Positions 1 to 64,000 of a stretch of 64,000 nucleotides of DNA are shown piece by piece. The stretch is from Microtetraspora fusca (lineage in GTDB: Bacteria > Actinomycetota > Actinomycetes > Streptosporangiales > Streptosporangiaceae). The first letter of the stretch is position 1. Every line of letters begins with the position of its first letter. The DNA is taken from positions 106,201-170,200 of the forward strand of contig NZ_BBYK01000038.1 in the NCBI RefSeq assembly GCF_001570365.1, read 5' to 3'. The notes beneath the pieces are model-generated. The model saw nothing but the letters and a program-made list of their open reading frames with translations, was not told where the DNA came from and did no database searches. The position numbers and the translations under genes were made by a program.

Positions 1-3000
1 CGGCGGCGCTCGACGTAGCTCGTCGCCGAGTCGGGCGACGGGTCCACGAAGACGTGCCGGTGGTCGAAGGCCGCCACCAGCCGGATGTGCTCCGACAGGA
101 GCATGCCGTTGCCGAAGACGTCGCCCGACATGTCGCCGACGCCGACGACGGTGAAGTCGGTGGTCTGGACGTCCACGCCCAGGCCCCGGAAGTGGTACTT
201 GACCGACTCCCAGGCGCCCCGCGCGGTGATGCCCATGGCCTTGTGGTCGTAGCCCACGGAGCCGCCGGAGGCGAAAGCGTCGCCGAGCCAGAAGCCGTAC
301 TCCTTGGCCACCCCGTTGGCGATGTCGGAGAACGACGCGGTGCCCTTGTCGGCGGCGACCACGAGGTAGGTGTCGTCGCCGTCGTGCCGCACGACGTCCG
401 GCGGCGGGACGACCTCGCCGTTCACCAGGTTGTCGGTGATGTCCAGCAGGCCGGAGATGAACTGCCGGTAGCAGGCGATGCCCTCGGCCAGCACCTCGTC
501 CCTGCCGCCCGCGGGCGGGTGCTTCACGACGAACCCGCCCTTGGACCCGGTGGGCACGATGACGGTGTTCTTCACCATCTGGGCCTTGACCAGGCCGAGG
601 ATCTCGGTGCGGAAGTCCTCCATGCGGTCGGACCAGCGCAGGCCGCCGCGGGCGACCTTCCCGAACCTGAGGTGGACGCCCTCGACACGCGGCGAGTAGA
701 CGAAGATCTCGTACTTGGGGCGCGGCAGCGGCAGCACGCTGATCGCGTGCGGGTCGAACTTGAGCGAGATGTACGGCTTGCGCCCGCCGCCCTCGGCCCT
801 CTGGTAGAAGTTCGTCCGCAGGGTGGCCGCGATCATCTCCCGGTAGGCCCGCAGGATGCGGTCCTCGTCGAGCGAGGCGACCTCGTCGAGGGAGGCGAGG
901 ATCTCCTCATTGAGCGCGTCGCACAGCTCCGACCGGACCTCCTCCGAACGCCCGGGCGCGAGCCGCGCCTCGAAGAACCGCACGAGCAGCCGGGCCAGCC
1001 GGACGTTGCCGAGCAGCACCTTCTCGATGTAGTCCTGGCTGAACGTGGTGCCCGCCTGGCGCAGGTACTTGGCGTACGCGCGCAGGATCTCGGCCTGCTC
1101 CCAGGTGAGGCCGCCGGCCAGCACGAGCGCGTTGAAGCCGTCGTTCTCGACCTCGCCGCGCCACAGGGCCGCGAAGGCGTCGTGGAACAGCCGCTTGACG
1201 TCGTTCCTGTCGACCTCGCCCGAGGGGGTGTAGCGCAGGCCGAAGTCGTAGATCCAGGCGTCCTTGACCGCGTCGCCGTCCCGCCTGATCTCGTACGGCC
1301 GCTCGTCCACGACCTCGACGCCCATGCGCTGCAGCAGCGGCAGGGCGTGCGACAGCGAGATGTGCGCGCCGATCCGGTAGATCTTGAAACGCCGCTCGCC
1401 CTCGGCCGCGCCGTACGGCTCGTAGAGGTTCATCCCGATGTCGCCGGTCTCGTCCTCGCGAAGCTCCTCCAGCCGCTTCAGGTCGGTGACGGCGGTACGT
1501 GCCGGGAAGTCGGCCTTGTAGCCCTCAGGGAAGGCGTTGGTGTACCGGGAGACGAGGGCGGGGCTCTCCTCGGGGGAGCACAGCCCGGTGATGGCGTCGA
1601 CCAGGTCCTCGTCCCAGGAACGGGTGGCGGCGGCGAGCCGCGCCTCCAGCTCCTCGACGTCGACCGGCACCTCGGCCAGCGACTTGCCGCGCTCGCCGCG
1701 GATCACCACGTGCAGGCGGGCCAGCGGCTGCTCGCCGATCATGGTGCTGTAGTCGAGCGAGGAGCCGCCGAGCGTCTTGAGCAGGATCTCCTGCATCCGG
1801 AGCCGGATCTTGGTGGTGTACCGGTCGCGGGGGAGGTAGATCAGGCAGGAGATGTAGCGGCCGTAGTCGTCCCTGCGCAGGAACAGCTTGACCTGCTTGC
1901 GCTCGCGCAGCCGGAGCACGCCGAGCGCGATCGGCAGCAGCTCGTCCGCCGGGATCTGGAAGAGCTCGGCCCGGGGGTAGGTCTCCAGGATCTCCTTCAG
2001 ATCCTGACCGTCGTGGCTGTCGGCGGGCAGCTCGACCCGGTCGAGCACGTCGGCGAGCTTGCGCCCCAGCACGGGGATCCGCGTGATCGACTCGTTGTAC
2101 GCGTCGTGGGTGAACAGGCCGAGGAAGCGGCGCTCGCCGATCACCTCGCCCTGCGGCGAGAAGAGCTTGACGCCGATGTAGTCGAGGTAGGCCGGGCGGT
2201 GCACGGTGGCGCGGCTGTTGGCCTTGGTGACGATCATGAGCTGCTTCTCGCGGGCCTTGGCGCGCACCTTTGGCGGCAGCGCGGCGAAGCTCTCCGAGCC
2301 CGCTTTGTCGGCGCGCAGGATGCCGAGGCCGGTGCCGGGGATGGCGCGCAGCGCGTCGCCCTCCTCCGTCTGCTCCAGGCGGTACTCGCGGGAGCCGAGG
2401 AAGATGAAGTGGTCGTCGGCCAGCCAGCGGAGCAGCTCGACGCCGTCCGCGATCTCGGCGGCGGCGAGCGGCGGCGGGTCGGCGGCGACGTCCTCCGCCG
2501 TGTTGACGGCCAGCGCCCGCATCTTGGGGAAGTCCTCGCCGGCCTGGCGGACGTCCTGCAGGACCCGCTGCAGGTCGGACTCCAGCTCCTTGAGCGCGGC
2601 GGGGTCGGTCTGCCGGTCGATCTCGATGTGCATCCACGACTCGGGCAGGACCTGGCCGGCGGCCTCGTCCTGGCCGGAGCCGAGCATCGCGCCGGCCATG
2701 TCCCGGCGGACGCGCATCTGCGGGTGGACGAGGAGGTGGATGCCGATGTGGTGCCGGTCGAGCTCCATCATCACCGAGTCGACCAGGAACGACATGTCGT
2801 CGGTGACGATCTGGATCACGGAGTGGCCGGGGTCCCAGCCACACTCGTCCATGGTCGGTGTGTAGGCGCTGACCAGCGCCCTGCCCTGGGGCCGGTTCCG
2901 GGCGAGGTCCCGGTGGGCCATGGCCGGGCCGTACACGTCCACGGGGTCGCGGTCGGCCAGGTCCTCAAGGGGGACGAGGCGATAGTAGTCACGGAGGAAG

Positions 3001-3194
3001 GCGAGGATGTCCCCGCCCGAGGAGGCTTCCGGGGCGGGTGCGCACTTCTCGGCGGCGGCGCGGAGCAGTCTGTCCAGCGCCTCCTCCGGTTCGCGCCCCG
3101 TCCGAGTTCCGTCAGGTTCCGGCTCCGTCTGGGCCGATTCCGATCCGCGCGCCGTTCCCGGTTCGCGCCGGCTCCCCGCCGTCTCGAGCGGCAT
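1..3194 (-). CDS. gdhB: NAD-specific glutamate dehydrogenase, large type (3' end off window)
   Basis: Large bacterial NAD-glutamate dehydrogenase, which oxidatively deaminates glutamate to 2-oxoglutarate and feeds carbon from amino acids into the TCA cycle. I translated the minus strand by hand: 1064 codons are visible of the roughly 1600 usual for the family, so the C-terminal third lies left of the window. The catalytic core is recognisable near residue 880 (KNTVIVPTGSKGGF), followed by DDTYLVVAADKGTASFSD and, close to the edge, VVGVGDMSGDVFGNGMLLS, all hallmark stretches of this family. The N-terminal half is the long regulatory region. ATG at 3194 is preceded by AAAGGAG; an in-frame GTG four codons upstream overlaps that ribosome-binding site, so the ATG is preferred. 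The long antisense reading frame over it is a GC shadow. Confidence 0.93.
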   Translation of the reverse strand, partial: MPLETAGSRREPGTARGSESAQTEPEPDGTRTGREPEEALDRLLRAAAEKCAPAPEASSGGDILAFLRDYYRLVPLEDLADRDPVDVYGPAMAHRDLARNRPQGRALVSAYTPTMDECGWDPGHSVIQIVTDDMSFLVDSVMMELDRHHIGIHLLVHPQMRVRRDMAGAMLGSGQDEAAGQVLPESWMHIEIDRQTDPAALKELESDLQRVLQDVRQAGEDFPKMRALAVNTAEDVAADPPPLAAAEIADGVELLRWLADDHFIFLGSREYRLEQTEEGDALRAIPGTGLGILRADKAGSESFAALPPKVRAKAREKQLMIVTKANSRATVHRPAYLDYIGVKLFSPQGEVIGERRFLGLFTHDAYNESITRIPVLGRKLADVLDRVELPADSHDGQDLKEILETYPRAELFQIPADELLPIALGVLRLRERKQVKLFLRRDDYGRYISCLIYLPRDRYTTKIRLRMQEILLKTLGGSSLDYSTMIGEQPLARLHVVIRGERGKSLAEVPVDVEELEARLAAATRSWDEDLVDAITGLCSPEESPALVSRYTNAFPEGYKADFPARTAVTDLKRLEELREDETGDIGMNLYEPYGAAEGERRFKIYRIGAHISLSHALPLLQRMGVEVVDERPYEIRRDGDAVKDAWIYDFGLRYTPSGEVDRNDVKRLFHDAFAALWRGEVENDGFNALVLAGGLTWEQAEILRAYAKYLRQAGTTFSQDYIEKVLLGNVRLARLLVRFFEARLAPGRSEEVRSELCDALNEEILASLDEVASLDEDRILRAYREMIAATLRTNFYQRAEGGGRKPYISLKFDPHAISVLPLPRPKYEIFVYSPRVEGVHLRFGKVARGGLRWSDRMEDFRTEILGLVKAQMVKNTVIVPTGSKGGFVVKHPPAGGRDEVLAEGIACYRQFISGLLDITDNLVNGEVVPPPDVVRHDGDDTYLVVAADKGTASFSDIANGVAKEYGFWLGDAFASGGSVGYDHKAMGITARGAWESVKYHFRGLGVDVQTTDFTVVGVGDMSGDVFGNGMLLSEHIRLVAAFDHRHVFVDPSPDSATSYVERR

Positions 3195-3690
3195 CTCGCT
3201 ACTCACTCCTTTGTGAGGTACTGGATATTCGTTGCGGTCCTGGTGGTACTGCCCCATGACAAGGCGATCGGTCCGCGAAAGGGGGAATCATGTGTGGTCG
3301 GCACCCGCTGTCGGGATTCCGATGACCTCAGCGGAGGGTCCATGACCTCGTGATAAGAGGCGGACCGGTCACGCCGGAAGAGGACGGTACGACCAGCATC
3401 CCACAGCGCGGGGCGCAGCCCCCGCGACGCGACCGACGCGTCCCCGACATGTCATCTCTCCTCAGGTGCCCGTCTCGTCCCCCGATCCCCATTGACCGGG
3501 GGCTCCACGCCACCCACGTTCCCGATACCACCTCAGAACGCCACACACGTCAACTCAGCCGCCGCCGGTCGGATTCCATACGGTGCCGGGATTTCACGCG
3601 AGCCGATACGGCGCGGTGACCGGAATGTGACCAAACCATCATCGGTCTCGGGACGTCTCACGAGGGAGATCAAACCTCGGGGAGTGAACC
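3195..3690. other. Divergent intergenic region gdhB / flavin oxidoreductase
   Basis: About 500 bases without a convincing gene; the short frames here have no family resemblance. It must hold the promoters of both divergent genes. The clearest structure is a direct repeat of ATGACCTC (3322-3329 and 3342-3349), i.e. GAGGTCAT twice on the gdhB strand with a 20-base period. The oxidoreductase has GGGGAG about 6 bases before its ATG. Confidence 0.5.
3322..3349 (-). promoter_or_regulatory. Direct repeat upstream of gdhB (possible regulator site)
   Basis: Two identical 8-mers (GAGGTCAT when read on the gdhB strand) start 20 bases apart, about two helical turns, some 130-155 bases before the gdhB start codon. 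The spacing suits a dimeric activator or repressor such as a response regulator. No known consensus is assigned; this is a sequence observation only. Confidence 0.3.
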
Positions 3691-5166
3691 ATGATCGATC
3701 GGCGTGCCTTCCTCCGCGTGTCGGCGCTGGCGGGAACGGCGCTCGCGTCGGGCGCGGCCCTCGCCTCCGGCACGCCCGCGTGGGCCGGTCCGCGCCCGGC
3801 GGACTGGTCGGCGCTCGGCCGCGGGCTCGGCGGGCGGCTCATCCGCCCCGGCGACGCCTCCTACGACTCCGCGCGCAAGGTGTTCAACACCGCGTTCGAC
3901 GGGACGCGTCCGGCCGCCGTGGCGTACTGCCGGACGGCGGCGGACGTGACCGAGTGCCTGGCCTTCGCCCGCAAGTACGGCGTGGCGGTGACCTCGAGGT
4001 CGGGCGGCCACAGCTACGCGGGCTGGTCCACCGGCCCCGGGCTGGTCGTCGACGTGTCGCCGATGAACGCGGTCAGCTACTCGGGCGGCCGGGCGACGGT
4101 CGGCGCGGGCGCCCGACTGGTGGATGTCTACTCCCGGCTCGGCGCGCACGGCGTGAGCATCCCCGCCGGGTCCTGCCCGACGGTCGGCGTCGCCGGGCTG
4201 ACGCTGGGCGGCGGCATCGGCGTGGTCTCCCGCAAGTACGGCCTGACCTGTGACGTGCTGGAGTCGGCGCGGATCGTGACCGCCGACGGGCGGGTCGTCA
4301 CCTGCTCCGCCACCGAGCACCCCGACCTCTACTGGGCGTCGCGGGGAGGCGGCGGGGGCAACTTCGGCGTGGCGACGTCCTTCACGTTCCGGACCCACGC
4401 CACCCGCGACGTCACCGTGTTCTTCCTGCACTGGCCGTGGAAGAAGGCGGCCGCGGCCGTCCGGGCCTGGCAGGCGTGGGCGCCGTACGCGCCGGACGCG
4501 ATGTGGTCCAACCTGCACCTCAACCACGACCCCTCGCTCGACGTGCAGATCGGCGGGCTCTACGTGGGCGACCGGGCGGGCTGCGAGCGCCTGCTCGCCG
4601 ATCTCGTCCGGCGGGTGGGGTCGGACCCGTCCAGCCGGTGGATCTCCCCCTCGTCGTACGGCCACGCCATGATGATCATGGCGGGCTGCTCGACGATGAC
4701 GGTGTCGCAGTGTCACCGCCCCGGCTCTCTGCCGGGCCAGACCTCGGACGGCCGGCTGGTGCGCGACGCGTTCTCCGCCAAGTCACACATGGCGTACGCG
4801 CCCCTGCCGGCGGCGGGGATCACCGCGCTGCTCGGGCAGGTGGCCGCCTCCGGGCGGCACTCCGTGCTGCTCGACGCCCTCGGCGGCGCGGTCGGCCGGA
4901 TCGCGCCCGACGGGACCGCGTTCCCGCACCGCCGGGCCCTGTTCAGCGTGCAGTACTACGCCCATCAGGCCGGGGGCGCCGCCTGGACCAGGGCGACGCA
5001 CGCGGCGATGCGCCCCCACTTCGGCGACCACGCGTACGTGAACTACATCGACCCCGAGCTGACGGGCTGGCGGCGGCAGTACTACGGGGCCAACGCCGAG
5101 CGGCTGGCCCGGGTCAAGGCCGCCTACGACCCGGACCGCCTGTTCCGCCTCCCCCAGGGTGTCTGA
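3691..5166 (+). CDS. Secreted FAD-linked oxidoreductase, berberine-bridge (BBE) type
   Basis: Flavin oxidase of the vanillyl-alcohol/berberine-bridge superfamily, 491 residues. Residues 1-33 form a Tat signal (RR at 4-5, then FLR, a hydrophobic stretch and an AWA-type cleavage site), so the folded flavoprotein is expected outside the cell. The FAD-binding domain carries RSGGHSY with His107 and GSCPTVG with Cys162, the two residues that hold FAD by a double covalent link in this family. The BBE C-terminal motif is present (YVNYIDPEL and YYGANAERLARVKAAYDPDRLF at the end). Members oxidise sugars, alcohols or secondary metabolites; the substrate cannot be told from sequence. It stands alone, convergent with the ABC permease gene 9 bases downstream. 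Confidence 0.88.
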   Translation: MIDRRAFLRVSALAGTALASGAALASGTPAWAGPRPADWSALGRGLGGRLIRPGDASYDSARKVFNTAFDGTRPAAVAYCRTAADVTECLAFARKYGVAVTSRSGGHSYAGWSTGPGLVVDVSPMNAVSYSGGRATVGAGARLVDVYSRLGAHGVSIPAGSCPTVGVAGLTLGGGIGVVSRKYGLTCDVLESARIVTADGRVVTCSATEHPDLYWASRGGGGGNFGVATSFTFRTHATRDVTVFFLHWPWKKAAAAVRAWQAWAPYAPDAMWSNLHLNHDPSLDVQIGGLYVGDRAGCERLLADLVRRVGSDPSSRWISPSSYGHAMMIMAGCSTMTVSQCHRPGSLPGQTSDGRLVRDAFSAKSHMAYAPLPAAGITALLGQVAASGRHSVLLDALGGAVGRIAPDGTAFPHRRALFSVQYYAHQAGGAAWTRATHAAMRPHFGDHAYVNYIDPELTGWRRQYYGANAERLARVKAAYDPDRLFRLPQGV

Positions 5167-5175
5167 GAGGTCCGG

Positions 5176-5979
5176 TCACGCGTCACGGCGGCGGAACAGC
5201 ACCGCCGCCACGGCGAGGGGCGCCACGACGTACGCCGCGAGCGCGACCGCCGCCCAGGCGGGCGGCAGGACGGGGATCCGGGCCCACGGCCCGACCACCA
5301 CCTCCTCGGACCGCCACCCCAGCGAGCCCGCGATCTGGTCCGGCAGGTTGGGCAGCATGACCGCCGACAAACGCGTCCCCCAGGGCGCGGGCAGGTAGGT
5401 GATCCCGGCCGGGATCACGAACAGCAGCGCGACGACCGACACGATGGCCCCGGCCGTGGACCGCGTCGCCACCCCGAAGGCCAGCCCGACCATCGCGCAC
5501 ACCGCCACGGAGAGCCCCAGCAGGAGGAGCTGCGGCGCCTGCTGGGCGACCGACGCGCCGTGGTCGGGGATGGGCCGGTCGCCGACGAGCGCCCGGGTGA
5601 CGAGGAAGGTCGCGAACACGGCCGCCTGACCGGCCGCCAGCGCGACGGCGGCCACCGCCGCCGCCTTGGCCGCCAGCAGCGTGCCCCGCGCGGGCACGGC
5701 GACGAGGCTGGACCTGATGGTGCCGTGCGCGTACTCCGAGGTGATCGTCAGCACGCCCAGCACGCCCAGGGCGAGCTGGACCATCGGCAGCATGTACTCC
5801 TCCATCGGGATCACGCGGAACTTCTCCCGCCGATCCAGGGGCAGCCCGTCGAACGCCGCCATCCCCTGCCAGACGAACAGGGCGCCGATGACCACCGCGA
5901 GGGCGACCACCGCGAGGACGACGTACGTCGAGCGGACCGAGCGGATCTTCAGCCATTCCGACGACAGGGAGGCGATCAT
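5176..5979 (-). CDS. ABC transporter permease (ABC-2 type)
   Basis: Integral membrane protein of 267 residues beginning MIASLSSEWLKIRSVRST, typical of ABC-2 permeases that pair with a separate ATPase. About six hydrophobic segments are visible (first near residues 18-38, then around VQLALGVLGVLTITSEYAHG, AAVAAVALAAGQAAVFATFL, LLLGLSVAVCAMVGLAFGV, AIVSVVALLFVIPAGITYL and a C-terminal pair ending RRRDA). The MEEYMLPM and SEYAHGTIRSSL stretches match drug or peptide exporters of actinobacteria. The start ATG overlaps the stop of the ATPase gene (ATGA), so translation is coupled. The transported compound is unknown. Confidence 0.85.
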   Translation of the reverse strand: MIASLSSEWLKIRSVRSTYVVLAVVALAVVIGALFVWQGMAAFDGLPLDRREKFRVIPMEEYMLPMVQLALGVLGVLTITSEYAHGTIRSSLVAVPARGTLLAAKAAAVAAVALAAGQAAVFATFLVTRALVGDRPIPDHGASVAQQAPQLLLLGLSVAVCAMVGLAFGVATRSTAGAIVSVVALLFVIPAGITYLPAPWGTRLSAVMLPNLPDQIAGSLGWRSEEVVVGPWARIPVLPPAWAAVALAAYVVAPLAVAAVLFRRRDA

Positions 5980-6704
5980 CGGGCCGCTCCGTGCTCCACG
6001 CTGCCCGCGGTCAGCCGCAGGTAGGCGTCCTCCAGCGACTCGCCGTCGGGCACGAGGTCGCGCATGTGGCAGTCCGCGATCAGCCGCCCCCGGCCGATGA
6101 TCACGAGGTGGTCGGCGGTGAGCGCCATCTCGCTCATCAGGTGGCTGGACAGCAGCACGGTGCGCCCCTCGGCGGCGAGCGAGCGCATCAGCTCGCGGAT
6201 CCAGCGCACGCCCTCCGGGTCCAGGCCGTTGACCGGCTCGTCCAGCATCAGCACGGCGGGGTCGCCGAGCAGCGCGGCGGCGATCCCGAGGCGCTGCTTC
6301 ATGCCGAGGGAGAACGTCCCGGCCCGCTTTCTGGCCACGCCCGCCAGCCCGACCGACTCCAGCAGCGCGGCCACCCGTCGCGGTCCGATCCCGTTCGTCC
6401 GGGCCAGCGTGAGCAGGTGGTCGTACGCGCTGCGCCCGGGATGCACCGCGCTCGCGTCGAGAAGCGCGCCCACCTGCTGGAGCGGGCGGCGCATCGCCGC
6501 GTAGCGCCGGCCGCCGATCAGCCCCTCCCCCGAGGTCGGCGCGTCGAGGCCGAGGACGATCCGCATGGTCGTCGACTTCCCGGCCCCGTTCGGGCCGAGG
6601 AATCCGGTGACCTGCCCCGGCCTCACCTGGAAGGACAGCCCGTCCACGGCGACGGTGCTCCCATAGCGCTTGACGAGGTCTCTCACTTCGATCATGTCCG
6701 TCAC
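5976..6704 (-). CDS. ABC transporter ATP-binding protein
   Basis: ATPase subunit of 242 residues for the permease encoded just downstream. Walker A GPNGAGKST lies at residues 37-45, the signature FSLGMKQ at 131-137, and Walker B VLMLDEP at 151-157; the switch histidine follows in LLSSHLMSEM. This is the DrrA/BcrA-like export class. An alternative start is the second ATG (MIEVRDL), three codons in. It diverges from a two-component system, the usual arrangement for inducible antimicrobial-peptide or envelope-stress exporters, so control by that pair is a reasonable inference. Confidence 0.9.
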   Translation of the reverse strand: MTDMIEVRDLVKRYGSTVAVDGLSFQVRPGQVTGFLGPNGAGKSTTMRIVLGLDAPTSGEGLIGGRRYAAMRRPLQQVGALLDASAVHPGRSAYDHLLTLARTNGIGPRRVAALLESVGLAGVARKRAGTFSLGMKQRLGIAAALLGDPAVLMLDEPVNGLDPEGVRWIRELMRSLAAEGRTVLLSSHLMSEMALTADHLVIIGRGRLIADCHMRDLVPDGESLEDAYLRLTAGSVEHGAAR

Positions 6705-6864
6705 GATCCCGCGCGGTGTCCGTCCGGCACATCGCGCCGGGGCGGGATTTCCCGGGTCGGCCGCCGCTCCGACACCGTCGTACGGACCCGGCCGGGTGTC
6801 AGACCAGGGGATGACGGCCTCCGGGCGGAGGCGCGGCCGGAGCCCGGCGGGTACGGTCGGCCGG

Positions 6865-8064
6865 GTGAACGCTTCCCCGACGGAGAGCCCCGGGGGCGCC
6901 TCCGGGGACCGGTGGGCGCTCGTCGCCTTCGACTGCGCGGTCGCCCTCTGTTACACCTCCCTCGTGGTGGCGGTCACGCTCCAGTCGGACCGGGCGACTG
7001 GGGCGCCCACGTGGGCGCAGGCGCTGGTGCTCGCCGGCGTCGGCCTGCCGGTGGCGGTCCGGCGGCTGTGGCCGGTCGCGGTCCTTTCCACCGTCGTCAC
7101 CATGTCACTGGCCGCGCTGCTGCTCGGCGTCCTGCGTGACCCGTTCCTCGCGGCCTGCTACGCGCTCTACGCCGTCGTGCTCGCCCGGCCGCCGCGCGGC
7201 AGGACCGCGACCTCGGTCGCCGGCGTGCTCACCGCGGCGGGCTTCACCGCGCTCCTCGCGTTCGGCCTGTCCCTCCCCGAGACGCCGTCGTGGTGGATGA
7301 ACCGCCTCGGGTCCGTCCCGGTGAGCCTCGTGGCCATGGCCGGCACGCTGACGGTCGCCCGTGCCGTACGGGGACGCCGGTACTACGCCGCGCGCTGGGC
7401 CGAGCAGGTCGCCCAGCGAGCGGTGACCGAGGAGCGGCTGCGCATCGCGCGCGAGTTGCACGACGTCGTCGCGCACGGCATGAGCCTGATCGCGGTCAAG
7501 GCCGGCGTGGCCAACCACGTCGCCGAGGCACGCCCGGAGGAGGCCCGCGAGGCGCTGCGCGTCATCGAGACGGCGAGCCGCGACGCGCTCGCCGAGATGC
7601 GGCGCATGCTCGGCGTCCTGCGATCGGAACAGGAGCCGGACCCCGGCCGGGACGCGGAGGGCGCGTTCGGCCCGGCTCCCGGTCTCGCGGGGCTGCCCGC
7701 GCTGGCCGAGCGCGCGGGCATGGCGGGCGTCCGGGTGGAACTGGAGGTACGCGGCGCGGAGAGGCTGCCGGACGGCGTCGAGCTGTCGGTCTTCCGCATC
7801 GTCCAGGAGGCCCTCACCAACGTGGTGAAACACGCGGCCCCGGCCCGCTGCCGCGTACGGGTCGAGGCCGGCGCGCGCGAGGTGCGGGTCGAGGTGACCG
7901 ACGACGGCCCCGGGAGGCGCACCCTCCCACCAGCTCCCGGGCACGGGCTCGTGGGGATGCGCGAGCGCGTCATGATGTACGGCGGAACGTTCGCCGCCGG
8001 ACCGCGACCCGAGGGAGGCTTCGAGGTGTCCGCTCGCCTGCCGCTGACCGGGACGCCGCGGTGA
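6865..8064 (+). CDS. Sensor histidine kinase (HPK7 / NarX-like)
   Basis: Membrane sensor kinase, about 399 residues from the GTG at 6865; the frame is open to 6670, but that upstream part is proline/arginine-rich and lacks a ribosome-binding site. Four to five hydrophobic segments fill the first 170 residues with almost no extracytoplasmic loop, so the signal is probably sensed in the membrane. The dimerisation/phosphoacceptor motif RIARELHDVVAHGMSLIAV puts the phosphorylated His near residue 199. The ATPase domain shows VTDDGPG and GHGLVGMRERV. It overlaps the response-regulator gene by GTGA and diverges from the ABC exporter. Confidence 0.88.
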   Translation: MNASPTESPGGASGDRWALVAFDCAVALCYTSLVVAVTLQSDRATGAPTWAQALVLAGVGLPVAVRRLWPVAVLSTVVTMSLAALLLGVLRDPFLAACYALYAVVLARPPRGRTATSVAGVLTAAGFTALLAFGLSLPETPSWWMNRLGSVPVSLVAMAGTLTVARAVRGRRYYAARWAEQVAQRAVTEERLRIARELHDVVAHGMSLIAVKAGVANHVAEARPEEAREALRVIETASRDALAEMRRMLGVLRSEQEPDPGRDAEGAFGPAPGLAGLPALAERAGMAGVRVELEVRGAERLPDGVELSVFRIVQEALTNVVKHAAPARCRVRVEAGAREVRVEVTDDGPGRRTLPPAPGHGLVGMRERVMMYGGTFAAGPRPEGGFEVSARLPLTGTPR

Positions 8065-8738
8065 CCGCGGTCTCGGAGGGCCCGGTGCGCGTGCTCATCG
8101 CCGACGACCAGGCCCTGCTGCGCGGCAGCTTCCGCCTGCTGGTGGAGACCGCCCCCGGCCTGACCGTGGTCGGCGAGGCGGGCGACGGCGCGGAGGCGGT
8201 GGAGCTGGCCCGGCGCGAGCGTCCCGACATCGTCCTCATGGACATCCGGATGCCGGAGATGGACGGCATCGAGGCTACCCGCCGGATATGCGGCGCGGCG
8301 GAGACCGCCGGGACGCGGGTGATCATCCTCACCACGTTCGACCTCGACGCCTACGTCTACGGCGCGCTCCGCGCGGGCGCGAGCGGCTTCCTGCTGAAGG
8401 ACACGCCGCCGTCGGGCCTGCTGGCCGCCATCGACGTGGTCGCCTCCGGCGACGCGCTCCTCGCGCCGAGCGTGACCCGCCGCCTCATCGCCGAGTTCGC
8501 CCGTCGGCCGGAGCCCGCGCGCCGCCCCGCCTCCACGCTGGACGGGGTGACCGACCGCGAGCGCGAGGTGCTCACGCTGATCGCCCGCGGGCTGTCCAAC
8601 ACCGAGATCGCCGACCACCTGAGCGTCAGCATGGCCACGGTGAAGACGCACGTCGGCCGGCTGCTCGCCAAGCTGAACGCCCGCGACCGGGCCCAGCTCG
8701 TCATCGCCGCGTACGAGGCGGGCCTCAGGTCGCCGTGA
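8061..8738 (+). CDS. NarL/FixJ-family response regulator
   Basis: DNA-binding partner of the preceding kinase, 225 residues from the coupled GTG. Receiver domain 1-125 with acidic pocket ADD at 14-16 and phosphoacceptor Asp61 in LMDIRMPEMDG; LuxR-type helix-turn-helix in the last 65 residues (LTDREREVLTLIARGLSN..VKTHV-type; here TDREREVLTLIARGLSNTE). Its stop lies just before a 12-bp hairpin terminator. Targets are unknown; the divergent ABC exporter is the obvious candidate. Confidence 0.9.
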   Translation: MTAVSEGPVRVLIADDQALLRGSFRLLVETAPGLTVVGEAGDGAEAVELARRERPDIVLMDIRMPEMDGIEATRRICGAAETAGTRVIILTTFDLDAYVYGALRAGASGFLLKDTPPSGLLAAIDVVASGDALLAPSVTRRLIAEFARRPEPARRPASTLDGVTDREREVLTLIARGLSNTEIADHLSVSMATVKTHVGRLLAKLNARDRAQLVIAAYEAGLRSP

Positions 8739-8739
8739 A

Positions 8740-8768
8740 CCCCCGAGCGGCCGGACGCCGCTCGGGGG
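8740..8768. terminator. Bidirectional hairpin terminator
   Basis: Perfect 12-bp inverted repeat (CCCCCGAGCGGC at 8740-8751, loop of 5, matching arm 8757-8768) sitting exactly between the convergent ends of the response-regulator gene (8738) and the acetoacetyl-CoA synthetase gene (8775). There is no T tract, as is common for actinobacterial terminators. Confidence 0.7.
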
Positions 8769-8774
8769 GACGGC

Positions 8775-10703
8775 TCACGACTCCGGGACGAAGTGGGCGA
8801 GGACCTCCGGGTTGGCCATCGCGTCGCGGTTGGCGGCCTTCTCGACCGGGGTGCCGAGCAGGATCTTCCGTACCGGGACCTCCAGCTTCTTGCCGGAAAG
8901 GGTCCGCGGGATGCCGGGGACCCGGTGGAACTCGTCCGGCACGTGGCGGGGGGACAGCTCGCTGCGCAGCGCAGCGCGCAGCCGCGCGACCAGGTCCTCG
9001 GTCAGCTCCGCGCCCGGCGCGAGGGTGACGTAGAGCAGCAGCCGCCCGTCCTGGCCGAGCTGCCCGGTGTCGATCACCAGGCTGTCCTCGATCTCCTCGA
9101 ACCGCTCGACGACCCGGTAGAACTCGCTGGTCCCCATGCGGACGCCGCCGCGGTTGAGGGTGGAGTCGGAGCGGCCGTAGATCACGCATCCGCCGTCCGG
9201 CAGGATCTTGATCCAGTCGCCGTGCCGCCAGATGCCCGGGTAGTCGGCGAAGTACGACTCGCGGTAGCGGTCGCCGGACGGGTCGTTCCAGAACATGACC
9301 GGCATGGACGGCATGGGCGTGGTCACCACCAGCTCGCCCACCTCGCCGACGACCGGGTTCCCGGCCGCGTCGAAGGACTCGACCCGGGCGCCCAGGCAGC
9401 GGCACGGGATCACACCCGCGCGGATCGGCAGCAGCGGCACCGCGCCCACGAAGCCGGTGCAGACGTCCGTGCCGCCGGAGAACGACCCGAGCTGCACGTC
9501 CGGCTTCACGTCCGAGTAGACCCACGCGAAGCCCTCGGGCGGCAGCGGCGACCCGGTCGAGCCGATCCCCCGCAGCCGCTCCAGCCCGGACGGCCGCAGG
9601 CCCGCCTTCATGGAGGCCACGATGTACGGCGCGCCGGTGCCGAAGTAGGTGACGCCCTCGCGCGCGGCCACCTCCCACAGCGCCCCGGTGTCCGGGTGGG
9701 CGGCGCTGCCGTCGTACAGGACGACGGTGGCGCCCACGAGGAGGCCGCCGATGAGGAAGTTCCACATCATCCAGCCGGTGGTGGTGTACCAGAAGAACAC
9801 GTCGCCCTCGCCCAGGTCCTGGTGGAAGCTGAGCGCCTTGAGGTGTTCGAGCACGATGCCGCCGTGGCCGTGCACGATCGGCTTGGGCAGCCCGGTGGTG
9901 CCGGAGGAGTAGAGCACCCACAGCGGGTGGCCGAAAGGGACCCGCTCGAACGCGGGCTCGGCGACCTCGGCGCGGAGCGTCTCCCAGTCCAGCTCCTCGC
10001 CGGCGGCGACGTCCGCGCCGTCCTCGGCGGGAACCGAGGGGATCCACACCGTCGCGGCCAGGCCGGGCAGCTTGGCCGCGATGTCGCGTACGACGCCCGC
10101 CCGGCCGAACTGCTTGCCGTTGTAGCGGTAGCCGTCCACGGCGACGAGCACCTTCGGCTCGATCTGGGTGAACCGGTCGATGACGCTGGGCGCCCCGAAG
10201 TCGGGCGAGCAGGACGACCAGATGGCGCCCAGCGACGCCGTGGCCAGGAACGCGATCAGTGCTTCCGGAATGTTCGGCACATATCCGGCGACCCGGTCGC
10301 CGCACCCCACGCCGAGCCGGATCAGGCCCGCCCGGACCCGGCCCACCTCGGCGCGCAGCTCACCCAGCGTGTACGTCCGCCTGTTTCCGGATTCATCACG
10401 AAATATCACGGCAAGGCGGTCGGGGTCGCCGCGCAGCGCGTTCTCGGCGTAGTTGAGGGTCGTGCCCTCGAACCAGGTGACGTCGGGCATCGTCCCGCTG
10501 AGGACCGGCCCGTCACCCCGGTCGCCCACCACGGCGAAGTAGTCCCAGATCGACGTCCAGAACTCGGCCGGAGACTCGACCGACCAGCGCCATATGTCCT
10601 GGTAGTCACCCTCCCTGCCGAGCCACTCGGCGTAGCGGGTGATCTTTGCGTTGCGCACGACCTCCGCGGTGGGTTCCCACAGCAGAGCACCTTCCTCGAC
10701 CAT
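8775..10703 (-). CDS. aacS: Acetoacetyl-CoA synthetase
   Basis: Acetoacetate:CoA ligase (AMP-forming), 642 residues, which activates acetoacetate for ketone-body, leucine or polyhydroxybutyrate metabolism. The ANL-superfamily phosphate loop YSSGTTGLPKP is in the middle of the protein, GSFSGGTDVCTGF and YGRSDSTLNRGGVRMG are the typical A5/A8-like segments, and the C-terminal catalytic lysine is in TLSGKKLEVPVRK. The N-terminal WSVESPAEFW matches the ACAS_N domain and the length matches AacS. ATG at 10703 (MVEEGALLWEP) is chosen because the frame upstream runs into the neighbouring gene without homology. It is a single gene ending at a hairpin. Confidence 0.9.
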   Translation of the reverse strand: MVEEGALLWEPTAEVVRNAKITRYAEWLGREGDYQDIWRWSVESPAEFWTSIWDYFAVVGDRGDGPVLSGTMPDVTWFEGTTLNYAENALRGDPDRLAVIFRDESGNRRTYTLGELRAEVGRVRAGLIRLGVGCGDRVAGYVPNIPEALIAFLATASLGAIWSSCSPDFGAPSVIDRFTQIEPKVLVAVDGYRYNGKQFGRAGVVRDIAAKLPGLAATVWIPSVPAEDGADVAAGEELDWETLRAEVAEPAFERVPFGHPLWVLYSSGTTGLPKPIVHGHGGIVLEHLKALSFHQDLGEGDVFFWYTTTGWMMWNFLIGGLLVGATVVLYDGSAAHPDTGALWEVAAREGVTYFGTGAPYIVASMKAGLRPSGLERLRGIGSTGSPLPPEGFAWVYSDVKPDVQLGSFSGGTDVCTGFVGAVPLLPIRAGVIPCRCLGARVESFDAAGNPVVGEVGELVVTTPMPSMPVMFWNDPSGDRYRESYFADYPGIWRHGDWIKILPDGGCVIYGRSDSTLNRGGVRMGTSEFYRVVERFEEIEDSLVIDTGQLGQDGRLLLYVTLAPGAELTEDLVARLRAALRSELSPRHVPDEFHRVPGIPRTLSGKKLEVPVRKILLGTPVEKAANRDAMANPEVLAHFVPES

Positions 10704-10765
10704 GCCCCCATCCTGACGAGGCAGGCCCGCCGTGTCACCATCTCCATCCACATACGACAGACCCG

Positions 10766-11695
10766 TCATATGGTGCCCGCCCCCATGAACCGCGCCCGCA
10801 GGTGGTCCACCGCGACCCGCGCGGCCGTCCCGATCGCCGCGTCCGCGCGCGGCTGGTTCTGGGCGGTGCCGATCGACCGGGTGAACACGGCGATGGCGTA
10901 CCGGCCGCCGTCGGGGTACTCGATGACGCCCACCTCGTTCCTGACCGTCGGCAGCGTCCCGGTCTTGCCACTGACCGCCACGTCGTCGTACGGGAAGCCG
11001 GAGGCGAGCCGGTGCGGCCACACCTGCAGGCCCATCAGCCGGCGTACGGCGGCGCACGAGGCGGGCCCGGCGGCCTCGTCCCGCCAGATCATGCCGAGCA
11101 GCCGGGTCATGTCCCGGCACGTGCTGCGGCTGGTTCTGGCCGGGTCGAGCACGCGGAGCCGGGAGAGCACAGCCGGGTCGGTGGTCATCTGGGAGAGCTC
11201 GGCCATGTCCGCCGCCCCCGCGTCCTCCCGCATCGTCGTGAACAGTTCGGCGCACGAGTGCTCGACCCACGTGTGGGACAGGCCGAGGTCCGCGAGCACG
11301 GCGTTGACCTCGTCGAGGCCGACCCGCGCGAGCAGCGTGTCCGCCGACGCGTTGTCGCTCACGCTGATCGTGAGGTAGGCGAGGTCCCTGAGCGAGGCCG
11401 TGACCTCGTCCAGCATGGCCGAGACGCCGGTGCCGCCTCCGGGGCGCCCCTCAGCGGACACCGTGACCCGTTCCGCCGGATCGATCAGCCCGCGCTCCGC
11501 CTGCCGATAGAACGCGACCAGCAGCGGCACCTTGAACACCGAGGCCAGCACGACGGGCTCGTCGGCGCCCAGGCCGACCTCGCGGCCGGTGTCGATGTCC
11601 ACCGCGTGCAACCACCCGGTGACCCCCGCCGTACGGAAGATCTGTTCGAGCTGCTTCAAGAGAGGAACCCCATGGCGGGACGGGGGGCCACCCAC
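10766..11695 (-). CDS. Class A beta-lactamase-like serine hydrolase
   Basis: Penicillin-recognising serine hydrolase of 309 residues. The nucleophile motif SVFK is at 52-55, SDN at 113-115 and KTG at 244-246, the three boxes of class A beta-lactamases. Two things are odd: no signal peptide is visible at either possible start, and the ExxLN motif bearing the deacylating Glu is not evident at the expected distance after SDN (the stretch reads WVEHSCAELF). It may therefore be a related amidase or esterase. The GTG at 11695 has no ribosome-binding site; a TTG at 11659 overlaps the LysR stop (TTGA) and would be translationally coupled. It is co-oriented with the LysR gene. Confidence 0.75.
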   Translation of the reverse strand: MGGPPSRHGVPLLKQLEQIFRTAGVTGWLHAVDIDTGREVGLGADEPVVLASVFKVPLLVAFYRQAERGLIDPAERVTVSAEGRPGGGTGVSAMLDEVTASLRDLAYLTISVSDNASADTLLARVGLDEVNAVLADLGLSHTWVEHSCAELFTTMREDAGAADMAELSQMTTDPAVLSRLRVLDPARTSRSTCRDMTRLLGMIWRDEAAGPASCAAVRRLMGLQVWPHRLASGFPYDDVAVSGKTGTLPTVRNEVGVIEYPDGGRYAIAVFTRSIGTAQNQPRADAAIGTAARVAVDHLRARFMGAGTI

Positions 11696-12603
11696 GTGCG
11701 CGGCGGCGCGCCTTCGTCGGACATCCCCGCATCCTCCCGCAGAACGCGTGTGGTGAGATCGGCGAACCCCGCCACGTGCTCGGACGGTTCGCCGCGCCAG
11801 GCGGTGGAGATCCGCCAGGCCAGCGGGGAGCCGGCCAGCGGGCGCCAGACCACACCGGGCACGTCCGCGCGCTGCCCGAGCGCGACCGCGGTCCCGGCGA
11901 GGACGAGCCCGATCGTGAACTGACCGTGGACGGCGTGCCGGACCTCGGCCGGGACGAAACCGTGCCGCCTGCAGCCGGCCAGGGTCTCGTCGTGCAGGCC
12001 GGGTTCGAGCGTGCGGGGCGGCAGCACGAGCTCGCGCCCGGCCAGGTCGGCCAGGTGCACCGTGGCCAGCGTGGCCAGCTCGTCCTCCTCACACAGCAGC
12101 ACCCCCGGGTGCTGGACCAGGACGGGGCCGAAGCCGAGTCCCGACGCCGCCACGGGATGCCGCAGCACGCCCAGGTCGAGCTCGCCGCCGAGCAGCGCGT
12201 CCACCTGGTCCGACGTGCCCATCTCGGCCGGCGTGAGCCGTACGTCGGGGTTGTCGGCGCGGAACCGGGCGATCAGCGCGGCGAGCACCGACGCGCCCAG
12301 GTCGGGCGGGACGGCGGCGCGCAGGCTCGCCGTGTCACCCCGCACGGTCCGCGCCATCAGCTCCCTGATCCGCTCGGCCCGGGCCACGAGCTCGCGCGCC
12401 TCGGGCAGCAGCAGCCGCCCGGCGCCGGTGAGCCTGACCTGGCGGCTGGTCCGGTCGAACAGCCGGACGCCCAGCTCGTCCTCCAGCCGCTTGACCCGCT
12501 GGCTGAGCGGGGGCTGCGCCATGCCGAGCCGGGCCGCCGCGTTGCCGAAGTGCAGTTCCTCGGCGATGACGACGAAGTACCTCAGATGCCGTACGAGGTC
12601 CAT
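11656..12603 (-). CDS. LysR-family transcriptional regulator
   Basis: Regulator of 315 residues. Residues 1-60 form the winged helix-turn-helix (HFGNAAARLGMAQPPLSQRVKRLEDELGVRLFDR in pieces), the rest the two-lobed effector domain. ATG at 12603 (MDLVRHLRYF) is preferred over the longer frame because LysR proteins begin this way. The gene diverges from a penicillin-binding-protein gene and its stop codon overlaps a possible start of the beta-lactamase-like gene, the layout of ampR-type regulators. A palindrome with a LysR-like form lies 24 bases upstream of its start. Confidence 0.87.
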   Translation of the reverse strand: MDLVRHLRYFVVIAEELHFGNAAARLGMAQPPLSQRVKRLEDELGVRLFDRTSRQVRLTGAGRLLLPEARELVARAERIRELMARTVRGDTASLRAAVPPDLGASVLAALIARFRADNPDVRLTPAEMGTSDQVDALLGGELDLGVLRHPVAASGLGFGPVLVQHPGVLLCEEDELATLATVHLADLAGRELVLPPRTLEPGLHDETLAGCRRHGFVPAEVRHAVHGQFTIGLVLAGTAVALGQRADVPGVVWRPLAGSPLAWRISTAWRGEPSEHVAGFADLTTRVLREDAGMSDEGAPPRTWVAPRPAMGFLS

Positions 12604-12626
12604 GGGCTGTGATGATATCCGGTTCA

Positions 12627-12647
12627 ATATCGGTTTGACACCGATAT
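12627..12647. promoter_or_regulatory. Putative LysR operator dyad
   Basis: Perfect inverted repeat ATATCGGT - 5 bases - ACCGATAT in the short divergent gap between the LysR gene and the penicillin-binding-protein gene. A second partial copy of the half-site lies to its left (GATATCC at 12614-12620). LysR proteins typically bind such interrupted dyads (T-N11-A) in the divergent promoter, repressing themselves and controlling the opposite gene. Confidence 0.6.
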
Positions 12648-12710
12648 CACTATTGGACACGAACGCCGGGGTCTGGTCCTCTTGCCTGCACGGACACGCA
12701 AGGGGGAAAT

Positions 12711-14567
12711 GTGCCGCGATTTACGGAACTTAGGATGCAGCAACACGAGGTGAAGAGGCGGCGCCGGTGGCCGCTCGTGACGGCCGCCGCGCTCGTACCG
12801 GTCCTGGCGGCCGGCGGCGCGGTGTGGGCGCTGCGCACCACGGGGTCGCCCGAGGAGACCGCGGCGTCCTTCCTCGCCGCCTGGTCCAGATCCGACTACG
12901 GGGCGATGCGCGCGCTGACCGCCGACCCGCCCGCCGACTTCCAGCGCGTGTACACGGACTTCCGCGCCGCCCTGAAACTCGCCTCCGCCCGGTTCACCGT
13001 GAAGGGGAAGGCCCGCGAGAACGGCGACGGGAGCGAGGCCGTACGGTTCCACGCGGCGCTCGACGCGGCGGTGGACTTCTCCTACGACGGCGAGCTGCGG
13101 CTGGTGGAGCGCGACCGCGCCTGGCGGGTGGCGTGGACGCCGGCCGCGCTCCATCCCGGCCTCGCCGGAGGCGGCAAATTCCGGGTCATCTCGGCCAAAC
13201 CGGAACCGGCGCCGATCACGGCGGCCGACGGCACCAGGATCGACACCCCGGACGCGCCCGGCTCGGTCCGGCAACTCGTCGAGGCGCTCAAGGAGCGGTA
13301 CGGCTCCCGCCTCGCCGGCACCCCGTCCACCAGGGTGGATCTCATCGGCGCGGACGGCTCGGCCCGCACCGTCGCCGCCGCCGAGAAGTCGCCGGGCGAG
13401 GCGCTCACGACCACGATCGACCTGGGCGTCCACCGGGCCGGGGCCCGGGCCCTGGAGGAGGTGTCCAAGCCCGCGTCGCTCGTCGCGCTGCGCCCCTCGA
13501 CCGGCGAGATCCTCGCCGTCGTGAACAAACCGGGCGGATTCAACCGCGCGCTGCTCGGCACGTACCCACCCGGATCGACGTTCAAGGTCGTCACCGCGTC
13601 GGCGCTCGTCGCCGACGGCATGAGCGCCACCGAGACCGTGAAGTGCCCGGCGGAGCAGACGATCGGCGGCTACACCTTCCACAACTCCCACCACGAGGAC
13701 TTCGGCACGATCCCGCTGCTGGCGGCCTTCGCCCACTCGTGCAACACGACGTTCGGCGACCTCGCCGTCAACCGGCTCGGCGCGAAGCGGATGAGCGCGG
13801 TCGCGTCCGGCTTCGGCTTCGGGCTGCCGATCCAGCCCGGCGTGCCCGCCGTCCGCGCGCAGTTCCCCGCCCCCAAGGACGCGACCGACCTCGCCTCGGC
13901 CGCGATCGGCCAGGGCCGGGTGCTGGCCAGCCCGCTCAACATGGCCGCCGTCGCCGCCGCCGTCGCGAACGGCACCTGGCGACCGCCGCGGCTCGTGCCC
14001 GCCGACCTCGTCCCGCCCGGCGGCTCCGGCCCGCGCGAGCTGGAGCCGGGCGTGGTGCGCGCGCTGCGCCGCCTCATGCCCGCCGTCGTCTCCGAGGGCA
14101 CCGCCCGGGGCGTCGCCTTCCCCGCCGGCACGGCCGGCAAGACCGGGACCGCCGAGTACGGCTCGGGCGAGGAGCCGCCCACACACTCGTGGTTCATCGG
14201 CTACCGGGGCGACCTGGCGTTCGCCGTCATCGTCGAGGGCGGCGGCATGGGCGCCGCCGTGGCCGCGCCCGCCGCGGCCCGCTTCCTGGACGGCCTCACT
14301 CAGCGGCCGGTGAGGCGGGCGACGGCCGCCACGACCTCCGAGGCGTTGGACAGGTCGGGCAGGACGATGTCCGCCCCCGCCTCGCGCAGTTCGGCGGCGG
14401 TGGACCGGCCCGACGCGACCGCGATCATCGCCGCGCCGCCGATGCGGGCGGCCTGCACGTCCCGGGTCGAGTCGCCGATCAGCACCGTGTTCGCGGAGGT
14501 GAACGCCCCGCCGTACCGCTCCTTGGCCCGCCCCTGGGCCACCTGGAGCAGCGTGGCCTTGGGATAG
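12711..14567 (+). CDS. Penicillin-binding transpeptidase, MecA-N type, with antisense-derived tail
   Basis: Class B-like penicillin-binding protein that cross-links peptidoglycan at the outer membrane face. A membrane anchor at residues 20-42 is followed by an NTF2-like MecA_N domain (about 47-150) and the transpeptidase domain with STFK (Ser289), SCN (343-345) and KTGT (477-480). The GTG at 12711 is preceded by AGGGGG. The domain ends normally at about residue 528 (AAARFLDGLT), but no stop follows: the frame continues 88 residues through the whole 3' part of the convergent HAD gene. That tail is Ser/Ala/Arg-rich and looks like noncoding antisense. The MecA-like N-domain occurs in low-affinity PBPs as well as ordinary ones. 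Confidence 0.85.
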   Translation: MPRFTELRMQQHEVKRRRRWPLVTAAALVPVLAAGGAVWALRTTGSPEETAASFLAAWSRSDYGAMRALTADPPADFQRVYTDFRAALKLASARFTVKGKARENGDGSEAVRFHAALDAAVDFSYDGELRLVERDRAWRVAWTPAALHPGLAGGGKFRVISAKPEPAPITAADGTRIDTPDAPGSVRQLVEALKERYGSRLAGTPSTRVDLIGADGSARTVAAAEKSPGEALTTTIDLGVHRAGARALEEVSKPASLVALRPSTGEILAVVNKPGGFNRALLGTYPPGSTFKVVTASALVADGMSATETVKCPAEQTIGGYTFHNSHHEDFGTIPLLAAFAHSCNTTFGDLAVNRLGAKRMSAVASGFGFGLPIQPGVPAVRAQFPAPKDATDLASAAIGQGRVLASPLNMAAVAAAVANGTWRPPRLVPADLVPPGGSGPRELEPGVVRALRRLMPAVVSEGTARGVAFPAGTAGKTGTAEYGSGEEPPTHSWFIGYRGDLAFAVIVEGGGMGAAVAAPAAARFLDGLTQRPVRRATAATTSEALDRSGRTMSAPASRSSAAVDRPDATAIIAAPPMRAACTSRVESPISTVFAEVNAPPYRSLARPWATWSSVALG

Positions 14568-15001
14568 ACCTCCTCGCCGTATCCCCCGACTGCGAAGTCG
14601 ATCGTCTTGTCCAGCTTGAACGCCGTGAGCTTGTGGACCGCGTTGCTCCGGATCGTCCCGGTGAGGACCGACTGGATCACGCCGTCGAGCCGGGACACCG
14701 CCTTGAGCGCGTCCTTCGCGCCGGGCATCGCCCGCCCCTCGGCGGCCAGCCGCTTGCGCTTCGCGGCGAAGCTGACCTGCAACGCGTCGAGGAACTTGGG
14801 CAGGTGGTGATCCTCCACCGCGATGCCGTTGACGGCCAGCGTCTCAAAGACGATCTCGGAGTCGGGGCGGCCCATGGCCGGGGCGAGCTTCACCAGCGGC
14901 CGCCCGGTCACCATGCGGAACGCGTCGGCGTACGCCTCCCGGGTGACGATGGTGACGTCGACCAGGGTGAGATCGACGTTCCAGAGAACGAGGCGGTTGA
15001 T
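14300..15001 (-). CDS. HAD-family hydrolase with apparent AUC start
   Basis: Haloacid-dehalogenase-fold phosphatase. The first ATG (14914) would drop motif I; extending upstream gives LVLWNVDLTLVDV, the expected first strand and motif, then an alpha-helical cap, LTGT (motif II), a Lys in YPKATLLQVAQ (motif III) and VLIGDSTRDVQAA (motif IV). No ATG, GTG or TTG exists between the upstream stop codon and motif I. An ATC codon at 15001 stands 5 bases after a perfect GGAGG, so I take it as the start (233 residues). Motif I reads NxDxT, with Asn where the nucleophilic Asp normally is. The gene follows another HAD gene by 31 bases; its 3' end is overlapped by the PBP tail. Confidence 0.75.
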   Translation of the reverse strand: MNRLVLWNVDLTLVDVTIVTREAYADAFRMVTGRPLVKLAPAMGRPDSEIVFETLAVNGIAVEDHHLPKFLDALQVSFAAKRKRLAAEGRAMPGAKDALKAVSRLDGVIQSVLTGTIRSNAVHKLTAFKLDKTIDFAVGGYGEEVYPKATLLQVAQGRAKERYGGAFTSANTVLIGDSTRDVQAARIGGAAMIAVASGRSTAAELREAGADIVLPDLSNASEVVAAVARLTGR

Positions 15002-15032
15002 CGTGGCCTCCGGAGGGGGACGCGGGCCGGGT

Positions 15033-15665
15033 TCAGATCAGGTCGAGGGCGTTCGCGAGCGAGTCGACGACGGGGACGCCGACGCCCTCCAACTCGGCGC
15101 GGCTGCTCATGCCGCCCGTGTAGAGGATGGCCCGCGCGCCGACGTGCTGCGCGGCGAGCGCGTCGTCCACGCTGTCGCCGATCACGACGACCTTCTCCGG
15201 GTCGATGCCGAGAGCCAGGACGTGCGCGGCCATGTGCTCGGCCTTGGGCCCGCCGGCGGCGGCCCGCAGGCCGTCCACCCGGCTGAAGTGCCGGTCGATG
15301 CCCATCTCGCCGACCTTGGGCACCAGCCGCTCGTGGCTCCACATCGACAGCAGCGACTGGGTCCGCCCGGCGGCCTCCCACTCCTGGAGGCAGGTCAGGG
15401 CGCCGTCGGCCAGCTCGCAGGCGAGCATCAGGCGGTGGTAGTTGTCGTGGAACCCCTCGTCGAGCCGCTCCCATTCGCCGTCGTGGAGCGACCTGCCGAG
15501 CATCCGCTCGTACGCCACCCAGATGGGGCGGGTGTAGACGGCGCGGAACCCGTCGGGGTCGAAGGGGCCGATGCCGTACGGGCGGAAGACCTCGTTGGTC
15601 GCGCCCACCACGGCATCGATGTCGTGAAACAGCGTGCCGTTCCAGTCCCAAACAATGTGTGTCAT
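15033..15665 (-). CDS. HAD-family phosphatase (DWNGT type)
   Basis: Haloacid-dehalogenase-like phosphatase of 210 residues, cytosolic. Motif I is VWDWNGTLF (Asp nucleophile present, second acidic residue replaced by Asn, a recognised variant), motif II around LLSMWSH, motif III Lys in GGPKAEHM, motif IV VVVIGDSVDDALAAQ. The form resembles phosphoglycolate or nucleotide phosphatases. ATG at 15665 is chosen from the alignment of motif I; no clear ribosome-binding site is present. It heads a two-gene unit with the next HAD gene. Confidence 0.8.
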   Translation of the reverse strand: MTHIVWDWNGTLFHDIDAVVGATNEVFRPYGIGPFDPDGFRAVYTRPIWVAYERMLGRSLHDGEWERLDEGFHDNYHRLMLACELADGALTCLQEWEAAGRTQSLLSMWSHERLVPKVGEMGIDRHFSRVDGLRAAAGGPKAEHMAAHVLALGIDPEKVVVIGDSVDDALAAQHVGARAILYTGGMSSRAELEGVGVPVVDSLANALDLI

Positions 15666-15901
15666 ATCAACATGGATGATATCCAGCCATGACACCGGCG
15701 CAGGAGCGCTCCGCCACCTCATAGCGGTGACGCGCCACACCAACGCCCCCAGGGCCACCGCGAAAGGCCCGCTGAGGAGAGCCTGTCACATGCTGCCCGT
15801 CGCGAGTGCGGATCCAGATGGCTGCGTCACGAGGCGGAGGAGGAGGTCGGAGCCAAGCCTCCGGCCGACCATCCCGAGCCCCGCGGAGAGTCCGTGCCTG
15901 C
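15666..15901. other. Gap between HAD gene and IS element
   Basis: About 235 bases with lower GC than the surroundings and no supported gene; the short frames have no recognisable family. It probably contains the promoter of the HAD pair and the chromosome side of the IS junction. Confidence 0.4.
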
Positions 15902-16820
15902 GAGAACTGCGACCTAAGAGGTCGCGCGGATAGGCGTGCGGTCACGGTCGGCGGTCCGGGCGTTCGTCCCAGCGGTGAGTCGTCCATGCCTGCCTGATCC
16001 GGCTACGCACGGTAATGATCGTGTCGGCGAGGTCGAAGAATGCGTCGATGACGGTGGTGCGCCGCTCGTAGCAGCGGGCGAGCCGGCAGAAGGCGTTCTG
16101 CCAGGCGTGAGTGCGTTCGACATGCCAACGCTGACTGGCCTGGCTGGGCGCCTTCTCCCCCTTGTGCGCGATGCGTCCGTGCAGGCCGCGTTCGTTGAGC
16201 AGAGCGCGGGTCTTGTCCGAGTCGTAGCCGGCGTCCAGGTGCACGGTGATGTCGTCGGGCAACGGTCCCAGGTCGTCAAGACGGTCCAGGGTCGGGGCGA
16301 GCAACGGGGAGTCGTGACGGTTGGCGCCGGCCAGGACACGGCCCAGTGGAATACCGTATCCGTCCGTCATGCCCGAGCGTTTGAGGCCCTGTTTGCCGCG
16401 GTCGACCGGTGAGCGGCCGGCGGCCTCGCCGCCTCCGGGGGCCTTGGTGATGGAGCCGTCGACGGCAATCTGGTCGAGGACAAGGCCGATGATCCGGTCG
16501 TAGGAGTCCAGCGCTATCTGCTTGAGCCGGGCGAACACGCCCAGGCGTATCCACTCGTCGCGACGGCTGCGGATCGTGGTGGCCGAGCAGGTTGTGTCGG
16601 CAATCGCCTCGTAAGAGCAGCCGAAACGAAGCAGTTGCAGGAGCTTGTCGAAGATGACCCGGTCACTGATGCGCCGACGGTGGCAGCCGAGCGGATGGCC
16701 GGGGTGGTACTCCGGCCGCTCGGGCAGCAGGGCTGCGAATTGGCCCCAGAGCGGTTCTGTCAGCCATGATGGAAGCGCGGGCACAAGTCTCCCCAGTGAT
16801 CACAGAGCGTCGCAACTCCC
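15902..16820 (-). mobile_element. IS5-family insertion sequence (tentative ends)
   Basis: One transposase gene bounded by imperfect inverted repeats: GAGAACTGCGAC at 15902-15913 and, read inwards from the other side, GGGAGTTGCGAC at 16820-16809 (9 of 12 identical). The resulting length of about 0.92 kb is normal for IS5-type elements. I could not see a convincing target duplication next to these ends, so the borders are provisional. The transposase frame is intact, so the element may still be active. Confidence 0.55.
15942..16784 (-). CDS. IS5-family DDE transposase
   Basis: Intact transposase of 280 residues. The N-terminal part (LWGQFAALLPERP, YRRR-like RRRISDRVIFDKLLQLLRFG) is the DUF4096-type helical domain of IS5 elements; the catalytic triad is visible as Asp in AVDGSITK, Asp in HLDAGYDSDK and Glu in HVERTHAWQ. 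The GTG at 16784 is preceded by GGGGAG. Base use is less GC-rich than the flanking core genes, as expected of transferred DNA. Confidence 0.9.
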   Translation of the reverse strand: MPALPSWLTEPLWGQFAALLPERPEYHPGHPLGCHRRRISDRVIFDKLLQLLRFGCSYEAIADTTCSATTIRSRRDEWIRLGVFARLKQIALDSYDRIIGLVLDQIAVDGSITKAPGGGEAAGRSPVDRGKQGLKRSGMTDGYGIPLGRVLAGANRHDSPLLAPTLDRLDDLGPLPDDITVHLDAGYDSDKTRALLNERGLHGRIAHKGEKAPSQASQRWHVERTHAWQNAFCRLARCYERRTTVIDAFFDLADTIITVRSRIRQAWTTHRWDERPDRRP

Positions 16821-17047
16821 TGATCGTCGGCACCCGTGCCTGTCCTGCTGCCGGGCCCCACCATCGAGCCACGGCCTTGACCACCGGCGTCTCTGTGCGC
16901 GATCCGCACCCGACGAGCATGAAGTGCTGGGTGTAGATCGCTGTGACGTGAAGACGGGCAGGCGCGGTTCGTGCGGATCAGTGGGCGCTGCATTCGATGA
17001 GCAGTGCATCGGTGAGGACGAGTCGGGGTCAGAGGGCGCTGAGCGGC
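16821..17047. other. Gap beside IS element
   Basis: About 230 bases without a supported gene. A minus-strand frame (roughly 16760-16980, containing MLVGCGSRTETPVVKAVARW) might be the remnant of a gene cut by the insertion, but I do not recognise it and give it no function. Confidence 0.35.
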
Positions 17048-17608
17048 TCAGCCGTGGAGAGTGACGTGGGGCAGCGGACGGCCAGTGGCGTCGAACAACG
17101 CGGCTCCACAATCGCAGCGCTCGTCGGCCAGGGTCTGGTCCGCCGACAATTCCCAGACCAGCATCTGCGAGCAGTTCGGGCAGTCCAGGCTGACCAGGGT
17201 CTCTTCGGGTTCCGAGCCCCAGGCCCGCACCGGGAGGCCCTGGTGCATCAACCCAGTCGGCTCACGCTCATCGGTCAGCGCGACCAGTACCTCGTAGGTG
17301 TCGGTGCCGTTCTCCCACACCATGAGCGTGCAGCGGAGATCTGCCAGCACACCGGACAGGTGATCGAGCTGACGGACCGGCAAATCACCGCGGCGCAGAG
17401 TCGGGTCGGTCTCGGCCGCTCGGTAGACGACGTTGGTGTCGACGTTTGTCAGCTCCGCCCCGAAGGCCCGTACTCGACCAGCCACGAACGCAGCCAGCTG
17501 GCCCGGGTAGTCCTCACCGGCCCAGTCCATCGTGAACATCACGCTGTCGACGTGATCCCCCTGGGCCCGTTCGCCGGGGCTCAGGACCAGCTCTTCCAGT
17601 TCTGTCAC
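17048..17608 (-). CDS. Hypothetical protein with zinc-ribbon-like C-terminus
   Basis: I do not recognise this gene. From the GTG at 17608 (VTELEELVLSP; the frame is open to 17680) it encodes about 186 residues, acidic and soluble, without signal or membrane segments. Near the C-terminus CPNC and, about 20 residues later, CDC could bind a zinc ion. It lies in the lower-GC stretch next to the IS element, and its codon use is less biased to G/C in third positions than the core genes, so recent acquisition is possible. No operon partner is apparent. Confidence 0.55.
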   Translation of the reverse strand: MTELEELVLSPGERAQGDHVDSVMFTMDWAGEDYPGQLAAFVAGRVRAFGAELTNVDTNVVYRAAETDPTLRRGDLPVRQLDHLSGVLADLRCTLMVWENGTDTYEVLVALTDEREPTGLMHQGLPVRAWGSEPEETLVSLDCPNCSQMLVWELSADQTLADERCDCGAALFDATGRPLPHVTLHG

Positions 17609-17696
17609 GACGATCACGCTATCAACTGCCGGGCGGCGGACGGTGCCGTTGTCGTGCATGACCAACATCAGCCTCTGCACCTACCTGCGCGACCTC

Positions 17697-18272
17697 CTAG
17701 ACCAGCAGGTCGGGGATCTCCTGTGTCGCGTACCACATCAGCTCGTGGGCCTCGGCTCCGTCCACGGTGAACCGGGCGTCGTCGTCCCCCAGGTCGGCGG
17801 CGGACAGCGCCGCGACGGCGGCCTCGATGTCCGGGGCCGCGACGGCGTCGTCCACGTGCGCCGAGGCGATCCGGGACATCGGGACCGGCTCGGTGAGCCG
17901 CACCCGCGCCCGCTCGTCCGGATCGGGGCTCATCGCGACCCAGGCGTCCGGCACCTCGGCCGCCAGCACGACCCGCCTGGCCGGCCCCGCGGCCTTGTCC
18001 GCCCCGGCCTGCTCCGCCCCGATCCGCTCCGTGCCACCCTGCGCGGCGAGGTCGCCCGCCCGCTCCCCCGCGCCCTCCTCGGCGAGCATGCGCAGCGAGG
18101 CCCGCGCCGCCTCCGTCATGGCGACGTACTCCAGCTCCTCGGTGTCGCCGGAGGCGTACCACTCGACCAGCGCGGGCGTCACCGCGTACCCGGTCAGCGG
18201 CGCGGGGCCGAGCTCGCCCTGCGCGACCACGCGGGCCAGCGCGGAGAGCGTGCACGGGAGATAGACGCGCAT
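17697..18272 (-). CDS. DUF6912 family protein
   Basis: Conserved actinobacterial protein of 191 residues beginning MRVYLPCTLSALARVV, with FAVTP-like YAVTPALVEWYASGDTEELEYVAM, characteristic of DUF6912. There is an Ala/Glu-rich, probably disordered insert in the middle (about residues 65-100). No function is known. It is 16 bases downstream of the HAD gene and probably co-transcribed with it and the NagZ-like gene. Confidence 0.75.
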   Translation of the reverse strand: MRVYLPCTLSALARVVAQGELGPAPLTGYAVTPALVEWYASGDTEELEYVAMTEAARASLRMLAEEGAGERAGDLAAQGGTERIGAEQAGADKAAGPARRVVLAAEVPDAWVAMSPDPDERARVRLTEPVPMSRIASAHVDDAVAAPDIEAAVAALSAADLGDDDARFTVDGAEAHELMWYATQEIPDLLV

Positions 18273-18288
18273 GGGAACCTCTCGTCGG

Positions 18289-18936
18289 TCAGGTCAGGGG
18301 GCGCAGCGGCAGGCCGAACAGGCCCTCCAGCTCGCCGATGGTCGCGGAGGCGTCGCTGTGGTGGATGCCGAGCAGCCCGAGCGCTTGGGCCGCGACGATG
18401 TTCGCCTCGATGTCGTCGATGAACACGCACTCCTCGGCGGGCAGCCCGACCTGGTCGAGCGCGTGGTGGAAGATGCGCGGCTCGGGCTTGCGCATGCCGA
18501 CCTCGCCCGAGATGACGATCGCGTCGAACAGCCCGTCCCAGGAGTCGCGGGGATAGTCGTTCTCCCAGGAGTTGGACAGCAGGCAGGTGCGGATGCCGGC
18601 CGCGCGGGCCCGCCGCAGCATCTCGTTCATCTCCTCGACCGGCTTGAACCCGAGGAACATCCGGGCGAGCAGCCCCTCGGCCGCCGGCGGGACGCCGTCG
18701 AGGGTCATCAGCCTGGCCGCCAGGTCCCGCTCGAAGTCGGCCGCCGAGATCTCACCGCGTTCGAGCGCGTGGATGGCGCTCTCGCCGCCGCCCTCGTACG
18801 CGTGCAGGACCAGGTCGCGCATCACGTCCTTGTAGTGCGAGGCGTCGATCCGGTCCTGGGCGATCCAGCCCGCGATCGAGTCGGAGAGGCTCGTGGTGAG
18901 CACCCCGCCCCAGTCGATCAGCACTCCCTTGAGCAC
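18289..18936 (-). CDS. HAD-IA family hydrolase (epoxide-hydrolase N-like)
   Basis: Haloacid-dehalogenase subfamily IA protein of 215 residues. Motif I is LIDWGGVLTT (nucleophilic Asp kept, second Asp replaced by Gly, as in the sEH-N/YihX group), motif II CLLSNSWEN, motif III Lys in MRKPEPRIFHHAL, motif IV VFIDDIEANIVAA. Such enzymes dephosphorylate small sugar or glycerol phosphates. The GTG at 18936 with GGGAGG upstream is chosen over the longer frame. It lies between the NagZ-like gene and DUF6912. Confidence 0.85.
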   Translation of the reverse strand: MLKGVLIDWGGVLTTSLSDSIAGWIAQDRIDASHYKDVMRDLVLHAYEGGGESAIHALERGEISAADFERDLAARLMTLDGVPPAAEGLLARMFLGFKPVEEMNEMLRRARAAGIRTCLLSNSWENDYPRDSWDGLFDAIVISGEVGMRKPEPRIFHHALDQVGLPAEECVFIDDIEANIVAAQALGLLGIHHSDASATIGELEGLFGLPLRPLT

Positions 18937-18975
18937 GGCACCTCCCGGTGGAATCTGGTTCAAAAGAATAGAGCG

Positions 18976-20331
18976 TCAGGGAAGGTTCGCCTCCCGGGCG
19001 AGCCGCCGGGCGAGGCTCAGATGGGCCGCCGAGCGCACCGACGCGGGGTCGGTCGTCACCTTGCCGAACATGCCCCGCTTCGCCTTGAGCCGGAGGATCC
19101 GGGTCACCGAGGCGTCCAGGCGGGCGGCCGAGATGCGCCCGGACTTCACCGCCGCGAGGACCGCGCCGTACGCCTTGGGCATGTCCGGCGGCATAAGCAG
19201 CACGTCCGCCCCGGCCAGGACGGCGCGCACCGCCACCTCGGCGTCGCCGTACTTCTCCCGCACCCCCGCCATGTTGAGCGCGTCGGTGCTGATCACGCCG
19301 TCGAAGCCCAGCTCGTCGCGGAGCAGACCGGTCAGGATCGTCCGGGACAGCGTGGCCGGGTCGCCCGAGGGGTCGAGCTTCGGCATGACGACGTGCGCCG
19401 ACATGATCGCGTCCACGCCGTGCGCGATGGCCTCGCGGAACGGCGGGGCGTCGAGCTTGCGCCACTGCGCCTTCGTGTGGGTGATCACGGGGAGGCCGGT
19501 GTGGCTGTCCGTCGAGGTGTCGCCGTGACCGGGGAAGTGCTTGGCGGTCGAGGCGACGCCGGCGGCGTGAAAGCCGTCGACCGCCGCGCCCACCATGGTG
19601 GCGACCTTGCCGGGATCGGAGCCGTAGGCCCGCGGCCCGATCACCGGGTTGCGCGGGTTGATGTTGACGTCGGCGACCGGCGCGAAGTCCATCGTGATGC
19701 CGAGGGCGCGGAGCTCGGTGCCGGTGAGCCGGGCGGCGGCCCGCGCGTTCGCCGGATCGCCGGTCGCACCGATGGCCATCGCCCCCGGGAGCTTGGTGAC
19801 GATCGCGGAGAGCGGCGAGACCGTGCCGTTCTCCTGGTCCACACCGATCATCAGCGGGACCCGCGACGCCTCGCGCAGCCCGGTGGTCAGCGCGGCGAGC
19901 TGCCGTGCGTCGGAGACGTTGCCCGCCCACGGGAAGATGATCACGCCGCCCGGGTGGTACTTCTTGATCACCTGGACCGGGCTGCCCGCCCCGAACCGCG
20001 CGCTGTTCTCCTGGTGCGCCGCGTCGGCGCGTGAGCCGTACACCACGGGCATGAAGAGCTGGCCGACCTTCTCCTCCACGCTCATCCGGGCGAGCGTGGC
20101 GGCGACGTCTCCCGTCGCGGCTCCGGCGCCGCCGCCCTCCGTCGCCGGGTCGCCCGCACCGGCGGCCTCGCCGGACGGCGTCTCCTCCGGGGACGGCGTC
20201 GCCCCCGCCCCGCCCGGCGCGGCGGAGGAAGGGGAGGCGGCGGGGGTGGGGCGCGCCGTCTGCTCCGCCTCCACCGCGGAGCAGCCCGCCATCGCGATCA
20301 CCAGCAGTCCGAGGCCCAGTCGTCGAAACAC
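18976..20331 (-). CDS. nagZ: Glycoside hydrolase family 3 lipoprotein, beta-N-acetylhexosaminidase (NagZ-like)
   Basis: Exported glycosidase that removes N-acetylglucosamine from cell-wall or chitin fragments. A lipoprotein signal (FRRLGLGLLVIAMAGC) precedes a Ser/Pro/Gly-rich linker of about 60 residues and a GH3 domain with KHFPGHGDTSTDSHTGLP in parts: KHFPGHG and the DTSTDSH loop are the NagZ signature, and VISTDALNM bears the nucleophilic Asp. The GTG at 20331 gives an ideal lipoprotein signal; an ATG at 20379 would add a hydrophilic leader. Position next to the GlcNAc PTS suggests that released GlcNAc is taken up by that system. Confidence 0.87.
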   Translation of the reverse strand: MFRRLGLGLLVIAMAGCSAVEAEQTARPTPAASPSSAAPGGAGATPSPEETPSGEAAGAGDPATEGGGAGAATGDVAATLARMSVEEKVGQLFMPVVYGSRADAAHQENSARFGAGSPVQVIKKYHPGGVIIFPWAGNVSDARQLAALTTGLREASRVPLMIGVDQENGTVSPLSAIVTKLPGAMAIGATGDPANARAAARLTGTELRALGITMDFAPVADVNINPRNPVIGPRAYGSDPGKVATMVGAAVDGFHAAGVASTAKHFPGHGDTSTDSHTGLPVITHTKAQWRKLDAPPFREAIAHGVDAIMSAHVVMPKLDPSGDPATLSRTILTGLLRDELGFDGVISTDALNMAGVREKYGDAEVAVRAVLAGADVLLMPPDMPKAYGAVLAAVKSGRISAARLDASVTRILRLKAKRGMFGKVTTDPASVRSAAHLSLARRLAREANLP

Positions 20332-20371
20332 CCCTTCACCGTATCCGCGCTTCGCACCATGTGCCCCACAG

Positions 20372-20380
20372 TTATCCACA
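20372..20380 (+). other. Isolated perfect DnaA box
   Basis: TTATCCACA, the canonical DnaA-binding 9-mer, in the 63-base gap between the NagZ-like gene and ptsI. Such an A/T-rich word is unexpected in this sequence. A single box is not an origin; it could titrate DnaA or regulate the neighbouring gene, or be chance. Confidence 0.4.
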
Positions 20381-20394
20381 GGCGCAGGGGCACC

Positions 20395-22083
20395 TCAAAG
20401 CGACAGGTCGGCGAGAGCCGGGAGTTCGGCGCGGGCGGCGGTCCGCGCGGCGGACGCCGTGCCGGCCGCCCGCGCGGCGGCCGCGGCCCGGCGGCAGTCG
20501 TCCACGGTGTGCCGGGCGAGCGCGGCGCGCACCCGGGGCAGCGCGGCCGCGGCCATGGAGAGCGACGTCACGCCCAGACCGACGAACACGCAGGCCAGCG
20601 CGGGGTCGGCCGCCGCCTCACCGCAGACGCCGCAGTCCCGGCCGGAGCCCATGGCGGCCGCGGCGGTCAGCGCGACGAGGTCGAGCACGGCGGGGTGCCA
20701 GGGGTCCTGCAGCCCCGCGAGCGCCCCCGCCTCCCGGTCGGCGGCGAGGGTGTACTGCGTCAGATCGTTCGTCCCGATCGAGAAGAAGTCGGTCACCGCC
20801 GCGATGTCGGCGGCGCGCAGGGCGGCCGCCGGGATCTCGATCATCACTCCGACCGAGGGCAGCCCGGCCGCACGGCACGCCTCACCGAACCAGGCGGCCT
20901 CCTCCGCCGTGGCGACCATCGGCGCCATCACCTGGACCCGCGCCGACGTGCCCTTGGCCGCCCTGGCCAGCGCTTCGAGCTGCGCGGCCAGCACCTCGGG
21001 GAAGTGGCGGAACATCCGCACCCCGCGCTCGCCCAGCGCGGGGTTGGGCTCGGGAGCCGGCGGCGGCAGGAAGTCGAGCGGCTTGTCGGCGCCGGCGTCG
21101 AGGACGCGGACGATCACCCGCGAGCCCGAGAACGCCTCGAACACCTCGCGGTAGGCGTCCTGCTGCTCCCTCCAGGTCGGCGGGTCGACCCGGTCCAGGA
21201 AGAGGAACTCGGTGCGGAACAGGCCCACGCCCTCCGCGCCCGCCGCCAGCGCGGGCGCGATGTCGGCCGGCCCGCCCACGTTCGCGAGCAACGGCACGAC
21301 GTGGCCGTCGGCGGTGGCGCCCGCCCCCGAGACGGCGGCGAGGAGCGCCGTGTTCTGCTCCGCCCCCCGCACCGCCCGGGCCACCTCGTCCTCATGGGGC
21401 GACAGCCGCACGACGCCGGACGAGCCGTCAACCAGCAGCGGCGTGCCGGGCGGGATCGCGCTCGCTCCGGCGCAGCCCACCACCGCGGGCACGCCCAGCG
21501 CCCGGGCCAGGATCGCGGTGTGACTGGTCGGCCCGCCCTCCTCGGTCACGAACGCCACGACCGTCGCGGGGTCGAGCAGCACGGTGTCCGCGGGCGCGAG
21601 GTCCCTGGCCACCAGCACGTACGGCTCGGCGGGGTCGGCGGGCAGGCCCGGCAACGCCAGCCCCTCCAGCGCCGCGACGGCCCGGTCCCTGATGTCGTCG
21701 ACGTCGGCGACCCTCGCCGCCAGGTAGCCGCCCGCGGCGGCCAGCAGCTCCCGATATCCGGTGAAAGCGTCGAAGACGGCGCGGGAGGCCGCGACGCCCT
21801 GCTCGATCAGCTCGGCCACCCTCGCGGCGAGGTCGGGGTCGCGGGCCATCATGGCCTGCGCGGCGAGGACGTCCCGCGCCTCGCCACCCGCCCGGTCACC
21901 GCGCGCGGCGAGGTCGGCGGCCACCCGTTCCAGGGCCTGCTCGGCCCGCCGCAGCTCGGCCCGCGCGTCCCCGCCGTGACGCGCGGCCCTGGGCGGCTCG
22001 GGGATGTCGCGCACCAGCCGGTGCGCCGGGCCGTAACCGGCGCCGGGGCTCACGCCCACGCCGGCCAGCCGATCCGCGTGCAT
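20395..22083 (-). CDS. ptsI: PTS Enzyme I (phosphoenolpyruvate-protein phosphotransferase)
   Basis: First enzyme of the sugar phosphotransferase system, taking phosphate from PEP and passing it to HPr. 562 residues. The N-terminal HPr-binding/phosphohistidine domain has GGPTSHTAILAR with the active His188; the PEP-binding TIM barrel follows with GVGLFRTEFLFLDR, MIEIPAAA, FFSIGTNDLTQYT and CGEAAADP. The start ATG is 2 bases after the HPr stop, so the two are coupled. The C-terminus has a long Ala-rich extension. Confidence 0.95.
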   Translation of the reverse strand: MHADRLAGVGVSPGAGYGPAHRLVRDIPEPPRAARHGGDARAELRRAEQALERVAADLAARGDRAGGEARDVLAAQAMMARDPDLAARVAELIEQGVAASRAVFDAFTGYRELLAAAGGYLAARVADVDDIRDRAVAALEGLALPGLPADPAEPYVLVARDLAPADTVLLDPATVVAFVTEEGGPTSHTAILARALGVPAVVGCAGASAIPPGTPLLVDGSSGVVRLSPHEDEVARAVRGAEQNTALLAAVSGAGATADGHVVPLLANVGGPADIAPALAAGAEGVGLFRTEFLFLDRVDPPTWREQQDAYREVFEAFSGSRVIVRVLDAGADKPLDFLPPPAPEPNPALGERGVRMFRHFPEVLAAQLEALARAAKGTSARVQVMAPMVATAEEAAWFGEACRAAGLPSVGVMIEIPAAALRAADIAAVTDFFSIGTNDLTQYTLAADREAGALAGLQDPWHPAVLDLVALTAAAAMGSGRDCGVCGEAAADPALACVFVGLGVTSLSMAAAALPRVRAALARHTVDDCRRAAAAARAAGTASAARTAARAELPALADLSL

Positions 22084-22085
22084 GG

Positions 22086-22343
22086 TCAGGGCGCCGACGC
22101 GATGGCGGCGAGCCGGTCCAGGAATTCGTCCGCGCCATCGGCGTCGGCGCTGATGACGATGGTCTCGCCCTGGCGCACGTCCAGGGCCAGCACCGACAGG
22201 ATGCTCTTCGCGTTCACCGGCGGGACGCCGAACTTGGCGATGGTGACGTCGAAGGGCGCCTGGGCCGCGGTCTGCACGAACGTCGCGGCGGGACGGGCGT
22301 GCAGCCCCACTTCGGACATGACGGTGACCTTGCGCTCGGCCAC
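22086..22343 (-). CDS. ptsH: PTS phosphocarrier protein HPr
   Basis: Small histidine phosphocarrier between Enzyme I and the sugar-specific IIA. 85 residues from the GTG at 22343, which has a perfect AAGGAGG upstream. The phosphoacceptor is His15 in VGLHARPA; NAKSILSVLAL is the region of Ser46, but the HprK-type regulatory role seen in Firmicutes is not expected here. Immediately followed by ptsI. Confidence 0.95.
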   Translation of the reverse strand: MAERKVTVMSEVGLHARPAATFVQTAAQAPFDVTIAKFGVPPVNAKSILSVLALDVRQGETIVISADADGADEFLDRLAAIASAP

Positions 22344-22597
22344 GGTTCCTCCTTTTCGGTCGGGGTTCTCCCGGCGTTTTCTCACGGATTCCCCCGGATC
22401 ATCGGAGGTCTCCCCCGGGGATTCTGCTCGGCACGGGCGGTCCGCCGCCAGGCGGGGCCCCGTTCGGCACTCATTTACCCGGCGGACCGGCGTTCACGAC
22501 CGCCCGGAGCCGCTCCGGCGCCGCGGCGGAACCGCGGACGACGGCCGGCTCCGCCGCGCCGTACCGGAACCGCCGGACCTCCTTCGGCGGGCCGCCG

Positions 22598-23047
22598 TCA
22601 CGACCAGCGGAACAGCTCGTCGCCCGCGCCCACCCCGCCGCGGACCTCGCCGTCGACCTCGCCGGCCGCCGCGTCCAGGGCCACCACCGGGCAGATCGGC
22701 GACCGGCCGCCCGCCTCCACCGCGGCCGGATCCCAGAAGACCACCGGCTGGCCGGCTCGGACCCGGTCCCCCTCGGCGGCGAGCAGCCGGAAGCCCTCCC
22801 CTTTGAGCTGCACGGTGTCGATGCCGAGGTGCACGAGCACGCCCCTGCCGTCGTCCCCCATGACGATGTAGGCGTGCGCGCGCAGCTTGACGATGGTCCC
22901 GCTGATCGGGGCGACGGCCTGGCCGGGCTCGCGCCACGGATCGATCGCCGACCCGGGCCCGACCATGGCCTGGGAGAAGACGGGGTCCGGCACGGCCGCC
23001 AGACCGACCGCCGTCCCCGCCACCGGGGCGAGAACCGTCGTCACCAC
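22598..23047 (-). CDS. crr: PTS glucose/GlcNAc-type IIA component
   Basis: Cytosolic IIA(Glc)-like domain of 149 residues that receives phosphate from HPr and passes it to IIB. The duplicated hydrophobic lead ('APVAGTAV', 'VFSQAMVGPG') and the active-site segment VLVHLGIDTVQLKGEGF with His73 are diagnostic. The other conserved His (position about 58, in RAHAYIVM) is present. The GTG at 23047 follows GGAGGGG. The gap of 254 bases to ptsH contains no gene and may carry a separate promoter. Confidence 0.93.
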   Translation of the reverse strand: MVTTVLAPVAGTAVGLAAVPDPVFSQAMVGPGSAIDPWREPGQAVAPISGTIVKLRAHAYIVMGDDGRGVLVHLGIDTVQLKGEGFRLLAAEGDRVRAGQPVVFWDPAAVEAGGRSPICPVVALDAAAGEVDGEVRGGVGAGDELFRWS

Positions 23048-23078
23048 GCCCCCTCCTGTCCGGCTCGGCCCCTCGGCG

Positions 23079-23315
23079 TCAGCCGATGATCTCCTCGATG
23101 TCGCTCGCGATCGTGTCGGCGTCGGGGCCCACCACGACCTGTACGACGTTGCCGGCGAGCATCACGCCGTGGACGCCCGCCGCCCTGAGGGCCGCCTGGT
23201 CGACCTTGGAGGCGTCGTACACCTCCGTCCGCAGCCGTGTGATGCACGGCTCGATCTCGATGACGTTGTCCACACCACCGAGCCCAGCGATGATCGCCCG
23301 GACATCTGCCGCCAT
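23079..23315 (-). CDS. nagF: PTS glucose/GlcNAc-type IIB component
   Basis: Separate IIB domain of 78 residues. It accepts phosphate on Cys24 in EIEPCITRLRTEV and hands it to the sugar in the membrane IIC. In Streptomyces the GlcNAc transporter is likewise split into IIB (nagF) and IIC (nagE) proteins, so the symbol is by analogy. GAGGAGG-type ribosome-binding site before the ATG. It lies between the SIS gene and crr in one transcription direction. Confidence 0.9.
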   Translation of the reverse strand: MAADVRAIIAGLGGVDNVIEIEPCITRLRTEVYDASKVDQAALRAAGVHGVMLAGNVVQVVVGPDADTIASDIEEIIG

Positions 23316-23349
23316 GTCGGTCCTCCTCGATATGCGTGCTGTGCGCAGG

Positions 23350-24384
23350 CTAATCGGTCTGGGTGACCTTGTTCAGACCTCGCGGAGCGTCGGGGTCGAT
23401 GCCCAGCCTGCGGGCGAGCGCCTCGGTGAGGAGCTGGCCGGGGACGATCAGACCCATGGGTGCCACCCATTCGGGCAGGTCGGGACCGTTCAGCGCGGCA
23501 GTGGCCGCCGCGGCGAGCGACGTGCCGCCGCCGACGCCGAACGCGGAGGCGCCCGCGCCGGTGACCCGCTCGGCGAGCGCGACCGTGCCGGGCAGCGTCG
23601 GCCCCTCGCCGGCCGCCACCAGGATGGCCGGGGTGTCCTCGTCCACGACGGCGATCGGCCCGTGCAGCAGGTCCGCGTACGACAGGCCCATGGCGTGCAG
23701 GTAGCAGGCCTCCTTCAGCTTGAGCGCGAGCTCGAGCGCGGTGGAGAAGGCGAAGCCCCGGCCGGAGACGACCACGCCGGGCTTGCCGACGAGGCCCTCG
23801 ACCACGGCGGACAGGTCGCCCGGGTCGTCGATCAGCTTCTCCACGGCGTCCGGCACCCGCTGCAGGTCGTCGGCGTTCACGTCGGCACCGACCCCGAGGG
23901 CGAGCACCGCGAGCGCGGCGAGCTGCGTGGTGTACGTCTTGGTGGCCGGGACGGCCTTCTCCTCGCCCGCCAGCGTGCACAGGGCCAGGTCGGCGACCTC
24001 GGCCAGCGGCGAGGCGGGGCCGCCGTTGGTGATCGCGACGGTCTTCGCGCCGCAGCTCTTCGCCCAGTCGAGGGTCTCGACGATCTCCTCGGTGCGCCCG
24101 GACTGGGACAGGCCCACCGCGAGCACGCCGTCCAGGTCGACCCTGCGGCGATAGGTGGTGGCGATCGACGGAGCACCGAGCGCGCACATGCGACCGGCGC
24201 GGGCCTCGATCAGGTAGCGGCCGTACACCGCCGCGTTGTCCGACGTGCCGCGGGCGACGAACAGCAGGTGCCGGGTCTGTCCGGCGAGTCGCCGCACCTC
24301 GTCCACCCGGGGCAGCAGCGCGTCAAGCGTGTCGCGGAGCGCGGCGGGCTGCTCCGCGATCTCGCTGCGCATCTTGGTCGTCAT
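23350..24384 (-). CDS. SIS-domain sugar isomerase/deaminase (NagB-II / AgaS-like)
   Basis: Double SIS-domain protein of 344 residues resembling the isomerase half of GlmS and the NagB-II/AgaS glucosamine-6-phosphate deaminases. Visible features are MRSEIAEQP (as in GlmS-like leaders), VARGTSDNAAVYGRY, LSQSGRTEEIVETL and HGPIAVVDEDTP. It would turn GlcN6P from the PTS into fructose-6-phosphate and ammonia, but other amino-sugar phosphates are possible. It is the first gene of the minus-strand PTS run and diverges from the GntR gene across the operator palindrome. Confidence 0.8.
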   Translation of the reverse strand: MTTKMRSEIAEQPAALRDTLDALLPRVDEVRRLAGQTRHLLFVARGTSDNAAVYGRYLIEARAGRMCALGAPSIATTYRRRVDLDGVLAVGLSQSGRTEEIVETLDWAKSCGAKTVAITNGGPASPLAEVADLALCTLAGEEKAVPATKTYTTQLAALAVLALGVGADVNADDLQRVPDAVEKLIDDPGDLSAVVEGLVGKPGVVVSGRGFAFSTALELALKLKEACYLHAMGLSYADLLHGPIAVVDEDTPAILVAAGEGPTLPGTVALAERVTGAGASAFGVGGGTSLAAAATAALNGPDLPEWVAPMGLIVPGQLLTEALARRLGIDPDAPRGLNKVTQTD

Positions 24385-24472
24385 TTGGTGCCATCCTCAA
24401 ATCCCGGCTTGGCGAGACCTTGCCGTTATCGATCCGTCTCTGGTCCGTACATTGACACACAATTCCCAGCTG

Positions 24473-24494
24473 TGGTCTAGTCCGGACTAGACCA
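24473..24494. promoter_or_regulatory. DasR-type operator (dre-like palindrome)
   Basis: A perfect 22-bp palindrome whose half is TGGTCTAGTCC, in the 160-base divergent gap between the SIS gene and the GntR gene. It contains the TGGTCTAG...CTAGACCA form of the DasR-responsive element known from Streptomyces (consensus around TGGTCTAGACCA). Binding by the adjacent GntR protein, relieved by GlcN6P, would switch both arms of the locus. Confidence 0.8.
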
Positions 24495-24544
24495 GCACGA
24501 ACCATAACCCAACTGAAATGATCAGATCGAGAGGGGAGGGATCA

Positions 24545-25285
24545 GTGGCTCAGATCGATCCGGACAGCCCGGTGCCCAAGTACTTCCAACTCCGGGAGAT
24601 CCTGCTCGATCTCATCGAGAGCAACGAGCTGGCGATCGGCGCGGCGATCCCCTCCGAGCGCGAGCTCTGCCAGCGGTTCCGCCTCTCGCGCATGACGGTG
24701 CGGCAGGCGGTCGACCACCTGGTGTCCGAGGGCAGGCTGCACCGGGTTCCGGGCAAGGGCACGTTCGTCGCCCGGCCCAAGATCGAGCTGGCCCTCCAGC
24801 TCACGTCGTTCAGCGACGACATGCGCGCCCGGGGCCTCACGCCCGGCTCGCGCGACCTGGACCGCCGGATCGTCCGGGCCAGCGCCCACCTCGCGCGCGA
24901 GCTCGGCATCCAGCCCGGCGACGCCGTCCACTTCATCGAGCGGCTGCGCACCGCCGACGGGGAGCCACTCGCCATCGAGCGCGCCCACATCCCCGTGGCG
25001 CTCGCCCCGGACCTCGACGCGTACGACCTGTCCGGGCGCTCGCTGTACGCGCTGCTCGAGTCGCGGTACGGCCTGGTGCTCGACGCGGGCGAGCTCACCA
25101 TCGACGGCGGCATCGCCGACCCGGGCGACGCCGACCTGCTCAAGCTGCCCAGGGGCGGCGCGGTCCTGCTGCTCGCCCGGCGTTCCTTCGCCGGCGGGAT
25201 GTGCGCCGAGCTCGGCGTCTCCACCTACCGCGCCGACCGTTACCAACTCAGAACGCTCCTGGAGATCCCCGTCCGCCGTCCGTAG
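24545..25285 (+). CDS. dasR: GntR/HutC-family repressor, DasR-like
   Basis: Transcription factor of 246 residues. N-terminal winged helix with PKYFQLREILLDLIESNEL and SERELCQRFRLSRMTVRQAV (GntR signature), followed by a UTRA effector domain (about 90-240) typical of the HutC subfamily. The GTG at 24545, after GAGGGGAGGG, is preferred to the upstream ATG. Position, subfamily and operator match DasR, the GlcN6P-responsive regulator of chitin/GlcNAc use, antibiotic production and development in Streptomyces; orthology is inferred. Confidence 0.85.
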   Translation: MAQIDPDSPVPKYFQLREILLDLIESNELAIGAAIPSERELCQRFRLSRMTVRQAVDHLVSEGRLHRVPGKGTFVARPKIELALQLTSFSDDMRARGLTPGSRDLDRRIVRASAHLARELGIQPGDAVHFIERLRTADGEPLAIERAHIPVALAPDLDAYDLSGRSLYALLESRYGLVLDAGELTIDGGIADPGDADLLKLPRGGAVLLLARRSFAGGMCAELGVSTYRADRYQLRTLLEIPVRRP

Positions 25286-25326
25286 CGCAAGCGATCCTCC
25301 CGAACCCCAGCCCTGGAGGAACACCG

Positions 25327-26697
25327 ATGAGTTCACGCTCGGCCGAGACGGGATCGCCCGCCGTTCCGTCCTCGGGATCCGTCGTGATGGGCCTGCTGCA
25401 GCGCCTGGGCCGTTCCCTGATGCTGCCGATCGTCGTGCTGCCCGCCGCCGCGATCCTCAAGCGGTTCGGCCAGCCCGACATGCTGGGGTCCAACGGGCCC
25501 GCGCCCGGCGGCCTGGCGGACGTGTCGGGGTTCGAGTGGGTCGCCCACGTCGCCACCGTGCTGCTCAACGCCGGCGACGCGCTCTTCGACGCCCTGCCGC
25601 TGCTGTTCGCGGTGGGCGTCGCGGTCGGCTTCGCCCGCCGTTCGGACGGCTCGACGGCCGTCGCGGCGCTGGTCGGCTACCTGGTCTTCGACCGGGTGAC
25701 CAAGGGGCTGTTCTTCCAGGCCCCCGTCGTGGACGCGGTGCACAAGCGGGTCGCGCAGACGGTGGTCGGCGCGGACGGCGTGGCGCGGGACACGATCAAC
25801 TGGTCCGCGAACAACCCGACCGGGGTGCTCGGCGGCATCGTCATCGGCGTCGTCACGGCGCTGCTGTGGCAGCGGTACTACCGGATCAAGCTGCCCGCCT
25901 GGCTGGCCTTCTTCGGCGGCCGGCGGTTCGTCCCGATCGTGACGGCCTTCGCCGGGGTCGTGCTCGGCGTCGTCTTCGGCCTGATCTGGCCGCCGGTCGG
26001 CGAGTGGATCAACAGCTTCGGCAAGGTGCTCGCCGACAACAGCGTGGTCGGCGCCGGCGTGTACGGCGTGGCCAACCGCCTGCTCATCCCGCTCGGCCTG
26101 CACCACATCATCAACTCGATCGTGTGGTTCCAGGTGCCCGGCTGCTCGAACGCGGCCGGCGCGCAGTTCGCCGGCGACCTGACCTGCTACCTCCAGGGCG
26201 CGGACGGCTTCGGCTCGTTCATGACCGGCTTCTTCCCGGTCATGATGTTCGGCCTGCCGGCCGCCGCGGTGGCGATCTGGCGGGCCGCTCCCGCCCACCG
26301 GCGTCAGGCCGTCGGCGGCATCATGATCTCCGCGGCGCTGGTCTCCTTCGTCACCGGCATCACCGAGCCGATCGAGTTCGCGTTCATCTTCGTCGCCCCG
26401 CTGCTGTTCGTGGTGCACGCCGTACTCACCGGCGTCTCCATGGCGCTCACCGCCTGGCTGGGGGGACGGCTCGGCTTCGGGTTCTCCGCCGGCGCCACCG
26501 ACGCCCTGCTCAACCTCAGCAAGAGCAACACCCACCAGTTCTGGCTGGTCATGGGCATCGGCGTCGTCTACGCCGTGATCTACTACGCGGTCTTCAGCTT
26601 CCTGATCAAGAAGCTGAACTTCATGACACCGGGCCGCGAACCCGAGCCGGACGTCGACTCCGGCGAGAGCGCGGAGCCGGTCCGCACCCGCCTCTGA
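25327..26697 (+). CDS. nagE: PTS IIC component, N-acetylglucosamine/glucose type
   Basis: Membrane permease of 456 residues that imports and phosphorylates the sugar. The family opening QRLGRSLMLPIVVLPAAAIL, about ten hydrophobic segments, the loop NNPTGVLGG, LGLHHIINSIVWFQ and the substrate-site motif ITEPIEFAFIF are all present; the late GFSAGATDALLN is typical of the GlcNAc branch. ATG at 25327 after TGGAGGAACACCG. No IIB or IIA domain is fused: these are encoded across the divergent promoter. A 42-base gap follows the GntR gene, so co-transcription is likely. Confidence 0.92.
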   Translation: MSSRSAETGSPAVPSSGSVVMGLLQRLGRSLMLPIVVLPAAAILKRFGQPDMLGSNGPAPGGLADVSGFEWVAHVATVLLNAGDALFDALPLLFAVGVAVGFARRSDGSTAVAALVGYLVFDRVTKGLFFQAPVVDAVHKRVAQTVVGADGVARDTINWSANNPTGVLGGIVIGVVTALLWQRYYRIKLPAWLAFFGGRRFVPIVTAFAGVVLGVVFGLIWPPVGEWINSFGKVLADNSVVGAGVYGVANRLLIPLGLHHIINSIVWFQVPGCSNAAGAQFAGDLTCYLQGADGFGSFMTGFFPVMMFGLPAAAVAIWRAAPAHRRQAVGGIMISAALVSFVTGITEPIEFAFIFVAPLLFVVHAVLTGVSMALTAWLGGRLGFGFSAGATDALLNLSKSNTHQFWLVMGIGVVYAVIYYAVFSFLIKKLNFMTPGREPEPDVDSGESAEPVRTRL

Positions 26698-26897
26698 TCC
26701 GGTCAGGGCGAAACTCCGCCCGGCATGCGCCGTAATCCGGCGGGCATCGCTCCAACCGCCTGCCGTACCGGCCGGATCTTGCGCGCATAGCGCCACATCA
26801 CCACCCCTCGGACCGGAAAGTTGGCGGCGTTCGTATCAACCGGCCGGGCCGGAATCTCTAGTAGTCGTCATGTCCGCCGACGAACCCGGGGGTTCCG

Positions 26898-27398
26898 ATG
26901 CCCGTACCGACGCCGCGCCCGATCCGCCTGCCGCGGCTCCTACCCGTTCCCGCCGCCGATCCCGCGTACGACGAGGCCCCGACCGGTCGCCTGTCGGCGG
27001 ACGCGACCGTGCCGGACGACCCGCCCCGGACGTACGGCGCGCTCGCCCTGGCCTCGGGCGGCGGGCCGCTCCTCCACGGGCCGTCCGGCGCGCTGCCCGA
27101 CGAACGGCGGCTGCGCGGCCTCGGCCGCGCCATGGCGGAGATCCTCTGCGGACGCCGTCCGCCCGCCACCGTGCAGGACCGGCTCAGCGAGCGCGCGTAC
27201 GGCGAGCTGATCCGGGCGGGGAAGATGATCGACGCGCCACGGCCGCCCATGGTCGGCGCTCCGCACATCCAGCGGCCGGACGACGGCGTGGTGGAGATGT
27301 GCCTGCTCATCCACTGCGGCCCGCGCAGCCACGCCCTCGCCCTGCGCCTCGAACGCCGCGGCGTCCAGTGGCTCGTCACCGACTTCGAGACCGCGTGA
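26898..27398 (+). CDS. Rv3235-family protein
   Basis: Conserved actinobacterial protein of 166 residues of the Rv3235 family, commonly found beside secA. The N-terminal 60 residues are Pro-rich; the C-terminal half (RAMAEILCGRRPPATVQDRLSERAYGEL in parts, then a strand-rich EMCLLIHCGPRSHALALRLERR) is the conserved part. Function unknown. ATG at 26898 after GGGGG. It converges with secA across a strong terminator. Confidence 0.75.
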   Translation: MPVPTPRPIRLPRLLPVPAADPAYDEAPTGRLSADATVPDDPPRTYGALALASGGGPLLHGPSGALPDERRLRGLGRAMAEILCGRRPPATVQDRLSERAYGELIRAGKMIDAPRPPMVGAPHIQRPDDGVVEMCLLIHCGPRSHALALRLERRGVQWLVTDFETA

Positions 27399-27509
27399 CA
27401 CCAGGGGACGTGCCACCGCCGGACGGCCCGCTGACGCCGAACCGGCCCGTGCCGGCCGATGCGCGCCGACAGGCGCGGTTCACCGTGCGAGCACGGGCCG
27501 TTCCGGCGA

Positions 27510-27553
27510 GAAAAGGGGAGGCCCCCGCCGTCTCTCCGGCGGGGGCCTCCCCT
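27510..27553 (-). terminator. Rho-independent terminator of secA
   Basis: Perfect 17-bp stem (AGGGGAGGCCCCCGCCG at 27514-27530 against 27537-27553, 6-base loop) followed on the minus strand by TTTT, 10 bases after the secA stop. A T tract is unusual among the terminators in this window. Confidence 0.88.
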
Positions 27554-27563
27554 GACCACGCGG

Positions 27564-30380
27564 TCAGGCCTCGGCGTTCCTCGGGTCGCCGTGGCACCGC
27601 TTGTACTTCTTGCCCGAGCCGCACGGGCACGGGGAGTTGCGCTCCACGTTGCCGTACGCGGCGCGCTGCTCCGGCGTGGAACGGACCCGGCTGACCTCGA
27701 CGTCGCCGGTCTCGCCGGGCGCCGTGTAGACCATCTCGCTGGGGCGGGCCGGCTGGCGCAGCGCCCTGGCGATGATCGAGCCCGCCTCGGACACGGCGTC
27801 CCCGTGCTCATGCTCGTGGTCGTGGTCGTGCTCCTCGACGATCGGGTTCGCCTGAACCTCGACCTCGAGGTTGAACAGGTAGCCGGCCGACTCCTCCTTG
27901 ATGCCGTCGAGCATCGCGGCGAACATCTCGAAGCCCTCGCGCTGGTATTCCACCAGCGGGTCCTTCTGCGCATAGGCGCGCATGCCGATGCCCTCCTGGA
28001 GATAGTCCATCTCGTAGAGGTGCTCGCGCCACTTGCGGTCGATCACCGAGAGGATCACCCGGCGCTCCAGCTCGCGCATCGCCTCGGAGCCGAGCTCCTC
28101 CTCGCGCCGCTGGTACGCCTCAAGCGCGTCGGCCTTGATCTTCTCGGCGATGAGCGCGGCGTTCAGGTCCTCGCGGTCGCCGCCGGCCTCCTGCACGAGC
28201 TGCTCGACGGTCAGCGAGATCGGGTAGAGCTGACCGAACGCCTTCCACAGCTTGTCGAGGTCCCACTCCTCGGCGAAGCCCTCGGCCGTGGCGGCCTTGA
28301 CGTAGTCGTCGATCACGTCGGTGACGAAGCCGCGGACCTGCTCGTGCAGGTCGGCGCCCTCAAGCACCCGGCGACGCTCGGCGTAGATCACCTTGCGCTG
28401 CCGGTTCATGACCTCGTCGTACTTGAGGACGTTCTTGCGGATCTCGAAGTTCTGCTGCTCGACCTGGTGCTGGGCGGACGCGATCGCCTTCGAGACGATG
28501 CCGGACTCGATCGGCACATCGTCGGGGATGTTCAGCCGCGTCATGATCATCTCGACCCGCGCCGAGTTGAACAGCCGCATCAGGTCGTCCTCCAGCGACA
28601 GGTAGAACCGGGACTCGCCCGGGTCTCCCTGACGGCCGGAACGGCCGCGGAGCTGGTTGTCGATGCGGCGGGACTCGTGCCGCTCGGTGCCGAGGACGTA
28701 CAGGCCGCCGAGATCGGTGACCTCCTCGTGCTCGGCCTTGACGGCCTCCTTGGCCTTCTCCAGCGCCTCGGTCCAGGCCTTCTCGTACTCGTCGGGGGTC
28801 TCGATCGGAGACAGGCCGCGCTGCTCCAGCTCGAGGGAGGCGCGGAACTCGGGGTTGCCACCGAGCATGATGTCGGTGCCGCGGCCGGCCATGTTGGTCG
28901 CGACCGTGACGGCGCCCTTGCGCCCCGCCTCGGCGACGATCGTGGCCTCACGGGCGTGGTTCTTCGCGTTCAGAACCTCGTGCTGCACGCCCTGGCGCTT
29001 GAGCATCCGCGACAGCTTCTCGGACTTCTCGACGCTGGTCGTGCCGACCAGGACCGGCTGGCCCCGCTCGAAGCGCTCCTTGATGTCCTCGACGCACGCC
29101 TGGAACTTGGCGTCCTCCGTCTTGTAGACGACGTCCGCCTGGTCCTTGCGGACCATCGGCCGGTTCGTCGGGATGGGGACGACGCCCAGCTTGTAGGTCT
29201 GGTGGAACTCGTTGGCCTCGGTCGCGGCGGTGCCGGTCATGCCGCCGAGCTTGGCGTAGAGGCGGAAGTAGTTCTGCAGGGTGATGGTGGCGAGGGTCTG
29301 GTTCTCGTCCTTGACCTTCACCCCCTCCTTGGCCTCGATGGCCTGGTGCATGCCCTCGTTGTAGCGGCGGCCGTGCAGCACGCGCCCGGTGAACTCGTCG
29401 ACGATCAGGACCTCGCCGTCGACGACGATGTAGTCCTTGTCCTTCTTGAACAGTTCCTTGGCCTTGAGCGCGTTGTTGAGGAACTGCACCAGGTGGGTGT
29501 GCTCGGGCTTGTAGAGGTTGTCGATGCCGAGCCAGTCCTCGACCTTCTCGACACCGGCCTCCAGGACGCCGACCGTGCGCTTCTTCTCGTCGACGACGTA
29601 GTCGCCGGTGCTCTCCTCGCCGTCCTTGCCCTCGGCGCCCCGGCGGAGCCTGGGCACGATCTTGGCGAACTCGGCGTACCACTTGCCGGACTGCTCGCCG
29701 GGGCCGGAGATGATCAGTGGGGTGCGCGCCTCGTCGATGAGGATCGAGTCCACCTCGTCGACGATCGCGAAGTTGTGGCCGCGCTGGACGCACTCCTCGA
29801 TGGACCACGCCATGTTGTCGCGGAGGTAGTCGAAGCCGAACTCGTTGTTCGTGCCGTACGTGATGTCGGCGTTGTACTGCTTGCGCCGCTCGTCCGGCGG
29901 CATGTTGGCGAGGATGACGCCGACCTCGAGGCCGAGGAAGCGGTGGACGCGGCCCATGGTCTCGGCGTCGCGCTTGGCGAGGTAGTCGTTGACCGTGACG
30001 ACGTGGACGCCTTTGCCGGAGATCGCGTTCAGGTAGGCGGGGAGAGTACAGGTGAGCGTCTTGCCCTCACCGGTGCGCATCTCGGAGATGTTGCCCATGT
30101 GCAGGTTCGCGCCGCCCATGAGCTGCACGTCGTACGGGCGCTGCCCCAGGACCCTGCGCGCGGCCTCCCGGACGGTGGCGAACGCCTCGGGCAGCAGGTC
30201 GTCGAGCGACTCGCCGTCGGCGTGGCGCTGCCGGTACTCGTCGGTCAGGGCACGCAGCTCGGCGTCGGACAGGCTCTTGAAGTCTTCTTCAATGGAGTTG
30301 ACCTGCTCGGCGATTCGCTTGAGCTTGCGCAGAGTCTTGCCCTCGCCGGCGCGAAGGATCTTGTCGAGAATGGCTGCCAC
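27564..30380 (-). CDS. secA: Preprotein translocase subunit SecA
   Basis: Essential ATPase motor that drives unfolded preproteins through SecYEG. 938 residues from the GTG at 30380 ([20 protein letters not shown]), which has GAGGAGC upstream; longer frames have no homology. Walker A GEGKT at 104-108 within [15 protein letters not shown]-like [16 protein letters not shown], the preprotein cross-linking region, [12 protein letters not shown] (motif VI) and the helical wing and scaffold. The C-terminus keeps the zinc/SecB-type tail [15 protein letters not shown] histidine/acid-rich linker ([13 protein letters not shown]) precedes it. This is the housekeeping SecA1 type. Confidence 0.97.
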
Positions 30381-30585
30381 TTTTAGTAAAGCTCCTCGCA
30401 GGTCTACCCCGGCGGATCCACCGGAGTGTGAGGACGAGACATACTTCCCCGCTGCCATCGTAGGCCGTTCCTCCACCGGACACAGCCACCGTGGAGAGGA
30501 CGGAGCGGCGTCATTACAACGGCCGAAGCCTCTCAGTCGTTCCCCGGCTCGCATACCGACAAGGCCATCGGGTAGAAAACGTTGT

Positions 30586-30861
30586 ATGGCAGAAAGCGCA
30601 CATCAGGGCAGTCATGGCGGAAGCCCCAAGTCTTGGCTCGCCGTCATCATCATCGTCGCCGGTTTCACCGTCGGCGGCGTCGGCCTCACTCTTGGCCCGA
30701 GTTGGATCACCTTCTGGGTCGGAGCGGGCATCTGCGCGGTCGGCGGCGTGGTCGCCCTCCTCGTCGACATCTTGTCCGATGTGATCATCGACGCTCCGCG
30801 GGTGATGCCAGAGCGCGAGCACCACTCCCCCTTCGAGCACCACGAGCTGACCCACCACTGA
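30586..30861 (+). CDS. HGxxPAAW-like small membrane protein
   Basis: Membrane protein of 91 residues starting [17 protein letters not shown], close to the HGxxPAAW motif family of streptomycetes, followed by two transmembrane helices (about residues 18-40 and 44-68) and a His/Glu-rich tail ([16 protein letters not shown]) that could bind metal. Function unknown. No strong ribosome-binding site. It diverges from secA and precedes the glycosylase gene by 60 bases. Confidence 0.65.
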
Positions 30862-30920
30862 TCCAGCCCTGCACACCGTCGTAAGCGTTTTGTCGGTCAC
30901 AGCGTCTAACATCGGCCGCT

Positions 30921-32159
30921 GTGACGGACCTGACAGCAGACGAGGCCCGCAGGATCATCCTCCGGGCCCAGGGTTTCCTCGGCGCCCGCTCCCGGAGTGG
31001 CGGAGTGCGCGGCATGCTCCGACGCGTGGGCGCGGTACAACTCGACACCATCTCGGTGCTCGCCCGTTCTCATGAACTCGTCGCGTACGCCCGGCTCGGG
31101 GCCATCGGCCGGGCGGCCGCCGAGCGGGCGTACTGGCACGATCCGGCGCAGGCCTTCGAATACTGGTGCCACGCCGCCTGCATCCTTCCCCTCGAACACT
31201 GGCCCCTGTACGCGTTCCGCCGCCGCGCCTACCGGGAGCGGCGGTACCGCTGGCACGAGGTGCCGCCCACGATCGACAAGATCCTGGAGCAGGTCCGCCA
31301 GGACGGCCCGATCACCACGACCGACATCGGCGGCGCCAAAAACGGTGGCCCCTGGTGGGACTGGTCCGACGCCAAGATCTCGATCGAGTACCTGCTGGAC
31401 ATCGGTGAGGTGGTCTGCACCCGGCGGATCGGCTGGCGGCGCGTCTACGACCTGGCCGAGCGGGCCGTCCCCCGCGAGCTGCTCGATCGGGAGATGACCG
31501 ACGCGGAGGGCGTGGCCGCGCTCACCGCGATCGCCGGCCGTTCCCTCGGCGTGGCGACGCGGGCCGACCTCGTCGACTTCACCCGGGTCAGGGGCGGGTA
31601 CGCGGAACTCCTCGACGACGCGCTGGAGAGCGGGGCCGCCGGGCTGGTGCCGGTCCGCGTCTCCGGCTGGCCGGCCGCGCGGTCGCGACGGGGCACGGCG
31701 GGTGACGGAGCGGCCAACGCCTGGGCCGATCCGGCCGCCATGGAGAGCGAGCCCCGCGGACGGCACCGCACGACGCTGCTGTCCCCCTTCGACTCGCTCA
31801 TCTGGGAACGGGCGCGCGCCGAGCGCGTCTTCGGGCTGAACCACCGTCTGGAGGCGTACGTCCCGAAGCACAAGCGCGTGCACGGGTACTTCGCGATGCC
31901 GGTGCTGGCCGGCGGGCGGATCGTCGGCCGGGTGGACCCGGCCCGCGAGGGGTCGGTCCTCGTCGCCCGGCAGGTCGGGTTCGAGCCGGGGCTCCGACCG
32001 GCCGCGGCCGTCGAGGCGATGCGGGACGCGCTGTGGGAGGCCGCGAGCTGGGTCGGCTGCACGAGCGTCCGTGTCGAGCGCGTCACCTCGCCCGAGCACG
32101 AGGGCCCGCTCCGCGCCGCGCTCGCCGCTCAGGCGGAGCCGCCGGACGGTCCCGCCTGA
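30921..32159 (+). CDS. HTH_42 family DNA glycosylase, AlkX/YcaQ type
   Basis: Winged-helix DNA glycosylase of 412 residues related to E. coli YcaQ (AlkX), which unhooks interstrand cross-links and removes bulky N-alkylated purines. The active-site element reads VQLDT, i.e. Gln-hydrophobic-Asp as in AlkX rather than the QxQ of the antibiotic-linked AlkZ enzymes. EYWCHAACILPLEHW and TTLLSPFDSLIWERAR are further family blocks. GTG at 30921. Convergent with the response-regulator gene with only 7 bases between stops. Confidence 0.85.
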   Translation: MTDLTADEARRIILRAQGFLGARSRSGGVRGMLRRVGAVQLDTISVLARSHELVAYARLGAIGRAAAERAYWHDPAQAFEYWCHAACILPLEHWPLYAFRRRAYRERRYRWHEVPPTIDKILEQVRQDGPITTTDIGGAKNGGPWWDWSDAKISIEYLLDIGEVVCTRRIGWRRVYDLAERAVPRELLDREMTDAEGVAALTAIAGRSLGVATRADLVDFTRVRGGYAELLDDALESGAAGLVPVRVSGWPAARSRRGTAGDGAANAWADPAAMESEPRGRHRTTLLSPFDSLIWERARAERVFGLNHRLEAYVPKHKRVHGYFAMPVLAGGRIVGRVDPAREGSVLVARQVGFEPGLRPAAAVEAMRDALWEAASWVGCTSVRVERVTSPEHEGPLRAALAAQAEPPDGPA

Positions 32160-32166
32160 GCCACCG

Positions 32167-32847
32167 TCAGGTGATCTCCAGCAGGCGCTCCCGGACGGCG
32201 TAGACCACCGCCTCCATCCGGGAGTGCAGCTGGAGCTTCTCCAGGATGTTGCGCACGTGGTTCTTGACGGTGTTCTCGGAGATGAACAGGTCCTTGGCGA
32301 TCTCGCGGTTGTTCATGCCCTTGGCGACCAGCCGGAGCACCTCCATCTCGCGGTCGGTCAGCCGGGGCACCGGGAGCTGCGGCGGCCGTTCGGCCTCCTT
32401 GCGGCTCATGTGCTGGAACTCGCTGATCAGCTTGGCCGCCATCGCCGGGTTGATGAGCGACTGGCCCTCGTGGACGCCGCGCACGGCGTCGGGCACCTCA
32501 TCGAGTTGGACGTCCTTGAGGAGGTAGCCGGTCGCGCCGGCCTTGATCGCGTCGAAGAGGTCCTCCTCCTCGTCGCTCACGGTCAGCATGATGATCCGCG
32601 TGCTCGGCACCGACTCCTTGATGCTCCTCGTCGCCCCGATGCCGTCCTGCCGGGGCATCCGGACGTCCATGAGCACCACGTCGGGAAGCAACCGGCCGGC
32701 GAGCTCCACCGCCTCCTGGCCGTCGCTCGCCTCGCCGACCACCTCGATGTCGTCCTCGGCCGCCAGCGCGAGCTCCAGGCTGCGGCGGATCAGCGCGTGG
32801 TCGTCCACGATGAGGACACGGATCGGCTCACCGCTTCGCTCCCTCAC
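32167..32847 (-). CDS. Orphan NarL-family response regulator
   Basis: Response regulator of 226 residues with receiver Asp61 (LMDVRMPRQDG), acidic pair VDDH at 14-17 and a LuxR-type helix-turn-helix (LTDREMEVLRLVAKGMNNRE...SENTVKNHV). GTG at 32847 after AAGGAGG. No kinase gene is adjacent. An orphan regulator between secA and hpf is also found in streptomycetes, so the placement is a conserved feature. It may be activated by a distant kinase or act unphosphorylated. Confidence 0.88.
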   Translation of the reverse strand: MRERSGEPIRVLIVDDHALIRRSLELALAAEDDIEVVGEASDGQEAVELAGRLLPDVVLMDVRMPRQDGIGATRSIKESVPSTRIIMLTVSDEEEDLFDAIKAGATGYLLKDVQLDEVPDAVRGVHEGQSLINPAMAAKLISEFQHMSRKEAERPPQLPVPRLTDREMEVLRLVAKGMNNREIAKDLFISENTVKNHVRNILEKLQLHSRMEAVVYAVRERLLEIT

Positions 32848-32980
32848 TTCTCCTCCTTGCGGGGGTCAAGGTAGCCGGATCGCCATCATTACACGGCTTC
32901 CGGCGCGAGAGAGGATCTTCGTTCGCGGGGGGCGGGCCGGGCCCGTGGATTCCGCGGGGCGCGGAATCCACGGGTGGCTC

Positions 32981-33631
32981 CTATCGCTCGACCAATCTGA
33001 GCACGCCGTAGTTGTAGCCGCGCCGGCGGTAGACGACGCTCGGCTGCCCGCTCTCCTTGTCTCTGAAGAGGAAGAAGTCGTGCCCGACGAGCTCCATCTC
33101 GAGCAGAGCCTGGTCGATGGTCATCGGGTCGGCCTCGTGGAACTTCTCCCGGACGACGAGCGGCCCCTCGCCGTCCATCTCGATCTGTACGATCGGTTCC
33201 TCATACGCAGTCTGCTGCGGGACCTCGGTCCGGGGCTCAACCTGGGGCGAGGGCTCGGTGACCTCCGGTATGGCCTCGCCCAGTCCGGCGGTGAGGACGC
33301 CCACTGAGGGCGGGCAGCTCTTCCCGTGATGGATCTTGCGCCGGTCCGCAAGCTTGCGCATGCGCGCCTCCAGCTTGCCCAGCGCGAGGTCCAGCGCCGC
33401 GAAGCGATCGTCCGCCGCGGCCTCGGCGCGGATGGCCGGGCCTCGGGAGCGGACCGTCAGCTCCACGCGTTCCCGCTGATCGCTCATCCGAGGATTCCGC
33501 TCCTTGGACACTTCCACGTCCGCCCGGATGAGCCGGTTGTCCAGTCGCTCGATTCTGGCCAGCTTCGTGGTCACGTGCTCACGGAATCGGTCACTCACAC
33601 CGGTGTGCCGTCCCTTGACGATGATGTCCAC
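32981..33631 (-). CDS. hpf: Ribosome hibernation promoting factor, long form
   Basis: Long HPF of 216 residues that dimerises ribosomes into inactive 100S particles in stationary phase or stress. N-terminal domain (1-100; VDIIVKGRHTGVSDRFREHVTTKL, RAEAAADDRFAALDLALGKLEARMRKLADR in parts) binds the 30S decoding centre; an acidic/proline linker follows; the C-terminal dimerisation domain starts at about 155 (VREKFHEADPMTIDQALLEMELVGHDFFLFRDKESG in parts). GTG at 33631 is preceded by AAGGGGGGC. A structured leader lies upstream. Confidence 0.95.
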   Translation of the reverse strand: MDIIVKGRHTGVSDRFREHVTTKLARIERLDNRLIRADVEVSKERNPRMSDQRERVELTVRSRGPAIRAEAAADDRFAALDLALGKLEARMRKLADRRKIHHGKSCPPSVGVLTAGLGEAIPEVTEPSPQVEPRTEVPQQTAYEEPIVQIEMDGEGPLVVREKFHEADPMTIDQALLEMELVGHDFFLFRDKESGQPSVVYRRRGYNYGVLRLVER

Positions 33632-33739
33632 GCAAAAGCCCCCCTTCGCATCTCGACTGTGATGGAGAGCGCAACGCGCTCGCGGCACCCGTCCGGCCGA
33701 CCTGGTCTTCGTCCCCACATCCGCCTGCTGAGGGTTTCG

Positions 33740-33960
33740 CAGCTCTTTGCCACTAGCGCCCTTCTCTCCTTGCGGGGGACATCTGGACCCCCGGGAAGGC
33801 AGGACTTACCTCTAAGCCGCACCGTGATCGGACGACCAAGAGTCGCCTTACGTGGACCGTTTCGCCTGCGGCTGGCATCGGCTAGCAGAACCGGCCCCCT
33901 CAAGGGGGTCGATCCGGCGCAACCACGGACCCGAACGGGTGCCATGTCCTGAACGCTAGT
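33740..33960 (-). ncRNA. Putative structured RNA leader of hpf (raiA-RNA-like)
   Basis: Read on the minus strand, ACTAGCG (33960-33954) can pair with CGCTAGT (33758-33752), extendable by two G-U pairs, closing a 209-nt segment. Inside are several local hairpins, including ACCCG-TT-CGGGT, a CCCCC/GGGGG stem at 33895-33908 and a GGCGAC/GTCGTC stem near 33840. No gene fits here. The raiA RNA class, known upstream of raiA/hpf genes in Firmicutes and Actinobacteria, has about this size and location; membership is inferred and not tested. Confidence 0.55.
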
Positions 33961-34188
33961 CGCTGCCGGGCCGAATGTCAGCCGCGTGTCCCGCCGATTG
34001 ATCACAGCCGGTGACCTCCAGGGGGATCCGCCCTCCGCGCCACCGGTCCGGCGCGGACGGTTCACCCCTGCCGCACAGGGGTATCAGTGCCCGCTGAACA
34101 GGACTTCCTGTCCATCACGGACCAAAGTTGTGGCATCGGACACAGGGCCTGGATCGATCGTTTCTTTACCCTCCGTCAACCGCGTGAT
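33961..34188. other. Gap between comF and the hpf leader
   Basis: About 230 bases with no supported gene. It presumably holds the hpf promoter. The sequence here is somewhat less GC-rich (for example around 34140-34185) than the genes beside it. Confidence 0.4.
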
Positions 34189-35007
34189 CTATGTCTCCCC
34201 GGCGTGTCGCGCCGCCGGATTCCGGTCCCTGGCCCGGGTTCTCGGCGTGGCGGCGACGGTGATCGCCAGCGGCACCTCTGCGCCGGCCTCCCGTACGGCG
34301 CGGGCCGCCTCCGCGAGGGTCGCGCCGGTGGTGACGATGTCGTCGACCAGCAGGACGGCGCCCACGCGGCCCCCAGAGGGCCGTGCAGTGCCGGTACGGC
34401 CGGGGACTACCACGAATGCGTCCCGCAGGTTGGCGGCCCGCTGCGTGGAGCTGAGGCCCGCCTGGTCCGCCACCCGGCGGCCCTGCCGCAGCATCGGCGC
34501 GGCGGCGACCGGAAGCCCGCGCCGCCGCAGCAGTTTCGCCGCCCCGGACGTGATCACGCCGACTGGGTCGTGGCCGCGCCTCCGCGACGCGGCGCGGGCG
34601 CTGGGCACGGGCACCAGGGCGATCTGGCCGGGCAGCGCGCCCCGAGCCGCGGCCGCGGACCGCCCCGCCGGCCCGCCGCGTTCGGCTCCGACGCGCCCCG
34701 TGTCGACGGAGGGACGCCAGGCGTGGGCCGCGAGGGCGCTCTCCGCGACCTCGGCCAGGACCGCCGACAGCAGAGGAGCCAGGGCCGTACGGCCGCGCTC
34801 CTTGTAGGCCAGCAGGACACGGCGGGCGGCGCCGTCGTAACAGGTCGCCGACCAGCACTCGGGCAGGTCGGGAGGAGCCGGGTCGGGTGGGCGCGGCGCC
34901 GGCTCGCGGAGGATCTCCTCCAGGCAGAGCGGGCAGACAAGCGCGCCGGGCTCGCCGCACCCGGCGCAGCGGGGCGGCAGGACCAGGTCGAGCAGGGCCG
35001 CGAGCAC
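34189..35007 (-). CDS. comF: ComF-family phosphoribosyltransferase-like protein
   Basis: ComF-like protein of 272 residues: an N-terminal zinc-finger-like segment (CAGCG ... CPLC) followed by a type I PRTase fold with the PRPP loop VLLVDDIVTTGATL. Related to competence protein ComFC/GntX; in actinobacteria the role is unclear. A disordered Pro/Ala-rich insert separates the domains. GTG at 35007. It follows lpqB by 94 bases, as usual in actinobacterial mtrAB-lpqB loci. Confidence 0.85.
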   Translation of the reverse strand: MLAALLDLVLPPRCAGCGEPGALVCPLCLEEILREPAPRPPDPAPPDLPECWSATCYDGAARRVLLAYKERGRTALAPLLSAVLAEVAESALAAHAWRPSVDTGRVGAERGGPAGRSAAAARGALPGQIALVPVPSARAASRRRGHDPVGVITSGAAKLLRRRGLPVAAAPMLRQGRRVADQAGLSSTQRAANLRDAFVVVPGRTGTARPSGGRVGAVLLVDDIVTTGATLAEAARAVREAGAEVPLAITVAATPRTRARDRNPAARHAGET

Positions 35008-35101
35008 CCGCCCACCCTGCCAGGGACCACCGACAGTTCCGGCCCGGCGCTGCTCCCGTTCCGGCCGGTCACGCCCCGGTACAGCCCCCTCAGACCGTCT
35101 G

Positions 35102-36889
35102 TCAGCCGAGGGGGTAGACGGGGGTGCTCGCGCCGTCCTTGGCCTCGGTCACCCACTCGCTCTTCTTGCCGTCCCAGGACAGGACCTCGCCGCCGTCGCC
35201 GCCGTCGTCGCTGCCGGCGAGCAAGGAGTCCCCCGCAGCGCTGATGCTGGACACCTGCGCGGCCGACTTGGGCTCCTCGGACCGCCCGTCGGTCACGGAG
35301 TACGCGGTGTAGACGCGGCCGCCGCCCTTCTTTCTCTCGGACAGGACGACGACGTGCTGGCCGTCCTTCCAGGCGACGTCGTAGATGCGCTGGCCCTCCT
35401 TGGCCTCCACCAGCGTCCGCAGCTCGCCGATCCGCAGGTTGCCCTCGTCCCGGAGGATCGGGCCGGTCCGCACCTCGGGTCCGTGGCCGCTGTCGACGAT
35501 CATCGCCACACGGGCCCCGTCGCGGGAGACGCGGAGCGCCTCGACGTTGGCCGCGGCGATGTCGGCCGGGATGAGAACCCGCTGCGGCGCCGCGCCGTAC
35601 GCGGTCCAGACGCGCAGCTCGCCGGGGATGTTCTCGGCCGTCCACACGGCGCCGTACCGGTCCCAGGAGGGTGGGGTGAGGATGCTGCCCTTCGCCCCGC
35701 CGATCCACTTGTCCCAGCGGCTGTCCTCGGCCATGGAGGTGACGTAGACGGCGCCGTCGTCGCCGAGCGCGGCCACCTTGGCCTTCCGGTCGGTGCCGGA
35801 GATCGCCGGGGAGGAGAAGCCCATGGTCTTCTGGCCCGCCGCGCCCTCGACCACGGGGTCGTCCGCTTCGTGGTCGATCCGGCGCAGCACCCCGCCCCTC
35901 ATGAAGTAGGCGGGCTGCTCGCCGGTGAGAACGGCGGGATTGAACTCGGGGTAGTTCTGCCACTTGATGCTGCGGCCGTCCCCGGGGAGCGGCTCCCCGT
36001 TCACCTGGATCTGGATGCTCTGGCCGGGGATGACCTGGTTGAGCGTCCAGGCGAGCTGCGCACAGACCGCCCTGAACTGGTCGAGCCGGTCGCCGATCAC
36101 CGCCATCGAGGAGGTGAAGTCGAGGATCACGCTGTCGCCGTCGGCGACGACGCGGATCAGCCGGGTACCCGAAGGGAGGACGTTCCCCACCGCGCCGCGC
36201 AGCGACCGGCCGGGGCCGCGCAGCAGCCACCGCACCAGGGTCTCCACCTGGCTCTCGCTCGGATCGATCGGGATGGCGACGTGGTCGGCGATGAGCCACC
36301 TGCCGCTGACGTCCGGGTAGTAGACGTCGAACGCCCCGTACGCGCGCTTGACGTCGGCGGACGAGAGGAGCAGCCCCGGCGGCGCGGAGGAGATGCGCCA
36401 TTCCTGGCCGACCTTGCTGAGCCCGAACGTCACGTCCCGTTCGACGCCGGTGAGCGTGAGGTCCTGGTAGCGCCCCTCGCCGTCGATGGTCGCGGCGACC
36501 GTGCCGTGGAAGGTCATGGTGACGCCGTCGCCGTCGTTCTCCTGCTTGGGGCCGGCCCCGTCGAAGACGGTGACACCGCTCGCGGGATCCCACTCGGTGA
36601 GCGCGTCGCCGGTGAGGTACTGCCTGGCGATCTTCCAGCCGGGGTCCTCCACGCTCGACATCGCGGCGCGGAAGCCCGCGACGATGTCGCGCGGCTGGGC
36701 GCCGGGCCGCGGCGGCGCGGCGATCATCCGCACGTACGGCGCGTTGAGCGGGTCGCTGTTGCTCTCTTCCTTGGCCGGGATGGGGCTCCCGCTGGTCGGG
36801 ATGATGGCGCACGCCGTCCCGCCGCCCGCGAGCGCGAGCGCGGTGACCGCTGCCGCCGCGTACCTGAGCGGGCCCGACCTAGTCCACAT
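35102..36889 (-). CDS. lpqB: Lipoprotein LpqB
   Basis: Accessory lipoprotein of the MtrAB system, 595 residues, thought to modulate MtrB at the outer membrane face. Signal with lipidation Cys27 (GGTACAIIPTSGSP; the lipobox is weak, lacking the usual Leu). A sporulation/spore-germination GerMN domain lies around 190-310 and a beta-propeller-like C-terminal LpqB domain follows. The start overlaps the mtrB stop by 11 bases, so the genes are coupled. Confidence 0.92.
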   Translation of the reverse strand: MWTRSGPLRYAAAAVTALALAGGGTACAIIPTSGSPIPAKEESNSDPLNAPYVRMIAAPPRPGAQPRDIVAGFRAAMSSVEDPGWKIARQYLTGDALTEWDPASGVTVFDGAGPKQENDGDGVTMTFHGTVAATIDGEGRYQDLTLTGVERDVTFGLSKVGQEWRISSAPPGLLLSSADVKRAYGAFDVYYPDVSGRWLIADHVAIPIDPSESQVETLVRWLLRGPGRSLRGAVGNVLPSGTRLIRVVADGDSVILDFTSSMAVIGDRLDQFRAVCAQLAWTLNQVIPGQSIQIQVNGEPLPGDGRSIKWQNYPEFNPAVLTGEQPAYFMRGGVLRRIDHEADDPVVEGAAGQKTMGFSSPAISGTDRKAKVAALGDDGAVYVTSMAEDSRWDKWIGGAKGSILTPPSWDRYGAVWTAENIPGELRVWTAYGAAPQRVLIPADIAAANVEALRVSRDGARVAMIVDSGHGPEVRTGPILRDEGNLRIGELRTLVEAKEGQRIYDVAWKDGQHVVVLSERKKGGGRVYTAYSVTDGRSEEPKSAAQVSSISAAGDSLLAGSDDGGDGGEVLSWDGKKSEWVTEAKDGASTPVYPLG

Positions 36890-38612
36890 CGAAGACGCCC
36901 CCGTCCCCCATCCCCGTGGGCAGCGCGGGCACGTGACCGCGCCAGCTCCGCCGCATCTCGACCTCGGGCGGGACGAGGGGGAGCGGCGACCCCTTCAGCT
37001 CCGCCCCCGCCTGACGCGGGAGCGACAGCCGGAACTGGGTCCCCTCCCCCGGCGACCCCCACGCCTGGAGCCAGCCCCCGTGCAGCAGCGCGTCCTCGCG
37101 CGAGATGGCCAGGCCGAGCCCCGTGCCCCCGATGGTCCTGGCCCGCGAGGGGTCGGCCCGCCAGAACCGGTCGAAGACCATGTTCTCCTCGCCCGGTTTC
37201 AACCCCACGCCGTGGTCGCGTACGGCGACCGCCACGGCGTCCCGGTCGCCGCCAAGCGTGACGACGATGTCCTTGCCCTCGCCGTGCTCGATCGCGTTGA
37301 AGAGCAGGTTGCGCAGGATGCGCTCCACCCGGCGGCTGTCCACCTCGGCCATGCAGGGCTCGCTCGGCAGGCGCAGCTCGAAGCGGGTCGCGTGCTGCTC
37401 GGCCAGCGCCTCGGAGTCGCCGATCGCGCTCAGCACCACGTCGCGCATGTCCACCGGATCCAGGTCGAGCGTCGCGGCTCCCGCGTCGTACCTGCTGATC
37501 TCCAGCAGGTCGGCGAGCATCGACTCGAAGCGTTCGAGCTGGTTCTGCATCAGCTCGGCGGAGCGCCTGGCCGCCGGTTCGAAGTCGTCGCGGCTCTCGT
37601 ACAGCAGGTCGGCGGCCATCCTGACCGTGGTCAGCGGGGTGCGCAGCTCATGCGACACGTCGGACACGAACTGCCGCTGGACCTGGGACAGCTCCTCAAG
37701 CTGGTGGATCTTGACGGCGAGGTTGGACGCCATCTCGTTGAACGACGTGGCCAGCCGGGCCAGGTCGTCCTCGCCGCGCACCTTGAGCCGCTCCTCCAGG
37801 CGGCCGGCCGCGAGCCGTTCCGCCGCCTGGCGGGCGAGCCGTACCGGCGTGACGACCTGCCGGGTGACCAGCGAGGCGATGGCGGCGAGCAGCAGCACGA
37901 GGACGGCGCCGACGACGATGAGGAGCTGCCTGATGGACGACAGGGTCCGCTCCTCCTCGCCCATCGGGAAGAGGTGGTAGATCTCGTAGACGGTGCCGTT
38001 GTACGAGACGACCTTGGCGCCGACCACCATGCCGATCTCGGGGGCCTTGCCGAGGAAGTGCAGCGGGACGCCGATCTGGGCGTAGGGCGGGTCCAGCGGG
38101 CCGAGCTTGCGCACCTTGTCGCGCATCTTCTCGGGAACGCTCCGCCAGTCGATGTTGCCGGTCGCCCGGTCCTCGCCCACCGCCGACTCGTTGCGGATGA
38201 CCACGCTGTAGCGGGAGCCGGCCCGCTCGGCGAGGCTCTTGGCGACCACGTCCACGGGGTTGTCCGAGGAGGTCGCCGCACCGTCCCCGGACGCCTGCTG
38301 CTTGCTGGAGTCGCCGGCGAGTGGGGGGTTCTCCAAGTAGCCCGAGATGGTGGTGACGTTCGCGGCGGCCTCGGCGACGGCGACGTTCCTGCGGCCGTCG
38401 ACCATGGACTTGACGATGGACTGCATCAGGAAGACGCCGAGGACCACGACCACGGTCATCGAGATGACCAGGGTGCTGGTCACCACCTGGAGCTGGAGCG
38501 AGCGCCGCCACACGCCGCGGGCCCGGCGCGCGGCGCGCCGGGCCCTCCGGCGGACGCCGCGCGCGATCTGGCGTGGGCTCCTCCGGAGGGGGTGTTTGGC
38601 GGGGGCGGGCAT
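36879..38612 (-). CDS. mtrB: Sensor histidine kinase MtrB
   Basis: Kinase of the essential MtrAB system that links cell division, wall metabolism and osmotic status. 577 residues: a basic N-terminal tail rich in RR, a transmembrane helix at about 40-62, an extracytoplasmic domain, a second helix around 225-245, HAMP, then HisKA with SDVSHELRTPLTTVRM and an ATPase domain with N box NLLFNAIEHGEG, G boxes DHGVGL and GGTGLGLAI. The C-terminal tail is Pro/Gly-rich. 18 bases from mtrA. Confidence 0.95.
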   Translation of the reverse strand: MPAPAKHPLRRSPRQIARGVRRRARRAARRARGVWRRSLQLQVVTSTLVISMTVVVVLGVFLMQSIVKSMVDGRRNVAVAEAAANVTTISGYLENPPLAGDSSKQQASGDGAATSSDNPVDVVAKSLAERAGSRYSVVIRNESAVGEDRATGNIDWRSVPEKMRDKVRKLGPLDPPYAQIGVPLHFLGKAPEIGMVVGAKVVSYNGTVYEIYHLFPMGEEERTLSSIRQLLIVVGAVLVLLLAAIASLVTRQVVTPVRLARQAAERLAAGRLEERLKVRGEDDLARLATSFNEMASNLAVKIHQLEELSQVQRQFVSDVSHELRTPLTTVRMAADLLYESRDDFEPAARRSAELMQNQLERFESMLADLLEISRYDAGAATLDLDPVDMRDVVLSAIGDSEALAEQHATRFELRLPSEPCMAEVDSRRVERILRNLLFNAIEHGEGKDIVVTLGGDRDAVAVAVRDHGVGLKPGEENMVFDRFWRADPSRARTIGGTGLGLAISREDALLHGGWLQAWGSPGEGTQFRLSLPRQAGAELKGSPLPLVPPEVEMRRSWRGHVPALPTGMGDGGVFDVD

Positions 38613-38630
38613 CGCGGGTCGGCCGGGAGG

Positions 38631-39308
38631 CTAGGCGGGGCCGGCCTTGTACCCGACACCGCGGACCGTGACGACGATCTCGGGGTGCTCGGGGTCCTTC
38701 TCGATCTTGGCGCGGAGCCGCTGGACGTGCACGTTGACCAGCCGGGTGTCGGCCGCGTGGCGGTAGCCCCAGACCTGCTCCAGCAGGACCTCGCGGGTGA
38801 AGACCTGGCGCGGCTTGCGGGCCAGGGCCACCAGCAGGTCGAACTCCAGCGGCGTCAGGTTGATGGTCTCCTCGCCGCGCTTGACCGAGTGTCCGGCGAC
38901 GTCGATGGTGATGTCCCCGATCTGGAGGATCTCGGGGGTCGGCTCGTCGGTGCGGCGCAGCCGGGCGCGCACCCGGGCGACGAGCTCCTTCGGCTTGAAC
39001 GGCTTGACGATGTAGTCGTCGGCGCCGGACTCCAGCCCGAGCACGACGTCGATGGTGTCGCTCTTGGCCGTCAGCATGACGATCGGCACGCCGGACTCGG
39101 CGCGGATGCGGCGGCACACGTCGATGCCGTCGGCGCCGGGGAGCATCAGGTCGAGAAGGACCAGATCAGGCCGCGTGTCCCGGAATGCGTCGAGCGCCTT
39201 GTCGCCGTCGGAGACGAAGGACGGCTCGAATCCCTCCCCGCGCAACACGATGCCGAGCATCTCGGCGAGAGCGGCATCGTCATCGACGACCAGCACGCGT
39301 CCTTTCAT
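38631..39308 (-). CDS. mtrA: DNA-binding response regulator MtrA
   Basis: OmpR-type regulator of 225 residues. Receiver with DDD at 9-11 and phosphoacceptor Asp53 (LLDLMLPGADG), Thr in MLTAKSD and Lys in YIVKPFKPKEL; winged helix with LTPLEFDLLVALARKPRQVFTRE (in parts) and GYRHAADTRLVNVHVQRLRAKIEKDP. In actinobacteria MtrA regulates cell-wall and developmental genes and origin-associated sites. The gap upstream is rich in dyads. Confidence 0.97.
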   Translation of the reverse strand: MKGRVLVVDDDAALAEMLGIVLRGEGFEPSFVSDGDKALDAFRDTRPDLVLLDLMLPGADGIDVCRRIRAESGVPIVMLTAKSDTIDVVLGLESGADDYIVKPFKPKELVARVRARLRRTDEPTPEILQIGDITIDVAGHSVKRGEETINLTPLEFDLLVALARKPRQVFTREVLLEQVWGYRHAADTRLVNVHVQRLRAKIEKDPEHPEIVVTVRGVGYKAGPA

Positions 39309-39642
39309 GGCCCCTCATTCGTTCTACGCAATTTGAGAGATATGGGCGATATCACACGTTCATCGGAAGGCTACCGTGGCGACCGTATGAGCGATACACG
39401 ACCATGACAAAGGAAGGAGTTTAGGCGCACGGGGCGGAACGCGCGATGATGTGACCAAATGCGGCCAGGGCCGCACCACGTCCTTTGCCCGGCCGAACGG
39501 GAATTCCCGCACGGATCCGCGTGCGGAGCCCTTGATCGTTTCGCTATTTCGATCATGGAAGCGGCGTTCACGCGGGCGGGATCGGGCTTTCCCGCGCCGT
39601 CTCTCCCTGCCGGGAGGTCGTACATCATGCCAGGATTGGGAC
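39309..39642. other. Divergent mtrA / membrane-protein intergenic region
   Basis: 334 bases without a supported gene. It holds a cluster of dyad symmetries at 39498-39555 listed separately, and an isolated AAGGAAGGAG at about 39410 that belongs to no start codon. Promoters of mtrA and the MoxR-cluster operon should be here. Confidence 0.5.
39498..39555. promoter_or_regulatory. Cluster of three dyads upstream of the MoxR operon
   Basis: CGGGAATTCCCG (39498-39509) is a perfect 12-bp palindrome; CCGCACG - 6 bases - CGTGCGG spans 39507-39526; TGATCG - 11 bases - CGATCA spans 39533-39555. The three follow one another within 58 bases, about 90 bases before the next gene. They look like regulator sites rather than a terminator. 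Confidence 0.45.
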
Positions 39643-41034
39643 ATGACAGACGGCCCTGACCACGACGGCCCCGCCCCCGATGTGCCGCCCGGTTGGGCGT
39701 CCGACCAGCCTCCGGCGTTCCGGGGAACCCCGGGATCCTCCTGGGCCGCCCCGGGCGGGCCGGGCGGGCCGGGCAAGACGCCGCCGCCTCCTCCCCCGCC
39801 CCCGCCGCCGCAGGGCCAGCCGTACGGGCAGTCGCAGTACGGCGGGCAGCCGGGCGGATACGGCTCCTACGGCGCGTACGGCCCGGGGCCGCAGGGGTTC
39901 CGGCCGCCGCCGCAGGCGCCCCGGCCGGGGATCGTCCCGCTGCGGCCGCTGGCCCTCGGCGACATCCTCGACGGCACGATCAAGATGGTGCGGTCGCACC
40001 CGAAGGCCACCCTCGGCCTGTCGGCGATCGTGGCGGCGATCACCACGCTCCCGGTGTCGGCCGGGCAGGCGATCTACGTGCGTTCCTCGTCGGCGCTGCT
40101 CGCCGACCCCGAGGCGGTCGGGACGGCCGACGCGCTGGGCGGGGTGGCCGCGCAGTTCCTCGGCGCGCTGATCTCGATGGCGCTGACGTTCGTGGCGACC
40201 ACGATCCTGACCGGCATCATGACCCGGGTGCTCGGCCGCGCGGTGTTCGGCGGGAGGATCACCGTCGGCGAGGCCTGGCGGCTGACCAGGCGTCGGCTCC
40301 CCGCGCTGTTCGGCCTCGTGGTGCTCGAAGGCCTGGTCCTGATCCTGCCCGTGCTGCTCATCTCCGCCGTGTTCATCGGACTGATCGCGTCCGGAGCCCT
40401 GGACCCGACCACGGACTCCTCCGGCGTCCTCGGCTGGGTCGGCCTCCTCATGCTGTGCTTCGTCGCCTACATCGTGTACGCGCTGTTCTTCAGCACCAAG
40501 TTCGCGCTGTCGGCGCCGGCGGTCGTGCTGGAGGGGCGCGGCCCGGTGGACGCGATGCGCCGCTCGTGGGGGCTGGTCAGGGGCGACTCGTGGCGGATCT
40601 TCGGCATCGTGCTGCTGACCGGGCTGCTCGCCGGGATCATCGGCTCCATCCTGGCCTTCCCGTTCTCACTCGCCGGCACGCTGGTCGGCCTGATGGGCGG
40701 CTCGTCGGCGGGGGTGGCCGTGCTGGTCACCCTCCTCACCGCCCTCGGCAGCACGCTGAGCGCGATGATCACCTATCCCTTCCAGGCCGGCGTGAACGGC
40801 CTGCTGTACGCCGACCGGCGGATGCGGGCGGAGGCGTTCGACCTCGTGCTGCGCTCGGCCGCGGCGCAGAACCAGACGCAGGGCTGGGTCCACTCCTCGG
40901 TGGACGACCTGTGGGACCCGTCCAACGCCGCGGCGGCCGGCGCCGGGGCCTCCGCGTACGGCCCGTACGGCACCGGCCCGGGTCAGGACGGGTGGGGCGG
41001 GTACGGCGCGCCTCCGGGCGGTCCCCGGCTGTGA
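39643..41034 (+). CDS. Membrane protein, glycerophosphodiester phosphodiesterase membrane-domain type
   Basis: Membrane protein of 463 residues. The first 100 residues are a Pro/Gly/Gln/Tyr-rich disordered tail (PPPPPPPPPP, GQPYGQSQYGGQPGGYG), followed by about six transmembrane helices resembling the GPDPase membrane-anchor domain (RPLALGDILDGTIKMVRSHP) and a short Gly-rich tail. Enzymatic residues are absent, so it is probably structural or scaffolding. It is first in a run coupled by GTGA or TTGA overlaps. ATG at 39643 after AGGATTGGG. Confidence 0.75.
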   Translation: MTDGPDHDGPAPDVPPGWASDQPPAFRGTPGSSWAAPGGPGGPGKTPPPPPPPPPPQGQPYGQSQYGGQPGGYGSYGAYGPGPQGFRPPPQAPRPGIVPLRPLALGDILDGTIKMVRSHPKATLGLSAIVAAITTLPVSAGQAIYVRSSSALLADPEAVGTADALGGVAAQFLGALISMALTFVATTILTGIMTRVLGRAVFGGRITVGEAWRLTRRRLPALFGLVVLEGLVLILPVLLISAVFIGLIASGALDPTTDSSGVLGWVGLLMLCFVAYIVYALFFSTKFALSAPAVVLEGRGPVDAMRRSWGLVRGDSWRIFGIVLLTGLLAGIIGSILAFPFSLAGTLVGLMGGSSAGVAVLVTLLTALGSTLSAMITYPFQAGVNGLLYADRRMRAEAFDLVLRSAAAQNQTQGWVHSSVDDLWDPSNAAAAGAGASAYGPYGTGPGQDGWGGYGAPPGGPRL

Positions 41035-41702
41035 CCCTGCCCGCATCCGCGCCGGCCGCGGCCCTGGCGGCGCTCGGCCCTTCCGGCCCCCCGCTGGACC
41101 TCGGCCGCGACGAGGCCGGGCAGGAGGCCGCGAAGGAATTACTGCGCTCGGGATACCAGCAGGAGTCCCTGGTCGACCGGTTGTGGCGGCACCTGACGCA
41201 GTTCCTCGGCGACCTGTTCGACAGCGCGCCCGGAGGGCAGGCCGGGGGCGTGGTCGCGCTGATCGTCATCGTCGCGGTGATCGTCCTGCTGGCGGCGCTG
41301 CTGCTGTGGTCGCTGCGCCGCGTGTCCCGGTCCCGCCGGGCCGTGGAGGAGGGCCTCCTCGGCGGCGGCGTGCGCACGGCCGCCGAGCACCGGGCCGAGG
41401 CCGAGCGGCTGGCGGCCGCCGGGAACTGGGCCGAGGCGATCAGGGAGCGGCTCCGGGCGGTCGCCCGCGACCTGGAGGAGCGGGCCGTCCTCACCCCCAT
41501 GCCGGGCCGTACCGCCGTCGAGCTGGCCGCGGACGCCGGACGGGTGCTGCCCGCCCACGCCGCCGCGCTGACCGCCGCCGCGCGGCTCTTCGACGACGTC
41601 ACGTACGGCGAGGCCCCGGGCAGCAGAGAAGGCTACGCGAGCGTGGCGGAGCTGGACGGGCGCCTCGCGGCGGCCCGGGTGAGCCTGGGGGCGGACGCGT
41701 GA
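41031..41702 (+). CDS. DUF4129 domain membrane protein
   Basis: Protein of 223 residues with one transmembrane helix (about 80-102, VVALIVIVAVIVLLAALLLW) and a cytosolic C-terminal DUF4129 domain (AEHRAEAERLAAAGNWAEAIRERLRAVARDLEERAVL in parts; TAVELAADAG). Found next to MoxR/DUF58 genes across actinobacteria; function unknown, probably linked to wall or envelope homeostasis. GTG start overlaps the previous stop. Confidence 0.8.
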   Translation: MTLPASAPAAALAALGPSGPPLDLGRDEAGQEAAKELLRSGYQQESLVDRLWRHLTQFLGDLFDSAPGGQAGGVVALIVIVAVIVLLAALLLWSLRRVSRSRRAVEEGLLGGGVRTAAEHRAEAERLAAAGNWAEAIRERLRAVARDLEERAVLTPMPGRTAVELAADAGRVLPAHAAALTAAARLFDDVTYGEAPGSREGYASVAELDGRLAAARVSLGADA

Positions 41703-42868
41703 GCGCCGTGACCCCGCCGACGTCGGTCTCCACCTCTCCGACGGCCCGGAGCGTGTGGCGAGGCGGGCGCGGCGTGCTCGTGATCGCGTTGCTGGTGCTC
41801 GTGACCGCGATGGTCCCCGTGCTGGTGTCGTCGCCGGACACGCGGGACCGCCCGCTCGATCCGGCCGACTCCTCACTCCTGGGCGGCAAGGCGCTCGCGG
41901 AGCTGCTCCGGCGGCACGGCGTGTCCGTCGAGCGGGTGGAGAGCGTCTCCGCGATGGCCGCGAGCGCGGGCCCGGACAGCCAGCTCCTCATCGGTGACAC
42001 CGTCGCGCTCAGCGCGGACGACGCGCGCGCGATCGCCGCGTCCGGCGGGGACCGGCTGATCGCGGGGCACCAGACGCACCTCGACATCCTGGCCAAGGGC
42101 GTGCTCACCGGAAAGGACGTCCGGTCCAGGTCCCGCGAGCCGCAGTGCGCGCTCCCCGAGGCGACCCGCGCGGGCAGCGCCTTCATCGGCGGCGTGTCGT
42201 TCACGGTCCCGGAGGGCGCCACCGGCTGCTATCCGGCGGCGGGGCGGCCGACGCTCGTGCGGCACACCGTGGACGGCGCGACCGTCACCGTGGTCGGCGA
42301 CAGCGCGTTCATGACGAACCAGCGCCTCGGCGAGGACGGCAACGCCGCGCTCGCGCTGAACCTGGCCGGGACGAAGCCCCGGCTGATCTGGCTCACCGCC
42401 CCCGAGGAGCCGACGTCCGGCGTGACCGGCACCGGCGGAAACAAGACGCTGGGCGAGCTCATCCCGGACGCCGTACCGTGGGCGATCCTGCAACTGGCCG
42501 TCGCGGTGGCCGTGGTCGCCGTGTGGCGAGGACGCCGCCTCGGTCCGGTCGTCGCCGAGCGGCTGCCGGTGGTCGTCCGGGCGTCCGAGACCGTGGAGGG
42601 GCGCGGTCGCCTCTACCGGTCGCGGCGGGCGAGGGACCGGGCCGCGCAGGCGCTGCGCGCCGCCGCCATCGACCGGATGGCCCCCCGCCTGGGGCTGCCC
42701 CCGACGGCCTCACCCGAGGAGATCGTCGCGGCGGCCGCCGTACGGACCGGGCGGGAGGCGCCGGAGGTGCGCTCCGCGATGTACGGGCCGGCGCCCGCCG
42801 ACGACGGCGCCCTGGTGGCCCTCGCCGCACAGCTCGACACACTCGAAAGGCAGGTACGGGACTCTTGA
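41699..42868 (+). CDS. DUF4350 domain membrane protein
   Basis: Protein of 389 residues with an N-terminal helix (about 25-45), an extracytoplasmic DUF4350 domain (SSLLGGKALAELLRRHGVSVERV, VVGDSAFMTNQRLGEDGNA in parts) resembling the GldG-type ABC-associated fold, a second helix near 265-285 and a cytosolic tail. Part of the MoxR unit; its GTG overlaps the upstream stop codon. Exact function unknown. Confidence 0.8.
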   Translation: MSAVTPPTSVSTSPTARSVWRGGRGVLVIALLVLVTAMVPVLVSSPDTRDRPLDPADSSLLGGKALAELLRRHGVSVERVESVSAMAASAGPDSQLLIGDTVALSADDARAIAASGGDRLIAGHQTHLDILAKGVLTGKDVRSRSREPQCALPEATRAGSAFIGGVSFTVPEGATGCYPAAGRPTLVRHTVDGATVTVVGDSAFMTNQRLGEDGNAALALNLAGTKPRLIWLTAPEEPTSGVTGTGGNKTLGELIPDAVPWAILQLAVAVAVVAVWRGRRLGPVVAERLPVVVRASETVEGRGRLYRSRRARDRAAQALRAAAIDRMAPRLGLPPTASPEEIVAAAAVRTGREAPEVRSAMYGPAPADDGALVALAAQLDTLERQVRDS

Positions 42869-43839
42869 CCACATCTACACCCGGCTCCCCGGGGGCGGAC
42901 GCGGCCCGCGAGGCGCTCGCCACGTTGCGCGCCGAGGTCGCCAAGGCGGTGGTGGGACAGGACTCGGTCGTCACCGGGCTGGTGATCGCGCTGCTGTGCC
43001 GGGGGCACGTGCTGCTCGAAGGCGTCCCCGGCGTGGCCAAGACGCTGCTGGTCCGCACGCTCGCCGCGACGCTGTCGCTGGACTTCAAGCGGGTGCAGTT
43101 CACGCCCGACCTGATGCCCGGCGACGTGACCGGCTCGCTCGTGTACGACGCCAGAACGGCGGAGTTCGAGTTCCGCGAGGGGCCGGTCTTCACCAACCTG
43201 CTGCTCGCCGACGAGGTCAACCGGACCCCGCCGAAGACCCAGGCCGCCCTCCTTGAGGCGATGGAGGAGCGCCAGGTCAGCGTGGACGGCGCGGCCCGCA
43301 AGCTGCCCGACCCGTTCATCGTGGTGGCGACGCAGAACCCGATCGAGTACGAGGGCACCTACCAGCTTCCCGAGGCCCAGCTCGACCGGTTCCTGCTCAA
43401 GCTGACCGTGCCGCTGCCGCCGCGCGAGCAGGAGATCGCCGTGCTGGAGCGGCACGCCCTCGGCTTCGACCCGCGCGACCTCTCGTCGGTCGCCGCCGTC
43501 GCGTCCGCCGCCGACCTGGACGCGGGCCGGGAGGCGGTCAAGCAGGTCCACGTGGGCGCGGAGGTGCTCGGCTACATCGTCGATCTGGCCCGCGCCACCC
43601 GGAACTCGCCCTCGCTGCAGCTCGGGGTGTCCCCGCGCGGCGCCACGGCGCTGCTGGCCGCCGCCCGGGCCTGGGCCTGGCTGTCCGGCCGCTCGTACGT
43701 GACGCCGGACGACGTGAAGGCGCTCGCCCGGCCCGCGCTGCGGCACCGCGTGCAGCTCCGTCCCGAGGCCGAGCTGGAGGGCGCGACCCCGGACGGCGTC
43801 CTGGACGGCATCCTCGCCGGCGTCCCCGTCCCCCGCTGA
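42865..43839 (+). CDS. moxR: MoxR-family AAA+ ATPase
   Basis: AAA+ chaperone-like ATPase of 324 residues. Walker A EGVPGVAKT at 52-60, Walker B LLLADEVNR, sensor 1 VATQNP and the arginine-finger/lid region with GVSPRGATALL. MoxR proteins assist maturation of partners that carry von Willebrand A domains, here the following DUF58 protein. The start is TTG overlapping the previous stop (TTGA), so translation is coupled. Confidence 0.93.
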   Translation: MTTSTPGSPGADAAREALATLRAEVAKAVVGQDSVVTGLVIALLCRGHVLLEGVPGVAKTLLVRTLAATLSLDFKRVQFTPDLMPGDVTGSLVYDARTAEFEFREGPVFTNLLLADEVNRTPPKTQAALLEAMEERQVSVDGAARKLPDPFIVVATQNPIEYEGTYQLPEAQLDRFLLKLTVPLPPREQEIAVLERHALGFDPRDLSSVAAVASAADLDAGREAVKQVHVGAEVLGYIVDLARATRNSPSLQLGVSPRGATALLAAARAWAWLSGRSYVTPDDVKALARPALRHRVQLRPEAELEGATPDGVLDGILAGVPVPR

Positions 43840-43873
43840 TGACGCGCGAAGCGATGAACGGAGGGACGCGGCG

Positions 43874-45196
43874 GTGGCGCTGACCGGACGTGCGGGCCTG
43901 CTCGCGGCGCTGGGCGCGCTCGTGGTGCTGCTGGCGCCCGACCCGTCTGTGGCCGTGCTGGGGCTCGCGTTGCTGCTCGCCGTACTCGTGGCGGTCGACC
44001 TGCTGCTCGCCGGCGGTGTGCGCGGGCTGCGCCTCCACCGCGACGGCGAGCGGCTGGTACGGCTCGGCGAGTCGGTCGCGGTGGGACTGGTCGTGGAGAA
44101 CCCCGGCCGGCGCCGGGTCAGGGGCGTGGTGCGCGACGCGTGGCCTCCGTCGGCGGGGGCGGCGCCGCGTCACCTGAAGCTGGACGTCCCCGCGGGGCAG
44201 CGCCGCCGCCTGGTCACCACGCTGACGCCGACGCGCAGGGGCGACCGGGAGGCGGTCACCGTCACCGTACGGTCGGTCGGCCCGCTGGGCCTGGCCGCCC
44301 GCCAGGGATCGCACCTGGTCCCGTGGTCGGTGCGGGTGCTGCCGCCGTTCCTCAGCCGCAAGCACCTGCCCGGCAAGCTGGCCCGGCTGCGGGAGCTGGA
44401 CGGCCGCCACCCGGCGCTCGTCCGGGGCCAGGGCACCGAGTTCGACTCGCTCCGCGAGTACGTGGTCGGCGACGACGTGCGCTCGATCGACTGGCGGGCC
44501 AGCGCCCGGCGCAGCGATGTCGTGGTGCGCACATGGCGTCCGGAACGCGACCGGCGGGTGCTGATCGTCCTGGACACGGGCCGTACGTCGGCCGGACGCG
44601 TGGGCGTGGCGCCCCACCCCGGGCAGCCGTCCGGCTGGCCCCGGCTGGACTGGTCGATGGACGCCGCGCTGCTGCTCGCCGCCCTCGCGGCGCGGGCGGG
44701 CGACCGGGTGGACTTCCTCGCCCACGACCGCACGGTGCGCGCCTGGCTGTCCGGGACGTCCCGAAACGACCTGCTGTCGTCGCTGGTCAACGCGATGGCC
44801 CCGATCGAGGCGGAGCTGGTGGAGGCCGACGCTCCGGGGATGGTCTCCGCCGTGCTGGCCAGGGCGAAGCGCCGCTGCCTGGTCGTGCTGCTGACCGACC
44901 TGAACGCCGCCGCGATGGAGGAGGGCCTGCTGCCGGTCCTGCCGCGGCTGTCGTCCCGCCACACGGTGCTGGTCGCGGCCGTCGCCGACCCGCGGGTGGC
45001 GGACATGGCCTCCGGCCGGGGCACGGCGGAGCTGGTCTACGACGCGGCGGCGGCCGAGCGGCTGCGCGGCGAGCGGCGCTGGATCACCGCCCGGCTGCGC
45101 GGGCAGGGGGTCGAGGTGGTGGACGCGCCGCCGGAGGAGCTCGCCCCGGCGCTCGCCGACGCCTACCTGGCACTGAAGGCCGCCGGCCGCCTGTAG
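43874..45196 (+). CDS. DUF58 domain protein (vWA-like, MoxR partner)
   Basis: Protein of 440 residues. Two N-terminal helices (about 8-50), then a beta-rich region and the DUF58 signature EFDSLREYVVGDDVRSIDWRASARR (in parts), followed by a vWA-like fold with a partial metal site (VLIVLDTGRTS). Conserved neighbour and likely client of MoxR. GTG at 43874 follows GGAGGGACGCGGCG. Last gene of the coupled run. Confidence 0.88.
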   Translation: MALTGRAGLLAALGALVVLLAPDPSVAVLGLALLLAVLVAVDLLLAGGVRGLRLHRDGERLVRLGESVAVGLVVENPGRRRVRGVVRDAWPPSAGAAPRHLKLDVPAGQRRRLVTTLTPTRRGDREAVTVTVRSVGPLGLAARQGSHLVPWSVRVLPPFLSRKHLPGKLARLRELDGRHPALVRGQGTEFDSLREYVVGDDVRSIDWRASARRSDVVVRTWRPERDRRVLIVLDTGRTSAGRVGVAPHPGQPSGWPRLDWSMDAALLLAALAARAGDRVDFLAHDRTVRAWLSGTSRNDLLSSLVNAMAPIEAELVEADAPGMVSAVLARAKRRCLVVLLTDLNAAAMEEGLLPVLPRLSSRHTVLVAAVADPRVADMASGRGTAELVYDAAAAERLRGERRWITARLRGQGVEVVDAPPEELAPALADAYLALKAAGRL

Positions 45197-45524
45197 TTTT
45201 TGCGCTCGCTTCGCTCGCGCGGGCTCGGGGCGCCCTCAGGCGATGTCTTCCCTCGTCACTCGGAGTCGCTGTGCCTATTGGCCTCGCTTCGCTCGGCGGT
45301 TCGGGGCGCCCGAAGTCGGCTCGTGCCCTCCTCGCTCGGGGCTCGTCCCTCGCCCGCTCGCTCGTCGGTTACTTCACCGCCGCGCCCCTCACGTCCCTCG
45401 CTCCCACTCGTTCCTCAGTCCAGACACCGCCGCGCCCCTCGCGTGACTGTGGGGCGGTTCGAACCAGGACGTCACGCCTGTCACCTGACGGGGACGAGCG
45501 GCGTGCCCGCCAGGCGTGCTCCTA
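45197..45524. repeat. Repeat-rich convergent intergenic region
   Basis: No gene is supported in these 328 bases. Two related copies of a roughly 30-base unit, CTCGCTTCGCTCG followed by GGGGCGCCC, occur at 45204-45236 and 45282-45311, with degenerate relatives further right (TCGCTCGGGGCTCG near 45330). An exact 16-mer direct repeat CACCGCCGCGCCCCTC lies at 45375-45390 and 45425-45440. The CGAGCGAAGCGAG core is nearly palindromic. A TTTTT run just after the DUF58 stop may belong to a terminator. Confidence 0.6.
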
Positions 45525-46517
45525 TTAGGCGGTGGGGGCGAGGTCGGGGGCGTGTTCGATGTCGCCGGTCTCGCCCGCGCGGGCGGCCCGGCGGCCGAAC
45601 ACGGCCACGTAGACCAGGAAGAGGACCTCGGCCAGCACGCCGATGCCGATCCGTGCCCAGGTCGGCAACCCGGAGGGCGTGACGCCCGCCTCGATCAGCC
45701 CGGAGACCAGCAGGACGACGACGAGGCCGAGGGCGACGCTCATCACCGCCCGCCCCTGCTCCGCCAGCGCCTCGCCCCGCCGGCGCGGCCCCGGGTCGAT
45801 GACCGTCCAGCCGAGCCGCAGCCCCACCCCGGCGGCGAGGAACACCGCGGTCAGCTCAAGCAGGCCGTGCGGGAGGATCAGCCCCCAGAACACGTCCGCC
45901 TTGTCGTACGCCGTCATCAGCCCGCCGATGAGGCCCACGTTGGCGGCGTTCTGCCACAGGATGTACGGGATCGGCAGCCCGAGGAGGACGGCCGAGATGA
46001 TGACCTGCGCCGACACCCAGGCGTTGTTGACCCACACCTGGCCGGCGAACGAGGTGGCCGGGTTCTCCGAGTAGTAGTCGGCGAAGTCGTGGTCGACCAG
46101 CCGCCTGATCTCCTCGGGCGTGCCGACGGCCGCCTGCACGTCGGGGTTGCCCGCCACCCAGGCGCCCATCACGTACGCGACCACGAGCGAGGCCAGGGCG
46201 GCCCCGAGCCACCAGCGCCGGGCGCGGTAGGCGACGACGGGGAACGAGACGGTGAAGAACCGGACCGCCTCCCGCCAGGCGGGCGTGTGCGCCCCGGTCA
46301 CGGCCGAGCGGGCCCGCGCCACCAGCGAGGAGAGCCGGCCGACCAGGACGGCGTCGGTCGAGGCCGAACGGACGACGGACAGGTGGGTCGCGACCCGCTG
46401 GTACAGCTCGACGAGCTCGTCCACCTCGGGCCCGGCGAGCCGGCGACGGCGCCGTACCAGGTCCTCCAGCCGGTCCCAGGTGGGCCGGTGGGCCGCGACG
46501 AACGCATCGATGTCCAC
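45525..46517 (-). CDS. SpoIIM-like (DUF95) membrane protein
   Basis: Stage II sporulation protein M-like membrane protein of 330 residues: a soluble N-terminal part (VDIDAFVAAHRPTWDRLEDLVRRRRRL in parts) and about six transmembrane helices containing GLIGGLMTAY and LPHGLLELTAVFLAAGVGLRLG, the diagnostic DUF95 motif. In Bacillus SpoIIM acts in engulfment; in actinobacteria these are found with MoxR and RDD genes. Start GTG at 46517; another GTG nine bases upstream is possible. Confidence 0.85.
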   Translation of the reverse strand: MDIDAFVAAHRPTWDRLEDLVRRRRRLAGPEVDELVELYQRVATHLSVVRSASTDAVLVGRLSSLVARARSAVTGAHTPAWREAVRFFTVSFPVVAYRARRWWLGAALASLVVAYVMGAWVAGNPDVQAAVGTPEEIRRLVDHDFADYYSENPATSFAGQVWVNNAWVSAQVIISAVLLGLPIPYILWQNAANVGLIGGLMTAYDKADVFWGLILPHGLLELTAVFLAAGVGLRLGWTVIDPGPRRRGEALAEQGRAVMSVALGLVVVLLVSGLIEAGVTPSGLPTWARIGIGVLAEVLFLVYVAVFGRRAARAGETGDIEHAPDLAPTA

Positions 46518-46562
46518 GGTGGGCACTCTATCGATCGCTAATGCCCCAGTAGGGTGCGGTAT

Positions 46563-47507
46563 GTGGCCGATGTTGTGACCGGCGAGGCCGTCGTCGTCGA
46601 GGTGCGGATCGCGCAGCTCCCCACGCGGGGCGTCGCGCTCCTCATCGACTGGGTCGTGCAGTGGGCCGCCCTCATCGTGATGTACATCCTGCTGGGCAGC
46701 GCGTCGCTGGTCACGGACACGGCCATGACGGCGGGGCTGATGATCCTGCTGACGGTGCTCGTGCTGGTGGGCTACCCCGTCGCCTTCGAGACCGCGAGCA
46801 GGGGGCGCAGCCTCGGCAAGCTGGCGATGGGCCTGCGCGTGGTCGGCGACGACGGCGGGCCCGAGCGGTTCCGGCAGGCGCTGTTCCGGGGGCTCGCGGG
46901 CTTCCTGGAGTTCTGGATGTTCTTCGGCGCGCCCGCGCTCATCACGTCGCTGGTCAACCAGCGGGGCAAGCGGCTGGGAGACGTCTTCGCGGGCACGATC
47001 GTCATCTCCGAGCGCGGGCCGCGCCAGGAGCCGCCGCCGGAGATGCCGCCGGGGCTCGCGCCGTGGGCCGCCTCGCTGGAGCTGTCGCAGCTCACCGGCG
47101 AGCTGGCCGACACGGCCCGGCAGTACCTGAGCCGGTGGTACCAGCTCGGCCCCGACGTACGGCACCAGATGGGCGTCCGGATCGCGGGCCAGGTGTCCGC
47201 CGTGGTCGCTCCCCCGCCGCCGCCCGGCCTGCCGCCGCACACCTATCTCGCCGCCGTGCTGGCGGAGCGACGCCGCCGCGAGGAACTGCGCCTCACCCGG
47301 GCCAGGGCCGCGGCGCCGTCCTTCGGAGGCGCGTACGGCGCGGCTCCGCACGCGGGCGCGCCCTACGGCGGGTCCCCGTACGCAGGCGCTCCTCACAGCG
47401 GCACATACGGCGGCGCTCCCCGGGGCGGCCCGCCGGCTCCCGTGACCCCGCCCCCGCCTTCGGATCCCGCCGGTCCCACCCCGGGGGGATTCGTCCCGCC
47501 AAATTGA
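46563..47507 (+). CDS. RDD family membrane protein
   Basis: Membrane protein of about 314 residues with an RDD domain (PTRGVALLIDWVVQWAALI, TASRGRSLGKLAMGLRVV, and a third helix near FWMFFGAPALI), then a cytosolic region and a Gly/Ala/Tyr-rich, disordered C-terminal tail. GTG at 46563 is chosen for an AGGG eight bases upstream; GTGs at 46554 and 46575 are alternatives. Diverges from the SpoIIM-like gene within 45 bases, so both share a promoter region. Confidence 0.82.
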   Translation: MADVVTGEAVVVEVRIAQLPTRGVALLIDWVVQWAALIVMYILLGSASLVTDTAMTAGLMILLTVLVLVGYPVAFETASRGRSLGKLAMGLRVVGDDGGPERFRQALFRGLAGFLEFWMFFGAPALITSLVNQRGKRLGDVFAGTIVISERGPRQEPPPEMPPGLAPWAASLELSQLTGELADTARQYLSRWYQLGPDVRHQMGVRIAGQVSAVVAPPPPPGLPPHTYLAAVLAERRRREELRLTRARAAAPSFGGAYGAAPHAGAPYGGSPYAGAPHSGTYGGAPRGGPPAPVTPPPPSDPAGPTPGGFVPPN

Positions 47508-47581
47508 GGTGTAGAAGCCGCAAAGCAGGGCACATGTGACGACCTGCGGGTTATGGGGGCATGCCCGCAAGGGGGCAGGGT

Positions 47582-47652
47582 GGAGGCGGCCGGCCGCAGA
47601 GGGACAGAGTCGGCCGGCCGCCTCCATCCGACTGAGCCGCCTCCATCCGACT
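47582..47652. terminator. Long hairpin with adjacent tandem repeat after the RDD gene
   Basis: GGAGGCGGCCGGCCG (47582-47596) pairs perfectly with 47611-47625 across a 14-base loop, between the convergent RDD and adenosylhomocysteinase genes. A 17-mer GCCGCCTCCATCCGACT occurs twice, at 47617-47633 and 47636-47652, the first copy overlapping the right arm. Together they probably act as a two-way terminator. Confidence 0.6.
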
Positions 47653-47738
47653 AACAAGGCTCAGGAGCCCGCACGGCAGGAGTCGCGGGGTGACGCGACG
47701 GCTCGCCCGAAGGTGTTCGAAACCCCGTACGTCCGTAC

Positions 47739-48986
47739 TCAGGAGCCGGCGCGCCAGGAGTGCAGGTAGTCCTCCTGCTCGGCGGTCAGCGCGTCGATCG
47801 CGATGCCGGTCGCCGCGAGCTTGAGCCTGGCCACCTCGGCGTCGATGTCGGCGGGCACGTCGTACACGCCGGGCGGCAGCCGGTCCGCCTCGCCGGCGAG
47901 CCAGGCGACGGCCAGGGCCTCGGCGGAGAACGACATGTCCATGACGGCGGCCGGGTGTCCCTCGGCGGCGGTCAGGTTGACGAGGCGGCCCTCGGCGAGC
48001 AGGAGAAGCCGCCTGCCGTCCGCCAGGACGTACTCGTCCACGTTGGGGCGCACCCCGTAGTTCACTGAATCGGCCAGCGCCTCCAGGGCGCGGACGTCGA
48101 TCTCGACGTCGAAGTGGCCCGCGTTGGCCAGGATGACGCCGTCCTTCATCGCGGCCAGGTGCTCGCCGCGGACGACGTCGCGGTTGCCGGTGACGGTGAC
48201 GAACACGTCGCCCACCTCGGCGGCCCGCCCCATCGGGAGCACCTCGTAGCCCTGGAGCGCCGCGTCGAGCCCCTTCACCGGGTCGATCTCAGTGACGATC
48301 ACCCGCGCGCCGAGCCCCTTGGCCCGCTCGGCCACGCCGCGCCCGCAGAACCCGAAGCCGGCGACGACGACGGTCCGCCCGGCGAGCAGCGCGTTCGTGG
48401 CGCGCATGATGCCGTCGAGGGTGGACTGCCCGGTGCCGTACCGGTTGTCGAACATCCGCTTGGTGCGGGTGTCGTTGACCGCGACGACGGGAAACCTCAG
48501 CGCACCCTCGGCGGCCATCTGGCGCAACCGGATGATCCCGGTCGTGGTCGCCTCACAGCCGCCGCGCACGGCGAGCTCCGAGCGCTGGGTGTGCAGGATG
48601 TTGACCAGGTCGCCCCCGTCGTCGAGCACGATGTCCGGGGGGACGTCCAGCGTCTGGTGGATGTGCCGGTAGTAGGTCTCCATGTCCACCCCGGCCCGGG
48701 CGCGTACGGCGATGCCGTACCCGCCGAGGGCGGCGGCGACGTCGTCCTGCGTGGACAGCGGGTTGGAGGCGGCCAGCGCGATCTCCGCGCCGCCCGCCCG
48801 GAGCGCGCCCATCAGGACGGCGGTCTCCGCCGTCACGTGCAGGCAGGCGGCGACGCGCAGGCCGTCCAGCGGCCGCTCGTCGGCGAAGCGCGCGGCGATC
48901 GCGGTGAGCACCGGCATCGACCGCCGCGCCCACCCGATGCGCCGCTCGCCCGCCTCGATCAGGTCGGTCAGCTCGCGCGCCGTCAT
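47739..48986 (-). CDS. S-adenosylhomocysteine hydrolase paralogue, short archaeal/Thermotoga type
   Basis: SAH hydrolase family protein of 415 residues using NAD. Recognisable blocks: LHVTAETAVLMGAL, CEATTTGIIRLRQM, AVNDTRTKRMFDNRYGTGQSTLDG, the NAD-binding [31 protein letters not shown] (in parts) and NAGHFDVEID. The NRYGTGQS form and the missing KPDHYRY tail are those of the archaeal/Thermotoga branch, where at least one member prefers S-inosylhomocysteine. It stands 51 bases downstream of the canonical enzyme, so they form one unit. Confidence 0.82.
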   Translation of the reverse strand: MTARELTDLIEAGERRIGWARRSMPVLTAIAARFADERPLDGLRVAACLHVTAETAVLMGALRAGGAEIALAASNPLSTQDDVAAALGGYGIAVRARAGVDMETYYRHIHQTLDVPPDIVLDDGGDLVNILHTQRSELAVRGGCEATTTGIIRLRQMAAEGALRFPVVAVNDTRTKRMFDNRYGTGQSTLDGIMRATNALLAGRTVVVAGFGFCGRGVAERAKGLGARVIVTEIDPVKGLDAALQGYEVLPMGRAAEVGDVFVTVTGNRDVVRGEHLAAMKDGVILANAGHFDVEIDVRALEALADSVNYGVRPNVDEYVLADGRRLLLLAEGRLVNLTAAEGHPAAVMDMSFSAEALAVAWLAGEADRLPPGVYDVPADIDAEVARLKLAATGIAIDALTAEQEDYLHSWRAGS

Positions 48987-49037
48987 CGTCGTCCCCGCCC
49001 GCCGGTCATCTCGCCCGGGTCCGGCCGGTGTGCTCGA

Positions 49038-50465
49038 TCAGTAGCGGTAGTGGTCCGGCTTGTACGGCCCCTCGACGTCGACGCCGATGTACTCCGCCTG
49101 CTTCTTGGTCAGCGTGGTCAGCTTGACGCCGAGCGCGTCGAGGTGGAGCCGGGCCACCTTCTCGTCCAGGTGCTTGGGCAGCACGTAGACGCCGACCGGG
49201 TACTGCTCGGTCTTGGTGAACAGCTCGATCTGGGCGATCACCTGGTTGGTGAAGGAGTTCGACATCACGAAGGACGGGTGGCCCGTCGCGCAGCCCAGGT
49301 TCATCAGGCGGCCCTCGGCCAGCACGATGATCGAGTGGCCGTCGGGGAAGACCCACTCGTCGACCTGCGGCTTGATGTTGTTCTTCACGATGCCCGGGAT
49401 GCGGGACAGCCCGGCCATGTCGATCTCGTTGTCGAAGTGGCCGATGTTGGACACGATCGCCTGGTGCTTCATCTGCGACATGTGCTCGGCGGTGATGATG
49501 CCGAAGTTGCCGGTCGTCGAGACGAAGATGTCCGCGATGCCGACGACGTCCTCCAGCGTGGTCACCTGGAAGCCGTCCATGGCCGCCTGCAGCGCGCAGA
49601 TCGGGTCGATCTCGGTGACGATCACGCGGGCGCCCTGGCCGCGCAGCGCGTCGGCGCAGCCCTTGCCCACGTCGCCGTAGCCGCAGACCACGGCCACCTT
49701 GCCGCCGATCAGCACGTCGGTGGCGCGGTTGAGGCCGTCGATGACAGAGTGGCGGCAGCCGTACTTGTTGTCGAACTTCGACTTCGTGACGGAGTCGTTG
49801 ACGTTGATCGCCGGGAAGAGGAGCCCGCCCGCCTTGTGCATCTCGTACAGGCGGTGCACGCCGGTGGTGGTCTCCTCGGTGACGCCCTTGATCTCCTCGG
49901 CGATCCGGGTCCACCGCTTGTCGTCGGAGACCGTACGGCGCAGCGTCTCCAGGATGACGCCCCACTCCTCGGGGTCGTCCTCACCGGCGACCGGCACGGC
50001 GCCGGCCTCCTCGAACTCGGCGCCCTTGTGGACGAGGAGCGTGGCGTCGCCGCCGTCGTCGAGGATCATGTTCGGGCCGGAGCCGTCGGGCCACATGAGC
50101 GCCTGCTCGGTGCACCACCAGTACTCCTCCAGGGTCTCGCCCTTCCAGGCGAAGACCGGCACACCGGAGGGGTTGTCGACCGTGCCCTCGGGGCCGACGA
50201 CGACCGCGGCGGCGGCGTGGTCCTGGGTCGAGAAGATGTTGCAGCTCACCCAGCGGACGTCCGCGCCGAGCGCGACCAGCGTCTCGATGAGCACGGCGGT
50301 CTGGATCGTCATGTGCAGCGAGCCCATGATCTTCGCACCCTTGAGCGGCTGCGCGGCGGCGTACTCCCTGCGGGTCGCCATCAGCCCGGGCATCTCGTGC
50401 TCGGCGAGTCGGATCTCCTTGCGGCCGAACTCCGCAAGTGAAAGGTCGGCGACCTTGAAGTCCAT
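49038..50465 (-). CDS. ahcY: Adenosylhomocysteinase, canonical
   Basis: Hydrolyses S-adenosylhomocysteine to adenosine and homocysteine, keeping methylation reactions running. 475 residues from the ATG at 50465 ([14 protein letters not shown]), which follows GGAGGG. Substrate and catalytic blocks are present: [45 protein letters not shown], the NAD loop [23 protein letters not shown], and the C-terminal KPDHYRY that completes the neighbour's site. A GC-rich hairpin lies in its leader and a MerR-type dyad further up. Confidence 0.96.
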
Positions 50466-50504
50466 GTCGTGTGTCCCTCCGGTATCGGTCGCCTGCGAGT
50501 TTAG

Positions 50505-50537
50505 GCGTCCCGTCCGGCACGACGCACGCCGGGACGC
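50505..50537 (-). other. Hairpin in ahcY leader
   Basis: GCGTCCC (50505-50511) pairs with GGGACGC (50531-50537); an inner GGC/GCC stem lengthens it. It lies 40-70 bases before the ahcY start. I could not fit the SAH-riboswitch core to this leader, so it is given only as a hairpin. Confidence 0.4.
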
Positions 50538-50540
50538 GCA

Positions 50541-50564
50541 AACCTGACACAAGAATGTAAGGTT
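50541..50564. promoter_or_regulatory. MerR-type operator between ahcY and merR
   Basis: AACCTGACA - 6 bases - TGTAAGGTT, an inverted repeat with 8 of 9 matching pairs. MerR-family activators bind such ACCT...AGGT dyads inside a promoter with a long spacer. It is 76 bases from the ahcY start and 106 from the divergent MerR gene, so it could serve either gene. Confidence 0.6.
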
Positions 50565-50669
50565 CACGCCTCCGGGGCTGCCAAAGGGCCGCCGCGGTGT
50601 CTACCGTTGCCAGGGGGACGTCACGCGACAGGCGTCGGCGGCAGGACGGGGAACGGAGCGGGGAGCCCG

Positions 50670-51002
50670 ATGCGGATCACGGAGGCGGCCAGGCGGCTCG
50701 GCATGTCGCCTCGCATGCTGCGGTACAGGGAGGCGCTGGGACTCCTGCCGCCCGTCCGCGACCAGGGCGCGCACCGCAGGTTCGGCCCGGAGGAGCTGGC
50801 GGCCGTCGGCCAGGCCCTGGAGCTGGAGCGCCGTTTCGACGTCTCCCCCGCCGAGCTGGCCTTCGCCCTCCGGGCGCTGTCCGAACCCGCGGTCGCCCAG
50901 GCCGTACGGGACCTGGGGGTGCGGATCGGCCGCATCCAGGCCCCGCGCCGGGCGCTGGACTTCGAGAAGGAGAAGGCCCTGCGCCTGCTCAGGGGCCGGT
51001 GA
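50670..51002 (+). CDS. MerR-family transcriptional regulator
   Basis: Short MerR regulator of 110 residues: winged helix-turn-helix MRITEAARRLGMSPRMLRYREALGLLPPVR (in parts), a coiled-coil helix (ELAAVGQALELERRFD), and almost no effector-binding domain, no conserved cysteines. It lacks an obvious metal or drug pocket, so it may be a constitutive or protein-responsive regulator. ATG at 50670 after GGGGAG. Divergent from ahcY, with a matching dyad between them; a two-component pair follows. Confidence 0.82.
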   Translation: MRITEAARRLGMSPRMLRYREALGLLPPVRDQGAHRRFGPEELAAVGQALELERRFDVSPAELAFALRALSEPAVAQAVRDLGVRIGRIQAPRRALDFEKEKALRLLRGR

Positions 51003-51027
51003 GCGGCCGGTGACTCAGCGGGCGAGT

Positions 51028-51043
51028 TCACTCGAAAGAGTGA
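51028..51043. promoter_or_regulatory. Dyad before the second histidine kinase
   Basis: TCACTC - GAAA - GAGTGA, a 6-bp perfect inverted repeat with a GAAA loop, 37 bases upstream of the kinase ATG. It may be an operator for the regulator pair or a leader hairpin; no -10/-35 was identified. Confidence 0.4.
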
Positions 51044-51079
51044 CGACGCCATACTCGGACATCCACGACAATTCCCGAC

Positions 51080-52300
51080 ATGAATCTCACGGCGAAGCTC
51101 GACAAGGTTGAGCGGCAGGTGGCGGATCTCGATCTCCGGAGGATCATCGAGTCCCCTCTCCTCGACATCGTCATCGGTGTCGGCCTCTTCCTCCTCGCGC
51201 TGGACCGGCTCGGGGCCTTCCGCGGCTACCTCAGCACCCTCCAGGTGCTCGCGGCCGGGCTCGCCACCCTGCCGCACATCCTGCGCCGTCGCATGCCCCT
51301 CGTCGTCGTGGCGCTGACCGCCCTGGGAGCGCTCGGCCTGGTGTACCTCGGAGGCGGCAACCTCTTCGGCCTGTCCGCCCCTGTCTACGCGTCGGGGCTG
51401 CTGTCCGCCTACACGGTCTTCCGTCAGGTGAGCCGGGGGGCCTCCTGGCTCCTCTGCGGTGTCGCGATCGTCCTCGCCGGCTTCCTGGTCTTCTGGTCCT
51501 TCTGGAACCGCTTCCCCTTCGCGATGGCCCTTACGTGGGGAAAGGGCATCGGCCAGGTGCCGGCCAGCGCCGTGCCTTTCATCCTGACCGCGGCGGCGGC
51601 GCTGGCCGCGGCGGCCTTCCTCGCCGATGTACGGCGCAGCCGGACCGAGGTACGGCAGGCCCAGGCCGACAATGTGGAGGCACTGCGCGAGCAGGCCGCC
51701 ATGGGCGAGCGGGCCAGGATCGCCCGCGAGATGCACGACGTCGTGGCTCACTCGATCTCGCTGATCGCGGTACGGGCCGAGGCGGCGCCGTACACGCTCA
51801 AGGACCTTCCCGATCCGGTCAGGACCGAGTTCGCCGAGATCGCCACGTCGGCGCGGGAGACGCTGGGCGAGATGCGCAGGCTGCTCGGCGTGCTGCGGGC
51901 CGACAGCGGCGCGGAGACCGTGCTCGCTCCACAACCGGGGCTGGAGCGAGTACGCGAGCTCATCGAGGGACACGGCGGCGAGGTGGACCTCGACATCGTC
52001 GGCGAGGAGCGGCCGCTGCCGCAGGCGGTGGACGTGTCGGCCTACCGCATCGTCCAGGAGTGCCTGGCCAACGCCCGCGCCCACGCCTCGGGCTCACGGG
52101 TGTCCGTCGAACTGGCCTACCAGCCGAACCTCCTCTCCATCCGAGTGACCGACGACGGCCCCGGCCCCGGCCAGGACGCCTCGGGCGGGCACGGGCTGAT
52201 CGGGATGCGGGAGCGCGCCCTCGCACTGGGCGGCTGGTTCAGCGCCGAGCGCGGCCCGAACGGCGGCTTCCTCGTCCGGGCGGGCCTCCCGACCGAATGA
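51080..52300 (+). CDS. Sensor histidine kinase (HPK7 / NarX-like)
   Basis: Membrane kinase of 406 residues. Five hydrophobic segments between about 26 and 183 form the sensor; the phosphoacceptor His219 is in RARIAREMHDVVAHSISLIAV, followed by the ATPase domain with VTDDGPGPGQ and GHGLIGMRERAL. The N-terminus begins with a short amphipathic stretch. It overlaps the regulator gene by ATGA. No transporter lies beside it, so targets are unknown. Confidence 0.88.
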   Translation: MNLTAKLDKVERQVADLDLRRIIESPLLDIVIGVGLFLLALDRLGAFRGYLSTLQVLAAGLATLPHILRRRMPLVVVALTALGALGLVYLGGGNLFGLSAPVYASGLLSAYTVFRQVSRGASWLLCGVAIVLAGFLVFWSFWNRFPFAMALTWGKGIGQVPASAVPFILTAAAALAAAAFLADVRRSRTEVRQAQADNVEALREQAAMGERARIAREMHDVVAHSISLIAVRAEAAPYTLKDLPDPVRTEFAEIATSARETLGEMRRLLGVLRADSGAETVLAPQPGLERVRELIEGHGGEVDLDIVGEERPLPQAVDVSAYRIVQECLANARAHASGSRVSVELAYQPNLLSIRVTDDGPGPGQDASGGHGLIGMRERALALGGWFSAERGPNGGFLVRAGLPTE

Positions 52301-52986
52301 CCACCCCCATGACCGCGCCGATGACCAGCGTCATCGTCGCCGACGACCAGCCCGTGGTGCGGCGCGCGTTCGCCGCCATCCTCGACGCCCAGCCGGACCT
52401 CACCGTGGCCGGGGCCGCCGCCGACGGGGCCCAGGCCGTACGGCTCGCCCAGGCCGTACGACCGGACGTCGCGCTGATGGACATCCGAATGCCGGAGATG
52501 GACGGCATCGAGGCGGTCCGGCGGATCGTCGCCGACCTCCCCACCCGGCCCATCATGATCACGACCTTCGACCTGGACGACTACGTCTACGACGCGCTCG
52601 CGGCGGGCGCCGCCGGGTTCCTGCTCAAGGACGTCACCGCCGCCTCGCTCGTGGAGGCGGTGCGGATCGTCGGCAGGGGCGACGCCCTGCTCGCGCCCAA
52701 GGTGACGCGGCGGCTGATCGCCGAGTTCGCGCGGCAGCGTCGCAGAGTCTCCCGTCCGACGGACGGCCCGCCACTGACGCCCAGGGAGACGGACGTGTTG
52801 ACGCTGATCGCCCGCGGCATGTCGAACGCCGAGATCGCCACCGAGCTGGTGGTGTCGGAGCACACCGTCAAGACCCACGTGGCCCGCCTGCTGGCCAAGC
52901 TGGGCCTGCGCGACCGCACCCAGGCGGTCGTCCACGCGTACGAGACGGGCCTGGTCAGGGCGGGGACGGGCGGGGCTTGGGAGTGA
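52297..52986 (+). CDS. NarL/FixJ-family response regulator
   Basis: Cognate regulator of 229 residues; receiver Asp62 in LMDIRMPEMDG and a C-terminal LuxR helix-turn-helix (LTPRETDVLTLIARGMSNAE, EHTVKTHVARLL). Start ATG overlaps the kinase stop. An N-terminal extension with three Met-Thr repeats (MTTPMTAPMT) leaves later ATGs as alternatives. Convergent with the CDF gene 9 bases downstream. Confidence 0.9.
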   Translation: MTTPMTAPMTSVIVADDQPVVRRAFAAILDAQPDLTVAGAAADGAQAVRLAQAVRPDVALMDIRMPEMDGIEAVRRIVADLPTRPIMITTFDLDDYVYDALAAGAAGFLLKDVTAASLVEAVRIVGRGDALLAPKVTRRLIAEFARQRRRVSRPTDGPPLTPRETDVLTLIARGMSNAEIATELVVSEHTVKTHVARLLAKLGLRDRTQAVVHAYETGLVRAGTGGAWE

Positions 52987-52995
52987 GCGGTGGGC

Positions 52996-53925
52996 TCAGC
53001 TCACCGGCGCGTTGCTTGAGCGGTAGAGGTCGGGCTCCAGGTAGATGACCCGGGCGATCGGCACGGCCTCGCGGATGCGCCGCTCCGCCTCGTCGATCCC
53101 CTGGGCGACCTGCGCCGCCGTGTCGTCGTGCTCGACCGCGATCTTTGCCGCGACCAGCAGCTCCTCGGGGCCGAGGTGGAGCGTCCGCATGTGGATGACC
53201 CGGGCGACCTCCGGAGCGCCTTCGAGCACCGCGCGGATCCGCTCCTCGATCTCCGGGTGGGCGCTCTCGCCGATCAGCAGCGACTTCGTCTCCAGGGCGA
53301 GGATGACCGCGATCGCCGCGAGCAGCAGGCCGATCATCAGCGTGCCGATGCCGTCCCAGATCCCGTCGCCGGTCACGACGGCCATCGCCACGCCGAACAG
53401 CGCGAAGAGCAGGCCGAGCAGCGCGCCGAAGTCCTCAAGCAGGACGACCGGCAACTCGGGGGCCTTCGCCCGGCGGATGAACGAGAACCACGAGTGGTCG
53501 CCCTTGAGCTGGCGCGACTCCTTGATGGCGGTTCGGAACGAGAAGCCCTCGGCGACGATCGCGAAGACCAGCACCCCGAAGGCCCACTGGGGCGCCTCCA
53601 CCGGGTGCGGATCGGAGATCTTGTGCCATCCCTCGTAGATGGAGAACAGGGCGCCGACCGTGAACAGCACGACCGCCACCACGAAGGCGTAGAAGTAGCG
53701 CTCACGCCCGAAGCCGAACGGGTGCCTGCGGGTGCGCGCGCGCTCCGCCCGCTTGCCGCCGATCAGGAGCAGCGCCTGGTTGCCCGAGTCGGCCACCGAG
53801 TGCACCGACTCGGCGAGCATGGAGGACGATCCCGTGAAAAGGAACGCTACGAACTTCGCAGCCGCGATCGCCAGATTGGCGCTCAGCGCCGCGACGATCG
53901 CCTTGGTACCGCCACCAGCGCTCAC
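52996..53925 (-). CDS. Cation diffusion facilitator family transporter
   Basis: CDF (SLC30-like) metal/proton antiporter of 309 residues with six transmembrane helices. The metal site in helix II is ESVHSVADSGNQ (His/Asp) and in helix V LLEDFGALLG; the first position of the latter is Glu-Asp rather than the zinc HxxxD form, so manganese or iron is possible. The C-terminal cytosolic ferredoxin-like domain (EIEERIRAVLEGAPEV, AKIAVEHD) is complete. GTG at 53925. Upstream is the SIS-domain isomerase gene, 32 bases away. Confidence 0.85.
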   Translation of the reverse strand: MSAGGGTKAIVAALSANLAIAAAKFVAFLFTGSSSMLAESVHSVADSGNQALLLIGGKRAERARTRRHPFGFGRERYFYAFVVAVVLFTVGALFSIYEGWHKISDPHPVEAPQWAFGVLVFAIVAEGFSFRTAIKESRQLKGDHSWFSFIRRAKAPELPVVLLEDFGALLGLLFALFGVAMAVVTGDGIWDGIGTLMIGLLLAAIAVILALETKSLLIGESAHPEIEERIRAVLEGAPEVARVIHMRTLHLGPEELLVAAKIAVEHDDTAAQVAQGIDEAERRIREAVPIARVIYLEPDLYRSSNAPVS

Positions 53926-53957
53926 AGAACACTCCTCACGAATCGACCAGAGGGATC

Positions 53958-55115
53958 CTATTGGGAAACTCTGGCCCGAAGCTCGGCGATGACCGACATC
54001 GGCGCGGGATCGAGCCCATAGCCGAGGGCGAGGTAGGCGGCGGCGAAATCGCCCAGGCCGACAAGCGCGGCCAGCCGCTCGAACGGGTGCGCCCCCTCGG
54101 ACGCGATCTCCGAGACCGGGACGCCCCGGTCCTGCGCGAGCCGCAGGGACGTCTGGCGGCGCTCGGCCACCTCCGGGTGCTCGTCGGCGTCGCGCAGCAG
54201 GAACAGCCGCACCCGCGCCCGGGGACCGGACGCCTCGTCGTCACCGAAGTCCTCGAAGATGTCCCGGGCGGCGAGAGGGCCGTCGAGGACGCCCGCCTGG
54301 TCGTGCGCGGCCTCCGGCAGCGCGCCCCAGACGGCGGGACAGCCGGCCTGCTCGGCGAGCTGCGCCGCCAGCCGGTGCGCGGCCACGGCGGCGATCGGCG
54401 CGGTGCCCCAGATCATGGGGATGCCGTCGGCGAGCTCCATGGCGAGGGTCTTGCCGGGGTTGATGAAGGAGTCGCTCGCCGGCCGGCACCGGTGCGCGAT
54501 GTCCTCAAGCCGCTGCGCCGCCGCCTCGAAGACCGGCTCACCCGCGTCGGTCAGGCCGAGCGCGGACGCGGCGACCAGCAGCGGCACCGCCAGGCCCCAC
54601 ATGGTCGCCGCGGGCTGACCCGCCACCGTCGAGATCGGCACGAAAGGCGCCCCGGCCTGCGCGGCGAGCGCGCTGAGCGGTGTGTCCGCCGGACCCGCCG
54701 CGAGCAGCGAGCACCCCCGGCGCACCGCCTCGGCCCCGAGCGCGAGTGCCTCGTCGCCCCGCCCGGTGAACGAAAGCACCATGACCATGTCGGCCGCGCC
54801 GATCCAGCCGGGCAGGCGGTACCCCCGCACGGTCACGATGGGCAGGGGCGCGCCCGGCCCGCAGACCGCGTTCAGGACGTCGCCCGCGATCCCCGCGGCG
54901 CCCACGCCCGCCACCACCAGGGCGCGCGGCCTGCCCTGCCCGGCCACCCGGGCCGCCCCCGCCTCCACGGCGGCGCGGTACGCGGTGCGGATCTGGGCGG
55001 CCGAGGACGCCACGGTGCGCAGCATGCCTGATGGATCGCCGTCGGCCAGGTACGCCTGGTCGTCGAGCCTGCTCGGGTCGAACCGGGGGACGGACGCCCC
55101 GCCCGAGAGCGTCAT
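53958..55115 (-). CDS. SIS-domain phosphosugar isomerase (bifunctional PGI/PMI type)
   Basis: Protein of 385 residues of the bifunctional phosphoglucose/phosphomannose isomerase family found in actinobacteria next to phosphomannomutase. SIS features: VVAGVGAAGIAGDVL, VMVLSFTGRGDEALAL and, in the second half, LAVPLLVAASALG, MIWGTAPIAAVAAHRLAAQLAEQAG (in parts). It would interconvert fructose-6-phosphate with glucose- or mannose-6-phosphate for GDP-mannose. ATG overlaps the stop of the Trm112-like gene. Confidence 0.87.
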   Translation of the reverse strand: MTLSGGASVPRFDPSRLDDQAYLADGDPSGMLRTVASSAAQIRTAYRAAVEAGAARVAGQGRPRALVVAGVGAAGIAGDVLNAVCGPGAPLPIVTVRGYRLPGWIGAADMVMVLSFTGRGDEALALGAEAVRRGCSLLAAGPADTPLSALAAQAGAPFVPISTVAGQPAATMWGLAVPLLVAASALGLTDAGEPVFEAAAQRLEDIAHRCRPASDSFINPGKTLAMELADGIPMIWGTAPIAAVAAHRLAAQLAEQAGCPAVWGALPEAAHDQAGVLDGPLAARDIFEDFGDDEASGPRARVRLFLLRDADEHPEVAERRQTSLRLAQDRGVPVSEIASEGAHPFERLAALVGLGDFAAAYLALGYGLDPAPMSVIAELRARVSQ

Positions 55116-55285
55116 GCCTTACGCGCCTCGTCCACGAGCAGGACGGGGATGTCGTCGCGTACGGGATACACGAGCCCGCACGACTCGGAGGTGCACGCCA
55201 GCTCGTCGGCGTCCGTGCGGGGACGCAGCGGGGACTTGCACGCCGGGCAGGCGAGGACGTCCAGCAGCCAGTCGTCGATCTTCAA
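55112..55285 (-). CDS. Trm112-like zinc-binding protein
   Basis: A 57-residue protein, read by hand: LKIDDWLLDVLACPACKSPL, then a second cysteine pair in CTSESCG and YPVRDDIPVLLVDEARKA. This is the Trm112 zinc-ribbon fold (DUF343). TTG at 55285 with AAGGAG and AGGA upstream. Its stop overlaps the start of the SIS isomerase. Trm112 proteins partner methyltransferases in eukaryotes and archaea; the bacterial role is unclear. It lies 6 bases after the phosphomannomutase gene. Confidence 0.85.
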   Translation of the reverse strand: MKIDDWLLDVLACPACKSPLRPRTDADELACTSESCGLVYPVRDDIPVLLVDEARKA

Positions 55286-55291
55286 ATCCTG

Positions 55292-56647
55292 TCAGCTCCT
55301 TAGGGCGGCGAGGACCTCGTCCCGCACGGCCGCCATCTTCTCCTCGTCGGCCGCCTCGGCGTTCAGGCGCAGCAGCGGCTCGGTGTTGGACGGGCGCAGA
55401 TTGAACCACCAGTCGTGGCCGTTCACCGTGAGGCCGTCCAACTCGTCGAAGGTAACACCCTCACGACCCGCGAAAGCCCCGCGCACGGTCTCCATGGCGG
55501 CGGCCTGGTCGGCGACCTCGCTGTTGATCTCGCCGGACGCGGCGTAGCGGGAGTATCGCCCGAGCAGCTCCGACAGCGGCCGGTCCTGGCCGCCGAGCGC
55601 GGCGAGCACGTGCAGCGCCGCGAGCATCCCGGAGTCGGCGAACCAGAAGTCACGGAAGTAGTAGTGCGCGGAGTGCTCGCCGCCGAAGACGGCGCCGGTG
55701 TGGGCCATCTCCGCCTTGATGAACGAGTGGCCGACGCGGGTGCGGACCGGGACGCCCCCGTGCTCGCGCACGATCTCGGGCACACCCCTGGAGGTGATCA
55801 GGTTGTGGATGATCGTGGCGCCCGGGTGCCGGGCCAGCTCGCGTACCGCGACCAGCGCGGTGATCGCGGACGGCGACACGGACTCGCCGCGCTCGTCGAT
55901 CACCCAGCACCGGTCGGCGTCGCCGTCGAAGGCGATGCCGACGTCGGCGCCCCGATCGACGACGGCCTTCTGCAGGTCCACCAGGTTCGCCGGTTCGAGC
56001 GGGTTGGCCTCGTGGTTGGGGAAGCTGCCGTCGAGCTCGAAGTAGAGCGGGGTCAGCTCCACGGGCAGGCCGGCGAACACCTCGGGCACGGTGTATCCGC
56101 CCATGCCGTTGCCCGCGTCGACCACGACCTTGAGCGGCCGGACGCCGGAGAGGTCGACGAGCGTCTTGAGGTGGGCGGCGTACCCGGCGAGCAGGTCCCG
56201 CTCGGTGACCGTGCCCGCGCCGGGCGTGCCGCCGAGGCCCGACTCCAGCAGCTCGGCGGCGCGGTCGCGGATCTCGCCGAGGCCGGTCTCGCTGCCGATC
56301 GGCACCGCTCCCGCACGGCACATCTTCATGCCGTTGTAGCGGGCGGGGTTGTGGCTGGCGGTGAACATCACACCGGGCAGGCCGAGGCTGCCGCTGGCGT
56401 AGTAGAGCATGTCGGTGGAGCCGAGCCCGGCGTTCACCACGTCGGCGCCGCGCGAGGTCGCGCCGCGTGCGAAGGCGGCGGCCAGCGGGCCGGACGAGGC
56501 GCGCATGTCGTGCGCGATCACGAGGGAGCGCGCCTGCGTCACCTCGGCGAAGGCCGCCCCCACCGCCTCCGCGATCCGCTCGTCGAACTCGCCCGGCACG
56601 ACGCCGCGCACGTCGTACGCCTTGAAGATCTTGGTGAGGTCGCCCAC
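55292..56647 (-). CDS. manB: Phosphomannomutase/phosphoglucomutase
   Basis: Alpha-D-phosphohexomutase of 451 residues, interconverting hexose-6- and hexose-1-phosphate for GDP-mannose and glycan synthesis. The phosphoserine is Ser98 in FTASHNPARYNGMK; the metal loop is FDGDADRCWV; sugar specificity loop GGEHSAHYYFRD; phosphate-binding RPSNTEPLLRL. Start ATG at 56647 (MGDLTKIFKAYDVRG). Operon with Trm112-like and SIS isomerase. Confidence 0.95.
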   Translation of the reverse strand: MGDLTKIFKAYDVRGVVPGEFDERIAEAVGAAFAEVTQARSLVIAHDMRASSGPLAAAFARGATSRGADVVNAGLGSTDMLYYASGSLGLPGVMFTASHNPARYNGMKMCRAGAVPIGSETGLGEIRDRAAELLESGLGGTPGAGTVTERDLLAGYAAHLKTLVDLSGVRPLKVVVDAGNGMGGYTVPEVFAGLPVELTPLYFELDGSFPNHEANPLEPANLVDLQKAVVDRGADVGIAFDGDADRCWVIDERGESVSPSAITALVAVRELARHPGATIIHNLITSRGVPEIVREHGGVPVRTRVGHSFIKAEMAHTGAVFGGEHSAHYYFRDFWFADSGMLAALHVLAALGGQDRPLSELLGRYSRYAASGEINSEVADQAAAMETVRGAFAGREGVTFDELDGLTVNGHDWWFNLRPSNTEPLLRLNAEAADEEKMAAVRDEVLAALRS

Positions 56648-56736
56648 CGCAGCCCCCCATCGTTTGATTTGCCGCGCCCGAGCCTACAAGGCGCCGCCGA
56701 CACGGCGCGCGTGATCCGTCGGCGGTCGGCCCGCCG

Positions 56737-57102
56737 TCACCGCTCCCGGTTGGGCTGGGCGGACTTGAGCACCCTCAGGTGGCCGCGGCGGCCGACCTCG
56801 ACGGCCTGGCCGACGGGCTCGCCCGCGGCGGGCGCGGGCCGGGCGGCCTCGCGGACCGCGTTGGCGAGGGCTTCCAGATCGTCGCCGCTCGGCGCTCCGG
56901 GCTCGGACGGGAGCCGCACGACCTCCCACCCCCGGGGGGCGGTGAGCCGTTCCGCGTGCTCGGCGCACAGGTCGTAGCAGTGCGGCTCGACGTACGTCGC
57001 GAGAGGGCCGAGAACCGCGGTCGAGTCGGCGTAGACATACGTGAGTGTGAAGACGGCAGGCTGCCTGCAGGCGGTACGGGAACAGCTGCGGACGGGGCTC
57101 AC
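56737..57102 (-). CDS. DUF3499 family protein
   Basis: Protein of 121 residues of the actinobacterial DUF3499 family. Conserved cysteines and histidine (CSRTACRQPAV, HCYDLCAEHAERL) suggest a zinc site. Regularly neighbours WhiB and phosphomannomutase. Function unknown. GTG at 57102. Confidence 0.85.
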   Translation of the reverse strand: MSPVRSCSRTACRQPAVFTLTYVYADSTAVLGPLATYVEPHCYDLCAEHAERLTAPRGWEVVRLPSEPGAPSGDDLEALANAVREAARPAPAAGEPVGQAVEVGRRGHLRVLKSAQPNRER

Positions 57103-57228
57103 GGAGGGACCGTATCCGGTCCGCGTTCACATTGCCACCACCCCGCCGCTCTTAACGAGCGTGTCGCCACAATCCGGACACCGCCTCACCCTCGGTACGA
57201 CACGCCGCCACTCCTTTAAGCTGGCCGC

Positions 57229-57687
57229 GTGAGCGAGCGAAGCGGAGATTCCCGGCGCCGGGTGCGGCGGCGCGACCGGCACGGCCGTGGGCTGCGCGGA
57301 CCTCTGGCGCCGTCGCACGTCCCGATCGCGAAATCGCGCGGCGAACGCTTCGACGACCTGGTCCTCGACGCGGTGGACCGGCTCAAGCCCCGGTGGGGCA
57401 AGCAGCTCGCGACGATGGAGTTCGCGGTCGAGGAGGTGCCGCCGCCCGCCGAGCTGATCGACGGCCCGGCGCGGCTGGACAGCGACCCGATCCCCTTCGG
57501 CCGGGCGGAGACCGCGGCGGGGTCGGATCCCGCGATCGTGGTGGTCTACCGCCGTCCCCTTGAGGCCAGGGCGCGCGACCGCGACCAGTTGGGGGCGTTG
57601 GTGAGCGACGTCATCGTGGAGCAGGTCGCCAGCCTGCTCGGTCTCACCCCGGAGACGATCGACCCCGGGTACGACGACCGGCACTGA
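57229..57687 (+). CDS. Zincin-fold (MMP) family protein lacking HExxH
   Basis: Protein of 152 residues of the short 'metallopeptidase family' that normally carries HExxH. Here the matching helix reads DVIVEQVASLLGL, with Val and no His, so catalysis is not expected; actinobacterial members next to DUF3499 appear to share this. The first 30 residues are basic (RRRVRRRDRHGRGLRG). GTG at 57229 or a GTG 33 bases later. Function unknown. Confidence 0.75.
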   Translation: MSERSGDSRRRVRRRDRHGRGLRGPLAPSHVPIAKSRGERFDDLVLDAVDRLKPRWGKQLATMEFAVEEVPPPAELIDGPARLDSDPIPFGRAETAAGSDPAIVVVYRRPLEARARDRDQLGALVSDVIVEQVASLLGLTPETIDPGYDDRH

Positions 57688-57699
57688 CCCCGCGCCCGC

Positions 57700-59166
57700 C
57701 TACGGCAGGACCGCGCCCGGCCACTCGGCGGTGGCGGGCACCAGCGCCCAGGTCCGCGCCTGCGCCAGCGGCTGAACGGTGAGCAGCACGCCCTCCGGGG
57801 TGTCCTCGCTCAGCACCCGCCCGCCGTACACGGGGCCCGATCCGGCCACCGGCACGATGTGGACGGCGAAGCCGGAGCGCGAGCCCGGCGGCGGCTTGAG
57901 CTTGATCTCCTTGCTCCGGGCGGCGGGCAGCGCCACCTCGACCGGCTCGGCCGGGGCGCCGTCCTGCGGCAGGATCCGGATCCGCACCGTCGCGGCGCCG
58001 AAGGGCGCGGACAGCACCAGCCGGGACTGCTGCACGCCACCGCTCTTGGCGGACTTCGCACCCGGACCGCCGTCGGCGACCACGCTGCCGAGGTCGATCG
58101 GTGTTGCGCCCGCGGTGAAGGCGACGTCCTGCCGCGAGCCCGTGCCGGTCATCCTCATCCCCGCGACGATGGGCTGGTCCGCGGTCAGCACCAGGGCGCC
58201 GGCCTGGCCTCCGACACCCGTGGTCAGGTCGAGCGTGGTCGTGGAGCCGGCCGGCACCTCCACGGTCTCCTTGTTCTTCAGCGCGTACGAGCCGTCCTTC
58301 AGCACCGCCTTCACCTGGACGATGGCGTCTTGCTCGCCGGGGGTGGCGACGTACAGCTCGCGCTGGCCGGCGCTGCCCGGGATGCCGGGCACGACCACCT
58401 GGGTGGACGGCGGCGCGGCGGCGGGCAGCCAGTCCACCCCGCGGCCCTCGCCAAGGGACGCCCGGACGGCGGCGGCCACCCGGCCGCCGCTGGTGGTCAC
58501 CTGCACGGCCATCACCAGCGGCGACGGCGCGAGGTCGCGCAGCTTGACCTCGCGGTACTCGCCGGGCTTGATCACCAGGCCGTTGCCGCGGTCGGAGAGC
58601 ACCGGCCCCTCGCCCGCGTAGACCATGACGGCGACGTCGGCCGCGGCCTCGTCGGAGTTGGCCAGATGGAGGGTGACGTCGGCGGCGGCCGGGCCGGGCC
58701 CGATGAACCACGCCTCGGCTCCGGGCTCGACGCAGCGCACGCCGGACAGCCCCCGCTGCGCCCCGGAGGTGACGCGGGTGGTCTGCGCGGCCTCCAGGCC
58801 CGCCGCCATCGCGCCCATCCCGGCGACCGTGACCGGCCGGGTGCGCAGCGGGACGTCCTGACGCCACAGTGCGCCGACCTTGTCGAGCGAGGCCAGCGGC
58901 TTGCCGCCCTTCATCTGCTCGACCGTGGCCGCGCCGGACCCGCCGTCCCCGGTTCCCTGCTCGGCGGGGGGCGTGATCACGTTCAGCCGGCCGCCGGCGG
59001 GGTCGGGGCACACCATGGACACCGACTCCACCGCCGTCTTGACCTTCTGGGCCGTCTTCTGCGGCACGGGCGCGGGACGGCTGACGAAGGCCACGCCGTA
59101 CAGCGCTCCGAGTGCCACCAGCACCAGAGCGAGCAGGCCGAAGCGGTTCTCGATCAGACCCTTCAT
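57700..59166 (-). CDS. DUF5719 family secreted/membrane-anchored protein
   Basis: Protein of 488 residues with one N-terminal transmembrane segment (FGLLALVLVALGALYGVAFV) and a large extracytoplasmic beta-rich region of DUF5719 type. Contains repeated strand-rich modules but no catalytic motif I can see. ATG at 59166 overlaps the stop of the glycosyltransferase gene (ATGA), so it is coupled to it and probably assists the same wall-glycan step. Confidence 0.82.
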   Translation of the reverse strand: MKGLIENRFGLLALVLVALGALYGVAFVSRPAPVPQKTAQKVKTAVESVSMVCPDPAGGRLNVITPPAEQGTGDGGSGAATVEQMKGGKPLASLDKVGALWRQDVPLRTRPVTVAGMGAMAAGLEAAQTTRVTSGAQRGLSGVRCVEPGAEAWFIGPGPAAADVTLHLANSDEAAADVAVMVYAGEGPVLSDRGNGLVIKPGEYREVKLRDLAPSPLVMAVQVTTSGGRVAAAVRASLGEGRGVDWLPAAAPPSTQVVVPGIPGSAGQRELYVATPGEQDAIVQVKAVLKDGSYALKNKETVEVPAGSTTTLDLTTGVGGQAGALVLTADQPIVAGMRMTGTGSRQDVAFTAGATPIDLGSVVADGGPGAKSAKSGGVQQSRLVLSAPFGAATVRIRILPQDGAPAEPVEVALPAARSKEIKLKPPPGSRSGFAVHIVPVAGSGPVYGGRVLSEDTPEGVLLTVQPLAQARTWALVPATAEWPGAVLP

Positions 59167-62003
59167 GCGGGCACCCGCTCCTCGGGGTTCCTCGGACGCC
59201 TCCGGGATGGCCGGGCCGGCTCCGGCGCGTCTCCGTAGTCGTCGTACTGCTCCGCCGTACGGGCGCCGGGCGAGGCCAGGACCAGCACGAGCGCGACGAG
59301 TGCCGCCTGCGCCCACAGCCAGGTCCGGTGCCATCCGTCGCTCCCGGCCGGAGGGCGCGGCACGGTGACCGTGCCGACCACGCGCCACAGCCCGCCCACC
59401 TCCGAGAGGTTCATCCGCGTCAGCGCGGGCTCGGAGTCGAGGACGCGCTGCAGCGAGGCCTCCACGGGGCCGGGCACGGTGACGAACTGGATGCCGTACG
59501 CGGCGAGCGTCCGTACGTCGTCGCCGCCCCGGCCGGAGGCGAGGCCCGCGACGGCCGCGCCGACCCGGGCGGTGTCCGCCTCCGGCGAGCGCAGGTCGGA
59601 CTCGCCGATCAGCGGCGCGCGTCCCGGCAGGATCGTGTACGTCAGGCGGCCGCCCTCGGGACGCATGAGCAGCGTGCGCTCACCGCGCGGCGAGAACGCG
59701 GCGGCGAGCGGCGGCAGGGGGTCGCGCAGGTCGCCGCGCAGCGGGCCGCCCGCCCCACCCTTGATCCACAGGCCGGCCGCCGCCAGCGGCGTGGCGAAGG
59801 CCACCGCGACGATCAGCAGGGCGCCCAGCCGCCGCACCCCGCCCGCCGCGCGGAACTCGGCGATCCGGTGCGCGGTGAGCGCGGTGGCGACGAGCAGGCC
59901 GGTGGCGGCGAACGCCAGCGGGACGCCGGGCCACTCGCCGAGCCTGCCCACCACGACCGCGAGCAGCACGCCGAACAGCGTGACGCCCCAGCCGATCGCG
60001 ACGACCGTCTGGTGGCGGCGCAACAGCAGCGCGCCGAGGGCGACCGCGACCAGGCCGCCGGTGACCCAGACGGGCGGCGTCCCCGGCCCGCCGGGGTTGA
60101 GCATGAGCAGGGCGTCCGCGCTCACCCGTGGGTCGGCGAGCGCGGGATCGGCCAGCCCCGACTCGAGCAGGAGGCGGCGCGGCTCCAGGACGATCCCGGC
60201 GATCCAGGGGAACAGCAGGACGATCGGCGTGCCGAGGCCGATCGCCAGGGAGAGGCCCACGCCGCGCCGGATGCCGCCGAAGGACACGGCGGCGAGGCCG
60301 CCGAGGATGGCGACCACCACGTAGACGAGCGGGTCGAACGCGGTGCCGACCGCGAGGAGCAGGCCGAACCCCCACGCGGCGCGGCGCGACCCGGCGACGA
60401 CCCGGGTGGCGAGCGCGGCGTAGACCGGGATCAGGATGAGGATCAGCGCGGTGCCGACCCGACCGGCCGCGATCACGCCGGTCGCCAGCGGCAGCAGCGC
60501 GTAGGTCGCGGCGAGCCACACCCGGGCGGGGGTGTAGGAGATCATCCGTCTGGTCGCGGCGTACGCCGAGAGCCCGGCGAGGGGCACGCAACCGAGCAGC
60601 AGGACGGACACGGCCAGCGCTGTGTTGCCGAAGAAGAGGGTGGACAGCGCCGCGATGACCGCGACGTACGGCGGGGCCCAGGTGTCCGAGCCGAGCCCGG
60701 CGACGTGGTGGCTCTCCGTGTAGAGCCGCCACAGGTCGGAGGCGCCGCCGGTGACCGGGACGAGCGCGCCTCCGCCGAGCAGCCCGCCGCCGGTGAGCAG
60801 CGGCCACTCGGCGGCCACGGTGATCCCGGCGAGCAGGAGGAAGAGCAGCACCCCGGGGCTGGAGAAGATCCGCTGGGACAGCCCGGAGTCGGTGAGCAGC
60901 TCGTCGCCCTCCTCCTCGGCTGCGCCAGCGGCGTGGTGCCGCCCGGCCGAGTCGACCGGCCCCTCCCCCGCGAGGTACCGCTGGACCATGTCGGCCAGCC
61001 GCCGCCAGGTGGCCCCGGGCGGGGTGAGCAGCCGCGCGACCGCGGGATATCCCTGTTTCCTGCCCTTCTTCCGCGCCCGCCGGGCCTTGATGAGCCGTAC
61101 GGGATTGCCGAGGACAGAGCCGAGCGCGGCGACCTCGTCCAGCGCGTTCGCCGGCTGCTTGGCGAGGAGGAACAGGACCGTGCGGGCCAGCGAGCCGGCG
61201 ATGTTACGGAAGATCGAGCGGACCAGCGCCAGGAACGGCAGGTTCGCCATGATGACGAACAGGCCGTTGCGCCGGTCGAGGCGGCGGGGGTGGTCTTCGC
61301 TGACGGCGATCCGCCGCCGGCGGCGGGACGCCGCCTCCGCGTGCCAGGCGACGGCGGCGGTCACGTTCAGCACCCGGTGCCCGGCGACCCTGGCCCGCCA
61401 GCACAGGTCGAGGTCGTCGCGGAAGAGCGGCAGCACCGGGTCGAGCCCGGCCAGCTCCTCCCAGACGTCGCGGCGGATCAGCATGCCCGCGGTCGAGACG
61501 GACAGGACGTCGAGCACTCCGTGGGTGCCGTCGTGCTGGCCCTGGTCGTACTCGCGGGGTTCGAGCCCGGTGTCCCTGCGCCCGGATCGGCCGACGGTGA
61601 CACCGATCTCCAGCAGGACACGCCGGTCGAGCCAGTCGCGGAGCTTCGGTCCGAGGATCGCGGCCTTGGGGTTCTCGTCGGCGGCGCGCAACAGCGCGTG
61701 GAGCGCGTGCGCGTCCGGAGCGCAGTCGTCGTGGAGCAGCCACAACCACTCCTGCCCCTGGGCACGCGGAAGGCGTCGTACGACCTCGTGGACCGCCTCA
61801 CCGAACCCCGTGGAGCGGGACAGGCTCAGCACGCTGCCCGGGCCGAACGCCTCGGAGAGGAGCCGGCCGCTGCCGTCACGGCTGCCGTTGTCGACGCCGG
61901 CGACGCGGTCGAGCGGCCGAGACTGGCGGAGCACCGCGTCAAGCGTCTCCTTGAGCCAGCGGGCGCCGTCGTGGGCGACGACTATCGCGGTGACGGAGTG
62001 CAC
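59163..62003 (-). CDS. Family 2 glycosyltransferase with polytopic membrane domain
   Basis: Membrane glycosyltransferase of 946 residues. GT-A domain at 1-260: VTAIVVAHDGARWLKETLDAVLRQ (in parts), DNGSRDGSG, the divalent-metal site in LLHDDCAPDA, and FRDDLDLCWRARVAGHRV. Then some twelve to fourteen transmembrane helices and a soluble C-terminal domain. It likely transfers a sugar to a lipid-linked or wall glycan at the membrane. GTG at 62003 with GAGGA ten bases upstream. A nested dyad lies in its leader. Confidence 0.88.
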   Translation of the reverse strand: MHSVTAIVVAHDGARWLKETLDAVLRQSRPLDRVAGVDNGSRDGSGRLLSEAFGPGSVLSLSRSTGFGEAVHEVVRRLPRAQGQEWLWLLHDDCAPDAHALHALLRAADENPKAAILGPKLRDWLDRRVLLEIGVTVGRSGRRDTGLEPREYDQGQHDGTHGVLDVLSVSTAGMLIRRDVWEELAGLDPVLPLFRDDLDLCWRARVAGHRVLNVTAAVAWHAEAASRRRRRIAVSEDHPRRLDRRNGLFVIMANLPFLALVRSIFRNIAGSLARTVLFLLAKQPANALDEVAALGSVLGNPVRLIKARRARKKGRKQGYPAVARLLTPPGATWRRLADMVQRYLAGEGPVDSAGRHHAAGAAEEEGDELLTDSGLSQRIFSSPGVLLFLLLAGITVAAEWPLLTGGGLLGGGALVPVTGGASDLWRLYTESHHVAGLGSDTWAPPYVAVIAALSTLFFGNTALAVSVLLLGCVPLAGLSAYAATRRMISYTPARVWLAATYALLPLATGVIAAGRVGTALILILIPVYAALATRVVAGSRRAAWGFGLLLAVGTAFDPLVYVVVAILGGLAAVSFGGIRRGVGLSLAIGLGTPIVLLFPWIAGIVLEPRRLLLESGLADPALADPRVSADALLMLNPGGPGTPPVWVTGGLVAVALGALLLRRHQTVVAIGWGVTLFGVLLAVVVGRLGEWPGVPLAFAATGLLVATALTAHRIAEFRAAGGVRRLGALLIVAVAFATPLAAAGLWIKGGAGGPLRGDLRDPLPPLAAAFSPRGERTLLMRPEGGRLTYTILPGRAPLIGESDLRSPEADTARVGAAVAGLASGRGGDDVRTLAAYGIQFVTVPGPVEASLQRVLDSEPALTRMNLSEVGGLWRVVGTVTVPRPPAGSDGWHRTWLWAQAALVALVLVLASPGARTAEQYDDYGDAPEPARPSRRRPRNPEERVPA

Positions 62004-62020
62004 GTGGATGAGTCCTCGGG

Positions 62021-62087
62021 GGGTTGTCCCGCAATCCCATTACATGTCACGAAATCGCGGGGGATTTCGGGTCAAGCGCGACAACCC
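62021..62087. promoter_or_regulatory. Nested dyads in the glycosyltransferase leader
   Basis: GGGTTGTC (62021-62028) is complementary to GACAACCC (62080-62087); three further bases match with one mismatch. Inside, CGAAAT (62050-62055) pairs with ATTTCG (62064-62069). Such a cruciform-like leader, 18-84 bases before the start, could be an operator or attenuator. Confidence 0.4.
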
Positions 62088-62130
62088 TACGGCACCCCAC
62101 GCCGAACCGATCAAACCGAGAGCACTAATC

Positions 62131-62169
62131 GTCGGCGGGGTCACGCGCCAACCGCGTGACCCCGCCGAC
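62131..62169 (-). terminator. Strong hairpin terminator of whiB
   Basis: Perfect 17-bp stem (GTCGGCGGGGTCACGCG at 62131-62147 against 62153-62169, 5-base loop) directly after the whiB stop at 62170. No T tract follows. Confidence 0.8.
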
Positions 62170-62427
62170 TCACACCGCCTGGCGCTTGATCCTGCGCCGC
62201 TCCCGCTCCGACAGCCCACCCCAGATGCCGAACCGCTCGTCGTGTTCGAGCGCGTACTCAAGGCACTCCGCTCTCACCTCGCACGAGCGGCACACCTTCT
62301 TGGCCTCGCGGGTGGAGCCACCCTTCTCCGGAAAGAACGCCTCCGGGTCGGTCTGAGCGCACAGCGCACGCTCTTGCCACCCAAGATCCTCACCGTCGAG
62401 CGCCTGTGCCATGACCTGCTCGGCCAT
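62170..62427 (-). CDS. whiB: WhiB-family iron-sulfur regulator
   Basis: WhiB protein of 85 residues. Four cysteines (Cys23, 46, 49, 55) bind a [4Fe-4S] cluster; the GIWGG turn and basic helix (ERERRRIKRQAV) are at the C-terminus. Together with the neighbourhood (phosphomannomutase, DUF3499) this matches WhiB/WhmD, required with WhiA for sporulation septation in streptomycetes and for cell division in mycobacteria. ATG at 62427 after GGGAGG. Confidence 0.93.
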   Translation of the reverse strand: MAEQVMAQALDGEDLGWQERALCAQTDPEAFFPEKGGSTREAKKVCRSCEVRAECLEYALEHDERFGIWGGLSERERRRIKRQAV

Positions 62428-62618
62428 TGCACACCTCCCTGTCGCTCGCCAGCCCACAATGGAGCCCCCCATGGAACGCCTTCCTGGTTACCCAGTTATT
62501 GGAAGGCGTAACAACATGTCTGTAATTACACGCGCGTGTCGCGTGTGGCGTCAAGCGGCATACCGATACCCGGGGAAAGACCTGCTTGCCCCGGTTCGCG
62601 ACCCTTGTGTTAGCCGTA

Positions 62619-64000
62619 TCAGCGTTGGGAACCGTACCAGGGGGCCTGCGGGTCAGATCCGTGACCTGCCTGCTCTGTGCTCACACCTTCCTCAAGCTTT
62701 GCCTGCGACCGCTCGGGAGCGTAGATCGCGGTCGGATCGATGGTGTCCTCGCGACGCGACGGCCCGCTGATCGGGTCCCCCTGATAGAGGTTGGCGTCGA
62801 AACGCATGGTCTGGTCGCTCGGGGCGGAGTATCGGGAGGGCTCGGGCGTCTGGGAGTGTCCGAGCGGGTTGTCGTAGTAGTCGGGATAGTCCTGGGGCGC
62901 GGTCTGGGAACCCGCGTAGTCCACCGGCTGGGAGTGCTGCTGGTAGTTCTGCGCCTGCTGGTAGGCCGCGGCGAGCTGCTGCTCCCTCGGGTCCACGCCC
63001 GGCTCGTACGGCCGGGACGGGTCGAAGGCGGTGGCCGGCTGCTCGAACGAGGAACCCTGGTCGGCCCCCTGCCCGCCGAAATGGCCGCCCTGGTAGCCGG
63101 CGAACGCCCCCTGGCCCTGCTGGCCGTACGGCTGCTCGGCCTGCTGGCCCTGCTGGCCGTACGGCTGCTCCGCCTGATGGCCCTGCTGACCGTACGGCTG
63201 CTCCGCCTGCTGGCCCTGCTGACCGTACGGCTGCTCCGCCTGCTGGCCCTGCTGGCCGTACGGCTGCTCCGCCTGCTGGCCCTGCTGACCGTAGGGCTGC
63301 TCGGCCGGGCGGCCGTAGGGCTCCTGCCGGCCGTACGGCTGGGCCTGCTCGGCGGCCGGGTAGCCGGGCTGGTTGAAGCCCTGGTCGGCGTACCCCTGGT
63401 TGGCGTAGCCGGGCGTCTCGACCTGGGGCGCCGGCGGGAACGGGGGGCCGTCCTGCCGGGACCCGAAGGCGCCGTAGCCCGATCCCTCGCCCTGCTGCCC
63501 GGCGTAGCCGTGCTGGTCGAACATCGGACCCTGCGGCGGCTGCGGGTAGCCGCCGGTCTGCTGCGGGAACGCCTGCGGAGCGGGCTGCGCCTGCTGAACG
63601 GGCTGGACGGGCCCGGGCTGGTGGGGCGCCTGCTGCTGGGAGGGCTGCTGGGAGCCGTACGGCACGACCGCGGCGGACGAGGGCTCGCCGGCGTACGTCG
63701 GGGAGTCGGAACCGTAGCCCTGGGCGCCGAATTGACCGGCGGGCTGGGGGTCCTGCTGCGGGAACCCCTGGGTCCCCTGCGCGTACCCGTCCTGGTAGCC
63801 CTGGACGGGCGCGTACGGCTCGGCGGGCGAGGGGCTCTGGACCGGCGGCGCGGCGGGGACCGGGGACGGGGAGGCGGGGGCGCCCGGCCCGGCGGCCGCG
63901 GCGGCGAAGGGCTGCTGGTCGTGCTGCGGCCGACCGTACGGGGGCTCCTGCTGGCCGAAGGACGAGTCCTGGGCCTGGCCGAACCCGCCATCCTGGGGGC
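62619..64000 (-). CDS. Q/P/G/Y-rich disordered protein (5' end off window)
   Basis: Open frame on the minus strand that continues past the right edge, so at least 460 residues and no start seen; a GTG at 63665 is internal. It is dominated by Gln, Pro, Gly, Tyr and Ala. From about 63308 to 63111 an 11-residue unit (AEQPYGQQGQQ) is repeated six times. The C-terminal 100 residues are less repetitive, with DQTMRFDAN and DPTAIYAPERS. No domain is recognisable; similar tails occur on actinobacterial membrane proteins and scaffolds such as condensate-forming or cell-division proteins. Function unknown. Confidence 0.7.
   Translation of the reverse strand, partial: PQDGGFGQAQDSSFGQQEPPYGRPQHDQQPFAAAAAGPGAPASPSPVPAAPPVQSPSPAEPYAPVQGYQDGYAQGTQGFPQQDPQPAGQFGAQGYGSDSPTYAGEPSSAAVVPYGSQQPSQQQAPHQPGPVQPVQQAQPAPQAFPQQTGGYPQPPQGPMFDQHGYAGQQGEGSGYGAFGSRQDGPPFPPAPQVETPGYANQGYADQGFNQPGYPAAEQAQPYGRQEPYGRPAEQPYGQQGQQAEQPYGQQGQQAEQPYGQQGQQAEQPYGQQGHQAEQPYGQQGQQAEQPYGQQGQGAFAGYQGGHFGGQGADQGSSFEQPATAFDPSRPYEPGVDPREQQLAAAYQQAQNYQQHSQPVDYAGSQTAPQDYPDYYDNPLGHSQTPEPSRYSAPSDQTMRFDANLYQGDPISGPSRREDTIDPTAIYAPERSQAKLEEGVSTEQAGHGSDPQAPWYGSQR
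63111..63308 (-). repeat. 33-bp coding minisatellite, six copies
   Basis: Six head-to-tail 33-base units, each coding AEQPYGQQGQQ with few changes (one QQ to HQ, last unit GQG). Copies differ mainly at synonymous third positions (GCC or GAC in the Gln/Gly run; CTCGGC or CTCCGC), so the peptide seems selected rather than the DNA being a very recent slippage product. Confidence 0.8.

Follow-up and report, generated by a model that had tools for sequence, protein, structure and literature searches.

The raiA RNA that lies upstream of hpf in the window (the whole stretch of Microtetraspora fusca DNA that was analysed, 64,000 nucleotides) probably serves as a translated leader: ribosomes likely load at an ATG at its 5' end and read through the whole stop-free RNA so that hpf is expressed, a reading to which we give a probability of roughly 0.6. 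What we observe is the RNA family, the fixed ATG or GTG, an avoidance of stop codons that is confined to the start frame, the absence of constraint on the amino acids, and the decay of start and open frame where hpf is missing. The transcription start site, leaderless translation, a single transcript of RNA and hpf, their coupling and its reason are what we infer. The likely novelty is a start codon followed by a stop-free frame through a known RNA, both tied to the presence of hpf.

A preliminary description of this stretch, placing a structured RNA at 33740-33960 in front of hpf, had suggested that it might be a raiA RNA, and the covariance-model search supports this identity. Minus strand 33939-33688 matches RF03072 over its full length (cmscan, 152.3 bits, E 5.5e-38, model positions 1-209 of 209; the Rfam gathering score is 101.3 bits). 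This is the sole covariance-model match in the window and the single raiA RNA copy in the whole 9.02-Mb genome. The proposed boundaries did enclose a real structured RNA, but they missed about 50 nt of its 3' end. On one strand the gene order is comF, raiA RNA, hpf, with both usual neighbours of raiA RNA (comFC and raiA/hpf) present, and the 557-base gap between the two genes (33632-34188) is as first described. The hpf gene is 91-94% identical to the hpf of four named Microtetraspora species or strains; its domain search used the translation from 33634, and the GTG start was assigned by reading the sequence. Pseudoknots pk-1 and pk-2 appear in the cryo-EM structure of raiA RNA, according to PMC11751092. 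The elements concerned are as follows.

34189 to 35007, minus strand: comF-like phosphoribosyltransferase gene, upstream of the RNA (PF00156, E 1.1e-07).
33688 to 33939, minus strand: raiA RNA, covariance-model core (RF03072, cmscan).
33684 to 33945, minus strand: the whole RNA as used here, with its predicted 5' end at the start codon and P1 lengthened outward by GGCA/TGCC (P1 pairs, covariation).
33883 to 33919, minus strand: P2 insert hairpin (stem covariation, columns 29-35/78-84), variable in length by species with a stop-free frame nearly always kept.
32981 to 33631, minus strand: hpf, long type, with S30AE and S30AE C-terminal domains (PF02482, E 8.9e-20; PF16321, E 3.1e-24) and a GTG start at 33631.

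The helix that closes the RNA is P1, formed on the minus strand by GGCACCCGTTCGG (33943-33931) and CCGGACGGGTGCC (33696-33684), and it shows two-sided changes among relatives. Over the whole RNA, compensatory changes on both sides of a pair were found at 19 of the 79 consensus pairs in 30 family sequences, among which many core pairs are invariant and so uninformative on covariation. The preliminary description had instead closed the domain with ACTAGCG and CGCTAGT. Both 7-mers exist, each once in the window on the plus strand (ACTAGCG at 33752-33758, CGCTAGT at 33954-33960), but as a stem they lack support. The gap holds 10 inverted pairs of 7 bp lying 20-300 nt apart, and Markov-simulated gaps, of which 500 were made, average 11.8, which puts the number at chance level. 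On the minus strand the letters 33960-33954 read ACTAGCG and share bases with the predicted -10 box TAGCGT (33958-33953). Since the RNA is predicted to start further downstream, at 33945, ACTAGCG is not expected inside it. The pairing is perfect in none of 125 distinct family sequences, at least 19 of which have no P8 mark for comparison; the window, in which it is perfect, is not among the 125, since over the stretch compared it duplicates L002, which stands for it. With these 7-mers at chance level, outside the predicted transcript and not conserved, a cis-regulatory leader that they would close has next to no probability.

Within the family of the source genome, Streptosporangiaceae, the raiA RNA is present in 145 of the 150 genomes searched. 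Its spread is patchy in the sample of class Actinomycetes (76 of 296 genomes, 28 of these Streptosporangiaceae), and the phylum sample yielded it in 137 of 396 genomes. It lies directly upstream of hpf, as had been proposed, in 61 of 62 close hpf loci, the 62nd (L040) being uninformative since its sequence starts only 152 nt before hpf; at distant hpf loci the count is 0 of 13. From 239 recognised sequences, 41 duplicates over the compared stretch were dropped and 198 kept, the window being represented by L002; four sequences from outside the class (L114, L120, L121 and L123) failed the anchors and were excluded.

At its 5' end the RNA carries a putative promoter and start codon, in this arrangement.

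33976 to 33981, minus strand: predicted -35 box CTGACA (the pattern recurs upstream of the RNA among relatives).
33953 to 33958, minus strand: predicted -10 box TAGCGT (alignment and recurring pattern), the one overlapped by ACTAGCG.
33943 to 33945, minus strand: ATG with which the RNA is predicted to begin, a putative leaderless start codon 7 nt past the -10 box (conserved as ATG or GTG).

The pattern CTGAC(A/T), 17 or 18 nt, TA(G/A)CGT, represented in the window by CTGACA, 17 nt, TAGCGT, precedes the RNA in 61 of the 62 sequences, L063 being the exception. Of 172 distinct sequences from class Actinomycetes, 171 carry ATG or GTG at the start of the RNA (158 ATG, 13 GTG), against 0 of 26 in other classes of the phylum. 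A TANNNT motif precedes the start codon by 6 or 7 nt in 218 of 232 sequences, and the ATG or GTG is therefore predicted to be the first codon of the transcript. The raiA RNA of class Actinomycetes would thus open with a leaderless start codon. A later test set comprised 81 loci, reduced to 60 new distinct sequences by removal of 21 duplicates. Our prediction, written before this sampling, that more than 95% would have a start codon failed overall (51 of 60, ATG or GTG); outside family f106 the figure was 41 of 42.

From this start codon a reading frame runs through the RNA.

33595 to 33945, minus strand: leader reading frame of 116 codons, open through the RNA and ending 37 nt inside hpf (translation; stop avoidance across relatives).

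One of the three frames meets a TAA in the RNA core, within CACGUAA; the variable P2 hairpin sits between start and core, and its length sets the frame. Among the 172 sequences, 147 and 24 lie in the two open frames and a single one in the stop-bearing frame, and this one, L236, has CTG in place of the start codon. Parsimony on an hpf tree of 157 sequences (15 of the 172 have too little hpf and were left out) gave about 52 changes in P2 length but only 12 changes of frame class, whereas random assignment of frames to lengths gave a mean of 29.9 and a minimum of 15, with 0 of 500 trials as low as 12. All 24 sequences in the second open frame have A at the base that could complete a TAG immediately ahead of the core; in the first open frame, where this TAG is harmless, CTAG or TTAG occurs in 82 of 147. 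The test set behaved as predicted on both points, with a stop-bearing P2 length in 1 of the 51 sequences having a start and A at the would-be TAG in all 4 second-frame sequences. An earlier and stricter statement, that P2 always keeps one frame (93 of 93 at first), was given up when the second allowed frame appeared under wider sampling; as the claim now stands, P2 length avoids the stop-bearing frame.

We also compared the frames segment by segment in 212 sequences that have a start and lie outside family f106. No stop interrupts the start frame in 212/212, 208/212, 207/208, 202/207 and 200/202 cases, against 301/424, 203/424, 186/416, 76/414 and 398/404 open cases for the other two frames, the fourth pair of values (202/207 vs 76/414) being that of the P6-P8 part and the last being uninformative. 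A thinned set of 103 sequences behaved alike. Over the 45 nt past the last anchor, the values are 186/200 for the start frame and 347/400 for the others. By this comparison, selection for openness covers the RNA and is not seen past it. Could the start codon and the open frame be accidents of a GC-rich conserved sequence in an ordinary non-coding raiA RNA? The core is strongly conserved for structure, stops are scarce in GC-rich DNA and the peptide is without amino-acid constraint, all of which would suit such an origin. Yet stops often close the two alternative frames of these sequences, the 12 frame changes in about 52 length changes fall below the null minimum of 15, the base at the would-be TAG never deviates from A (24 of 24), and start and openness decay where hpf is absent; an accident is therefore unlikely.

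The traverse is not absolute, as indicated by seven hpf-bearing loci in which the frame closes near the 3' part of the RNA (L060, L190, L205, L212, L217, L227 and L235). In four more, the frame closes early or the start is lost although hpf is present (L191, which has an N, L236, L317 and L329), so that strict openness or the start is broken in 11 of 213 hpf-bearing sequences. In family f8 (L224, L246-L250, L252, L253, L334, L335 and L338), the stretch of the raiA RNA between CCACGUAA and GUAAGUCC is enlarged, and the leader frame shifts yet stays open across it. Direct stop/start translational coupling to hpf was considered and set aside: the raw counts show stops enriched within 60 nt of the hpf start (128/202 vs 145/404), but this is not significant after thinning (29/55 vs 45/110, p = 0.18), only a 90-nt cut giving p = 0.008, and the hpf start in relatives is an alignment estimate whose query began one codon before the GTG.

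The open frame also prompted us to consider a dual-function RNA, which would code as well for a small and very basic protein active at the ribosome in its own right. The start is indeed conserved, the frame is open for at least 66 codons in most sequences, and the product is arginine-rich. However, in 72 disjoint close pairs the share of synonymous change hardly differs between the frames (0.313 in frame vs 0.291 and 0.316 in the other two), with change spread evenly over the three codon positions, which indicates no amino-acid constraint. Moreover, different clades use two different frames and hence unrelated peptides, no conserved stop codon was found in the family (the frame ends anywhere between 453 nt upstream and 693 nt downstream of the estimated hpf start), and the leader peptide has no Pfam or NCBIfam match. 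The codon test and the use of two frames led us to reject the small protein, and we regard this explanation as very improbable. The preliminary opinion that no protein-coding gene fits the gap was thus right as to a conserved protein and wrong in so far as a stop-free frame from a predicted leaderless start spans the RNA. A protein search with the leader peptide returned 80 database proteins, mostly unnamed or "hypothetical". Four of them (P0018, P0059, P0063 and P0073) carry an HPF domain, the leader frame running in frame into hpf; these HPF proteins with an RNA-derived N-terminal extension may reflect mis-annotated starts.

The start codon and the openness of the frame depend on hpf. Start and openness (to within 65 nt of the last anchor) are kept in 209 of 213 sequences with hpf downstream, against 2 of 16 without (Fisher test, p = 4e-17, relatedness uncorrected); with strict openness, the values are 202 of 213 and 2 of 16. 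The feature is thus kept with hpf and lost without it. The sequences are related, with about 5 hpf losses on the RNA tree, and across our comparisons relatedness is corrected only in part. L332, with a sequence that stops 112 nt past the RNA, was excluded when hpf was counted. A PF02482 search of the 18 genomes with no hpf behind the RNA (the 16 plus G928 and G922), 9 of which are at least 90% complete, found no such domain in any of them, and in sister genomes of family f106 PF02482 lies beside the RNA in 6 of 6. Within family f106, start and openness hold in 5 of 6 sequences with hpf and in 1 of 12 without (p = 0.004), at similar base composition (L300 and L303, which failed an anchor, are counted here and are absent from the segment tests and the 213/16 table). 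Two hpf-less loci, L197 and L311, still have start and open frame intact.

The hpf-less raiA RNAs remain full-length matches above the cut-off and retain a -10-like box, and in family f106 the RNA and its predicted promoter are kept while the start triplet drifts to ACG, CTG, TCG, CCG or CAG. This bears on another explanation, in which the start would be fixed for the sake of the initial transcribed sequence or of P1, translation would be an unwanted by-product, and stops would be avoided as terminating ribosomes would harm the RNA. It is in keeping with the P1 GGCA that directly follows the ATG, and with the point that any 5' ATG or GTG may be translated in actinobacteria (PMC4633059). But the triplet is dispensable for both promoter and RNA, given the drift in family f106, and start loss accompanies hpf loss, which leaves this explanation quite improbable.

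The loci at which the RNA is kept and no HPF domain (PF02482) was found are L197-L200, L298, L299, L301-L304, L306, L309, L311-L313, L315 and L328. This retention implies that the basic function of the RNA needs no HPF; it appears that the RNA has a function of its own, independent of HPF, and that it is the open frame that depends on hpf. The earlier proposal of an RNA partner of ribosome hibernation hence needs a limit, as the RNA persists in genomes that gave no HPF domain.

A U-tract follows the RNA in 7 of 213 sequences with hpf, in 7 of 16 without and in 13 of 26 outside the class; such scarcity at hpf-bearing loci is expected if these read through into hpf. It also argues against a non-stop decoy, that is a discrete RNA with a start but no stop, on which 70S ribosomes would load and stall on entry into stationary phase, to be parked or rescued. 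In 202 of 213 hpf-bearing sequences the frame stays open beyond the last RNA anchor, and openness is not selected past the RNA, both of which would agree with such a decoy. The U-tract that would end it is rare at these loci, however, and loss of the feature coincides exactly with loss of hpf, which a decoy acting in trans would not require; we consider the decoy distinctly unlikely.

Around the RNA, several other elements caught our attention. Upstream, CCACAACTTTGGTCCGTGATGG (34133-34112, minus strand) resembles a DosR/DevR-type box; if real, it would connect both the RNA and hpf with control by hypoxia or stress. A possible small hairpin contains the ribosome-binding site of hpf, GAAGGGGGG (33649-33632, minus strand), and several relatives have a different flanking stem around a similar G-run. 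A pairing of CCCCCUU in P2 with this ribosome-binding site, noticed by eye, was dismissed because the P2 sequence is too variable. A terminator hairpin at 33681-33667 was likewise dismissed as a conserved element, as it occurs in the Microtetraspora rows alone and has no U-tract.

Returning to ribosome read-through, which we prefer, the raiA RNA in Actinomycetes would be the 5' part of the hpf message, and ribosomes would have to pass through it. With an untranslated structured leader of 260 nt, hpf would be open to decay or to early termination, for instance by Rho, and a ribosome running through the leader would protect the hpf message, which is the reason we favour. Leaderless starts can be used by undissociated 70S ribosomes, so that hpf output would track the supply of free 70S ribosomes. 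It is these particles that HPF stores, and a ribosome bound by HPF would no longer load, which would create a feedback loop. One might thus speculate that the 70S sensor and the Rho step are the reasons for the arrangement. In its complete form, the proposal is that the raiA RNA acts as a ribosome gate for hpf: 70S ribosomes would load at the 5' start, traverse the open frame and permit HPF synthesis, and HPF would then remove those ribosomes, the RNA having an older hpf-independent function besides. This complete form is tentative, and in our estimation doubtful. The folded RNA is predicted to have a separate, HPF-independent job, and translation would disturb its fold, a point that counts against read-through.

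Our data separate two things, a basic job of the RNA that is independent of HPF and a ribosome path that is selected to be open where hpf follows in Actinomycetes. A structured RNA can be kept translatable without encoding a conserved peptide, and testing the length of a variable helix modulo 3 could be extended to other actinobacterial leader RNAs. If ribosomes read through the RNA, hpf output would be tied to translation; if the whole proposal is true, a conserved "non-coding" RNA with a known three-dimensional fold would also be a translated, sequence-agnostic leader that measures idle ribosomes.

In leader-ORF attenuators and ribosome-protected leaders (trp, Rho-linked), translation of an upstream frame decides downstream expression. 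The likeness is that translation of an upstream frame would decide whether hpf is expressed; unlike in these systems, we see no conserved regulatory codons or stop position, and the RNA through which the frame runs is a family in its own right, about 260 nt long. The mycobacterial leaderless transcripts (Shell et al. 2015, PMC4633059) have an ATG or GTG at the 5' end and no Shine-Dalgarno leader, as is predicted here; those cases are protein genes or small ORFs, whereas here the frame spans a structured RNA and the peptide is unconserved. A literature search that stopped short of the founding papers of the motif found no earlier report of a leader frame in raiA RNA, and PMC11706538 contains none of the words "open reading frame", "ORF", "coding potential" or "leaderless". 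The closest known relative is the raiA motif RNA of Clostridia, or ModT (RF03072), which is of the same Rfam family and fold according to the covariance model. In 74% of cases comFC lies upstream of it, and in 66% raiA follows (Soares et al., quoted in PMC11706538); both likewise flank the RNA here. ModT is described in PMC11706538 as an abundant, discrete non-coding RNA with intrinsic terminators that acts in trans. In contrast, the RNA studied here has a predicted leaderless start, is kept stop-free, lies near hpf, and rarely bears a U-tract when hpf follows.
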